Below are positions 1 to 39,206 of a stretch of DNA of 39,206 nucleotides, piece after piece. This DNA comes from Oceanobacter kriegii DSM 6294. GTDB taxonomy: Bacteria; Pseudomonadota; Gammaproteobacteria; Pseudomonadales; Oceanobacteraceae. The DNA lies in assembly GCF_000422845.1 (NCBI RefSeq), contig NZ_KE383934.1, positions 145,666 through 184,871 on the forward strand, written 5' to 3'. The notes under the pieces were generated by a model that saw nothing but the letters and a program-made list of their open reading frames with translations, had not been told where the DNA came from and did not search any database. The position numbers and the translations under genes were made by a program. Each line of letters begins with the position of its first letter. The stretch's first letter is position 1.

Positions 1-93
1 AAACAGTATATTGATCGCTTCTACAACAGAACTCGTCTGCACTCTGGCTTGGGATACATGAGTCCGTTAGAGTACGAGGCGATAAATGGATAA
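1..93 (+). CDS. IS3-family transposase OrfB, C-terminal end (partial)
   Basis: The first 30 codons of the window read in frame to a TAA at 91–93. They encode the typical end of an IS3-family DDE transposase (OrfB), with residues FYNRTRLHSGLGYMSPLEYE. This is the conserved stretch after the catalytic glutamate, where the family has YNxxRxHSxLGYxSPxxYE. The start and most of the catalytic domain lie outside the window. The stop codon is followed within 10 bases by a terminal inverted repeat (102–126) that matches the left end of the OrfA-bearing element at 38878. The fragment is therefore the right end of an element of the same type. Family assignment is firm; the exact IS name is not known. 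Confidence 0.9.
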   Translation, partial: KQYIDRFYNRTRLHSGLGYMSPLEYEAING

Positions 94-101
94 CTGCAAT
101 G

Positions 102-126
102 TGTCCGGAAAAGCGGGTGAGGATCA
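102..126. repeat. Right terminal inverted repeat of the IS3-family element
   Basis: The 25 bases starting TGTCCGGAAAAGCGGG and ending GAGGATCA are the inverted complement of bases 38878–38902 with only a few mismatches. They lie just after the OrfB stop, as expected for a right inverted repeat, and end in the CA terminus usual for IS3 elements. The chromosome-side flank starts ACT. Confidence 0.85.
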
Positions 127-183
127 ACTGAAAAGCGTGGCGGGACGCGCAAAAAGCGCGCGCTCCAAGGCCGGGCGTTATGC
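127..183 (+). other. attC-like site, 3' half only (cut by the IS)
   Basis: Directly after the IS end comes a GC-rich stretch with an imperfect hairpin around 145–166 (GGACGCGC, five A, GCGCGCGCTCC). It finishes in CCGGGCGTTATGC, which has the form of the L'/R' end of an integron attC site. The expected strand exchange point is after G177. The 5' half (R''/L'') is missing, apparently replaced by the IS. GTTATGC at 177–183 is the exact complement of GCATAAC at 907–913, as required when both come from the same gene cassette. This is seen in the sequence; the integron reading is inference from known attC structure. Confidence 0.7.
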
Positions 184-192
184 ATCTTAGGG

Positions 193-912
193 GTGAAAGT
201 GTCTACCATATTTGCTTTTGTTAAACTATTTGAAAATAGAGAATATGCAGAAGATTTTGTGGACGGCAAATTGTTCATGAATACCATTCGCTCATTCAAA
301 GAGTACAAGGATGAATCGGGCGAGTTACGAGGTGACGAATATGAAGGAATAGTTGCGCTATACCAGCCTGATAAATTAGGTGAAATCCGGTTTGATGAGC
401 ATGTAATTCCGGCTTCGGATTTGGCTGCACCTATAGTCGTACATGGAGATCATCTGCTAAGTCATAATGTCTTCTGTATATATTCTCTGAACAGCCGAGG
501 TCATGAGACCGTATCGGCGGAAACCCTATCAGATTTCAAGCGAACTCTTGAACTTCATGATTCGTGTTTTGGATTGGGTAAGTTTTGTGTTGTTATCTTG
601 AATGCATCACAGTTTATTGAACGTTGCAAGGCCGCAATAGAAAAGCTCAATGTAAATGGAAATCTTGGGTTGGTTGACTATTTCGATGAGCATGAATTTC
701 ACGGAAGTATGCCAGAGGAAAAACTCGGTTATCAAAAGCGTAGTTTATTTTCTCATCAGCGTGAATATAGGGTAAAGATTGATACCGCTCGTCCTGAACC
801 AAGTCCTTATATTTTGGAGGTTGGGGATTTGAGTGATATCGCGGTAATAACTACGCCAAAAGAATTTAATTCTCAGTTGGAATTGAAACTGCCGGATGGA
901 AGTCATGCATAA
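193..912 (+). CDS. Cassette-borne conserved hypothetical protein (239 aa)
   Basis: Function unknown. The protein has no signal peptide or membrane segment and looks soluble. Around residues 25–55 it carries GKLFMNTIRSFKEY followed by RGDEYEG, a pattern I recall from uncharacterised proteins on mobile DNA in which an xLFMNxxxxF box precedes an RGDxxEG box. No catalytic motif can be named. The start is a GTG at 193, ten bases inside the cassette, with a weak AGGGG-like ribosome site. The stop TAA (910–912) lies inside the R'' box of the attC site, a layout common for cassette genes. Base composition is clearly more AT-rich than the metabolic genes further right, which fits horizontal acquisition. 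It is the only gene of its cassette and probably depends on read-through or an outside promoter. Confidence 0.75.
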   Translation: MKVSTIFAFVKLFENREYAEDFVDGKLFMNTIRSFKEYKDESGELRGDEYEGIVALYQPDKLGEIRFDEHVIPASDLAAPIVVHGDHLLSHNVFCIYSLNSRGHETVSAETLSDFKRTLELHDSCFGLGKFCVVILNASQFIERCKAAIEKLNVNGNLGLVDYFDEHEFHGSMPEEKLGYQKRSLFSHQREYRVKIDTARPEPSPYILEVGDLSDIAVITTPKEFNSQLELKLPDGSHA

Positions 913-978
913 CAAAGCGCTGCTACGGAAAATTTACTCGCTAGCGCTCGCAAATTTCTGCAGAGCGCGGCGTTAAAT
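907..978 (+). other. Integron attC site (59-base-element type), complete
   Basis: The 72-base element starts GCATAACAAAGCGCTGC and ends GCAGAGCGCGGCGTTAAAT. The R' box GTTAAAT fits GTTRRRY. The AACAAAGCGC start closely resembles known attC 5' ends. The arms pair imperfectly (GCGCTGC with GCAGAGCGC), and the centre is a further inverted repeat (AAATTTACTCGC with GCGCTCGCAAATTT around 929–956). The strand exchange point is between G972 and T973, so the cassette runs 178–972. Circularised, its R' would be GTTATGC, exactly complementary to its R'' GCATAAC. Confidence 0.85.
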
Positions 979-1004
979 ACAATCAGAATCTCCGAAGTCC
1001 CATG

Positions 1005-1040
1005 AAAAGCCGCTTTGATACTCACTAAAGCGGCTTTTTT
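1005..1040. terminator. Rho-independent terminator, bidirectional
   Basis: An 11-base stem AAAGCCGCTTT (1006–1016) pairs with AAAGCGGCTTT (1027–1037), followed by a T run on the + strand and a T run on the - strand from the A tract at 1005–1008. It can stop transcription leaving the cassette gene and also the leftward toxin operon that ends at 1097. Confidence 0.85.
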
Positions 1041-1096
1041 CAACCGATGATCCGTTAGTCGTGTCAGGCCATCGCCGGGCTGAAGAAAAAACCACC

Positions 1097-1384
1097 TCAG
1101 TGATCTCTCCCCATTGCCTTGCGATAAACCTCATTCTGTTCCCGTTTGCCAACTGCCAGCACGGTGACAACGACGATATTGTCTTCAACCTTGTACACCA
1201 GCCGATAGCCAGATTGGCGCAGTTTGATTTTGTAGAGGTTGTCAGCGCCGGAAAGCTTTGAGGCGGGTACGTGCGGGTTTTGCAGCCGTTCGGCCAGCTT
1301 TTTCTTGAATTGCTGTTGTAGCGTTGCTCCGAGCTTTTGCCATTCTTTCAGGGCGCTCTTTTTAAACTCGAGCTTATAAGTCAT
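1097..1384 (-). CDS. relE: RelE-family mRNA interferase toxin
   Basis: This 95-residue protein is a ribosome-dependent mRNA endonuclease of the RelE/ParE superfamily; it cuts mRNA in the ribosomal A site when freed from its antitoxin. It aligns with E. coli RelE along its whole length: ALKEWQKLG near the N-terminus, then KIKLRQSGYRLVY and GKREQNEVY. The catalytic residues known for RelE fall at identical positions: K52, K54, R61, R81 and Y87. It should therefore be active. The start overlaps the end of the upstream antitoxin gene by 11 bases, a standard coupled pair. Given the StbD-type partner, StbE is an equally fitting name. Confidence 0.95.
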   Translation of the reverse strand: MTYKLEFKKSALKEWQKLGATLQQQFKKKLAERLQNPHVPASKLSGADNLYKIKLRQSGYRLVYKVEDNIVVVTVLAVGKREQNEVYRKAMGRDH

Positions 1385-1622
1385 CCAGATTTACCGCGAT
1401 GCTTGCTTCGGATTCGCGTTCTTTGGCGATGGCCAGCAGCTCAAGGTCTTCGAGCCTGTCCATCATCATTTCATAGGCGGCAGCAGGCACGCAGTAGAAG
1501 GCGGGTTCGTTGCGGTTAAGTACGGCAACGGCTTCGCCGTGGGCGCTGGTGGCGACTTTCATTGGGTTGGCTTTCAGTTCGGTGATGCTTGCAGCAACGT
1601 CGGCCAGAATTCTTGTGGTCAT
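1374..1622 (-). CDS. stbD: StbD/Phd-YefM family antitoxin
   Basis: This 82-residue protein is the antitoxin of the RelE-type toxin just downstream. The N-terminal half (ASITELKANPMKVATSA, then GEAVAVLNRNEPAFYCVP) is the DNA-binding Phd/YefM-like fold as seen in StbD antitoxins. The C-terminal part (DRLEDLELLAIAKERE and the acidic SIAVNLDDL tail) is the usual toxin-neutralising helix and tail. It is expected to bind the toxin and, as a complex, repress its own promoter; a perfect palindrome abuts the start codon. It is first in the leftward operon. Such pairs are frequent in chromosomal integrons, where they stabilise arrays. This pair lies next to an attC site but on the opposite strand, and no second attC could be found for it. 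Confidence 0.92.
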   Translation of the reverse strand: MTTRILADVAASITELKANPMKVATSAHGEAVAVLNRNEPAFYCVPAAAYEMMMDRLEDLELLAIAKERESEASIAVNLDDL

Positions 1623-1639
1623 TTAAGAGATCTCTTAAA
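1622..1639. promoter_or_regulatory. Palindromic operator of the toxin-antitoxin operon
   Basis: TTTAAGAGATCTCTTAAA is a perfect 18-base palindrome touching the antitoxin ATG. Its position between start codon and upstream sequence fits an autoregulatory operator for the StbD–RelE complex. The binding role is inferred. Confidence 0.65.
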
Positions 1640-1932
1640 AGGTCTTTAATTCGGTCATTTTAGTCTTGTGAGTATATTCCGACAATACCGGCATAACAGC
1701 GCACTCCGACCAAAGCAGCTCGGCTAGACAGGGCCAGCAAGTTTCTGAAGGTTGCTCCTCATCTGTTTCTGCTTGTTACTTGCATGTTTTCTTAATCTAT
1801 CAGTTATTTATTCTTGATAGCCAAAACACTATCATTTGCATCGGTTTATTTGATTTCTAAATTTGATAGCCAAAGCCTAAATTAACAGTGTCTTCCAAAC
1901 ACAGCCAACCAGAGTTGGCGCAGGAGCTTTCG
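1640..1932. other. Intergenic region with TTGATAGCCAAA repeats
   Basis: This stretch separates the toxin-antitoxin operon from the DUF2061 gene. It holds two copies of TTGATAGCCAAA (1814–1825 and 1863–1874) and an inverted GATAG/CTATC pair (1816–1833), possibly an operator for the rightward gene. GCATAAC at 1691–1697 resembles an attC R'' box but has no matching partner. No gene is seen. Confidence 0.5.
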
Positions 1933-2169
1933 ATGATCAAGACACTGACTTTTGCTGTGATGCACTTTTCCGTTGCGTTTACGGTGGCGTATTTGCTGAC
2001 TGGCGATTTGCTGGTCGGTGGCTTGGTTGCTCTGATTGAGCCTGCCATCAACACGGTTGCTTTTTACTTCCACGAAATGGCGTGGAGTATGAAAGAGAAG
2101 ATCCGTTCGGTGGGTGAGTCTACCGTTAGCGGTTGGGTGGCGGTGCAGTCTGAGGGGGCGGGCCGTTAA
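1933..2169 (+). CDS. DUF2061 family small membrane protein
   Basis: A 78-residue inner-membrane protein of unknown function. It has two hydrophobic segments (about residues 4–22 and 26–45) with the family signature: an aromatic-rich first helix (FAVMHFSVAFTVAYLLTGD), a short turn, then GGLVALIEPAINTVAFYFHEMAW. The FHE motif before the charged C-terminal tail is typical of DUF2061. The chosen ATG has AGGAG at 1922–1926 with a 6-base spacer. A GTG at 1888 would add 15 residues but has no ribosome site. It is transcribed alone and followed by a strong terminator. Confidence 0.88.
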   Translation: MIKTLTFAVMHFSVAFTVAYLLTGDLLVGGLVALIEPAINTVAFYFHEMAWSMKEKIRSVGESTVSGWVAVQSEGAGR

Positions 2170-2239
2170 CTCGTTGTGTTTGTGTAGCAGCCGGTGATCC
2201 ACTGGCCGGTTTGGAATCAGCTCTCTTTTTCTCGCTATT

Positions 2240-2264
2240 GCCCCGGTGTTGCCGGGGCTTTTTT
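2240..2264 (+). terminator. Rho-independent terminator after the DUF2061 gene
   Basis: The stem GCCCCGG (2240–2246) pairs with CCGGGGC (2252–2258) around a five-base loop, followed by six T. Confidence 0.92.
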
Positions 2265-2442
2265 GTTTCTGTTGGACCGTAGTGTTTGGCCCTATTGTTT
2301 GGTTCAGCCGTTTGGCCTGTTTCGACCTATGGACTTGTTTGTGTACGAAGTGCGCTGCCGTTTTTCGGCCATTGGCTGTGGCGCTTCGGGCATATGGTGA
2401 GTGGCCTGCTTTAAGCAAAGTCGACAATGTCGTGGCTGGGGC

Positions 2443-2454
2443 AACAACAATAAA
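2443..2454 (+). promoter_or_regulatory. Candidate Crc/Hfq-binding CA motif in the fdhA leader
   Basis: AACAACAATAAA fits the A-rich AANAANAA pattern through which Hfq–Crc represses translation of catabolic mRNAs in Pseudomonas. It ends about 10 bases before the fdhA ribosome site (AGGAA, 2464–2468). The same window encodes three CrcZ-like RNAs rich in such motifs. The regulatory role is inferred. Confidence 0.5.
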
Positions 2455-2475
2455 TCGCCAAACAGGAATCAGGTT

Positions 2476-3672
2476 ATGTGTAACAAGAGTAATCGCGGTG
2501 TGATTTACCAGGGACCGGGTCAGGTCGAGGTTCAGAACATTGCCTACCCGGAGCTGGCGCTGGGCGATCGCAAGTGCGATCACGGCGTTATCCTGCAAGT
2601 GATCACCACCAATATTTGCGGCAGTGACCAGCATATGGTGCGCGGCCGTACCACGGCCCCTGCCGGTATGGTGCTGGGCCATGAAATTACCGGTTTGGTG
2701 ATTGAAACCGGCCGCGACGTTGAATTCATCAAGGAAGGCGACATTGTTTCTGTGCCGTTCAATATTGCTTGTGGCCGTTGCCGTAACTGTAAGGAAGGTC
2801 TCACTGGTATTTGTTTGAACGTGAATCCTGCTCGTCCGGGTGCCGCTTACGGCTACGTGGATATGGGCGGCTGGGTTGGTGGTCAGGCGGAGTATGTGAT
2901 GGTGCCGTACGCCGACTTTAACCTGCTGAAATTCCCGGATGGCGATCACGCCATGGAGAAAATCCAGGATCTGACGCTGTTGTCTGACATCTTGCCGACC
3001 GGTTTCCACGGTTGTGTGACGGCGGGCGTTACCGCCGGTAGCACGGTGTACATTGCTGGCGCTGGCCCTGTGGGTTTGGCGGCTGCGGCGTCTGCGCATT
3101 TGCTGGGTGCCGCCTGTGTAATCGTTGGCGATATGATCGAAGAACGTCTGGAACAGGCGCGTTCGTTCGGTTGTGAAACCATCGACCTGAAAGCCGATGG
3201 TGATATGGGCGACAAGTTTGAAGCGATTCTGGGCGAGCGCGAAGTGGACTGCTTCGTAGACTGTGTCGGCTTCGAAGCCCACGCCTGTGGTTGTGGCCAT
3301 AAGACGGAAGCGCCAGCAACCGTGCTGAACTCGGCCATGGAACACACCCGTGCCGGTGGTCAGATTGGTATTCCGGGCCTGTACGTAACGGAAGACCCGG
3401 GTGCCGAAGATGAAAACGCCCGTCAGGGGTCCCTGAGTATGCGCTTTGGTCTGGGGTGGGCGAAGTCACATTCGTTCCACACCGGTCAGTGTCCGGTAAT
3501 GAAGTATCACCGTAGCCTGATGCAGGCGATTTTGTTCGACAAGCTGCAAATCGCCAAGGCGGTTAACGTGGAGGTGATTTCATTGGACGATGCGCCGAAA
3601 GGCTACGAGGCGTTTGATGGCGGCGCGGCGAAGAAATTTGTGATCGACCCACATGGTATGACGAGGTCGTAA
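2476..3672 (+). CDS. fdhA: Glutathione-independent formaldehyde dehydrogenase
   Basis: Zinc-dependent medium-chain dehydrogenase oxidising formaldehyde to formate with NAD and no added glutathione, as in Pseudomonas putida FdhA. The 398-residue length matches that enzyme. Catalytic zinc ligands are visible in NICGSDQH (C48) and GHE (H69). The structural zinc lobe is C99, C102, C105 and C113 in CGRCRNCKEGLTGIC. The nucleotide-binding loop is GAGPVG at 195–200. The ATG at 2476 is chosen because homology starts at MCNKSNRGV and an AGGAA site precedes it; the frame is open back to a GTG at 2401 without a ribosome site. It stands alone, 2.6 kb before the glutathione-dependent genes, so two formaldehyde routes sit close together. 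An A-rich CA motif in the leader suggests catabolite control by Crc/Hfq. Confidence 0.95.
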   Translation: MCNKSNRGVIYQGPGQVEVQNIAYPELALGDRKCDHGVILQVITTNICGSDQHMVRGRTTAPAGMVLGHEITGLVIETGRDVEFIKEGDIVSVPFNIACGRCRNCKEGLTGICLNVNPARPGAAYGYVDMGGWVGGQAEYVMVPYADFNLLKFPDGDHAMEKIQDLTLLSDILPTGFHGCVTAGVTAGSTVYIAGAGPVGLAAAASAHLLGAACVIVGDMIEERLEQARSFGCETIDLKADGDMGDKFEAILGEREVDCFVDCVGFEAHACGCGHKTEAPATVLNSAMEHTRAGGQIGIPGLYVTEDPGAEDENARQGSLSMRFGLGWAKSHSFHTGQCPVMKYHRSLMQAILFDKLQIAKAVNVEVISLDDAPKGYEAFDGGAAKKFVIDPHGMTRS

Positions 3673-3696
3673 GCAAGTAGGTAGTGGGGGATGGGC

Positions 3697-3945
3697 AATT
3701 GTGCCAATCGTTTTGTAGGTCTGATAAAGACGCGAAGCGGCTGCCATCTGACAAGCTCGTTTGCCGTGACGTTGTCGGATGGCGCAAGCTTATCCGACCT
3801 ACAAATTGCTACTTACGCAGCTCATAGGGTGGGCGCTTGTGCCCATCGTTTTGTAAGTCTGATAAAGACGTGAAGCGGCTGCCATCTGACGAGTTTTCCG
3901 TGTTCTCGTCGGATGGCGCAAGCTTATTCGATCTGAAAATGGCTA
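3697..3945. repeat. Two tandem REP/BIME-like palindromic repeats
   Basis: Between fdhA and the next gene, an approximately 140-base unit occurs twice (about 3697–3815 and 3826–3943). Each unit starts with an imperfect palindrome (ATGGGCAATTGTGCCAAT, or GTGGGCGCTTGTGCCCAT). Next comes a stem unit with TGATAAAGACG and GCGGCTGCCATCTGAC, answered by GTCGGATGGCGCAAGCTTAT. Arms GTAGGTC and GACCTAC close the first unit. Related copies lie at 25044–25121 and, inverted, at 37082–37184. They look like REP elements or non-autonomous mobile repeats and can act as transcription or mRNA-decay barriers. No gene is present. Confidence 0.85.
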
Positions 3946-3946
3946 T

Positions 3947-5137
3947 TTAGACAGATTCCGCCAGGTCGCTGCGGGCGTTACTTAAATCCACCAGTGCTTG
4001 GTTAAACTGCTGGAAGGCGCTGAAACGGTCGTTGTCTTCTCCCACCAGGCTTTCTGCCATGGTGTTGATCATATCCAAGGCGTTACCAAAGGGTTGCGCT
4101 TGTTCGGCGCTGGCCAGCACGCTTTCTACATAATTGGCGAGTGGGCCTTTTACCGATTCCAGCGCTTCGGTTGGGGCGCTGCTGGCGGCTGAAGAGTAGC
4201 CTGGCTGCTGATACACATTGGTGGTTTGCACCGAGCGAGACTGGCTTAAATCAAGGCTGAAGGCGGCCAGTTCCGTGCTGTCGTAGCCAATGTCCATGGC
4301 CTGCTTGATGGCTTCTCCCATGTTACCTGCGAAGAACTGGTTGCTGAGGCTTTCCACCTGTTTGAACAAGCCATTCAAGGCTTCCATTTCGCCATCGTCC
4401 AGCTCGCCTTCCACGCTGAAGCTGAAGGCCTGATCTTGCAGGGAAGAGAAGGCATAACTGCCGTTAGATGAGGCCTCTTCCATGCTGCTGTTCTGTTCGT
4501 AGTACACGGTTACGGTGTCGCCGTCGCGGGTTTGCACTTCCAGCGCGAAGGTGTTGCTGCTGTCGGCGCGACTGTAGTTGGCGCTGTTCTGTACGGCGCC
4601 GGAGTTGCCACTGGCGCTGGCAGAAGACACTGATGACATCAGTGCGCTAACGGTTAGTTGTTGGCTTTCGGCGACGTCGTCGACGTTGTTCTGGTTCAGG
4701 TAGTTTTCGAGGCTGCTGAGGTCGGCCAGGCTGCTGTCGACAATGGAGCGAGAGGTGGCGATTTCAGATTCCAGGTCTTCGCTCAACAAGCCCATGCCAT
4801 CGAGCATTTCAGTGGCTTCGGCATAACCTTTGGCGACGCCTTCACGGGCGGCTTCCAAACGCGCTTGAATGCGTTCTTCCGATGCCCCCTGGGCTTTCAG
4901 GTTGTCGATCCCGCGGGAGACAAATTCCAGAATGTTGTTGGCGGTGGTTTCCGGATCGACCCGTTCGCCCAGCTGGATGCCGGAGCCGCTGTCAGACTCG
5001 GTGACTTCACCAGCTCCGTAACCAGATTCGGCTTTGGCCTCGGCACTGCGGGCATTGGTCGAGTTGGCGGTGCTTGAACCCAGAGTTTGGCTGGATTGAT
5101 AGCCTTTGCCAGACACAAAGTTGTTGAAATCGATCAT
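3947..5137 (-). CDS. DUF5610 domain-containing protein
   Basis: A 396-residue soluble protein of unknown function. Residues about 50–130 (LGERVDPETTANNILEFVSR, then EERIQARLEAAREGVAKGYA) form the recognisable DUF5610 core, a helical domain found in proteobacteria. The N-terminal 50 residues and the middle (about 170–200) are low-complexity Ser/Ala/Gly-rich. A region around 200–260 (FALEVQTRDGDTVTVYYEQN) looks like beta strands, and the C-terminus is helical again. No signal peptide or membrane segment. The start has a strong GGGAGG ribosome site. It is a single gene convergent with fdhA and has no obvious link to formaldehyde metabolism. Confidence 0.82.
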   Translation of the reverse strand: MIDFNNFVSGKGYQSSQTLGSSTANSTNARSAEAKAESGYGAGEVTESDSGSGIQLGERVDPETTANNILEFVSRGIDNLKAQGASEERIQARLEAAREGVAKGYAEATEMLDGMGLLSEDLESEIATSRSIVDSSLADLSSLENYLNQNNVDDVAESQQLTVSALMSSVSSASASGNSGAVQNSANYSRADSSNTFALEVQTRDGDTVTVYYEQNSSMEEASSNGSYAFSSLQDQAFSFSVEGELDDGEMEALNGLFKQVESLSNQFFAGNMGEAIKQAMDIGYDSTELAAFSLDLSQSRSVQTTNVYQQPGYSSAASSAPTEALESVKGPLANYVESVLASAEQAQPFGNALDMINTMAESLVGEDNDRFSAFQQFNQALVDLSNARSDLAESV

Positions 5138-5260
5138 GGTGCGACCTCCCTTCAGGATGGTGGTCTCGGTGGCAGAAAATCCACTGCCGGATGTGTGATC
5201 TGAAGGGTATCGGCCGTTTGCTGGATGGCTTGAGTGAAAAATGTACAGTTTTTTGCTGGT

Positions 5261-6133
5261 CTAGCGGGCCAGTTTTTCCGCCAGAAAATCCACTAACAGC
5301 CGCACTTTGGTCGACAGGTGGCGGCTGTGCGGGTAGAGCGCCCAGATGCCTTCTTCTTCAGGCTGGAATTGCGGCAGCAGTTCTACCAAACAGCCTTTTT
5401 CCAGATGTGAGCGTACGTAGTAATCGGGCAGCTGCACCAGCCCCAGCCCTTTGTGAGCGGCATCGACCAGTGCCAGCCCGCCGTTGGTTCGAATGCTGCC
5501 GTTCACGCGCAGGATGCGTTCCTTGCCGTTTTCGCGGAAGCGCCAGTAGTCGAGGGTGCCGAGCAGGCAGTTGTGGTGTTGCAGTTCGGACAGCGAGTGG
5601 GGTTCGCCGTGGTTACGCAGGTATTCCGGCGAGGCGCACAGGTGCAGTTGGCGGGTGGAAAGGCGTCGGGCTTTCATCGAAGAGTCTTCCAGTTTGCCCA
5701 GCCGAATGGCGAGGTCAAAGCCACCGTCAATCAGGTCGACTTTCTGGTTGGTCAGCTGGCATTCCAACTGTACCTGAGGGTGCTGTACCAGAAATTCGTT
5801 CAGCAGTGGCGAGATATGGCCTTCGCCAAAGGTGAAGGGGGCGGTCAGGCGAATCAGGCCGCTGGCTTTGTGGCTCAGCGAGCTGAGCGCCCGTTCGGCT
5901 TCTTCGAGGCCGTCGAGCAGCGGTCGACAATGTTGATAAAACAGTTGGCCTGCTTCGGTCACCGATACCTTGCGGGTGGTGCGGTGCAGTAACTCCGACG
6001 ACAAGCGCTCTTCCAGCGCGGCTACCTGACGGCTGACCTGAGCAACCGAGAGCTTCAGGCGGTTAGCGGCTTCGGTGAAACTGTTGGTTTCCGCTACCGC
6101 GACAAATTCCCGTACCCCTTCCCATTGTGCCAT
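5261..6133 (-). CDS. LysR-family transcriptional regulator, divergent from frmA
   Basis: A 290-residue LysR-type regulator. The N-terminal winged helix-turn-helix (residues about 4–62, VREFVAVAETNSFTEAANRL with LSVAQVSRQVAALEERL) is intact. The rest is the two-lobed effector-binding domain beginning near IRLTAPFTFGEGHISPLLNE. It is transcribed away from frmA with 133 bases between starts. This is the classical arrangement in which the regulator controls the adjacent formaldehyde-detoxification operon; LysR genes of this type sit beside adhC/fghA in many gammaproteobacteria. The inducer is probably a formaldehyde–thiol adduct, but that is inference. Confidence 0.92.
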   Translation of the reverse strand: MAQWEGVREFVAVAETNSFTEAANRLKLSVAQVSRQVAALEERLSSELLHRTTRKVSVTEAGQLFYQHCRPLLDGLEEAERALSSLSHKASGLIRLTAPFTFGEGHISPLLNEFLVQHPQVQLECQLTNQKVDLIDGGFDLAIRLGKLEDSSMKARRLSTRQLHLCASPEYLRNHGEPHSLSELQHHNCLLGTLDYWRFRENGKERILRVNGSIRTNGGLALVDAAHKGLGLVQLPDYYVRSHLEKGCLVELLPQFQPEEEGIWALYPHSRHLSTKVRLLVDFLAEKLAR

Positions 6134-7560
<1,427 letters not shown>

Positions 7561-7565
7561 ATCCA

Positions 7566-8402
7566 ATGGAAATGATTAGTCAGAACAAGGTGTTTGACGG
7601 TTGGCACAAGCAGTACGAGCACGACTCGGCTGTGTTGAACTGCCGCATGCGCTTTGCGATTTATCTGCCGCCAAAAGCGGCGCAGGGTGCCGAGGTTCCA
7701 GTGCTGTACTGGCTTTCCGGCTTGACCTGCACTGATGAAAACTTCATGCAAAAAGCCGGTGCCCAGCGTATTGCTGCGGAGCTGGGCATTGCCATTGTGG
7801 CGCCGGACACCAGTCCTCGCGGCGACAATGTGGCCGATGAAGACCGTTACGATCTGGGCAAGGGTGCGGGTTTCTACGTCAACGCCACGCAGGAGCCTTG
7901 GAGCAAGCATTACCACATGTACGATTACGTGGTGAAAGAGCTGCCGGAGCTGATAGAAGCGACCTTCCCGGTATCTTCCAAAAAGGCCATCGCCGGTCAC
8001 TCCATGGGTGGTCACGGTGCACTGACCATTGCGCTGAAAAATCCGGGCATGTTCACCTCGGTATCGGCGTTCAGCCCGATCACTAATCCCATCAACTGCC
8101 CGTGGGGCCAGACTGCGTTCACAACCTATCTGGGTAACGACCGTGAGTTGTGGAAGCAACACGACAGCTGTGAGCTGATTGCTGCCGCTGGCGACGTGCG
8201 TACTCCGGCGCTGGTGGATCAGGGGGAAGCGGATAACTTCCTGGTGGAACAGCTGAAGCCGGAAGCGCTGGAAGCTGTTGTGGCTGAAACCGGTTACCCA
8301 CTGACTCTGCGTCTGCACAGTGGGTACGATCACAGCTACTACTTTATTTCTTCCTTCATTGAAGAGCATCTGCGTTTCCACGCCGAGAATCTGGGTGCCT
8401 GA
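7566..8402 (+). CDS. fghA: S-formylglutathione hydrolase
   Basis: Hydrolyses S-formylglutathione to formate and glutathione, the step after frmA. It is a 278-residue serine esterase of the esterase D family with an alpha/beta-hydrolase fold. The nucleophile is S146 in GHSMGGHGAL. The family's PVLYWLSGLTCTDENF segment near residues 45–60 and the C-terminal HSGYDHSYYF with the catalytic histidine are present. The ATG follows a CTGGAGAA ribosome site. An in-frame ATG two codons on (MISQ) cannot be excluded. It ends just before a strong bidirectional terminator. The E. coli equivalents are FrmB/YeiG. Confidence 0.96.
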   Translation: MEMISQNKVFDGWHKQYEHDSAVLNCRMRFAIYLPPKAAQGAEVPVLYWLSGLTCTDENFMQKAGAQRIAAELGIAIVAPDTSPRGDNVADEDRYDLGKGAGFYVNATQEPWSKHYHMYDYVVKELPELIEATFPVSSKKAIAGHSMGGHGALTIALKNPGMFTSVSAFSPITNPINCPWGQTAFTTYLGNDRELWKQHDSCELIAAAGDVRTPALVDQGEADNFLVEQLKPEALEAVVAETGYPLTLRLHSGYDHSYYFISSFIEEHLRFHAENLGA

Positions 8403-8454
8403 ATCTTTGACGTGAGCTGTTTTAGCTCGTCTTGATCCGGTGCTGGCAATACGA

Positions 8455-8488
8455 AAAAGCCGGTCTGATGTGAGTCAGACCGGCTTTT
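8455..8488. terminator. Bidirectional terminator between fghA and mtnC
   Basis: A 14-base perfect stem AAAAGCCGGTCTGA (8455–8468) pairs with TCAGACCGGCTTTT (8475–8488), with A/T tracts on both sides. It serves both converging operons. Confidence 0.95.
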
Positions 8489-8521
8489 GTGTTTCTGGCT
8501 GGTTTACTGATAGCGCGCTTG

Positions 8522-9253
8522 TCAGAGCGGGTGAATCTGATCAAACGAAGGCACGGCCATATGGCCTGGTTCTTCTGCAATCTCACCGTCTCGAATCAGC
8601 CAGCAGGTTTGCATTCCGGCGTCGCGGGCAGCATCCAGTTCGGCTTCGATATCCGACAGGAACAGCACTTCGTCGGCCTGTAAGCCGTCGATGTCCTGTT
8701 GCAGGGCGGCAAGGATATTGCGGTAGGAATCCGCTTGTTGCTTGTGGCCCACCTGAGTGTCGAAGTGACCGCTGAACAGCGGTAGCAGGTCGCCGTCCTG
8801 GCTGTAGCCAAAGAACAGTTGCTGGGCTTTCACAGAGCCGGACGAATACACGTACAACGCCAGACCTTGCTCTTTCCACTGCTTCAGACAGCGGGTGGCG
8901 TCGGCGTACATATGCGCCTGATAGTCACCGTTCTGGTAGCCCTCGGCCCAGATCAGTCCTTGCAGGGCTTTTAATGGCGTGGCTTTGCGGTCTTCGGCAA
9001 TCCAGTCGAGCAGGGTGTTGATGAGGGCGTCGGTGTCGGCACTCAGATCATCCAGCGACACTTCGCTGTCCGGCGCTTCGTCCAGCAGCAGCTGAGCGGT
9101 GGCCGCCAGTTGCTGTTGTACTTGCTCGTTGTTCTGGTTAGCCCGGACGTAACCGGACAGGTGTTCGGCCGCGTAGGGAAACAGCACTTCCTTCACAAAG
9201 GAAATGGACGAGGTGGTGCCTTCAACGTCGGTGAGGATTACCTTGATGGTCAT
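8522..9253 (-). CDS. mtnC: Enolase-phosphatase E1 (methionine salvage)
   Basis: A 243-residue HAD-superfamily enzyme. It converts 2,3-diketo-5-methylthiopentyl-1-phosphate to the acireductone through enolisation and dephosphorylation. The first HAD motif is LTDVEGTTSSISFVKEVLFP (nucleophile D9, acid E11). The serine motif is VYSSGSVKAQ and the last Mg-binding motif is LFLSDIEAELDAARDAGM, all in order. Last gene of the leftward mtnA-mtnB-mtnD-mtnC operon, 11 bases after mtnD. The product goes to MtnD. Confidence 0.96.
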   Translation of the reverse strand: MTIKVILTDVEGTTSSISFVKEVLFPYAAEHLSGYVRANQNNEQVQQQLAATAQLLLDEAPDSEVSLDDLSADTDALINTLLDWIAEDRKATPLKALQGLIWAEGYQNGDYQAHMYADATRCLKQWKEQGLALYVYSSGSVKAQQLFFGYSQDGDLLPLFSGHFDTQVGHKQQADSYRNILAALQQDIDGLQADEVLFLSDIEAELDAARDAGMQTCWLIRDGEIAEEPGHMAVPSFDQIHPL

Positions 9254-9264
9254 ACGTATTGGCC

Positions 9265-9834
9265 TCAGTTTTCCAGACGGTTAAAACGCTCGGCGATGGT
9301 GTCGCCGGTGTAGTTGGCAACCCAGCCTTCCGGGTTGTTGAACAGACGGATGGCGATAAAGCCCGGGTTTGGCCCCATGTCGAACCAGTGTGGGGTGTTG
9401 GCCGGTACAGAAATCAGGTCGCCCTGACGGCACAGCACTTCGTAGACCTTGTCTTCAATGTGCAGGCTGAACAGGCCTTCGCCGGCCACAAAGAAACGCA
9501 CTTCGGCTTCGCTGTGACGATGTTCGCTGAGGAATATCTGGCGCAGTTCGTCTTTTTTCGGGTTGCTGGCGTCGAGGCTGACAACGTCGACAGTTTGGTA
9601 GCCTTCTTCGTTAATCAGGCGGTCGATGTCGCTCTGGTAAGCAGCAATCACGTCTTCCTGCGCGGCACCGGGTGCCAGTTCGGCTTCGGTCTGCCATTTT
9701 TCAAAACGCACACCCACTTCGTTGAGTTTCTCGGCGATGCGGCTGTGTTCATCACTGGCAAACAGCAATTGGGTGGTGTCACGTTGCGGGTAAACCTTGA
9801 GGCTGGAATGGCCGATGCTTTCGATCAGGTCCAT
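9265..9834 (-). CDS. mtnD: Acireductone dioxygenase
   Basis: A cupin metalloenzyme that, with Fe(II), splits the acireductone to formate and the 2-oxo acid precursor of methionine. The metal site is visible as EHRHSEAEVRFFV plus the later histidine in TPHWFDMG. GVRFEKWQ and NPEGWVANYTGD are further family signatures. Homology begins at LKVYPQRD, so the ATG at 9834 (189 residues) is chosen. However, the frame is open to an ATG at 9957 preceded by a better ribosome site (AGAGGAC). That start would give 230 residues with an unusual Arg/Lys-rich 41-residue extension. Third in the operon. Confidence 0.92.
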   Translation of the reverse strand: MDLIESIGHSSLKVYPQRDTTQLLFASDEHSRIAEKLNEVGVRFEKWQTEAELAPGAAQEDVIAAYQSDIDRLINEEGYQTVDVVSLDASNPKKDELRQIFLSEHRHSEAEVRFFVAGEGLFSLHIEDKVYEVLCRQGDLISVPANTPHWFDMGPNPGFIAIRLFNNPEGWVANYTGDTIAERFNRLEN

Positions 9835-10065
9835 GTCGACTGAGTTAAGAGAGGACTGACGGTAGCGCAGAGGGCGAAGCTTTTGATGGCGGGTACGAAA
9901 GTCCTTGCGGGTAAGGCTCTGACGCATGAGGTATCTGGGCTTCGGTGGTGTTTTCATAGTGTCCTCTGGCTCGGTTGCGGTGCCATCTCATGGGGGCGGC
10001 ACATGGGCTGTGCCTTGTTGATTCTGTTTTCCGGCGGCTGTTTGCCACCGGGTTGGCCTGACAGC

Positions 10066-10695
10066 TCAGGCCAGTGCCATTCGTTTCATTTCCAGCTGGT
10101 AGCCAAACAGGTGCTCGAGGGCTTCCAGATGACGGAAACATTCCGCCAGATCACGGCCCCAGGTGTAAACCCCGTGGCCACGAATCAGGTAGGCATGACC
10201 TTGCTGGTGCTGCTGCATTCGCTGCTCGACCAGACCGGACAGGCGTTCGATATCCTGATCGTTGTCGAATACCGGAATCTCCATGCGGCATTCGTGGGTA
10301 GTCTGGCCAGCAAAGGCTTTCAGCAGTTCCCAACCTTCCAGCACCAGTATGTCGTCTTTAACGATGTGCGACAGTACCACGGCGTTGTGGCTGTGGGTGT
10401 GCAGCACCGCGCCAATGTTCTTATCGCGTTCGTACAGTTGGGTATGCAACAGGGTTTCGGCGCTGGGTTTGCCCGGAGTGTGAGGCTTGCCTTGCCAGTC
10501 GACCACCAGAATCTGCTCCGGAGTCAGCTCGCCTTTGTGCTTACCAGAGCTGGTCAGCGCACAGCACTGGTCGCTCAGGCGTACCGAATAGTTGGAGCTG
10601 GTGGCCGGCGACCAGTCGCGGTCGTACAGCAGTTTGCCGTACTTGCAGAGGTCTTCAGCCGCTTGCTGAAATACAGACGCTTCGAATTCGATCAT
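10066..10695 (-). CDS. mtnB: Methylthioribulose-1-phosphate dehydratase
   Basis: A 209-residue class II aldolase/adducin-family zinc enzyme. It dehydrates 5-methylthioribulose-1-phosphate to the diketo phosphate used by MtnC. Diagnostic segments: SNYSVR near residue 38, the zinc-binding HTHSHNAVVLS around 98–108, and YLIRGHGVYTWGRDLAEC near 170, where the third zinc histidine lies. The start has a CCGGAG ribosome site and lies 12 bases after the mtnA stop, so the two are cotranscribed. Confidence 0.95.
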   Translation of the reverse strand: MIEFEASVFQQAAEDLCKYGKLLYDRDWSPATSSNYSVRLSDQCCALTSSGKHKGELTPEQILVVDWQGKPHTPGKPSAETLLHTQLYERDKNIGAVLHTHSHNAVVLSHIVKDDILVLEGWELLKAFAGQTTHECRMEIPVFDNDQDIERLSGLVEQRMQQHQQGHAYLIRGHGVYTWGRDLAECFRHLEALEHLFGYQLEMKRMALA

Positions 10696-10707
10696 GACAA
10701 CTCCGGA

Positions 10708-11718
10708 TCAGCTGCGATTGAACAGTTCGGCCATGGCTTCGGTGGTTGGGTTACGAACGATGCCTTTTTCGGTAACGATAGCGTCAATCAGTTCGGCCGG
10801 AGTAACGTCGAACGACGGGTTGATGGCGTTGCAGCCCTCTGGCGCAATTTGCTTGCCCTGAATGCTGGTCACTTCCTGCATTGGGCGCTGCTCGATTGGA
10901 ATCAGATCGCCGGAGGCCAGTTCCATATCGAAGGTGGTGGTGGGTGCTACTACCATGAATTTCATGCCGTGGTGCTTGGCGTTTACGGCCAGGCTGTAGG
11001 TGCCAATCTTGTTGGCGACGTCGCCGTTGGCGGTGATGCGGTCGGCACCCACGATGACCCATTCTGGCTTTTCAGCACGGAACAGCTGGGCTGCGGCACC
11101 GTCGCATACCAGTGATACCGGAATGTCATCCTGCATCAGTTCCCACGCGGTCAGGCGAGCACCTTGCAGCCATGGGCGGGTTTCGCCGGCGTACACGTGC
11201 TGGATCTTGCCGTCGGCAAAGGCGGAACGGATCACGCCCAGTGCGGTACCGTGGCCGCCGGTGGCCAGTGCGCCCGTGTTGCAGTGTGTGTACACCTGCA
11301 CGCCGTCGGAAATCAGGCTGGCACCAAACTGCCCCATGGTGTGGTTGGCCTGGATGTCTTCTTCATGAATCTTGCGGGCTTCCGCCAACAGGGTTTGGCC
11401 GTCGCTGGTGTTCAGCGACGCCATACGCTCCAACGCCCAGAACAGGTTCACCGCGGTCGGGCGGGATTCCGCCAGTACCTTATAGGCTTCGGCCAGATCA
11501 CGACCCGCCAGTGCATCCAGCGCGTAACCGTAGGCGGCGCTGATACCAATGGCCGGTGCGCCACGTACCACCATCTCGCGGATGGCATCGGCGGTTTCAG
11601 CAGCGGTTTTGCATTCAATCATGCTGTGTTCGTGAGGCAGCACACGCTGATCAAGCAGGAACAAGGACTGCTGACGCCATTCGATGGCTACAACCTGGGA
11701 CTGGGAAGACTGGGACAT
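10708..11718 (-). CDS. mtnA: Methylthioribose-1-phosphate isomerase
   Basis: First gene of the methionine-salvage operon; isomerises 5-methylthioribose-1-phosphate to the ribulose form. The eIF2B-alpha-like fold is shown by [13 protein letters not shown], the catalytic cysteine segment [13 protein letters not shown] and the acid segment [18 protein letters not shown]. The C-terminal [20 protein letters not shown] is also typical. The ATG at 11718 starts MSQSSQSQ; a TTG at 11739 would add seven residues. No mtnK is visible, so the phosphorylated substrate probably comes from an MtnP-type phosphorylase encoded elsewhere. pgi lies upstream on the same strand, 349 bases away. Confidence 0.96.
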
Positions 11719-12067
11719 GGCGGCGGGTTTCCGAAGCAATGAACGACAAAAAAGTATAGATAACGCGACGCCGGGAAACGGGCATCAGAAAGCGCCGCAT
11801 TCTAGCGCGAAATGGCAGGGGTGTCGTTAATGTTGCAGGGTGTCGGGAGTGGTGCGGGCCGCGCAGGCTCGGGGGGGGGGCGGGTAGGAGGGATGTGATG
11901 TAGGAGCAGGCTTGCCTGCGATGGTGCAGTTGGTACGGGTAGTGTAGAGGGTGCAGGTGGTGGGCACGAGTGCCCACCTTGTTTGTTGTGGGAGGTAGCT
12001 TGCTGCCGATGGTTTATCGAGAGCAAGCTCTCTCCCACAATATTTGTCCAGACGCCAGACGAAACGC
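11719..12067. other. pgi–mtnA intergenic region with a G10 tract and REP-like palindromes
   Basis: No gene is seen. From left to right it has the presumed mtnA promoter area (TAGAAT and TATACT boxes on the - strand, unproven) and a run of ten G (11871–11880). Next is a TGTAGGAGCAGGCTTGCCTGC unit (11900–11920), then a perfect palindrome GGTGGGCAC GA GTGCCCACC (11959–11978). Last is a long inverted repeat whose ends are TTGTGGGAG and CTCCCACAA (11986–12040). The last element lies just past the pgi stop and may limit read-through. Confidence 0.6.
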
Positions 12068-13726
12068 TTACAACTGCGATTGCATATCGTGGAAGGCGCG
12101 TACCAGGCCGTTGGTGGAGCCATCGAAGTGTTCTGGAATCTGGTCGCTTTCCAGTGCCGACAGCACCTTGCCGCCCAGCTGTTTGCCCAGTTCCACACCC
12201 CATTGGTCAAACGAGTTGATGCCCCAGATCATGCCTTGGGCGGCGACCTTGTGCTCGTACAGGGCAATCAATGCGCCCACCACTTGTGGGGTGGCTTTCG
12301 GGAAGTACAGGGTGTTGCTTGGGCGGTTGCCTTGAATCACTTTCTGGCGCGCCAGCACCATGGCTTCGGCTTCGCTCATGCCACCATTCACCAGCTCTTC
12401 CACGGCTTCGGCTTCAGATTTGCCTTGCAGCAGCGCCTGACTTTGGCTCAGGCAGTTGGAGACCAGCATAGCGTGGAAGTTGTCGATCGGGTTGTGGCTG
12501 CACATCGGCATGATGAAGTCGCACGGCGAGAAGTGGGTGCCCTGGTGCAGCAGCTGGTGGAAAGCGTGCTGGCCGTTGGTGCCAACGCCGCCCCAGATCA
12601 CTGGCCCGGTGTTGTAGTCGACCTTTTGGCCATCGAGGGTGATGGATTTGCCGTTGCTCTCCATGTCCAGCTGTTGCAGGTGGGCTGGCAGCGAGCGCAG
12701 GTAGTGGTCGTACGGCAAAATCGCGTGGGAGTTCACGCCAAAGAAGTTGACGTACCAGACACCCAGCAAGGCCATCAGCACCGGCATGTTTTGCTCCAGC
12801 GGGGCAGTGCGGAAGTGTTCGTCCATTTCATGGGCGCCGCGTAGCAGGTCGCGGAAGTTGTCGATGCCAATCGCCAATGCCAGCGGTAAGCCAATGGCTG
12901 ACCACAGTGAGTATCGACCGCCCACCCAGTCCCACATCGGGAAGATGTTTTCTTCGGCAATACCAAATTCAACCGCTTTTTCGACGTTGGAAGATACCGC
13001 GGTGAAGTGTTTGCTCAGGTGCTCTTCCAGGCCGCCGTTGCGCAGGAACCACTCGCGGCAAGCCAGCGCATTTTTCAGGGTTTCCTGGGTGCCGAACGAT
13101 TTCGACTGAATAATAAACAGCGTGGTGGCCGGATTCAGACGTTTGAGAATCTCGGTAATGTGGGTGCCGTCGATGTTGGCCAGGTAATGAATGTTCAGGC
13201 CGCTGTCCCAGTAGGGCTTCAGGGCGCTGGAAGCCAGTTTTGGGCCGAGGAAGGAGCCGCCAATACCAATGGAAACCACGTCGGTAAATGGCTGGTTGTT
13301 GTAACCGCGCCATTGGTTACGGCGGATTTTCCAGCAGAACTCTTCCATGCGGGATACGGTTTCACGAATCTCCGGCATGATGTCTTCGCCGTCGACCATG
13401 ATCTGACGGTCGCTGAAGTTACGCAGGGCGGTGTGCAGGGCCGGGCGGTTCTCGCTGCGGTTAATGGCTTCGCCGCTGAACATGGCGTGGATTTGTTCGG
13501 GCAGGTCGCGTTGCTCGGCCAGTTGCAGCAGCAGCTCCATGGTGTCGCGGGTCACCCGGTTTTTGGAGTAATCCAGGCTCAGGCCTGCGGCTTCTGCGTG
13601 AAAGTGTTCGAAGCGATTTGGGTCTTTCTTGAACCAATCCAGCATGTGCTCGTTGCCGACGGTTTGGTGGTGCTGCTGGAGGGCTTTCCAGATATCTGAC
13701 TGAATCAGGCTGCTTGCCAGAGTCAT
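12068..13726 (-). CDS. pgi: Glucose-6-phosphate isomerase
   Basis: Interconverts glucose-6-phosphate and fructose-6-phosphate in the cytoplasm. The 552-residue length is that of the bacterial/eukaryotic long PGI. Family signatures are intact: GIGGSFLGPKLAS near residue 155, WDWVGGRYSLWSAIGLPLAL, the GGVGTNGQHAFHQLLHQGT segment with catalytic histidine, and the lysine in the C-terminal GVELGKQL region. The ATG at 13726 is chosen for its AAGGAAG ribosome site five bases upstream; the frame is open further back to 13807. It keeps its known Pseudomonas neighbour panD upstream. Confidence 0.97.
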   Translation of the reverse strand: MTLASSLIQSDIWKALQQHHQTVGNEHMLDWFKKDPNRFEHFHAEAAGLSLDYSKNRVTRDTMELLLQLAEQRDLPEQIHAMFSGEAINRSENRPALHTALRNFSDRQIMVDGEDIMPEIRETVSRMEEFCWKIRRNQWRGYNNQPFTDVVSIGIGGSFLGPKLASSALKPYWDSGLNIHYLANIDGTHITEILKRLNPATTLFIIQSKSFGTQETLKNALACREWFLRNGGLEEHLSKHFTAVSSNVEKAVEFGIAEENIFPMWDWVGGRYSLWSAIGLPLALAIGIDNFRDLLRGAHEMDEHFRTAPLEQNMPVLMALLGVWYVNFFGVNSHAILPYDHYLRSLPAHLQQLDMESNGKSITLDGQKVDYNTGPVIWGGVGTNGQHAFHQLLHQGTHFSPCDFIMPMCSHNPIDNFHAMLVSNCLSQSQALLQGKSEAEAVEELVNGGMSEAEAMVLARQKVIQGNRPSNTLYFPKATPQVVGALIALYEHKVAAQGMIWGINSFDQWGVELGKQLGGKVLSALESDQIPEHFDGSTNGLVRAFHDMQSQL

Positions 13727-14130
13727 AGTGCTTCCTTGGGATTTTTGAATTCTCTTTTGGTCGTCGGCCAGTATACGAGAGCGGCCGGTATGGCCGCAAA
13801 AGCCCATGGGCTCTGGGATTGGATGACACCGCTGTCATTGGCAAAAAGATGAAAAATAAAGGGTTTGGCTGGGTTTTGTAGATCGGGAAGTTTGTAGGAG
13901 CGGATTTATCCGTGAGTGTGGGGTGAAGATGGGCGCAAGCGCACCATCCTATGCATACGTTGCTGTTCGTGGATTTGGGAATAAAATCCTGCTGCATAAC
14001 ATTCGATAGGATGGGCACTCGTGCCCATCAGCGGTAAACAAAGCCCACAAACAAAAACAGCCAGTGGCGTTACGCGCACTGGCTGTTGGGTCATTGGCTG
14101 AATGCCAATGCGGCAAGGTTGTTACTGAAA
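13727..14130. other. panD–pgi intergenic region with REP-like units
   Basis: No gene is seen. It contains a TGTAGGAGCGGATTTATCCG unit (about 13894–13913) and a palindrome GATGGGCGCAAGCGCACCATC (13929–13949). Further on is GGATGGGCACTCGTGCCCATC (14009–14029), then the panD terminator. The pgi promoter should lie in the left part but cannot be placed with confidence. Confidence 0.6.
14051..14087 (-). terminator. Rho-independent terminator of panD
   Basis: On the - strand the 11-base stem AACAGCCAGTG/CACTGGCTGTT encloses a 10-base loop and is followed by TTTTTG. Confidence 0.9.
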
Positions 14131-14511
14131 TCAGGCAACCTGTACCGGAATGTCGAAGCTGGTGTGGCTGACGCTGTTGTCTTCGTTCATGTACAGCATT
14201 TTCGGCTTGAAGGTTTCCAGCTCTTTCTCATCGTAGTTGCCGTACGCGGCAATGATGATCTTGTCGCCAACGTCTGCCAGACGGGCAGCAGCACCGTTGA
14301 CAGAAATAATTCCGGAGCCGTCTTCGCCACGAATGATGTAGGTGGTGAAACGGTTGCCGTTGGTGATGTTGTAAATCTGGATCTGTTCGAATTCGCGCAG
14401 GCCAGTCATTTCCAGCAGCGCACCGTCGATGGCACAAGAGCCTTCGTAATCCAGTACTGAGTGTGTAACGCGCGCCTGATGGATTTTGGCTTTCAACATA
14501 ATGGACTGCAT
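14131..14511 (-). CDS. panD: Aspartate 1-decarboxylase proenzyme
   Basis: Makes beta-alanine from aspartate for pantothenate synthesis. The 126-residue proenzyme self-cleaves between G24 and S25 (DYEGSCAID), leaving a pyruvoyl group on the alpha chain. That site, the [12 protein letters not shown] start, [10 protein letters not shown] and the [20 protein letters not shown] core are all present. The ATG at 14511 follows an AGGGG ribosome site; the open frame extends upstream to 14649 without homology. It lies 137 bases after panC, with a large inverted repeat between them, so it may be separately controlled although all three pan genes share a strand. Confidence 0.96.
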
Positions 14512-14588
14512 GCGAACCCCTTTTTTATAAGTCTCTTCGGTTTGACGATTCCGGTTCTGGCTGTTGCTGTCAGGCCCATGACACCGGT

Positions 14589-14638
14589 CGCCCCCTTGTT
14601 TTTTCTGATCAATTATTGATCCGTTTTCAAAGGGGGCG
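14589..14638 (-). promoter_or_regulatory. Long inverted repeat in the panC–panD spacer
   Basis: CGCCCCCTT (14589–14597) pairs with AAGGGGGCG (14630–14638), enclosing an inner GATCAATTATTGATC palindrome at 14608–14622. On the - strand it starts about 10 bases past the panC stop and lies 78 bases before panD. There is no clean T tract on the far side, so it may be a weak terminator or an RNA-stability or regulatory element in the panD leader. Confidence 0.6.
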
Positions 14639-14648
14639 TGAGTATGCA

Positions 14649-15515
14649 CTAATCGTTTTTGGTGATCAATGTTACGGAAATGTTGTCGATCAAGCGGGCT
14701 TTGCCAAGGAACGCGGCCCCCAGAATCACCAGCTTGTCACCCACTTTGGGGGCGTCGGCAATGCTCAGGTTGGCAGCATGGCGCACTTCCAGGTAATCGG
14801 GTTTGAAGCCGGCTGCTAGCAGTTGCTGTTCGGCGGCGGCAATCAACTCAGCCAAAGGCTGCTGCTGTTGCAGGCCGTTGCCGATGGCCGTCAAGGCCTG
14901 ATACAGAGCCGGTGCCGCTTCGCGCTCGGACTCGGTCAGATAGCCATTACGAGAGCTCAGTGCCAGACCGTCGGTGGCCCGGGCGGTGGGCACGGCGACG
15001 ATGGTCAGCGGCATATTGAGGTCGGCGACCATTTTGCGAATCACCGCGACTTGCTGGAAGTCTTTCTCACCGAAAAAGGCGAGGTCTGGCTGCACCATGT
15101 TGAACAGCTTGGTGACCACAGTGGCTACGCCGTCGAAGTGACCCGGACGGCTGCCGCCGCACAAACCTTCAGACACGCCCGGTACGCTGACCGTGCTCTG
15201 GATTGCCTGACCGGCAGGGTACATTTCGTCGACATCCGGCGCGAACAGCAGGTCGCAGTCGGCGCTGACCAGTTGCTCCTGATCGGCTGTCAGGGTGCGC
15301 GGGTAACGCTCAAGATCGCTCTTGTCGTTGAACTGCAGCGGGTTAACGAAAATGCTGGCAACGGTAAAGCAGTCTTGCTGTTTGGAGGCCTTGATCAGGC
15401 TGATGTGGCCAGCGTGCAAATTGCCCATGGTGGGCACAAAGCCGATGTCTTTACCGGCTTTGCGAGCAGCACGAATTTCCGCCCGCAAGGCGGCCACAGT
15501 ATGAATGGTTTTCAT
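14649..15515 (-). CDS. panC: Pantothenate synthetase
   Basis: Joins pantoate and beta-alanine to pantothenate with ATP. The 288-residue protein has the HIGH-type nucleotide motif in [10 protein letters not shown] (residues 28–37), then SIFVNPLQF and [18 protein letters not shown], and the C-terminal RLIDNI, as in E. coli PanC. Its ATG overlaps the panB stop as ATGA (15513–15516), so it is translationally coupled to panB. Confidence 0.97.
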
Positions 15516-16321
15516 CAGGCGAACTCATGCTCCGCAGATGGAAATGCGCCACTGCGAACTTCGTCGCCGTAGGCTTGCAAGGCTTGCTGAACGGTGCGGC
15601 CTTCGGTCATGTAGTTTTTGACGAAGCGGGCAACGCGACCGGTGTGTAGGCCCAGCATGTCGTGGATCACCAGCACCTGGGCGTCGGTGTCCTTGCCCGC
15701 ACCAATACCAATTACAGGCACGCTGACGGCTTCGGTGACACGCTTGGCCAAACCGGACGGCACGCATTCCAGCAGAATGATGTCGGCACCGGCGTCGGCC
15801 AGGGTAATGGCAGCGTTTACCAGTGCGTCAGCACGTTCCTGATCACGGCCCTGAACGCGGTAGCCACCCAGCTTGTTAACCGCCTGAGGCGTCAGGCCCA
15901 GATGCGCACACACGGGCACACCTTGCTGCGCCAGCACGCTGATCAGCGGTGCCAGCCATTCGTCGCCTTCAATCTTGACCATGTGGGCACCGGCTTGCAT
16001 CACGGCGCGGGCAGCTTCCAGACCAGCTTCGACGGTGCCGTAGCTCATGAACGGCAGGTCGGTCATGATGAATGCCGGAGTTTCGGAACGTTGGTTACCA
16101 CGGGCCACACAACGGGTGTGGTAAGCCATTTCTTCGAGCGATACCGGCAGTGTGCTGTCGTTGCCCTGCAATACCATGCCGAGGGAATCGCCAACCAGCA
16201 GGCACTCGATGCCTGCGTCAGCGGCCAGCTGCGCGAATGTCGAGTCATAGGCAGTGAGGACTGCAAACTTCTCCTGTTTGGCTTTGCGGCCTTGCAGGGA
16301 TTTCAGATTGACTGGGGACAT
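15515..16321 (-). CDS. panB: 3-methyl-2-oxobutanoate hydroxymethyltransferase
   Basis: First step of pantoate synthesis: transfers a hydroxymethyl group from methylene-tetrahydrofolate to ketoisovalerate. The 268-residue TIM-barrel protein shows [19 protein letters not shown], the metal-binding [18 protein letters not shown], and the [10 protein letters not shown] and [20 protein letters not shown] signatures. The ATG at 16321 has a GGGAGAG ribosome site. It is 170 bases downstream of folK, which makes a folate precursor, a functional fit with the cofactor used here. Confidence 0.97.
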
Positions 16322-16491
16322 TGTTCTCTCCCGGTGCTCCAGCTCAGATTTGTGGTCGCTTATGGTGCGGATTGGTGCCAGCAAGTCAATATTACCTTGG
16401 TAATTTTCCTTGGAAGGCAATGATGTCGGTGGTTATTTGATCGACAGTTAACGCACTTGGGCGCGATTGACGAGTTAAAGGAAGGAATCTT

Positions 16492-16986
16492 TCAGATATC
16501 CGGCCGGCCCATGATCACCAGCTCATCCTGGTCTGCCAGTCGTTCGGCGTGTTGCTGCACGCGGTTGCCGTCGGCCAGCATCAGCGCCGGGGCCAGTTCG
16601 GCCAGCGGCAGCATGACAAACAGGCGGTTGGTCATTTCAACATGCGGTACGGTCAAGCGCTCGCTGTCGATGCGCTGGTCTTCGACCAGCAGGATATCAA
16701 TGTCCAGTGTGCGCTCACCCCAGCGGCGCAGTCTCACCCGACCCTGACCATTTTCGATGGCTTGCAGGGCGTCCAGCAAGTCCAGCGGCTGAAGGTCGGT
16801 CTCGATGCAGGCAACGGCATTCACATAGTCCGGCTGATCCTGTGGGCCAACCGGCTTGCTGCGATAAAACGACGAGTAGCCCGTCAGGGTGATATCCGGG
16901 TGCTGTTTGAGGGTTTCCAGACAGGTTTGCAGCTGCTGGTATGGCTCATTGAGGTTGGCACCCAGCCCGAGGTAACAGCGGATCAT
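16492..16986 (-). CDS. folK: 2-amino-4-hydroxy-6-hydroxymethyldihydropteridine diphosphokinase
   Basis: Pyrophosphorylates the pterin precursor of folate. The 164-residue protein has the YLGLGANL start, the FYRSKPVGPQDQPDYVNAVA segment and the RRWGERTLDIDILL signature with the catalytic aspartates. The start overlaps the end of pcnB by four bases (ATGA), the same pcnB-folK coupling known in other gammaproteobacteria. Confidence 0.96.
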   Translation of the reverse strand: MIRCYLGLGANLNEPYQQLQTCLETLKQHPDITLTGYSSFYRSKPVGPQDQPDYVNAVACIETDLQPLDLLDALQAIENGQGRVRLRRWGERTLDIDILLVEDQRIDSERLTVPHVEMTNRLFVMLPLAELAPALMLADGNRVQQHAERLADQDELVIMGRPDI

Positions 16987-18434
16987 CCGTTGTTGCGCCG
17001 GGAGCTGCTGGAACGACGGCTACTACGGCGCTTGCGCGATGGACGGCGCTCGTCGCGGCCACTGCTTTCGTGGTTGCTGCCTTCGCGGCTGCTGCTGTTA
17101 CCACTGTCGCCACGGCTTGAACCACTGGAGTTGCGTTCGGAACGACGAGAGCGACGCGGCTGTTCCGGTACGCCTTCCTGTTCCTGATAGTCGGTCCACC
17201 ACTGGCCGATGTTATCCAGCTGTTCGCCAGACTGCTCGCGCAGTAGCAGGAAATCGTAGGAGGCACGGAAGCGCGGGTGTGACAGCAAATCCTTGCACTT
17301 GCGGCTGTTGATTCGTGGCAGGCGCAGCTGCATTTCCCAGATTTCCCGCATCGGGATCGAGAAACGTTTTGGAATGGCGGTGTGGCGAATCTGCTGAGCC
17401 AGCACGCGGTCGGCGGCTTTCTGCATCGCCGGGTGTGGCGGCAAACCGGAGGCTTCGAATTCCTTGCGCACACGTTCAACCTGAGGCCACAAGAGTGCGG
17501 CAAGGAAGAAATACGGTGTTACCGATTTACCCTGACCAATGCGGGCATCGGTGTTACGCATGGTGTTTTCGGCCAGTGAGCGGGCAAATTCGTCTTCCTG
17601 CAAGCACTGCTCGGTGCCCGGGAAAATATGCCCGAACAGCTGATAGTCACGCAGCAGTTGCAGGGTGTCGAGCGCCTTGCCAGCCAGAAACAGCTTCAGG
17701 CATTCATCGAACATGCGTGCGGCTGGTACTTGCAGCAGCAAAGGTGCCAGCGCAGGAATTGGGGCTGCGGTTGCAGGAGACAGCTGGAAGCCTTCCAGCT
17801 TGCCCATAAAACGAATGGCACGCAGCATTCGCACCGGGTCTTCGCGATAGCGGGTTTCCGGGTCGCCAATCAAGCGGATTTGACGGTTTTGCAGATCGTG
17901 CCAGCCACCGGCGTAGGCGTACACACCAAAGTCGGCAATGTTGTAGTACAGCGCATTAATGGTGAAGTCACGGCGCATGGCGTCTTCTTCACGAGTGCCG
18001 TACACGTTGTCGCGCAGGATCATGCCCTGGTCACCGGTGGCAGCAACCTTGTCGGAGTGCTGTTCGGTTGGCGGTGCGCGGAAGGTGGCAACCTCAATGA
18101 CTTCACGGCCAAATACCACATGAACCAGCTTGAAGCGGCGGCCAATCAAACGCGAGTTGCGGAACAGCTTGTTGACTTGCTCCGGGGTCGCGTTGGTTGC
18201 CACATCAAAATCTTTCGGTGACATACCCAGCAGGGTGTCACGCACGCCACCACCAACGAGCAGGGCTTCGTAACCGGCGTTGTGCAGTCGATACAGAACC
18301 TTCAGCGCGGCATCGCTGATCTGGCTGCGGCTGATGGAATGTTCATCCCGGCTAATGACTTGCAAGGTGTGATCGACCTGCGGCTCGTCGCCCGGCTGAA
18401 AGATGTTTTTGATGAAAGAAGATATTCGCTTCAC
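16983..18434 (-). CDS. pcnB: Poly(A) polymerase I
   Basis: Adds poly(A) tails to RNA 3' ends, which promotes decay of many transcripts and small RNAs. The 483-residue protein has the class II nucleotidyltransferase motif LLVGGGVRDTLLG with the DFD catalytic aspartates D75 and D77. The ALYYNIADFGVYAYAGGWHD and DPVRMLRAIRF signatures follow. The last ~55 residues are a strongly basic Arg/Ser-rich tail, common in PcnB and probably RNA-binding. The start is a GTG. It lies just downstream of the CrcZ-like RNA cluster, as pcnB does next to crcZ in Pseudomonas; the RNA terminator at 18544 separates them. Confidence 0.96.
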   Translation of the reverse strand: MKRISSFIKNIFQPGDEPQVDHTLQVISRDEHSISRSQISDAALKVLYRLHNAGYEALLVGGGVRDTLLGMSPKDFDVATNATPEQVNKLFRNSRLIGRRFKLVHVVFGREVIEVATFRAPPTEQHSDKVAATGDQGMILRDNVYGTREEDAMRRDFTINALYYNIADFGVYAYAGGWHDLQNRQIRLIGDPETRYREDPVRMLRAIRFMGKLEGFQLSPATAAPIPALAPLLLQVPAARMFDECLKLFLAGKALDTLQLLRDYQLFGHIFPGTEQCLQEDEFARSLAENTMRNTDARIGQGKSVTPYFFLAALLWPQVERVRKEFEASGLPPHPAMQKAADRVLAQQIRHTAIPKRFSIPMREIWEMQLRLPRINSRKCKDLLSHPRFRASYDFLLLREQSGEQLDNIGQWWTDYQEQEGVPEQPRRSRRSERNSSGSSRGDSGNSSSREGSNHESSGRDERRPSRKRRSSRRSSSSRRNNG

Positions 18435-18543
18435 TGAGGCTCAGTTGTTTTGTCGCGTAAGAAAGCAGGGAGTTTACCAGTGCAACGGTGAATATTGCCA
18501 ATTGGGAACAGACTAATTGCGACGGTTGGCGGAAGCAGAAAAC

Positions 18544-18569
18544 AAAAAAGCCGCTCGTAGCGGCTTTTG
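18544..18569 (-). terminator. Terminator of CrcZ-like RNA 1
   Basis: GCCGCT (18550–18555) pairs with AGCGGC (18559–18564). On the - strand it is followed by TTTTTT. A T tract exists on the other side too. Confidence 0.92.
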
Positions 18570-18809
18570 TCGGGAGGCCCTTTGTTCTTTTTGTTGTTTT
18601 GTCCCTAACGCTCGGACTGGAGATCCACTCTTTTGAATGTTCAGTACCGCCTGTTTTTATTTTTATCAGCGGTACCAGTCATTCGAAACAGTTGGACGGG
18701 CAAGCCCCTAGTTATTTTTGTTGTATGGGGCAGTGCCGTGACGAGTGCTTGTTATTTTTGTTGTTACTCGTGTTACCGAACCGGTTGTTATTGTTGTTTT
18801 AGGTTCGTG
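18544..18809 (-). ncRNA. crcZ: CrcZ-like sRNA, copy 1 (nearest pcnB)
   Basis: Predicted ~265-nt RNA that sequesters Hfq/Crc and so relieves catabolite repression. It is transcribed leftward from a -24/-12 promoter (18819–18836); the start near 18809 would give 5' GCACGAACC. Five A-rich CA motifs follow in the RNA: AAAACAACAAUAACAAC, GUAACAACAAAAAUAACAAG, AUACAACAAAAAUAAC, GAUAAAAAUAAAAAC and AAAACAACAAAAAGAACAAA. It ends with the terminator at 18544–18569. Position between cbrB and pcnB, promoter class and five CA motifs match what is known of Pseudomonas CrcZ. Primary sequence outside the motifs is not obviously alike, as is usual. This is the longest and most CrcZ-like of the three tandem copies. 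Confidence 0.88.
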
Positions 18810-18818
18810 CCAGAGTTA

Positions 18819-18836
18819 TTGCCAGTAGCGTGCCAA
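18819..18836 (-). promoter_or_regulatory. Sigma-54 promoter of CrcZ-like RNA 1
   Basis: On the - strand TTGGCACGCTACTGGCAA has GG at the -24 position and GC at the -12 position exactly ten bases apart, with the consensus TGGCACG around -24. Confidence 0.85.
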
Positions 18837-18885
18837 AAAACAAAAAACTATATAAAACAATGACTTATGGTTTTTCGTTGGCCCG

Positions 18886-18957
18886 TGTTACGTCGTTGTG
18901 GCCTGATTTGTTACCTTTTTTTGGGGTGTGGGGTAACAGCGGCGGTAGCAGGTAACA
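18886..18957. promoter_or_regulatory. Putative CbrB enhancer sites upstream of RNA 1
   Basis: Two TGTTAC (18886–18891, 18909–18914) face two GTAACA (18933–18938, 18952–18957), forming an interrupted palindrome about 60–130 bases upstream of the sigma-54 promoter. TGTTAC/GTAACA pairs are, from memory, the half-sites of CbrB at crc-type RNA promoters. The last one runs into CTTTGGG. Confidence 0.7.
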
Positions 18958-19070
18958 CTTTGGGCCAAAGGCAACCAACCGTGCCAGCCGTGTGAATTTT
19001 TGGAACTTTGGGTGGAGAACTTTGGTGTTGTCTCCTACGAGCTTCTTAAAAACTCGGTACCCACTTTGGA

Positions 19071-19210
19071 TAACAGGGCGATTCTGAGTCACGAAGTGCT
19101 AACAGGAGACGTAGAGCTAGCAGAAGACGTAGAAGCAGGAGCAGTAACAGCAGCGGTTACAGAAAGAGTAACAACAGGGGTAACAAAAGTAGCAGCGCTT
19201 CGGTAACAAC
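19071..19210. other. Cluster of TAACA/GTAACA half-sites between RNA 1 and RNA 2
   Basis: This stretch, between the RNA 1 enhancer sites and the RNA 2 terminator, carries TAACAG or TAACA repeatedly: at 19071, 19100, 19145, 19169, 19180 and 19203, with a GGTTAC at 19154. No promoter, hairpin or CA-rich transcript is evident. It may be extra enhancer DNA or the remains of a lost fourth unit. No gene is seen. Confidence 0.4.
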
Positions 19211-19357
19211 AAATGCAGGGGGAGGCTGTTCTTTGAGCTTTCAAACTATCCGCGTGAAAGTAAGGGTAAAGTACGGGGAAGTTTGCCTCTGGCGAATAGA
19301 AGGCTCGACGTGCAGCTGGCTGAGAAAAGGATGAAACCTGGGAAAGTGGTGCTCCAG

Positions 19358-19390
19358 AAATAACAAACCCCGTGTGGTGTGCACGGGGTT
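19358..19390 (-). terminator. Terminator of CrcZ-like RNA 2
   Basis: A nine-base stem AACCCCGTG (19366–19374) pairs with CACGGGGTT (19382–19390), followed on the - strand by TTTGTTATTT. Confidence 0.85.
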
Positions 19391-19503
19391 CTGGAGAGAG
19401 CAAAGAGTCTTCGTTTTCCAGGCCAATTGTTATTTTTATTGGTGGCCCGTGGCTGCTTGGCTCCTTGTTATTTTTATTTGGTGCTGTGCAGCTCTTGTTC
19501 TTG
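19358..19503 (-). ncRNA. CrcZ-like sRNA, copy 2 (middle)
   Basis: A predicted ~145-nt leftward RNA. It starts near 19503, 12 bases past a -24/-12 promoter, and ends at the terminator 19358–19390. CA-rich motifs in the RNA: CAAGAACAAG, CCAAAUAAAAAUAACAAGG and CCAAUAAAAAUAACAAUUGG, separated by GC-rich stretches. It is shorter than copy 1 with about three motifs, so it would hold fewer Hfq/Crc units. It has its own enhancer sites, which suggests independent CbrB-controlled transcription rather than processing from a long RNA. The role is inferred from promoter class, motif content and location next to cbrAB. Confidence 0.8.
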
Positions 19504-19512
19504 AATTAGTTA

Positions 19513-19530
19513 TTGCCATCCCCGTGCCAA
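19513..19530 (-). promoter_or_regulatory. Sigma-54 promoter of CrcZ-like RNA 2
   Basis: On the - strand TTGGCACGGGGATGGCAA has GG and GC ten bases apart. The -24 element is identical to that of RNA 1. Confidence 0.85.
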
Positions 19531-19591
19531 AAATGAAAAAACCTTTAAAAACAGTGGTTTATGTTTTTCGCGTTTACGCTTTGAAGGGTTT

Positions 19592-19643
19592 TGTTACCAA
19601 GCCCGAAACTTTGCGTAACACTTTGGGGGTGTGCCAGGTAACA
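19592..19643. promoter_or_regulatory. Putative CbrB enhancer sites upstream of RNA 2
   Basis: TGTTAC (19592–19597) faces GTAACA (19615–19620), with a second GTAACA at 19638–19643; the spacers are 17 bases each. The middle site runs into CTTTGGGGG as in unit 1. Confidence 0.7.
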
Positions 19644-19911
19644 GAGCGGGCTGAAAAGTAGCACTTTGGTACAAGTCATTTCGTGTCGGTGGGCGAAGGC
19701 ATAGCCAGAAGCAGTGAATAGTCGCTTGGTAACTGATACATGACCCGGGAGCGTTGATGTTTGGTTGTGCAGTGCCCGGCTTGGTGTGGTCTGAATGACG
19801 TGGGTTAAGTGGTTTTGACCTGGATTTGTCTGAAGCGGAAGGATGAAAGGTTGGGGGCGTTCGGTTTAGGCTGCTAGCTGAGGCTGAAAGTACTCTGAAT
19901 TTTCAATCCCC

Positions 19912-20071
19912 CAGAAAGAACAAACCCCGGGTCCTTTCGGAGCCGGGGTTTGCGAGAGAGTTTTGACTTTTTCTTGTTCTGACACTCGGCACTGCGATCT
20001 TGTTTTTGTTTGGCAGCGCTAGTCGGTTGGCTGGGTATTATTTTTATTTCCAGGAACCGCTCTTGTTGTAC
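19912..20071 (-). ncRNA. CrcZ-like sRNA, copy 3 (nearest cbrB)
   Basis: A predicted ~160-nt leftward RNA from about 20071 to the terminator at 19914–19951. CA-rich motifs in the RNA: GUACAACAAGAG, GGAAAUAAAAAUAAUACC, CCAAACAAAAACAAGAUC and CAGAACAAGAAAAAGUC, about four in all. It has its own sigma-54 promoter and TGTTAC/GTAACA sites. It lies directly downstream of cbrB, separated by a long inverted repeat. Like the middle copy it is shorter than CrcZ of Pseudomonas. Confidence 0.8.
19914..19951 (-). terminator. Terminator of CrcZ-like RNA 3
   Basis: AAACCCCGG (19922–19930) pairs with CCGGGGTTT (19943–19951). On the - strand it is followed by GTTCTTTC. Confidence 0.82.
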
Positions 20072-20080
20072 GTGAATGAT

Positions 20081-20098
20081 TAGCTATTTGTGTGCCAA
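20081..20098 (-). promoter_or_regulatory. Sigma-54 promoter of CrcZ-like RNA 3
   Basis: On the - strand TTGGCACACAAATAGCTA has GG and GC ten bases apart. The -24 box TTGGCAC is shared with the other two units; the -12 side is more diverged. Confidence 0.8.
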
Positions 20099-20204
20099 TT
20101 CTGTTTCTAAACTTACAAAACAATAAAAAACTCAATAAAAACAACGACTTATGGTTTTAAATTTGAATGGTTAGAAAAATTCATCATTTGTGTTTGGTCC
20201 GAAA

Positions 20205-20282
20205 TGTTACCGAAAGTGTTACCTGGGGTAGCGCATGGATTGCTACTTTGGGTGTATGTGGGTAACACCTTGTGGCGTAACA
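20205..20282. promoter_or_regulatory. Putative CbrB enhancer sites upstream of RNA 3
   Basis: Two TGTTAC (20205–20210, 20217–20222) face two GTAACA (20262–20267, 20277–20282), with TACTTTGGG at 20244–20252 in between. Confidence 0.68.
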
Positions 20283-20454
20283 CTTTTTGAAGTCCACGGA
20301 TCTAACGTGGGTTAGTCCCTTGGTAAGAGGCTTGTGATGAGAAACTTTTGACGAGGGGCCTGTTGTGAATAGCTTCTGGTGAGGAGCCTTTGGTTAGACG
20401 CTTCAGGAAAGAGGATTGGGAAGAACCCGCGAGTGGGGAGCCGTACGGGAGGTA

Positions 20455-20489
20455 CTGAATAACCGATAGGTGTTCTATCGGTTATTCAG
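20455..20489. terminator. Perfect 15-base inverted repeat after cbrB
   Basis: CTGAATAACCGATAG (20455–20469) and CTATCGGTTATTCAG (20475–20489) form a perfect stem with a five-base loop, starting 26 bases past the cbrB stop on the - strand. No T tract follows, so it may act as an mRNA 3'-end barrier rather than a classical terminator. Confidence 0.6.
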
Positions 20490-20514
20490 AGCGGGCAGAG
20501 CAGTTACCGAGGTG

Positions 20515-21960
20515 TTACTTCTTCTTGCGAGGAATACCCAGCCGTTGGCGGCGTTCCCACAGGCTCTTGCGCGAAATGCCCAGTTTTCGAGCCAGATCGG
20601 TTTCGGTCATGCGGCTTTCGTTATCCAACACAAAGTGCACGAAGTAATCGTCCAGCGACAGGTCGCCCTGGGCTTGCTGCGGGTTGCTCTCGGGCTCCGG
20701 AGCATTGTTGTTGTCGACCAGGTTTTCACGCATGGCTTCGCTGATGTAGCGGTCTGGTGACAGGTCGATGCCTAACAGGTCGGCGCTGATCTCGTCGTCG
20801 TCGGCCAAAATCACCGCACGTTCAACGGCATTTTCCAGCTCACGCACGTTACCCGGCCACTGGTACTGACGAATGGCGTTAACGGCAAAGGCGTCGAACT
20901 GCATGGGCGGCTGGTTCATGCGCTGACAGGCGCGAGCCAGCATGTAATTGGCCAGCTCGACCACGTCTTCGCCACGGTCGCGCAGCGGTGGCAGGGTCAG
21001 TTCAACGACGTTCAGGCGGTAGTACAAATCCTCACGGAACTCGCCATTGGCGGCCATTTCCTTGAGGTTACGGTGGGTAGCAGCAATCAGACGCACATCC
21101 ACTTTGATGCTTTGCACAGCGCCGACTCGGCGAATCTCACTTTCCTGTAACACCCGTAAGAGACGCGCTTGGGCTTCCAGTGGCAGTTCGCCAATTTCAT
21201 CCAGAAACAGGGTGCCACCATTGGCGGCTTCTACCAGGCCCTGACGCTGGGCGGCAGCGCCGGTAAAGGCGCCTTTTTCATGGCCGAACAATTCGGATTC
21301 GAGCAGGGTTTCTGGAATAGCGGCACAGTTTACCGAAATCAACTGGGCACCCTGGCGGCGGCTTTGTTCGTGCAAGGCGCGGGCAACCAGCTCTTTACCA
21401 GTACCGGATTCGCCATGAATCAGTACGGTGGCGTCGGTTGGTGCAACCTTGTTGATTTTACGAAACAGCGCCTGCATGGCATCGCAACTGCCGATGATGC
21501 CATTGCCATTTTGGTCAGCAGGTTTGCTGGCACCGCTATTGGTTGCAGCGGCGGCAGCCGGGCTGGCCTGGCTGTCGGCCTGGGCTTCGTTCATGCGCGC
21601 GGCCGGGTCGATACGCGGCTGGGCAAGAATCTTCTTCACGGCCTCAACCAGTTCGGTGTGATCGAACGGCTTGGCGATGTATTCCACGGCGCCCATTTTC
21701 ATGGCGTCTACGGCAGAACGCAGGCTGGCATAACTGGTCATGATCAGCACCGGGGTGCTGCCTGCCAGTTCAATCAGATCGGTACCTTGACCGCCCGGCA
21801 AACGCAGGTCGGTGATGACCAGATCGTATTCTGGCAATTTGTGCTCACGAGCAGCATCGATGCTATCGACATCCGTCACTTCAAAATTGTGGCGTTGCAG
21901 CAGGCGGCGAACAGACTGACGAATGATGGCTTCATCTTCGACAACCAGAATACGACTCAT
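20515..21960 (-). CDS. cbrB: CbrB, sigma-54-dependent response regulator
   Basis: An NtrC-family activator of carbon/nitrogen use, paired with CbrA. 481 residues: receiver domain with acidic pocket E8/D9, phosphorylatable D51 in VITDLRLPG and K97. The AAA+ domain has Walker A GESGTGKE (183–190), the sigma-54-contacting GAFTGA (230–235) and Walker [13 protein letters not shown]. The C-terminal Fis-type helix-turn-helix is [20 protein letters not shown]. The intact GAFTGA loop fits direct activation of the three -24/-12 promoters just downstream. Its ATG overlaps the cbrA stop (ATGA). Confidence 0.96.
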
Positions 21961-24878
21961 AGATTCTCTTCCATCCTGTTATCCGGCATGTAGCGAGGGA
22001 GACTGACTTTAACACAAGTGCCGCCCTCGTCATCCAGCGGGCTGATGATCTGCACCTGCCCATAATGTTCTTCAATGATGCTGTACACCAGTGCCAGCCC
22101 AAGGCCGGTGCCTTTGCCCACTTCCTTGGTAGTGAAGAAGGGCTCGAACACCCGCTCCTGCACCTCAGCAGGAATGCCATGGCCCTGATCGACAACGCGC
22201 AGGGTCACCTGATGCTGGTCAGCATCGGCGCTGGCGTTGATCTGTTGACCGGGTTGGCTGGCATCGCGGGCGTTGCTGAACAGGTTGACGAACACCTGTA
22301 CCAGTCGTTGCGAGTCACCAATCACCAGCAGGTCCTGCGGGCACTGGTTTACAAAGGCGATGTCCTGACTGCGCTTGCTTAAACGCAGTAGCTGCATGGC
22401 GTCTTCGATGCACTGATACAGATTGACTTCTTCGTGCTCGGTGCTGTGGTTTCCAGCGTGAGCGAAGTTCATCATCGACTGCAAAATGCGGCTTACCCGT
22501 TGGGTTTGCTCGCGTATTTGCTGGCCAATTTCAATCAGCTCGGGATTGTCAGTTTCGTATTCAATGCCCTGAGCCAGACAGTCGATGCCGGTGATCGGGT
22601 TACCAATTTCATGGGCCACGCCCGCCGCCAGCCGACCAATGGATGCCAATCGCTCGCTGTGAATCAGCTCGCGCTCCAGCAACTGGCTGTCGGTTTGGTC
22701 TTCCAGCAACAGCACTGTGCCTTCTGGCTGGCCGTTGGCGCTCTGGATGATCGACTTATGCAGTGTATACCAATGGGGGCGGGCACCCAGGTCGACACGC
22801 TTTTTGTGCTCGTGCAAGGTCGAGCCTCTGATAAAACGACCGAGCAGTTCGCCCCAGGGGGCAGGCAAATGGTCGACCAAGGTACCGGACACCCGTTCGG
22901 CGGTGAGTCCGGTCATTTCGACCATAGCCCGGTTCCACAGCAGGATTTCACCGTCTTCTGCCAGAGAGCATGCGCCCAGTGGTAGTCGCTCCAGTGTTTG
23001 ACGGTGGAATCGGCGCAGATGATCCAGCTCGCCAGCCAGCCCCGACAAGCGATCGTTGAAGCCTTCCAGACGTTGTTCAATCAGGTAAATGTCGTTGGAC
23101 AGTGGCGGCCCGTCCTGCAATGGCAGGTAGCGGCGAATAATGTCCTGCGACACGGTAGGGCCAAGCAGGTTGGCAAGGTTGGCTTCCAGTCGCACCCGCA
23201 GCCGACGCAGTTCGTGTGGGCGGTCTTCATACCCCGGCAAGCCGAGGTCTTTCAGCGCCTGATGCACTTCGCGTTCGGCCATATAGCGGCCCAATGGTCG
23301 GGACAGCGCCAGAATCGCATCGTTGGAGTTTTCTGCTTCCAACAGTTGCATGCTGGGGCGCTGGGCGGCAATCACACAGGCTTCGGCGGTACTGAGCTCA
23401 ACGTCGGTCGGTCGGCGCAGTTTGCTGACTACAAAAAATAGCCCGAGGTTCGCCATCACACTGGTCAATGCGATGTGATACCAGTTGCCCTCATTGGGCA
23501 CTGCCAGCCAGTTCAGGTAAGGGGTTTTATCAAACAGGAACGGCAAAAACAGTCCCATCAGCCAAATGGCCATGCCCGCGCTCAAACCAATCAGGAAGCC
23601 CGGTTTGGATGCGCCGCGCCAATACAGCAAGCCGGCAATGCCTGGCAAAAACTGCATGGCCGCGCCACAGGCCAGAATGCCCAGTCGATTGATGTCCAGA
23701 TCGTTGGAAAACACACTGTAGAACACCATCGCGGCGGTCAGGATGCAGAGGATCAGGATGCGGCGGGTCCACAGCAGCCAACGGTAGAAGTCCTGTTGTG
23801 GAGTCGGCTGGTAATTGGGGAACAGCAGGTGATTCAGCAGCATGGCGGAAATGGCCAGTGTCATCTGAATGCTGACACCGGTGGCAGCAGACACCCCGCC
23901 GAGGAACACCATCAGGGCGATGGCGCGATTGTCGGTATCCATGCCCAGCGCCAGCGAAAAGTACTCCGCCGGGGCAGATTGCCCGGTGATCACCCCGGAC
24001 CAAAGCAACGGCACTACGCTGATCGACATCGCCAGCAAAATCAGCGGGAAGGCCCAGCTGGCCAGACGCAAGGCGCGGTTACTGACGTTTTCGGTAAAGG
24101 TAATGTGGAATGTATGTGGCATTGCCACGGTAATGGCCAGACACATGATCAGCAGCGCCAGCCAGGAGCCATTTGGCGGAGCTGCCGGTCGTTCAAGCAG
24201 GTAGTCGTGAGCGGAGCTGAGCCAGCTGCCACCAAACGTGGCTTCGGGTAACACGTTGAACACCAGAATGGCACATAGGGCCATCACCGCGACCAGCTTG
24301 ACCAAGGACTCCAGCGCCAGGCTGAACACCAGCCCTTCGTGGTTTTCCCTCGGGGTCATCTGGCGGGCACCGAACATTATCGTCAGCAGCAGGATCACCA
24401 CCGCATACCCCAGCGCCAGTCCTTGCTTGGGGGCTTCCGGTGCCAACATGCTCATGGTGTCGGCAACCGCCATGATTTGCAGCGTCAGCAGCGGTAACAC
24501 CACCCCTAGCATGCACAAACTGACCAGAATACCGGCTGCCTTGGAGCGATAGCGGAAGGCCAGCAAGTCGGCTAGCGAGTTGAGCTGATAGCGCCGGGTA
24601 ATCCGCAAAATGGGCCGCAGCAGCACCGGTGTTAACAGGAAGGCCCCGGCCAGACCGCCGAAATACGCGAGATAGCCGTAACCATAAAGCTCGGCCAAAG
24701 CGATGCTGCCGTAGTAACTCCAGGCGCTGGCGAAAACCCCCAGCGACAGCATGTACACAACCGGCTGCTGCACCCAACGGCGGGGCACCCAGCCTTTTTC
24801 AACGGCATAGGCACTGAAGTACAGCAGTGACAGATAACCAACCAGAATGAAGCAGAGCAGGCCTAGGCTGAAGGTCAT
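21957..24878 (-). CDS. cbrA: CbrA, transporter-fused sensor histidine kinase
   Basis: An inner-membrane sensor kinase of 973 residues, close to Pseudomonas CbrA in size. The N-terminal ~490 residues are a sodium/solute-symporter-like domain with about 13 membrane helices, starting [20 protein letters not shown]; CbrA homologues use this to transport or sense histidine. A cytoplasmic linker and a PAS domain follow ([17 protein letters not shown], near 640). The HisKA domain has the phosphorylated histidine at about H756 ([12 protein letters not shown]), then the ATPase N, G1 and G2 boxes ([27 protein letters not shown]). It is cotranscribed with cbrB. GTAACA sites lie upstream of the start. 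Confidence 0.96.
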
Positions 24879-24899
24879 TCAGAAATTCCGAAACGGGCT

Positions 24900-24955
24900 T
24901 GGGGGTAACATCGGCGTCAAAGTGGCCGAACTCAAACAACCAAGAGTAACACATT
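24900..24955. promoter_or_regulatory. GTAACA boxes upstream of cbrA
   Basis: GTAACA occurs at 24905–24910 and 24946–24951, with CAAAGTGG (the complement of the CCACTTTG box found in the crc cluster) at 24918–24925, within 75 bases of the cbrA start. They resemble the sites at the crc-type RNA promoters. Autoregulation by CbrB is only a suggestion. Confidence 0.45.
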
Positions 24956-25008
24956 GGTGCAGATATAAGCGTTGGCCGCCCGGAGGGCAGTTGAGCGCGG
25001 TTGTTGTG

Positions 25009-25236
25009 GGAGCGGATTAGCGGGTTGAATAAATACTCATGTATGTCGGATAAAGACGCGCAGTGGCGTGTTTGGGCCGTCCCTTTGTCGGATGGCGCAA
25101 GCTTATCCGACCTACGAGTTGCCTAGTAATTGTGGGCGGTGTTTAACGGAAACAGCGTCAGTTTTCATGAGCGTTGACTGCTGTAGGAGCGAATTTATTC
25201 GCGATGGGGTCATCGAGAGCAAGCTCTCTCCTACAA
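25009..25236. repeat. REP-like repeats between gluQRS and cbrA
   Basis: A TGTGGGAGCGGATTAGCGGG unit begins at 25009. The third copy of the BIME-like repeat is at 25044–25121 (GTCGGATAAAGACGCG, then GTCGGATGGCGCAAGCTTAT and CCGACCTACGAG). Next is a long inverted repeat at 25182–25236 whose ends are TGTAGGAG and CTCCTACA, carrying GCGAATTTATTCGCG inside. The region 24956–25249 has no gene. Confidence 0.8.
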
Positions 25237-25249
25237 CTCTGTCCTGACG

Positions 25250-26224
25250 TCACACTCCAGAGCGCTGAAACCCTTCCGGTGCAGGTAGCTGCTGCAAGCC
25301 TTTCAGAACGTCGGGCTGCCAGTGTTCTACCGCCCATTGCAATACTGCGGTGTTGCCTGCCCCGCGCAGCGACTCTGGCGGTTGCTGGCGTAGCCAGTCC
25401 AATGCAGTCCAGAGGGTATTGCCGCTGTCGTCTGCTTGCAGCGCCCGGGCGAGGTTTTGTTTGCTGAGCTTCTGGCCGTTGCGTTCAACGGCGACGGGAA
25501 TGTGCATATAGCTGGGTGATGGCCAGCCCAATGCCCGGTGCATCAGTATTTGGCGTTGGGTGGAGTCAATCAGGTCGATGCCGCGCACCACGTGGGTGAT
25601 GCCCTGATCGTGGTCGTCGGTAATCACGGCCAGCTGATAGGACCATAAAAAATCACGTCGGCGAATCACAAAATCACCAATGTCGCTGCTTGGTGTGAGG
25701 CAAAACCGGCCTTGCAGGCGGTCATCGAAGCACAGCGGCTGTTGTTGCTCGGCGGCCACCTTGAAGCGCCAGGCGCAAGCGATGGACAAGTCTATCGAAT
25801 GACGATCAAACGCGGGTGGCTGAGCTACGCATTGACCATCCAGGTGCTCGTTTCCCGCAAGCTGCTTGCGCGAGCAAACACAGGGGAAGCTGTCGGCGGA
25901 TGCAATAAGCTGCTGCAGCACGGCTTCATAGGCGTCGTTGCGGTCACTTTGGTAGCGCACGTCGCCATCCCAATCAAAACCGTAGGCTTCCAGAATGTGC
26001 AAAATGCTGTCGGCGGCTTGAGGGTCTTCCCTTGGAGGATCGAGATTTTCGATGCGGACCAACCAACGGCCATTGTGCGCGCGGGCATCCAGATAACTGG
26101 CCAGAGCGGCCAATAACGAGCCAAAGTGCAGTGGGCCGGTAGGTGAGGGCGCAAAGCGGCCAACGTAGCCGGAAGGGCGGGATTCGGAGTGGTTTGAATG
26201 TTCGAGCGAAGTCGTTGCGGTCAT
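25250..26224 (-). CDS. gluQ: Glutamyl-Q tRNA(Asp) synthetase
   Basis: A paralogue of the glutamyl-tRNA synthetase catalytic core that attaches glutamate to queuosine in tRNA(Asp). The 324 residues lack the anticodon-binding half. The class I motifs are GRFAPSPTGPLHFGS (HIGH-type) and GQKLSKQN (KMSKS-type). The zinc-site cysteines appear as CVCSR and later GQC. It keeps its usual place next to dksA (E. coli yadB-dksA; Pseudomonas alike). The ATG at 26224 starts MTATTSLEHS; a TTG at 26284 is in frame but would only add hydrophobic residues. It starts 70 bases after dksA and is probably cotranscribed. Confidence 0.94.
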   Translation of the reverse strand: MTATTSLEHSNHSESRPSGYVGRFAPSPTGPLHFGSLLAALASYLDARAHNGRWLVRIENLDPPREDPQAADSILHILEAYGFDWDGDVRYQSDRNDAYEAVLQQLIASADSFPCVCSRKQLAGNEHLDGQCVAQPPAFDRHSIDLSIACAWRFKVAAEQQQPLCFDDRLQGRFCLTPSSDIGDFVIRRRDFLWSYQLAVITDDHDQGITHVVRGIDLIDSTQRQILMHRALGWPSPSYMHIPVAVERNGQKLSKQNLARALQADDSGNTLWTALDWLRQQPPESLRGAGNTAVLQWAVEHWQPDVLKGLQQLPAPEGFQRSGV

Positions 26225-26293
26225 GGGGGCTGCCGCTGATAAGAGAGTCAGGAGCGCCAAAGCCCTTGTGGGGCCTCGGCGCAAGCACGGGTG

Positions 26294-26728
26294 TTATACG
26301 CCCAGTTGCTTTTCCTTGATTTCGGCCAGGGTCTTGCAGTCGATGCACAGATCGGCCGTTGGACGGGCTTCCAGACGACGGATGCCAATCTCAACACCAC
26401 ACGCATCGCAGAAGCCGTAATCGCCTTTGTCGATCTTGTCGATGGTTTTGTTGATCTTTTTGATCAGCTTGCGCTCACGGTCACGAGTACGCAGTTCGAG
26501 GCTGAATTCCTCTTCCTGGCTGGCGCGGTCATTAGGATCGGCGTAGTTCTCGAGCTCAGTTTGCATGTGCTCTTTGGTGCGATCGACCTCTTCCATCAGC
26601 TCTTGCTTCCACTTGCGCAGGATGTCTGCGAAGTGCTCAAGCTGAGCGTCACTCATGTACTCTTCATCCGCTGAAGCCACGTATGGCGTGAAGTCTGTGA
26701 GAGCGAATTCTTTCTTCTCTTGCGGCAT
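26294..26728 (-). CDS. dksA: RNA polymerase-binding transcription factor DksA
   Basis: Binds the RNA polymerase secondary channel and works with ppGpp in the stringent response. The 144-residue protein has the coiled-coil helical region with the acidic tip (YADPNDRASQEEEFSLELRTRDRERKL, where the key Asp/Ala sit in DPNDRAS). A four-cysteine zinc finger follows (FCDACG…LCIDC). The start has a GAGG ribosome site. The leader upstream is long and contains several hairpins. Confidence 0.97.
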   Translation of the reverse strand: MPQEKKEFALTDFTPYVASADEEYMSDAQLEHFADILRKWKQELMEEVDRTKEHMQTELENYADPNDRASQEEEFSLELRTRDRERKLIKKINKTIDKIDKGDYGFCDACGVEIGIRRLEARPTADLCIDCKTLAEIKEKQLGV

Positions 26729-27177
26729 GGTATTGCTGCCTCACGTAATGGGTTCAACCAACCGAACACATTGCCTTGGGAATCGGGTTTTCGTTACCGA
26801 AAGACCGTCCTTCTCCCGAGGCCCCAAAATAATAAGGCGGGCAAACTATCAGATAACGGCGCAAGCGCCAACTATTTCATCGCGCCACCATTATCTGAGT
26901 CACCCTCCGAAGGGACTGACTGATAAAACCAGCATTTTGGGAAATTACCCTGTTTGACCCTGACTGCACAGAGTAATTGCCTTTCTGGCCGATTTGGTGG
27001 TGTCGTAAAAATCACGAATGGTCGGTGTTTGCGGTTTGCAAGCGGCAGAGTCGCCAAAATCGAGTTTGTGTCACAATGGCGTTTTGTGAGCATCGTTCCA
27101 ATCCGGCCTCTTGCAGTTTTGCTGTACCGGATGGAATGGATCTCGCTTTTGCATTGATCGACAACAGGCAGTGTGCA
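26729..27177. other. Divergent dksA/aminotransferase intergenic region with hairpins
   Basis: No gene is seen in these ~450 bases. An inverted repeat with outer arms TCAGATAA/TTATCTGA spans 26849–26898. A compact hairpin AGTC-CCCT/AGGG-GACT lies at about 26898–26920. Both would sit in a dksA leader of roughly 150–190 bases or at its promoter. The right part should hold the rightward aminotransferase promoter, which I cannot place. Confidence 0.5.
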
Positions 27178-28365
27178 GTGACTCAGCAAATTCCTTCATC
27201 TTCGGCCACGTCCGTCATGGCCGACCGCACCCAACGTGTAGCCCCGTTTCAGGTAATGGCGCTGCTGGCAGAAGCCCAGGCGTTGCAGGCCGCAGGCAAG
27301 GACATCATTCATCTGGAAGTTGGCCAGCCGGATTTCACCACGCCGGAGCCGATTGCCCGTGCAGGTATGCAAGCCATCGCCGATGGCAACACCGGCTATA
27401 CCCCGGCATTGGGGTTGCCGCAACTGCGTGAAAAGGTCGCAGGTTGGTACCAAAGCCGCTTTGGTGTGACGGTTAGTCCTCAGCGTATTGTGCTGACGCC
27501 AGGAGCGTCAGGCGCGCTGTTGCTGCTGGCTGCGGCTCGTCTGAACCGAAATGATCAACTGATGCTGGCCGACCCGGGCTACCCGTGTAACCGTCATTTT
27601 GCCGCCTTGTTTGATGCCCATGGGCAGTTGATTCCAGCCGGGCCTGTCGACCGCTACCAGCTGACCCCGGCAATGATCGAGCAACACTGGTCTGCCACCA
27701 CCAAAGCTGCGCTGGTGGCGAGCCCGGCCAACCCGACCGGTACCATACTGTCGCTGGATGAACTGTCTGGTTTGCATCAGGCGGTGACGGCCAAGGGCGG
27801 AGAGTTGTGGGTTGATGAGATTTATCAGGGGCTGAACTTCACCGTGGAACCTCAGACCGTGCTGTCGGTGGCTGACGACGCCGTGGTGCTGAACAGCTTC
27901 TCGAAATACTTCGGCATGACTGGCTGGCGTTTGGGCTGGACTGTGGTGCCGGAAAGCTGGGTAGATACTCTGGATACACTGGCCCAGAACGTCTTTCTGG
28001 CGCCGTCCACCATTGCCCAATACGCAGCTATGGCGGCCTTTGATGACGACAGTGTCGCCATTATGGAAGAGCGTCGTCAGATTCTGGCCGAGCGTCGCGA
28101 ATACCTGCTTGAAGCTTTGCCAGAACTGGGCTTCAAAGTACCGGTTGCACCGGATGGCGCGTTCTATGTGTACGCCGACGCCAGCCAGTTTACCGACAAC
28201 AGCCTGGATTTCTGCCTGCGTGCTCTGCGGGAAACCGGCGTTGCTTTTACACCCGGCGTGGACTTTGGCGAAGCCGGTGCGCTAACGCATGTTCGATTCG
28301 CTTTCACGGCCGACATTGAGCGTCTGAAACTGGCCATGAGCCGTTTGGCCGACTGGCTCAACTGA
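27178..28365 (+). CDS. Pyridoxal-phosphate-dependent aminotransferase (class I/II)
   Basis: A fold-type I aminotransferase acting on an undefined amino acid. The PLP lysine is in NSFSKYFGMTGWRLGW. The AxPxNPTG signature is ASPANPTGT, and EVGQPDFTTPEPI and NTGYTPALGLPQLREKVA are typical of the aspartate/aromatic-type subgroup. The C-terminal GVAFTPGVDFG and VRFAF are conserved. I chose a GTG at 27178 with a nearby AGG. An ATG at 27217 (MADRTQRV) fits homologue lengths better but lacks a ribosome site; the frame is open back to 26977. The same gene lies beside dksA in Pseudomonas. sfsA follows after 42 bases. Confidence 0.9.
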   Translation: MTQQIPSSSATSVMADRTQRVAPFQVMALLAEAQALQAAGKDIIHLEVGQPDFTTPEPIARAGMQAIADGNTGYTPALGLPQLREKVAGWYQSRFGVTVSPQRIVLTPGASGALLLLAAARLNRNDQLMLADPGYPCNRHFAALFDAHGQLIPAGPVDRYQLTPAMIEQHWSATTKAALVASPANPTGTILSLDELSGLHQAVTAKGGELWVDEIYQGLNFTVEPQTVLSVADDAVVLNSFSKYFGMTGWRLGWTVVPESWVDTLDTLAQNVFLAPSTIAQYAAMAAFDDDSVAIMEERRQILAERREYLLEALPELGFKVPVAPDGAFYVYADASQFTDNSLDFCLRALRETGVAFTPGVDFGEAGALTHVRFAFTADIERLKLAMSRLADWLN

Positions 28366-28407
28366 ACAAGTTTGCGGGACAGTCGCAGGAAACAGCAGGA
28401 AAACAGC

Positions 28408-29187
28408 ATGCAATACGACAGCCCATTGCTTAGCGGGCGTTTAATCAAACGTTACAAGCGTTTTTTGGCCGATATCGAGCTGGACTCACCGGGGCGTGAA
28501 GGGGAAATCATTACTGCCCATTGCGCCAATACTGGCTCCATGACTCACTGCGCCGATGCCGGTTGCAAGGTGTGGCTGTGGGACAGCCAGAACCCCAAAC
28601 GCAAACTGCCGATCAGCTGGGAATGGACCACGGTGACGACGCCTGCCGGGCAATTTAAAGCCTGCGTGAACACCGCCCGAGCCAACCAGCTGATGTTTGA
28701 AGCACTGAGCCGCCAGCTGCAGCAGGCCAGCGCAGCCCCGGCTCATTGGCTGCATGGCTATACGGCGATTCAGAAAGAACCCAAGGTCGAAGATGGTCGG
28801 CTGGACTTTTGCCTAAGCGGAGACGACAAACCGGACTTCTTTATTGAAGTAAAAAGCCTGACCCTGCCACGCTACGATCTGAAACCGGGACTCGGCTGTT
28901 TTCCAGACGCGCGTACCGAGCGCGGCCTCAAACACCTCAAGCGGCTGGCGCAGTTACAGCAGCAAGGCCATCGGGCAGCGCTGGTGTTTTGCGTTTCTTT
29001 GGAAGGCATTGAGCAGGTGGCTGCCGCCGCAGACGTCGACCCGCAGTACGCCGAGGCGCTTGAACGTATTCAACAGCAAGGCGTTCAGGTGTTGGCTTGG
29101 CCAGTGCGTTTTGACGAAGTGGCGGGTAGCATGAGTGTGGAACCTGAACAGGCGTTAAAGGTTCTTAGTTATCACGACTTTGCTTAA
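28408..29187 (+). CDS. sfsA: SfsA family protein (sugar fermentation stimulation)
   Basis: A 259-residue SfsA homologue; the E. coli protein stimulates maltose-gene expression and carries a DNA-binding OB-like part and a nuclease-like core. Signatures present: LIKRYKRFLADIEL at the N-terminus, HCANTGSMTHC, KVWLWDSQNPKRKLPISWE, and the nuclease-like FIEVKSLTL with PDARTERGLKHL. The ATG at 28408 has an AGGAAA ribosome site. Likely in one operon with the aminotransferase. The biochemical role is not settled for the family. Confidence 0.94.
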   Translation: MQYDSPLLSGRLIKRYKRFLADIELDSPGREGEIITAHCANTGSMTHCADAGCKVWLWDSQNPKRKLPISWEWTTVTTPAGQFKACVNTARANQLMFEALSRQLQQASAAPAHWLHGYTAIQKEPKVEDGRLDFCLSGDDKPDFFIEVKSLTLPRYDLKPGLGCFPDARTERGLKHLKRLAQLQQQGHRAALVFCVSLEGIEQVAAAADVDPQYAEALERIQQQGVQVLAWPVRFDEVAGSMSVEPEQALKVLSYHDFA

Positions 29188-29217
29188 CAATTGAGAATAA
29201 ACAACAGGAACACAGCA

Positions 29218-29535
29218 ATGACACGTTTTGTACTAGCGGCGGCTTCTGCCGCGTTGTTGATGGTGGCTCAGCCAACACTGGCTGAAGAATCCCTGTGGGA
29301 CAAAACCGTTAGCAAAAGCAAGGAGCTGTTTGAAGACGGTAAGGATGCCGTTGCCAAAGGCGCTGAAAAAGGCGGCGAACTGGCAGAAAAAGGCTTTGAA
29401 AAAGGTTCTGAGCTGGCCAAAAAAGGCTATGAAAACAGCAAGGAAGCCGCCAAAGACGGTTACGAGTTCAGCAAGGACAAAGCCAAAAAAGGCTACGAGT
29501 TGGGCAAGGAAAAATTTAACGAAGCCATGGATTAG
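29218..29535 (+). CDS. Exported small protein with five 11-residue repeats (LEA-like)
   Basis: 105 residues. Residues 1–22 form a signal peptide (MTRFVLAAASAALLMVAQPTLA) with cleavage likely after ALA-type TLA, giving a periplasmic protein. Residues 48–102 consist of five consecutive 11-residue units: GAEKGGELAEK, GFEKGSELAKK, GYENSKEAAKD, GYEFSKDKAKK, GYELGKEKFNE. Each begins with Gly plus a mostly aromatic residue. Eleven-residue Lys/Glu-rich repeats form amphipathic right-handed coiled helices in LEA group 3 and apolipoprotein-like proteins, so membrane or protein protection in the periplasm is plausible. No enzyme motif is present. The start has an AGGAA ribosome site, 30 bases after sfsA; a terminator follows at 29641. 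Confidence 0.82.
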   Translation: MTRFVLAAASAALLMVAQPTLAEESLWDKTVSKSKELFEDGKDAVAKGAEKGGELAEKGFEKGSELAKKGYENSKEAAKDGYEFSKDKAKKGYELGKEKFNEAMD

Positions 29536-29640
29536 CTGAACGCGGCGAGGAAGTCCGACAAAGCCGAGGGCTCATCGCAAGCAGACAAGCCGGATTACAG
29601 CGGCTCGATTTAAACGGTGCGCACTGGCTTGTTAAACGGT

Positions 29641-29674
29641 ACGCACTGGTTTGGTTGTCAGGCCAGTGCGTTTT
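29641..29674 (+). terminator. Rho-independent terminator after the repeat protein
   Basis: ACGCACTGG (29641–29649) pairs with CCAGTGCGT (29663–29671), followed by TTT. A near-copy of its left arm (TTAAACGGTGCGCACTGG) lies just upstream, from 29611. Confidence 0.88.
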
Positions 29675-29681
29675 GCTTCTG

Positions 29682-29723
29682 CCCGACACCCGACACCCGA
29701 CACCCGACACCCGACACCCGACA
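29682..29723. repeat. Six tandem copies of a 7-base repeat
   Basis: CCCGACA is repeated six times without a mismatch, ending just before the stop codon of the leftward Rieske gene. Copy number of such a tract is expected to vary by slippage. Confidence 0.95.
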
Positions 29724-29724
29724 C

Positions 29725-30060
29725 TCATTCAAACGGCCGTACCTTCACTTCTCCATCTGCTATTTCCGTCTCCCAGCCGGTCAGTGGCGTGCCACTGCAA
29801 GGGCCTGCAATACACATCCCGTCATCCATGTTGAACAAGGCGCCGTGCGTTGCACACTGAATAAACACCCCTTCGGTATCCATAAACTGATCCGGCATCC
29901 ACTCCAGCCGAATACCCCGGTGCGGGCAGGAGTTGTCGTACACGAACACTTGCTCACCCTTGCGGGCAGCCACCAGTGGACGACCGTCCAGCTCAAAGCC
30001 TTTGGCGTCGTTATCGGGGATGTCGCTCAACTGACAGAGACGGCGGTAGGGTTCGGCCAC
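29725..30060 (-). CDS. Rieske [2Fe-2S] domain protein
   Basis: A single-domain Rieske ferredoxin-like protein of about 111 residues, an electron carrier or assay-type subunit of unknown partner. The cluster ligands are in NSCPHRGIRLEW (Cys, His) and IQCATHGALFN (Cys, His), about 20 residues apart as in Rieske proteins of the small nitrite-reductase/ferredoxin type. No signal peptide, so cytoplasmic. The GTG at 30060 is chosen because AGGAG sits eight bases upstream; a GTG at 30069 overlaps that site. It is divergent from an AraC regulator 43 bases away, suggesting a regulatory link. Confidence 0.9.
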   Translation of the reverse strand: MAEPYRRLCQLSDIPDNDAKGFELDGRPLVAARKGEQVFVYDNSCPHRGIRLEWMPDQFMDTEGVFIQCATHGALFNMDDGMCIAGPCSGTPLTGWETEIADGEVKVRPFE

Positions 30061-30103
30061 GTGGTACACTCCTGCAAAGATTCACGATTGTTCGGGGTTT
30101 GAT

Positions 30104-30841
30104 GTGTCGATGCCGCAATTCTATCAGCGTAGCTACTCCCAGGAGCAACAGCGGCACAGCCACGACTTCTGCCAGCTGGTGTTACCGGTGGCGGGGGCGC
30201 TGGATATGCAGATCGACCATGTGTCGGGGCAGGTGGCTGCGGGGGAAACCATGGCCATCGTCAAAGCCGGGCAGCAACATGCCTTTGCGGCATCCGGGGA
30301 TAATCGGTTTCTGGTGATGGATCTGGCGTTGCCGCAGCAGCAACTGGCGCTCGACAAGCAGCCGGCGTTTTTGCCAATGCATCAGGGTATTCGGGGCTTT
30401 GTCGATTGTCTGGAATACCAGTTACTGCATCGTCCGAATGTGCCCGGCTTGCCGTTGCAAATGAGCGAGCTGTTGTTAGGCCTGCTTCCGGGGCAAGCGT
30501 TGTCGGCGCAGTACAGCGGCCATCGTCAACGCGTTCAGCGGGTGAGAATGTGGTTGGATCAACACTATGCCGAGCCATTGGATATGAAAGCGCTGGCGGC
30601 GATGGTGCACTGGAGTGTGCGGCAGTTATCCGGGCAGTTTCGGTTGCAGCTGGGGCAGAGTGTGCGTGACTACCATCAGCAGGTGCGGATGCAGCAGGCA
30701 GCGCATTGGCTGAAAACCACAGAGCTGCCGGTGCAGGTGATTGCCGAGCGGGTGGGCTATGCCGATGTATCGTCGTTCAGCTACCGGTTCCGTCAGTGTT
30801 ATGGCATGTCGGCGCGCCAGCTCCGGGCTGAGCGGCCGTAG
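30104..30841 (+). CDS. AraC-family transcriptional regulator
   Basis: A 245-residue regulator. It has an N-terminal cupin-like sensing part with a histidine-rich QRHSHDFCQLVLPVAG and GETMAIVKAGQQHAFAASG. The C-terminal two-helix-turn-helix AraC domain has MKALAAMVHWSVRQLSGQF and VQVIAERVGYADVSSFSYRFRQCYGMSARQLR. The start is a GTG at 30104 with GGGG upstream. The effector is unknown. It may control the divergent Rieske gene or the EamA exporter that follows 107 bases downstream. Confidence 0.93.
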   Translation: MSMPQFYQRSYSQEQQRHSHDFCQLVLPVAGALDMQIDHVSGQVAAGETMAIVKAGQQHAFAASGDNRFLVMDLALPQQQLALDKQPAFLPMHQGIRGFVDCLEYQLLHRPNVPGLPLQMSELLLGLLPGQALSAQYSGHRQRVQRVRMWLDQHYAEPLDMKALAAMVHWSVRQLSGQFRLQLGQSVRDYHQQVRMQQAAHWLKTTELPVQVIAERVGYADVSSFSYRFRQCYGMSARQLRAERP

Positions 30842-30948
30842 TCAGTAAACGGCTGTGCCGTTTAACGACTACCCTTTGCCGAATCTCCAAAGTTTTTCGT
30901 CATTTGTCTCTCTACACTGCGATTTTTCTTCAGGGTTTCAAGAGAGTT

Positions 30949-31890
30949 ATGACTGTTACCACCTCATCCGAACTTCCCGAGCGTTCTACCGCGCTGGCCA
31001 CTCTGGTCGGCTCTACTGCGGTGCTGCTGTGGGGATCGCTGGCCTTGTTTACTCGCCTGAGTGGCGGTGAGATTCCACCCTTTCAATTGATGGCCGTGAG
31101 CTTTGCCACTGCCTTTATGGTGATGCAGATTCGCTGGTGGCTGCGTGGCGAAAGCGGCTTGCAGTATGCCCGACAGCCCGTCGCTGCCTGGGCTTTGGGC
31201 GTGGGCGGTTACTTTTGTTATCACGCCTGTTATTTCGCCGCCATGATGCTGGCACCAGCGGTGGAAGTCAGTTTAATCGCTTATTTGTGGCCGCTGTTTA
31301 TCGTGCTGCTGAGCACTCTGGTTACCGGGCTTCCCATGCGCATTGGCCACGTGGTGGGCGCTGTGCTGGCGTTGGTGGGCTGTTGGGTATTACTGTCGGG
31401 TGGCGAGCAGAATGCTGCATCCACTCAAGCGTTCGACAGCCAATACTTGCCGGGTTATGGACTGGCGTTTTTGTGCTCGTTGATTTGGTCGGGGTTTTCG
31501 GTCACGTCCCGCAAAATGAAAGCCGTTCCGACCGATGCCGCAGGCTGGTTTTGCCTGGCCACTGCCGTCTTGGCGTTACTTGCGCATTGGGCGTTTGAAC
31601 AAACCGTATGGCCAGACACTAGTTTGCAATGGCTGGCATTGATGGCACTGGGCATTGGCCCGGTGGGTATTGCGTTTTTTACCTGGGACTACGGCATGAA
31701 GCACGGCAACCTGGCGCTGCTTGGGGTTATTTCCTACTTCGCACCCTTGATCTCAGTGGCGTTGTTGCTGCTGGTTGGCGAAGGCGAATGGCGTATTGAA
31801 GTGGGCGTTGCGGCGGTAGCGATCAGCCTTGGGGCTTTGGTGGCATCTTTTGCTGGTAAGCAGAAAGCTGGCAAACAGAAGGCCGCGTAA
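30949..31890 (+). CDS. EamA/DMT-family exporter, YddG-like
   Basis: An inner-membrane transporter of 313 residues with about ten membrane helices in two EamA repeats of five. The first starts TALVGSTAVLLWGSLALFTR-like and the second starts at GYGLAFLCSLIWSGFSVTSR. PAVEVSLIAYLWPLFIVLLS and GPVGIAFFTWDYGMKHGN are the usual repeat ends. It resembles the aromatic amino-acid exporter YddG, but substrate cannot be fixed from sequence alone. The C-terminus is a basic GKQKAGKQKAA tail. The ATG at 30949 has an AGAGAG ribosome site. It is followed by the triple small-RNA locus on the other strand. Confidence 0.9.
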   Translation: MTVTTSSELPERSTALATLVGSTAVLLWGSLALFTRLSGGEIPPFQLMAVSFATAFMVMQIRWWLRGESGLQYARQPVAAWALGVGGYFCYHACYFAAMMLAPAVEVSLIAYLWPLFIVLLSTLVTGLPMRIGHVVGAVLALVGCWVLLSGGEQNAASTQAFDSQYLPGYGLAFLCSLIWSGFSVTSRKMKAVPTDAAGWFCLATAVLALLAHWAFEQTVWPDTSLQWLALMALGIGPVGIAFFTWDYGMKHGNLALLGVISYFAPLISVALLLLVGEGEWRIEVGVAAVAISLGALVASFAGKQKAGKQKAA

Positions 31891-31983
31891 CAACTGGCTG
31901 TAACCAAAAAAAGAGAGTGGAAACTGCTTTCTGAAGTTGGGAATTGATTGAGCTGGCGGAGCGGGGAAAGGGTAGAGCAGATA

Positions 31984-32012
31984 AAAAATCGCCCCGCCGG
32001 TGAGGGCGGGGC
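31984..32012 (-). terminator. Terminator of iron sRNA A
   Basis: GCCCCGCC (31991–31998) pairs with GGCGGGGC (32005–32012), followed on the - strand by GA and TTTTTT. Confidence 0.9.
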
Positions 32013-32095
32013 AAAGCAACCGTGATTAGCTTGATGAGAGAGATCACCGTGAGCCTGAGCTGTTGGTGAACAGCGGCGCCATCTCTGACGTCGAT
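31984..32095 (-). ncRNA. PrrF/RyhB-type iron-responsive sRNA, copy A
   Basis: A predicted ~112-nt leftward RNA beginning AUCGACGUCAGAGAUGGCG at 32095 and ending in a GC-rich terminator (31984–32012). Its core UGAUCUCUCUCAUCAAGC and UAAUCACGGUUGCUUU recurs in copies B and C. From memory it resembles the conserved pairing region of Pseudomonas PrrF RNAs. The promoter is -35 TTGACG, 17 bases, -10 TATTGT, overlapped by Fur-box-like DNA. It should be made when iron is low and repress mRNAs of iron-using proteins through Hfq. The terminator stem differs from the other two copies. Confidence 0.85.
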
Positions 32096-32101
32096 GAGTA
32101 A

Positions 32102-32145
32102 ACAATAATGATTCTTTTTTACCTCGTCAATAATAATTCTCATTT
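32102..32145 (-). promoter_or_regulatory. Promoter and Fur boxes of iron sRNA A
   Basis: The -10 TATTGT is at 32102–32107 and the -35 TTGACG at 32125–32130, with a 17-base spacer. On the - strand AAATGAGAATTATTATTGAC covers the -35 and fits the Fur-box unit AATGAGAAT/ATTATC. A second weaker box (AAAGAATCATTATTG) covers the -10. Confidence 0.8.
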
Positions 32146-32376
32146 ACTTACAGATTTTTTTGGCACTGGCCTGAAAGGACGAATTTGACCGGCTGGGCAA
32201 CCTTGAAACTGTCAAAAACTGAATCTGAAATGGCACTCAAACAGGGTACGAAAACCAGGCAGTGAAAGCGGCTTGGCTTGTTATGGATAAGGGGTAGATG
32301 AAGCGGCTTGTGATGACTGAAAGCGGTTTGGCGGGTTTGGATAGATGAACTGGCTGGGGGAAACAGTTTGCTGGAT
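32146..32376. other. Spacer between iron sRNAs A and B
   Basis: No gene or clear hairpin. Short AGCGGCTTG and AGCGGTTTGG echoes recur at 32268–32330. If terminator B were read through, this would be inside a PrrH-like longer RNA. Confidence 0.4.
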
Positions 32377-32404
32377 AAAAAAACGGCCGCTCAAATGAGC
32401 GGCC
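32377..32404 (-). terminator. Terminator of iron sRNA B
   Basis: GGCCGCTC (32385–32392) pairs with GAGCGGCC (32397–32404), followed on the - strand by G and seven T. Confidence 0.92.
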
Positions 32405-32487
32405 AAAGCAACCGTGATTAGCTTGATGAGAGAGATCACCGTGAGCCAAAGCTGTTGGTGAACAGCGACGCCATCTCTGACGCCGAT
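32377..32487 (-). ncRNA. PrrF/RyhB-type iron-responsive sRNA, copy B
   Basis: A predicted ~111-nt leftward RNA starting AUCGGCGUCAGAGAUGGCG at 32487. The segment from 32411 to 32452 is almost base-for-base that of copy A, including CUCAUCAAGCUAAUCACGG. It ends in a GGCCGCTC/GAGCGGCC terminator with seven T. The middle hairpin UUCACCAACAGCUUUGGC differs slightly between copies, so the target set could be shared through the core and split through the variable part. Confidence 0.86.
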
Positions 32488-32493
32488 GAGTAA

Positions 32494-32537
32494 ACAATAG
32501 TGATTCTCATTTGATTAATCAAGAACAATTCTCATTT
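32494..32537 (-). promoter_or_regulatory. Promoter and Fur boxes of iron sRNA B
   Basis: The -10 TATTGT is at 32494–32499 and the -35 TTGATT at 32517–32522, with a 17-base spacer. AAATGAGAATCACTATTG covers the -10/spacer and AAATGAGAATTGTTCTTG covers the -35, two Fur-type boxes in the same direction. Confidence 0.82.
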
Positions 32538-32687
32538 AATTTGAAATATTTTTCCCAACGCACAAAAGTCCAGCATTGAACCAGCGGACTCAGAAAACGG
32601 GCCGGGAAAGCGATCGAGAGTGAGTAGAGAGTGCTCAGGAGACATGAGCAGAGCAAACAGGCGAGAATTCGGGAAAAAGCGGCAGAT

Positions 32688-32714
32688 AAAAAAACGGCCG
32701 CTCAAAGAGCGGCC
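32688..32714 (-). terminator. Terminator of iron sRNA C
   Basis: GGCCGCTC (32696–32703) pairs with GAGCGGCC (32707–32714), followed on the - strand by G and seven T. Confidence 0.92.
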
Positions 32715-32796
32715 AAAGCAACCGTGATTAGCTTGATGAGAGAGATCACTTCAGCCAAAGCTGTGAGTGAACACCGCCGCCATCTCTGACGTCGAT
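32688..32796 (-). ncRNA. PrrF/RyhB-type iron-responsive sRNA, copy C
   Basis: A predicted ~109-nt leftward RNA starting AUCGACGUCAGAGAUGGCGG at 32796. The core CUCAUCAAGCUAAUCACGG and flanks match copies A and B. The segment just before it reads GGCUGAAGUGAUCUC rather than GGCUCACGGUGAUCUC, the main internal difference. It has its own promoter, Fur boxes and terminator (GGCCGCTC AAA GAGCGGCC, seven T). It is first in transcription order. The downstream spacer to copy B is about 200 bases. Confidence 0.86.
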
Positions 32797-32802
32797 GAGT
32801 AA

Positions 32803-32846
32803 ACAATAGTGATTCTCATTTGTGTTATCAAGAATAATTCTCATTA
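32803..32846 (-). promoter_or_regulatory. Promoter and Fur boxes of iron sRNA C
   Basis: The -10 TATTGT is at 32803–32808 and the -35 TTGATA at 32826–32831, with a 17-base spacer. AAATGAGAATCACTATTG lies over the -10/spacer and AATGAGAATTATTCTTGATA over the -35. This is the best Fur-consensus match of the three. Confidence 0.84.
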
Positions 32847-32896
32847 TTTTTTAATATTTACACTTCTTGAAGTTTGGCGGGTTATTCAGAGAACTT

Positions 32897-33244
32897 CTAA
32901 TCCTTTTTCGGATGACGCAAGCGGGTACCGAACTCCAACGACAAGCGTAACTCTTCAGCGCTGATTTCGGCCGGGAAGTAGCACCCACTGACACGAGCGT
33001 TAGCCAAGCTGACGCCGTCCAGAGCGCAGCCGCGGAAGTCGACGCCGCGCAAATCCGTGCCTCTGAAATAGGCATCGGTCAAATCCATACCGGCCAGGTG
33101 CAGCCCCCGTAAATCCAATCCACGCAGGTCGGTGCCGCGTAAATCGCATTCCGCGCCACCGTCGATGGCCTGATTGAATCCTGCAACGTCGTCGTTGCGA
33201 AGCATCTGATAGAGGGGGTCCTGACTGATGCCCGGTGTGGTCAT
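32897..33244 (-). CDS. Pentapeptide-repeat protein
   Basis: A 115-residue protein. Residues about 33–84 are pentapeptide repeats of the A(D/N)LXX type: CDLRG TDLRG LDLRG LHLAG, then MDLTD AYFRG TDLRG VDFRG, ending near VSLANARV. They form a short right-handed quadrilateral beta-helix of two to three turns. The N-terminal helix (PLYQMLRNDDVAGFNQAI) and C-terminal helix (SAEELRLSLEFGTRL) may be caps. The family often binds protein surfaces; there is no evidence here for a gyrase-protecting role, as the helix is too short. It lies upstream of the iron sRNA promoters on the same strand and 56 bases from the divergent polB. Confidence 0.9.
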   Translation of the reverse strand: MTTPGISQDPLYQMLRNDDVAGFNQAIDGGAECDLRGTDLRGLDLRGLHLAGMDLTDAYFRGTDLRGVDFRGCALDGVSLANARVSGCYFPAEISAEELRLSLEFGTRLRHPKKD

Positions 33245-33300
33245 ATAAAACCTCGTTGAATTAGACTGCGTGTCGATTACAGAAGTATAGATGACCCTGA

Positions 33301-35769
33301 ATGATTCGAACGTCGGATGCCTTTTTGTTGAACGCCAGTTGGCACGATGAGCCCGGTGACCAGGATTCCAGCTTCACCTTCTGGTGGCACACGCCCACCG
33401 GAACCTTGAAGCAAACCCTGCGACAGCCTGCGGTTTGTTTTATCAAACAGGCAGATCGTGCCAGAGCACAGCAAATGGCGACCACACTTGGCTGGCCGGT
33501 GGAACTGAAAGACATCGCCCTGAAGCGATTCGACCAGGCCGCCATGAGCGCCTGCTATTTACCGGCCAGTTATATCTACCGTTGGCGGGATTTGCTGGCC
33601 GAGCAGGGCATTGCGGTACAGGAAGCGGATATCCGCCCGCCCGATCGTTATTTGATGGAGCGGTTTGTCTACGGCGCAGCTCAGCTCAGCTGGCAACAGC
33701 CATTGCAGCAAGTGGCTGCGAGTGAACACAGCAGCGCCCATGGCTGGCTTCAACAAGGGCGTATGCAACCGGGGGATTACCGGCCCACACTTCGTTGGCT
33801 GTCGCTGGATATTGAAACCTCGATTCCACGGCAGGGCGAAACCATCAAACTGTATTCGGTGGGGCTGGTGGCGGCGGATTACCGGCAAGTGCTGCTGGTG
33901 GCGGAACATGGTGCGGATGGCACTGAAGCCACCGATGCCGACCACCACATTCTGCGGTTTGACTCTGAAGCCGCCTTGCTGGAACAGCTGACTCGGCTGG
34001 TGGCGAGCATCGACCCGGACTGCCTGCTGGGCTGGAACCTGATTCAGTTCGATATCGACGTACTGGTGCAAAAATATCGAGAGCACGGCGTCAGTATGGA
34101 CTGGGGCCGTGACGGCTCACGGCTGAAGTGGCGTCGCCGCCGCGACATGCCAGACAGGGTATCGGTGCAAATGGCGGGCAGGGTGGCGCTGGACGGCATC
34201 GAACTGCTGCGTGCCGCCAGTTACCAGTTTGAAAGCTTCTCTCTGAACCATGTCTCCGAACAGCTGTTAGGGGATTCCAAGCTGCTGACAGGCAGTCAGC
34301 GCGGCCACGATATTCAGCGCCTGTACGATACCGACATTGCATCCTTTGCCGCCTACAACCTGCAAGACTGTGATCTGGTGTGGCGCATTTTCGAGAAAGT
34401 CGACCTGCTCAATTTTGCTATCGAACGCAGTCTGATGACGGGGCTGGCGCTGGATCGCATGGGCGGCTCGGTGGCGGCGTTTGAAAATCTCTACCTGCCC
34501 CGTCTGCACCGCTCCGGCTACGTTGCCCCCAACATGGGCGAAGGCTACAGCGCCGAAAAAAGCCCCGGCGGCTTTGTGATGGATTCCAAACCGGGCCTAT
34601 TTGAACACGTGTTAGTGCTCGACTTCAAAAGCCTGTACCCCTCTATTATTCGTACCTTCAAGATTGACCCCATGGGATTGGTAGAGGGCCTGCTGACCGA
34701 TGAACAGCTGCCACTGCCCAATCAGGAATGGGTGCCGGGCTTCTTCGGCGGTCGCCTGCACCAGCAGCGCCATGTGTTGCCGGAGTTGATTCGCACCCTC
34801 GGAGAACGCCGCGACAAAGCCAAGCGGGAAGGCAACAAACCGCTGTCGCAAGCCATCAAAATTATCATGGCGTCCTGTTATGGAGTGCTGGGCTCCGAGG
34901 GCTGCCGCTTCCACGACACCCGGTTGTCGGCCTCCATTACCAAACGTGGCCACGAAATCATTCAAACCAGTTCCGACTGGATTGCCGGTCAGGGTTACGA
35001 AGTGATCTATGGTGACACCGACTCGGTGTTTGTATGGCTGCGCAAGGACGTTACCGACGACGAAGCCGATGCCATTGGCAAACAACTGGTGGCCAACCTG
35101 AACCGTTGGTGGCGCGACGAGCTGCAAACCCGCTTCGGCATCGACAGCTATCTGGAGATGGAATACGAAACCCACTACCGCCGCTTCTTTATGCCATCCA
35201 TTCGCGGTGCTGAAACCGGCAGCAAAAAGCGCTACGCCGGACTGATTACCAACCCGCAAGGGCAGCCGGAAATGGTCTTCAAAGGACTGGAAGCCGTGCG
35301 TTCAGACTGGACGCCGCTGGCCCGCCGCTTTCAGCAAGTGCTGTATCGCAAGATTTTTCTGCACGAGCCCTACGCCGACTGGACCAGAGATCAGGTTCAG
35401 CAGTTACTGGCTGGCCAGCTCGACCACGAACTGAACTACCGCAAACGCCTGCGTCAGCCGCTGCACTTATACCAACGCAACGTGCCCCCTCATGCCCGCG
35501 CTGCCATGCAGCTGGACAACTGGCGCAAACAGAACGGCCTGCTGCCTATGTATCAACACGGTCGTGGGGCCATTACCTACCGCATTACCGCCAGTGGCCC
35601 GGAGCCCGTATACGACGGCGAAGATTCCGAGCTGGAATACCCGCTGGCGGCACCCGACTACCAGCACTACATCGACAAGCAGCTGCGGCCGATTGCCGAG
35701 TCCATCTTCCAGTTTACCGGCGACGATGCCGATGACCTATTGGGAACCCAGGGGTCGTTATTTGGGTGA
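33301..35769 (+). CDS. polB: DNA polymerase II (family B)
   Basis: An SOS-type repair and restart polymerase with 3'-5' proofreading. 822 residues, slightly longer than E. coli Pol II. Exonuclease motif I is SLDIETS (D170, E172), then GWNLIQFDIDVL and YNLQDCDLVW for Exo II/III. Polymerase motif A is LDFKSLYPSIIRTF (D441), motif B is KIIMASCYGVLGSEG and motif C is YGDTDSVFV (D572, D574). All are intact, so it should be active. The ATG at 33301 has only a weak ribosome site. I see no convincing LexA box upstream in the 56-base gap to the divergent gene. Confidence 0.96.
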   Translation: MIRTSDAFLLNASWHDEPGDQDSSFTFWWHTPTGTLKQTLRQPAVCFIKQADRARAQQMATTLGWPVELKDIALKRFDQAAMSACYLPASYIYRWRDLLAEQGIAVQEADIRPPDRYLMERFVYGAAQLSWQQPLQQVAASEHSSAHGWLQQGRMQPGDYRPTLRWLSLDIETSIPRQGETIKLYSVGLVAADYRQVLLVAEHGADGTEATDADHHILRFDSEAALLEQLTRLVASIDPDCLLGWNLIQFDIDVLVQKYREHGVSMDWGRDGSRLKWRRRRDMPDRVSVQMAGRVALDGIELLRAASYQFESFSLNHVSEQLLGDSKLLTGSQRGHDIQRLYDTDIASFAAYNLQDCDLVWRIFEKVDLLNFAIERSLMTGLALDRMGGSVAAFENLYLPRLHRSGYVAPNMGEGYSAEKSPGGFVMDSKPGLFEHVLVLDFKSLYPSIIRTFKIDPMGLVEGLLTDEQLPLPNQEWVPGFFGGRLHQQRHVLPELIRTLGERRDKAKREGNKPLSQAIKIIMASCYGVLGSEGCRFHDTRLSASITKRGHEIIQTSSDWIAGQGYEVIYGDTDSVFVWLRKDVTDDEADAIGKQLVANLNRWWRDELQTRFGIDSYLEMEYETHYRRFFMPSIRGAETGSKKRYAGLITNPQGQPEMVFKGLEAVRSDWTPLARRFQQVLYRKIFLHEPYADWTRDQVQQLLAGQLDHELNYRKRLRQPLHLYQRNVPPHARAAMQLDNWRKQNGLLPMYQHGRGAITYRITASGPEPVYDGEDSELEYPLAAPDYQHYIDKQLRPIAESIFQFTGDDADDLLGTQGSLFG

Positions 35770-35940
35770 CTAACAGCCCGCTGCAATAACGCTTACCAGT
35801 TCATAGTTTCAGACAATCATTGCCCCGGTTTCGCGCAACAAAATTGTGTTTGCGCGGTCGCACTTTTAACCGATATTCCGCAATTCATCAGCCTGACGGG
35901 GTTATCCGGCGGGTGTTGATGCAATTTTATAGGACACACA

Positions 35941-36921
35941 ATGATTCGTACCCTGTATGTAGATGAGCATGGTCAAAGCCAAACCGGCGCTGAAAACCTG
36001 CTGGCCCAATGGCGCGCCAGCAACAGCGGCTACCTGTGGCTGGACCTGACATCCGAAGGCAAGGAACAGCTGCCCGCTGAACGCAAGCTGCTGCTGGAAC
36101 TTGGCTGTCATACATTGGCGGTAGAAGACGCCCAACGCGACCGTCACCCGCCGAAACTGGAAGAGTTTGATGACCAAACCTTCGTGCTGTACCGCGGCAT
36201 TGCCAGCTTCGACAGTGACCTGAACTGGAAATCCCAGTCGATCTCGTTTTTCGTCAGTGAACGGTTGTTAATTACCTACCACCCGTTACCGGCAAGCAGC
36301 GTCGATCAACTGATGGCAGGCAACGCCGCCACTCACCTGCAGCGCTGCCCGGCACAACTGGCACTGCGCATCATGCACACCTCAGCGGGAATTTACCTGA
36401 ACGGCCTGTTGGCCTACGAAGAAAAACTCAGTGACCTGGAAGACGCCATTCACGACCATGGCTCCGACGACCTGATGAAACAGCTGATGCAATACCGCTC
36501 ACGGCTGGTGAAACTGCGCCGGGTGTTCAACTACCACCAGAACATCACCGAGGAACTGCGTGCCGCCGATGAAGTAGTGGCGTTTGATGTAGAGGGCGTC
36601 GACCTCGACCACACCATCAACGACCTGCACGACCGCTTTGAACGACTGGCCAGCTTGACCTCGATGTTCTACGACATCTGTGGCGACCTGATCGACGGCT
36701 ACCTGGCCATTACCTCGCACCAGCTGAACAACACCATGCGAGTATTAACCGTGATTACCGCGATCTTTGTGCCACTGGGCTTTTTGGCCGGCTTGTACGG
36801 CATGAACTTCGAATACATCCCGGAACTGCACTTCAAGGGTGGTTACTTCATCCTGCTGGCCGTGATGATCAGCATCGCACTGGGACTACTGACCTGGTTC
36901 CGCAAACTGAAGTGGCTGTAA
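35941..36921 (+). CDS. CorA/ZntB-family divalent metal transporter
   Basis: An inner-membrane pentameric channel-type transporter of 326 residues. It has a large cytoplasmic alpha/beta funnel domain (residues ~1–260) and two C-terminal helices, with the hallmark GMN at 287–289 (YGMNFEYIPEL) between them. The sequence VITAIFVPLGFLAGLYGMNF is the typical first helix. The second ends in the basic WFRKLKWL. CorA proteins move Mg, Co or Ni, and ZntB moves Zn. The GMNFEYIPEL loop is seen in many ZntB/CorA-like proteins, so substrate is open. The ATG has an AGGA ribosome site and a terminator follows. Confidence 0.92.
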   Translation: MIRTLYVDEHGQSQTGAENLLAQWRASNSGYLWLDLTSEGKEQLPAERKLLLELGCHTLAVEDAQRDRHPPKLEEFDDQTFVLYRGIASFDSDLNWKSQSISFFVSERLLITYHPLPASSVDQLMAGNAATHLQRCPAQLALRIMHTSAGIYLNGLLAYEEKLSDLEDAIHDHGSDDLMKQLMQYRSRLVKLRRVFNYHQNITEELRAADEVVAFDVEGVDLDHTINDLHDRFERLASLTSMFYDICGDLIDGYLAITSHQLNNTMRVLTVITAIFVPLGFLAGLYGMNFEYIPELHFKGGYFILLAVMISIALGLLTWFRKLKWL

Positions 36922-36950
36922 CGGCTACAAGCTAACGGGCCAATAACAGA

Positions 36951-36981
36951 ACGCCGCTGCAATTTTGCAGCGGCGTTTTTG
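36951..36981 (+). terminator. Rho-independent terminator after the CorA-type gene
   Basis: A 12-base stem ACGCCGCTGCAA (36951–36962) pairs with TTGCAGCGGCGT (36965–36976), then TTTTG. Confidence 0.95.
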
Positions 36982-37081
36982 TTGGTGGCTTGGGCTGGGC
37001 ACTGTAGTTGTTGTAGTCGACGAGGGGAAACAGTCATGGGCCAAAAACGTATCAACCCTGGTTGCACCATTCAACAATCCC

Positions 37082-37184
37082 ACGTCAGATGGCAGCCGCT
37101 TCGCGTCTTTATCAGAACGACAGTATCAGGCCTACATTTTTCATCTGTAGTAGGTCGGATAAGCCTGCGCCATCCGACACAGTA
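37082..37184. repeat. BIME-like repeat, inverted fourth copy
   Basis: Reading on the - strand, GTCGGATGGCGCAGGCTTAT with CCGACCTAC, then TGATAAAGACGCGAAGCGGC with TGCCATCTGACG, gives the unit seen at 3697–3943 and 25044–25121. It marks the last clearly chromosomal feature before the cassette region. Confidence 0.82.
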
Positions 37185-37463
37185 ATGCCCAAAACATGAA
37201 ACTTCCATGAATCCATGCGCGCTTTGCCCAAAGCGGTTGCTCGCTTTTTCGGCTGCTGGTAGCGTAAGTGGTTGAAACCAGAGATGTTGTGGTGGAAGGT
37301 TTACAAGTTAATGCCCATATCACAGCCAGATTTATGCGCATGCGCACTAACTTGATGATTTGGTTGTCAGTAATAAAAGGTAAGCCCAAGGGAATCAGAA
37401 TGTTAGGGCGGGGAACCTCGAAAATACCTTGCTGGGAAACCGCGCATGCGCACTAATAAGCTG
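37185..37463. repeat. Gene-free junction region with a 15-base direct repeat
   Basis: Between the REP copy and the cassette start, GCGCATGCGCACTAA occurs twice (37336–37350 and 37442–37456), 106 bases apart. The second copy leads into TAAGCTGTTAGAT. This may be an attI-like or secondary integration site, but no integrase gene or complete attC was found here. No gene is seen. Confidence 0.5.
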
Positions 37464-37499
37464 TTAGATGTACAGAAAGAATCAATATCGGAGTAATTG

Positions 37500-38402
37500 A
37501 TGTCGAATATTTTTAGAGCATACGCTTTCCCAACGTTTCAACTCATAGGAGTTATTGGGATCTCTGTTTGTTCTTTATGGTTCAGTGGTTGGTACAGTCA
37601 AGGAGAAAAGGACTACATATCTAGTTTTAACTCATTACCAATCAATCAACATAAACCCATAAGTGCAGCATCGTTTTGGGATGTTACATCACATAATGTA
37701 CTGTCTTTTAGTAAGCCCGTCCCCTACACTGCACTTGCGTTATTGATTGGTTTGGTTGGTGGGTTTGGCGGGTTTAGAAACCAAAATAAAATTAATAAAT
37801 ATGATGAGTTGGAGGCGAAATATAGGGCTGAGAAAAGTGCTCATGGAGAAACCCAAAGAAATTACTATGAGGCAATTGGTTATATTATTCAGTCTATTTT
37901 TGTGTCTACAGATGATGCCTATGATCGTACCTGCCGGGTAACTATTTATAGGCATACAAATGACGACCACTTGCAGCGAATTTTTAGGCATGCGGCTCAA
38001 TCTCGATTCGAGCATGGAGGTAGGCTTAGAATTCCAGATGATGAGGGTATTGTCGGTGCGGCTTGGCTAAATGATGGTGTCGCACATATATCATTACAGC
38101 ATGGTTTTTCTACGCAGAGCTATAATCAACAGCTTGAAAGAGAGTTAGCTCAACACGGTGCCAAATTACCTAGTTCTCATACTAGGATGCCTACTAGAGA
38201 TTATTTTGCGATGGCTGTTCGAGGCCCTGACAGAACCAAAATGGCTGTTATCGTTTTAGAGAGCACAGAGCCTGATAAATTCAGCCGGCAACGGCTTGAA
38301 AGTCTCATTTCTCAGGAAAATGGGGATATCGCCAAATATATCCTTCACAAAGGAAAGCTAGACGAGATTCTGAACCCTGATGGAGATTTGGAAAATGGCT
38401 AG
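37500..38402 (+). CDS. Membrane protein with two TM segments, coiled coil and GAF-like domain
   Basis: Function unknown; 300 residues. Two hydrophobic segments (about 10–32, FPTFQLIGVIGISVCSLWFS, and 74–92, YTALALLIGLVGGFGGF) anchor it with a short periplasmic loop. A charged coiled-coil stretch follows (NKINKYDELEAKYRAEKSAHGETQ). A cytoplasmic domain of ~170 residues has GAF-like features: CRVTIYRH, GRLRIPDDEGIVGAAWLNDG and MAVIVLESTEPDKF near its end. The ATG at 37500 has GGAG six bases upstream. Its stop overlaps the start of the next gene by eight bases, so the two are coupled. The membrane-plus-sensor layout with a Panacea-type partner suggests a membrane toxin or signal receptor; this is inference. 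Confidence 0.8.
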   Translation: MSNIFRAYAFPTFQLIGVIGISVCSLWFSGWYSQGEKDYISSFNSLPINQHKPISAASFWDVTSHNVLSFSKPVPYTALALLIGLVGGFGGFRNQNKINKYDELEAKYRAEKSAHGETQRNYYEAIGYIIQSIFVSTDDAYDRTCRVTIYRHTNDDHLQRIFRHAAQSRFEHGGRLRIPDDEGIVGAAWLNDGVAHISLQHGFSTQSYNQQLERELAQHGAKLPSSHTRMPTRDYFAMAVRGPDRTKMAVIVLESTEPDKFSRQRLESLISQENGDIAKYILHKGKLDEILNPDGDLENG

Positions 38403-38862
38403 AATTAAAGATGTTACCGCCTATATATGTGCAAGATATCCGCACAAAGATGAATTATCTAAAGCAAGGGTAACTAAACTTGTTTACTTGGCTGACTGGA
38501 AGTCCGCCCAGAAAAACAAGAAGCAGATAACCAAAATCGAATGGTATTTTCATAATTACGGACCATATGTTGAAGCTGTTGTTGATTCTGCGTTAAAAGA
38601 CCCTAGATTCAATATAGTCTCAACATCAACGATGTATGGGGATGAAAAAACTATTTTTAAAATAAAAAATAACGCTGATTTCGAAAAAGGCCTTAGTGAA
38701 GAAGAGCGAAAAATTATAGATGATGTAATCAGCGACACGAAAAACCTGTATTGGGATTCATTTATAAAACATGTTTATGGTACTTACCCTATTCGTGTCA
38801 CTGATAGGTACAAAACATTGAATCTAGTTGCTTTGGCTAAGCAAGAATCATCTAACAAGTAA
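38395..38862 (+). CDS. Panacea/SocA-like (DUF4065) protein
   Basis: A 155-residue protein of the Panacea (DUF4065, SocA/GepA-like) group. It shows the usual KLVYLADW segment near residue 30, IEWYFHNYGPYVEAV near 55–70 and a C-terminal helical region (LSEEERKIIDDVISDTKNLYWDSFIKHVYGTYP). Panacea domains serve as versatile antitoxins, or as proteolytic adaptors like SocA, for unrelated toxins encoded next to them. The ATG at 38395 is inside the end of the upstream membrane-protein gene. Together they form the sole content of the cassette. If this is the antitoxin, the upstream protein is the candidate toxin; the toxin-first order is less common. An upstream ATG at 38380 is possible. Confidence 0.85.
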   Translation: MARIKDVTAYICARYPHKDELSKARVTKLVYLADWKSAQKNKKQITKIEWYFHNYGPYVEAVVDSALKDPRFNIVSTSTMYGDEKTIFKIKNNADFEKGLSEEERKIIDDVISDTKNLYWDSFIKHVYGTYPIRVTDRYKTLNLVALAKQESSNK

Positions 38863-38877
38863 AGGCAGTCGGACGCG
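38850..38877 (+). other. attC-like site, 5' half only (cut by the IS)
   Basis: R'' ATCTAAC plus AAGTAAAGGCAGTCGGACGC matches the 5' half of aadA1-type attC sites in box order and spacing. The Panacea gene stop lies inside it. The sequence passes directly into the IS left end at 38878. Confidence 0.7.
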
Positions 38878-38902
38878 TGATCCTCCCCCGTTTTACCGGA
38901 CA
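38878..38902. repeat. Left terminal inverted repeat of an IS3-family element
   Basis: It starts TGATCCTCCCCCGTTTTAC and ends CCGGACA, the inverted complement of 102–126 with a few mismatches. The transposase gene starts 26 bases inside. The flank outside reads ACGCG. Confidence 0.88.
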
Positions 38903-38928
38903 CCTTTTTAACTTCGAAAAGGTGCTCT

Positions 38929-39206
38929 ATGCCAGCCTACAAAAACCAGAAAAAGACAAAGCAATACTCGCTCGAATTCAAACGCTCGGCAGTTGAGATG
39001 AGTCTTGAAGATGATGTTCAAGTGCAGCAAGTTGCAGAGCGTTTGGACATTCACCCGTTCATGCTGTCACGATGGCGAAAAGAATATCGGGAAGGTCAGC
39101 TAAAGCCCTCTCGGAAACCATCAAACGTAGTGAAGACGAACGTGAGCAAAGCAAAGAAAACAGCATCGAAACCCGAGGAATCCAGTGAGCTTCGCAAGCT
39201 GAAACG
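38929..39206 (+). CDS. IS3-family transposase OrfA, N-terminal part (runs off the window)
   Basis: 92 codons from the ATG after an AAAAGGTGCT ribosome site. The protein begins with KQYSLEFKRSAVEMSLED and has the HTH_Tnp_1 helix-turn-helix (VQQVAERLDIHPFMLSRWRKEY), then a Lys/Ser-rich linker leading to SSELRKLK, the start of the leucine-zipper region. This is the OrfA DNA-binding subunit, which normally frameshifts into OrfB. The gene is cut by the window end. With the OrfB tail at base 1 it indicates copies of one IS type at both ends. Confidence 0.93.
   Translation, partial: MPAYKNQKKTKQYSLEFKRSAVEMSLEDDVQVQQVAERLDIHPFMLSRWRKEYREGQLKPSRKPSNVVKTNVSKAKKTASKPEESSELRKLK

Follow-up and report, generated by a model that had tools for sequence, protein, structure and literature searches.

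The gap between cbrB and pcnB in the marine bacterium Oceanobacter kriegii DSM 6294, a member of the Thalassolituus family, very probably holds three separate small RNA genes that act like Pseudomonas CrcZ. These would be tandem duplicates, driven by CbrB, IHF and sigma-54, whose RNAs serve as decoys for Hfq and Crc. All positions given here refer to the window, the whole stretch of 39,206 nucleotides that was analysed. The gap covers 18435-20514 (2,080 bases), between the end of cbrB at 20515 and the start of pcnB at 18434.

A first-pass annotation had described one module occurring three times on the minus strand of this gap, and had read it as three CrcZ-like genes that would form a graded Hfq/Crc sink. 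The observation itself is confirmed; the interpretation as a whole is partly supported.

Three modules in the cbrB-pcnB gap

The three CrcZ-like genes run in the same direction, and in the order of transcription they are called A (adjoining cbrB), B and C (adjoining pcnB). Each copy has CbrB-type half-sites, an IHF-type site and a TGGCAC-type sigma-54 element upstream, all recognised by consensus match, then CA motifs, and finally a terminator-like hairpin with a T-rich tail (Table 1). The AT-rich conserved stretch noted earlier is present and fits an IHF site. According to excerpts of PMC6296734, the crcZ and crcY genes of P. putida have CbrB half-sites, IHF, sigma-54 and CA motifs in this same order.

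Table 1 Features of the locus in window coordinates. RNA extents are predictions.
Feature	Position	Strand	Details
cbrA, sensor kinase (PAS, HisKA, HATPase_c)	21957..24878	-	ORF + Pfam
cbrB, sigma-54 response regulator	20515..21960	-	Pfam Response_reg + Sigma54_activat
Copy A, CbrB-type half-sites	20205..20282	-	TGTTAC at 20282, 20267; GTAACA at 20222, 20210
Copy A, IHF-type site	20139..20151	-	8/9 positions; 54 nt before sigma-54 element
Copy A, sigma-54 element TGGCACACAAATAGC	20083..20097	-	motif match
Copy A, predicted RNA, ~160 nt	19912..20071	-	hairpin + tail 19952-19912
Copy A, CA clusters (n=3)	start near 20048, 20010, 19978	-	
Copy B, CbrB-type half-sites	19592..19643	-	TGTTAC at 19643, 19620; GTAACA at 19597
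Copy B, IHF-type site	19549..19561	-	7/9 positions; 32 nt before sigma-54 element
Copy B, sigma-54 element TGGCACGGGGATGGC	19515..19529	-	motif match
Copy B, predicted RNA, ~148 nt	19356..19503	-	hairpin + tail 19391-19356
Copy B, CA clusters (n=3)	near 19502 (weak, at predicted start), 19478, 19440	-	
Copy C, CbrB-type half-sites	18886..18957	-	TGTTAC at 18957, 18938; GTAACA at 18914, 18891
Copy C, IHF-type site	18855..18867	-	8/9 positions; 32 nt before sigma-54 element
Copy C, sigma-54 element TGGCACGCTACTGGC	18821..18835	-	motif match
Copy C (long class), predicted RNA, ~273 nt	18537..18809	-	hairpin + tail 18568-18537
Copy C, CA clusters (n=5)	near 18798, 18765, 18722, 18664, 18598	-	
pcnB, poly(A) polymerase	16983..18434	-	TIGR01942, 507.5 bits, above cut-off

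The predicted starts are those of the first-pass annotation. Its CA counts hold for copies B and C, although one of the three in B is weak; copy A has three rather than four. The copies are diverged paralogues; over 72 nt, B and C share 74% identity in their promoter blocks.

For the count of modules, a TGGCA-type GG-N10-GC element had to be followed by a CA motif within 60 nt. By this rule the minus strand of the gap carries exactly three modules and the plus strand none. In 1,000 dinucleotide shuffles of the gap the mean is 0.028 and the maximum 1, which rules out a chance resemblance of the whole module. The TGTTAC/GTAACA boxes ascribed to each module are likewise real, with 17 half-sites in the gap (shuffle mean 1.38, maximum 6), and sigma-54 elements paired with an IHF site number three (mean 0.01, maximum 1).

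There are 11 CA clusters, against a shuffle mean of 2.66 and a maximum of 8. The opposite strand has 7 under the same loose rule, so the CA motifs are weak evidence by themselves. Judged from the sequence, the weight lies on their position behind promoters. The module search on the opposite strands of all 49 loci gave four matches, of which L149 has two and L160 and L036 have one apiece; the remaining 46 loci gave no match.

None of the seven open reading frames in the gap (61-104 aa) matches Pfam at E 0.01, and a hidden protein gene is rejected, in line with the first-pass annotation.

The genome encodes CbrA, CbrB, Hfq and a Crc-like protein. The cbrB product is 63% identical to that of Pseudomonas fildesensis L031, where cbrB adjoins an Rfam-positive crcZ. 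The name cbrA follows from the position beside cbrB; Pfam reports no SLC5 domain in it at E 0.01. The profile score of hfq is above cut-off. Crc was assigned from the best PDB match, P. aeruginosa Crc (237.5 bits), and in NCBIfam the same protein is exodeoxyribonuclease III (TIGR00633, 184.6 bits, above cut-off).

RNA structure and resemblance to CrcZ

In the predicted ensembles each RNA has several unpaired CA motifs, with 86-92% of CA bases unpaired versus 35-40% of bases elsewhere. The motifs mostly sit in predicted hairpin loops, whose stems diverge while complementarity is kept. On 17 long copies RNAalifold predicted 26 pairs, six of them with changes on both sides, and found one CA hairpin, a conserved stem and the terminator. 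It probably missed the other CA hairpins owing to the high variability of most CA stems, which defeats alignment; a permutation test on the flanks took its place. In eight of eight genera, complementarity between the CA flanks exceeds that of permuted partners, with 0 of 100 or 0 of 200 permutations as low. This test covers 460 of 496 CA sites, the remainder having short flanks; CA counts of copies lacking a called terminator may take in downstream clusters. The constraint acts at the RNA level.

The repeats might instead work at the DNA level, their CbrB sites together serving as a sponge for the regulator. Such a sink would suit 17 half-sites in 2 kb, but it leaves the CA motifs behind promoters and their complementary flanks unexplained, and it is very improbable.

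Similarity to the Rfam CrcZ family (RF01675, cut-off 95 bits) is another matter. The window has no match at cut-off: the best score is 21.5 bits, for copy C only (18599-18800), and for A and B no match is reported at E 10. Control loci score 349.6 (L031) and 272.1 bits (L036). The search of the own genome with this model was positive in no control genome, and carries no weight alone.

The RNA lengths, themselves predicted from predicted ends, all fall short of the roughly 400 nt of the family, whose model has 398 positions. Excerpts of PMC4063720 give 407 nt for P. aeruginosa CrcZ, against only ~160 and 148 nt for the two shorter RNAs here. With only one copy resembling the Rfam model, and that below cut-off, the copies are called CrcZ-like and not members of RF01675. 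The earlier reading thus stands at the sequence level for the crcZ position, the sigma-54 element of each copy, the half-sites and the terminator-like hairpin, and fails at the Rfam cut-off.

A custom model, R1, has 22 matches in the genome at E 0.1 or better, three of which are the array. Copy A scores 37.7 bits, little above promoter-only matches elsewhere (34.3). The other 19 matches score at most 34.3 bits and most span the IHF and sigma-54 part alone; in four, with scores of 13.8-24.3 bits, the match extends as far as the beginning of the CA part. A further copy outside the array is therefore rejected on this search. In one match, C18:37922, a promoter with AACAACAATAAAAGG stands directly before a gene with a weak TRAP small permease match (38.2 bits, cut-off 260); its sequence resembles that of a target more than that of a decoy.

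The CA pattern AAYAAYAAAAATAAC, with one mismatch allowed, has 8 matches in the genome (4 in the array). It is not outstanding genome-wide, because the reversed control has 20.

Relatives and history of the array

The gap was read in 40 of 43 relatives and in the window; G016, G017 and G033, where cbrB lies near a contig end, were omitted. Two to four copies are present in 40 of the 41 family gaps, Thalassolituus oleivorans MIL-1 (G027) having three. Copy counts exclude two weaker matches (score 4; L156, L160). The triplet, which the first-pass annotation thought might show how this RNA family expands, is therefore not peculiar to the Oceanobacter kriegii genome. L032 has neither a module nor pcnB, and the seven outgroup loci have one copy each. 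Pairs in the cbrB-pcnB gap also occur in three genomes of another family. Order-wide scans used stricter filters and name the genomes without a match incompletely.

Copies fall into a short class adjoining cbrB and a long class adjoining pcnB, which differ in half-site order and IHF spacing. The distance from IHF site to sigma-54 element varies in steps of ~10.5 bp, about one DNA turn.

It could be that only the long copy by pcnB works as a CrcZ-like RNA, and that the short copies are decaying duplicates. Half-site positions are indeed more variable in short copies, copy A scores lowest with the custom model, and copy number differs between species. Against this, the first copy keeps its promoter, IHF-type site and CA motifs in all eight genera, the flanks of each of its CA sites 1-4 surpass all 100 permutations in complementarity, and short copies are spread across genera with 71-86% CbrB identity. 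Decay is unlikely.

Even more doubtful is that the short copies are real RNAs with another job, such as mRNA pairing, or answer to another activator such as NtrC. The class differences in half-site order and IHF spacing would fit, as would the further sigma-54 activators encoded in the genome. However, the short copies retain TGTTAC/GTAACA half-sites and CA loops, the parts expected of a decoy, and according to excerpts of PMC4063720 Hfq binds a 151-nt fragment of P. aeruginosa CrcZ that contains three A-rich stretches.

The gap could also be transcribed as a single long RNA that contains the modules, either trailing cbrB or leading into pcnB. All of them point from cbrB to pcnB, and read-through from cbrB into crcZ is described for P. 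putida (excerpts of PMC8871633). However, separate promoter elements and a separate hairpin with T-rich tail belong to every module, and in the relative G036 a rearrangement has parted two copies by ~11.5 kb, with both still recognisable and their promoters kept. We give this single transcript hardly any credence.

The separate genes probably arose by tandem duplication, the short form by cbrB and the long form by pcnB probably being old, with further copies gained or lost by lineage. The best tree for the 40 copies of g1, g2 and g8 sets the last copies apart from all others (support 95/86), but the AU test does not reject a topology in which the g1 copies form one clade (p 0.162). On these sequences the old short/long split is therefore likely, not proven. 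With all 107 copies in the tree, 39 of 102 inner branches stay open, and some g7 copies and outgroups fall among the first copies. In the relative G034 a 490-bp exact repeat spans two copies; expansion there is therefore recent.

Proposed function and known systems

When the preferred carbon source is exhausted, activated CbrB would bind the half-sites upstream of each copy. IHF would bend the DNA, and sigma-54 polymerase would then start each RNA. The A-rich CA motifs, mostly in hairpin loops, would be bound by the distal face of Hfq, with Crc. This would titrate Hfq/Crc away from mRNAs for the uptake and catabolism of second-choice substrates, allowing their translation.

A more tentative idea, which we consider possible and no better, is a geared decoy. 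Short and long RNAs would come from successive promoters, each firing at its own level of active CbrB, and Hfq/Crc would be released stepwise, with the IHF-promoter spacing kept in whole DNA turns. Marine relatives might then tune carbon repression by adding or removing tandem copies, which would differ in dose or threshold.

CsrB/CsrC and RsmY/RsmZ are also decoys that come as more than one RNA, and their repeated hairpin loops titrate the translational repressor CsrA/RsmA. The candidate titrators here share that layout, but the protein and the motif are different; kinship is not claimed.

Pseudomonas CrcZ has the same cbrB-pcnB position, CbrB half-sites, IHF site, sigma-54 promoter, several CA motifs and terminator. 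It differs in being one copy, against two to four in tandem in this family, and the array sequence is too distant for the RF01675 model. Excerpts of PMC8871633 and PMC6296734 present CrcY and CrcX as extra CrcZ-type decoys under CbrB and sigma-54. Unlike the copies here, these second copies lie away from the gap, as the first-pass annotation had said. In f21, which from Rfam scores we infer to be Pseudomonadaceae, Rfam CrcZ matches twice in seven genomes, where the two matches are either on separate contigs or over 1 Mb from each other, and once in nine more. Our literature search found no report of such a CrcZ-like tandem array.

At this one locus the number of decoy genes varies naturally from one to four, so the effect of decoy dose on carbon repression can be asked directly. 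The exact repeat in G034 displays expansion at a recent stage, and the ~10.5 bp steps make a clean prediction on promoter geometry.

CbrAB is described as unique to Pseudomonadaceae in excerpts of a review (PMC8871633). By contrast, a CbrB-type regulator, a CrcZ-like gene and pcnB are also found together in other families, including Halomonas and Gilvimarinus, whose loci the Rfam CrcZ cut-off misses. Gilvimarinus has 11-13 CA clusters behind one promoter.

The cbrB–pcnB gap and its modules

The gap between cbrB and pcnB in Oceanobacter kriegii (4.5 Mb genome) is 2,080 bases long. It holds a genuine and conserved regulatory RNA of a known kind, present in several copies: three CrcZ-like modules, here called A, B and C in order of transcription, which follow each other on the minus strand. 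A Pfam search of the seven open reading frames in the gap gave no match.

Features of the gap, in positions of the window
Feature	Position	Strand	Remark
cbrB	ends 20515	minus	borders gap
Inverted repeat	20455-20489		perfect, 15 bp, follows closely on the stop codon of cbrB; a possible terminator of that gene
Sigma-54 element of A	starts 20097	minus
Sigma-54 element of B	starts 19529	minus
Sigma-54 element of C	starts 18835	minus
pcnB	starts 18434	minus	borders gap

A module is defined by two parts: a GG-N10-GC element of the TGGCA type and, no more than 60 nt behind it, a CA motif, which is an A-rich candidate Hfq/Crc site. Applied to the gap, this yields exactly three matches, which are A, B and C, and none on the opposite strand; no dinucleotide shuffle out of 1,000 yields more than one. 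This bears out the first-pass annotation, which had claimed three tandem modules, each with its own sigma-54 element. The gap has 17 CbrB-type half-sites, where 1.38 are expected, and 11 CA clusters, where 2.66 are expected, both above every shuffle; the same loose rule finds 7 CA clusters on the opposite strand.

In each module, TGTTAC/GTAACA half-sites and an AT-rich block come before the sigma-54 element, behind which lie CA motifs and a hairpin whose tail is T-rich. The AT-rich block agrees with the IHF consensus, read in reverse complement, at 8, 7 and 8 of 9 positions in A, B and C. RNA lengths are predicted at about 160, 148 and 273 nt, with 3, 3 and 5 CA clusters, one of B's being weak and located at the predicted start. 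In P. putida, PMC6296734 describes this order of parts for crcZ and for crcY, which have three CbrB subsites 20-25 bp apart and are assisted by IHF.

Copy number in relatives

The family is marine and includes Thalassolituus. In all 44 of its genomes CbrB is matched at an E value of 1e-150 or lower. The gap was examined in 41 of them, the window plus 40 of its 43 relatives, and 40 hold two to four modules (3, 3, 3, 3, 3, 4 and 2 in the own genus). The comparison with related genomes that had been proposed comes out in favor of the array. The sole exception is G036: one copy stands by cbrB and the long copy lies by pcnB, roughly 11.5 kb off and inverted, so that this is an array split by rearrangement.

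Each of seven outgroup loci with both cbrB and pcnB (Pseudomonas, Serpens, two Gilvimarinus, a Cellvibrionaceae MAG, Litchfieldella and Halomonas) holds a single module; L032, the eighth locus, has no module and no pcnB. Among 390 genomes drawn from across the order, our search model of the module matched 88 at E 1e-10 or better, 15 of them in the family. Tandem copies are listed in 14 of these 15, and in 3 of the 73 matching genomes outside it, all from one other family (f6) and all in the cbrB–pcnB gap.

Counted in the same way, the single CrcZ-like genes of the two Gilvimarinus loci carry 11 and 13 CA clusters, which is another route to many CA sites. Genome G027, probably Thalassolituus oleivorans MIL-1, has an extra model match far from its array (G027:C1:3746922-3747043; 42.5 bits, model positions 12-120). 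A module search of this locus found nothing, so the match may be to the sigma-54 promoter only.

The copy beside cbrB is usually short, with four CA clusters in 22 of 40 cases, five in 9, three in 8 and two in 1. The copy beside pcnB is usually long, with five in 31 of 40, six in 6, four in 2 and two in 1. A conserved stem, TGTTT-GAATG / CATTCAAAAGA, flanks the fourth CA site and occurs only in this last copy in the own genus and two others (g6, g8). The best tree, built on copies from the own genus, g2 and g8, sets the last copies apart from the others (support 95/86); an alternative with all own-genus copies as one clade is not rejected (p 0.162). Genome G034 has two neighboring copies within a 490-bp exact repeat at 537-bp spacing. 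The terminators called for these copies differ; together with the exact repeat, this favors a real duplication of recent date over an error of assembly.

Possible promoter phasing and predicted CA loops

The array offers a testable account of copy number and of promoter phasing. The best IHF-type site was located in each of 100 family copies, and in 95 it fits 8 or 9 of 9 positions. It starts at -32 or -33 in 75 copies; the others fall at -41 to -44 (15 copies), -52 to -55 (6), -63 to -65 (3) and -22 (1), with no starts between these groups. The steps are about one helical turn. Shifted sites are mostly found in first or sole copies (21/25), including copy A of the window, whose site is at -54; since all copies share descent, independent shifts are fewer than these counts.

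In genus g7, to which T. oleivorans belongs, a palindrome TGTCTAT-N4-ATAGACA precedes the sigma-54 element in nine copies from seven genomes, at a constant distance of about 62 nt start to start. It is perhaps the site of a further regulator.

In predicted ensembles, 89%, 86% and 92% of CA bases in A, B and C are unpaired, versus 38%, 40% and 35% of the other bases. Most CA sites form hairpin loops in the minimum-energy folds, the exceptions being B's first site and C's last. Within the family, A-rich loops are nearly invariant and their flanks variable, yet left and right flanks stay complementary. In the own genus (76 of 86 sites testable) the mean duplex energy is -12.2 kcal/mol, versus -8.6 for permuted partners. 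None of 200 permutations was equally low there, none of 200 in the window alone (10 of 11 sites) and none of 100 in each of seven other genera; given that related sequences are not independent, these count as strong signs rather than as exact probabilities. In the seven outgroup copies (47 of 54 sites) the signal points the same way but is weaker, with 36% of sites below -6 kcal/mol versus 87-100% in the family's genera.

Relation to CrcZ and proposed function

The Rfam CrcZ covariance search suggested in the first-pass annotation went against a formal assignment: C scores 21.5 bits against a cut-off of 95, and A and B have no match up to E 10, so the copies are not classed as Rfam CrcZ. The controls from Pseudomonas and Serpens reach 349.6 and 272.1 bits, and ten other loci tested, six from the family, also do not pass. 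The copies are alike in build to CrcZ, but score below the family cut-off. A literature search on CrcZ, its paralogues and duplication, and CrcZ in Halomonas or Oceanospirillales, which covered subscription papers in part, showed no description of a tandem array. The Halomonas and Gilvimarinus loci count against CbrAB being unique to Pseudomonadaceae, as PMC8871633 has it.

The CrcZ locus of Pseudomonas fildesensis also has an Rfam match to the sRNA P36 (L031:6477-6537; 42 bits, cut-off 36), between cbrB and crcZ and immediately upstream of the crcZ promoter. O. kriegii CbrB is 63% identical to the CbrB beside this Rfam-positive crcZ.

In O. kriegii itself, cbrA and cbrB are adjacent, and the Hfq gene is on the same contig as the array. 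A protein encoded beside pyrE is named exodeoxyribonuclease III by NCBIfam. In the PDB it is closest to entries for P. aeruginosa Crc (237.5 and 237.0 bits), followed by 2myi, also named exodeoxyribonuclease III (229.6 bits), and by nucleases at 179.5 bits or less. At positions expected to be catalytic in ExoIII, its residues seem altered, as they are in Crc.

By analogy, A, B and C should work like CrcZ. In P. aeruginosa, according to PMC4063720, Hfq is titrated by CrcZ; the first 151 nt of this RNA contain three A-rich stretches and give three Hfq shifts. With CbrB active, the three RNAs would jointly present up to 11 sites, and could pull Hfq/Crc off target mRNAs.

One gene, weakly matched to a TRAP small permease (locus G000:C18:35500-40500, gene start at 2418 of the locus, minus strand), has a sigma-54 promoter and the CA motif AACAACAATAAAAGG directly before its start codon, and from its sequence looks like a candidate Hfq/Crc target. 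The four CA-pattern matches that this genome has outside the array (L175-L178), each with an ATG at most about 35 nt downstream, are possible Hfq/Crc-controlled leaders.
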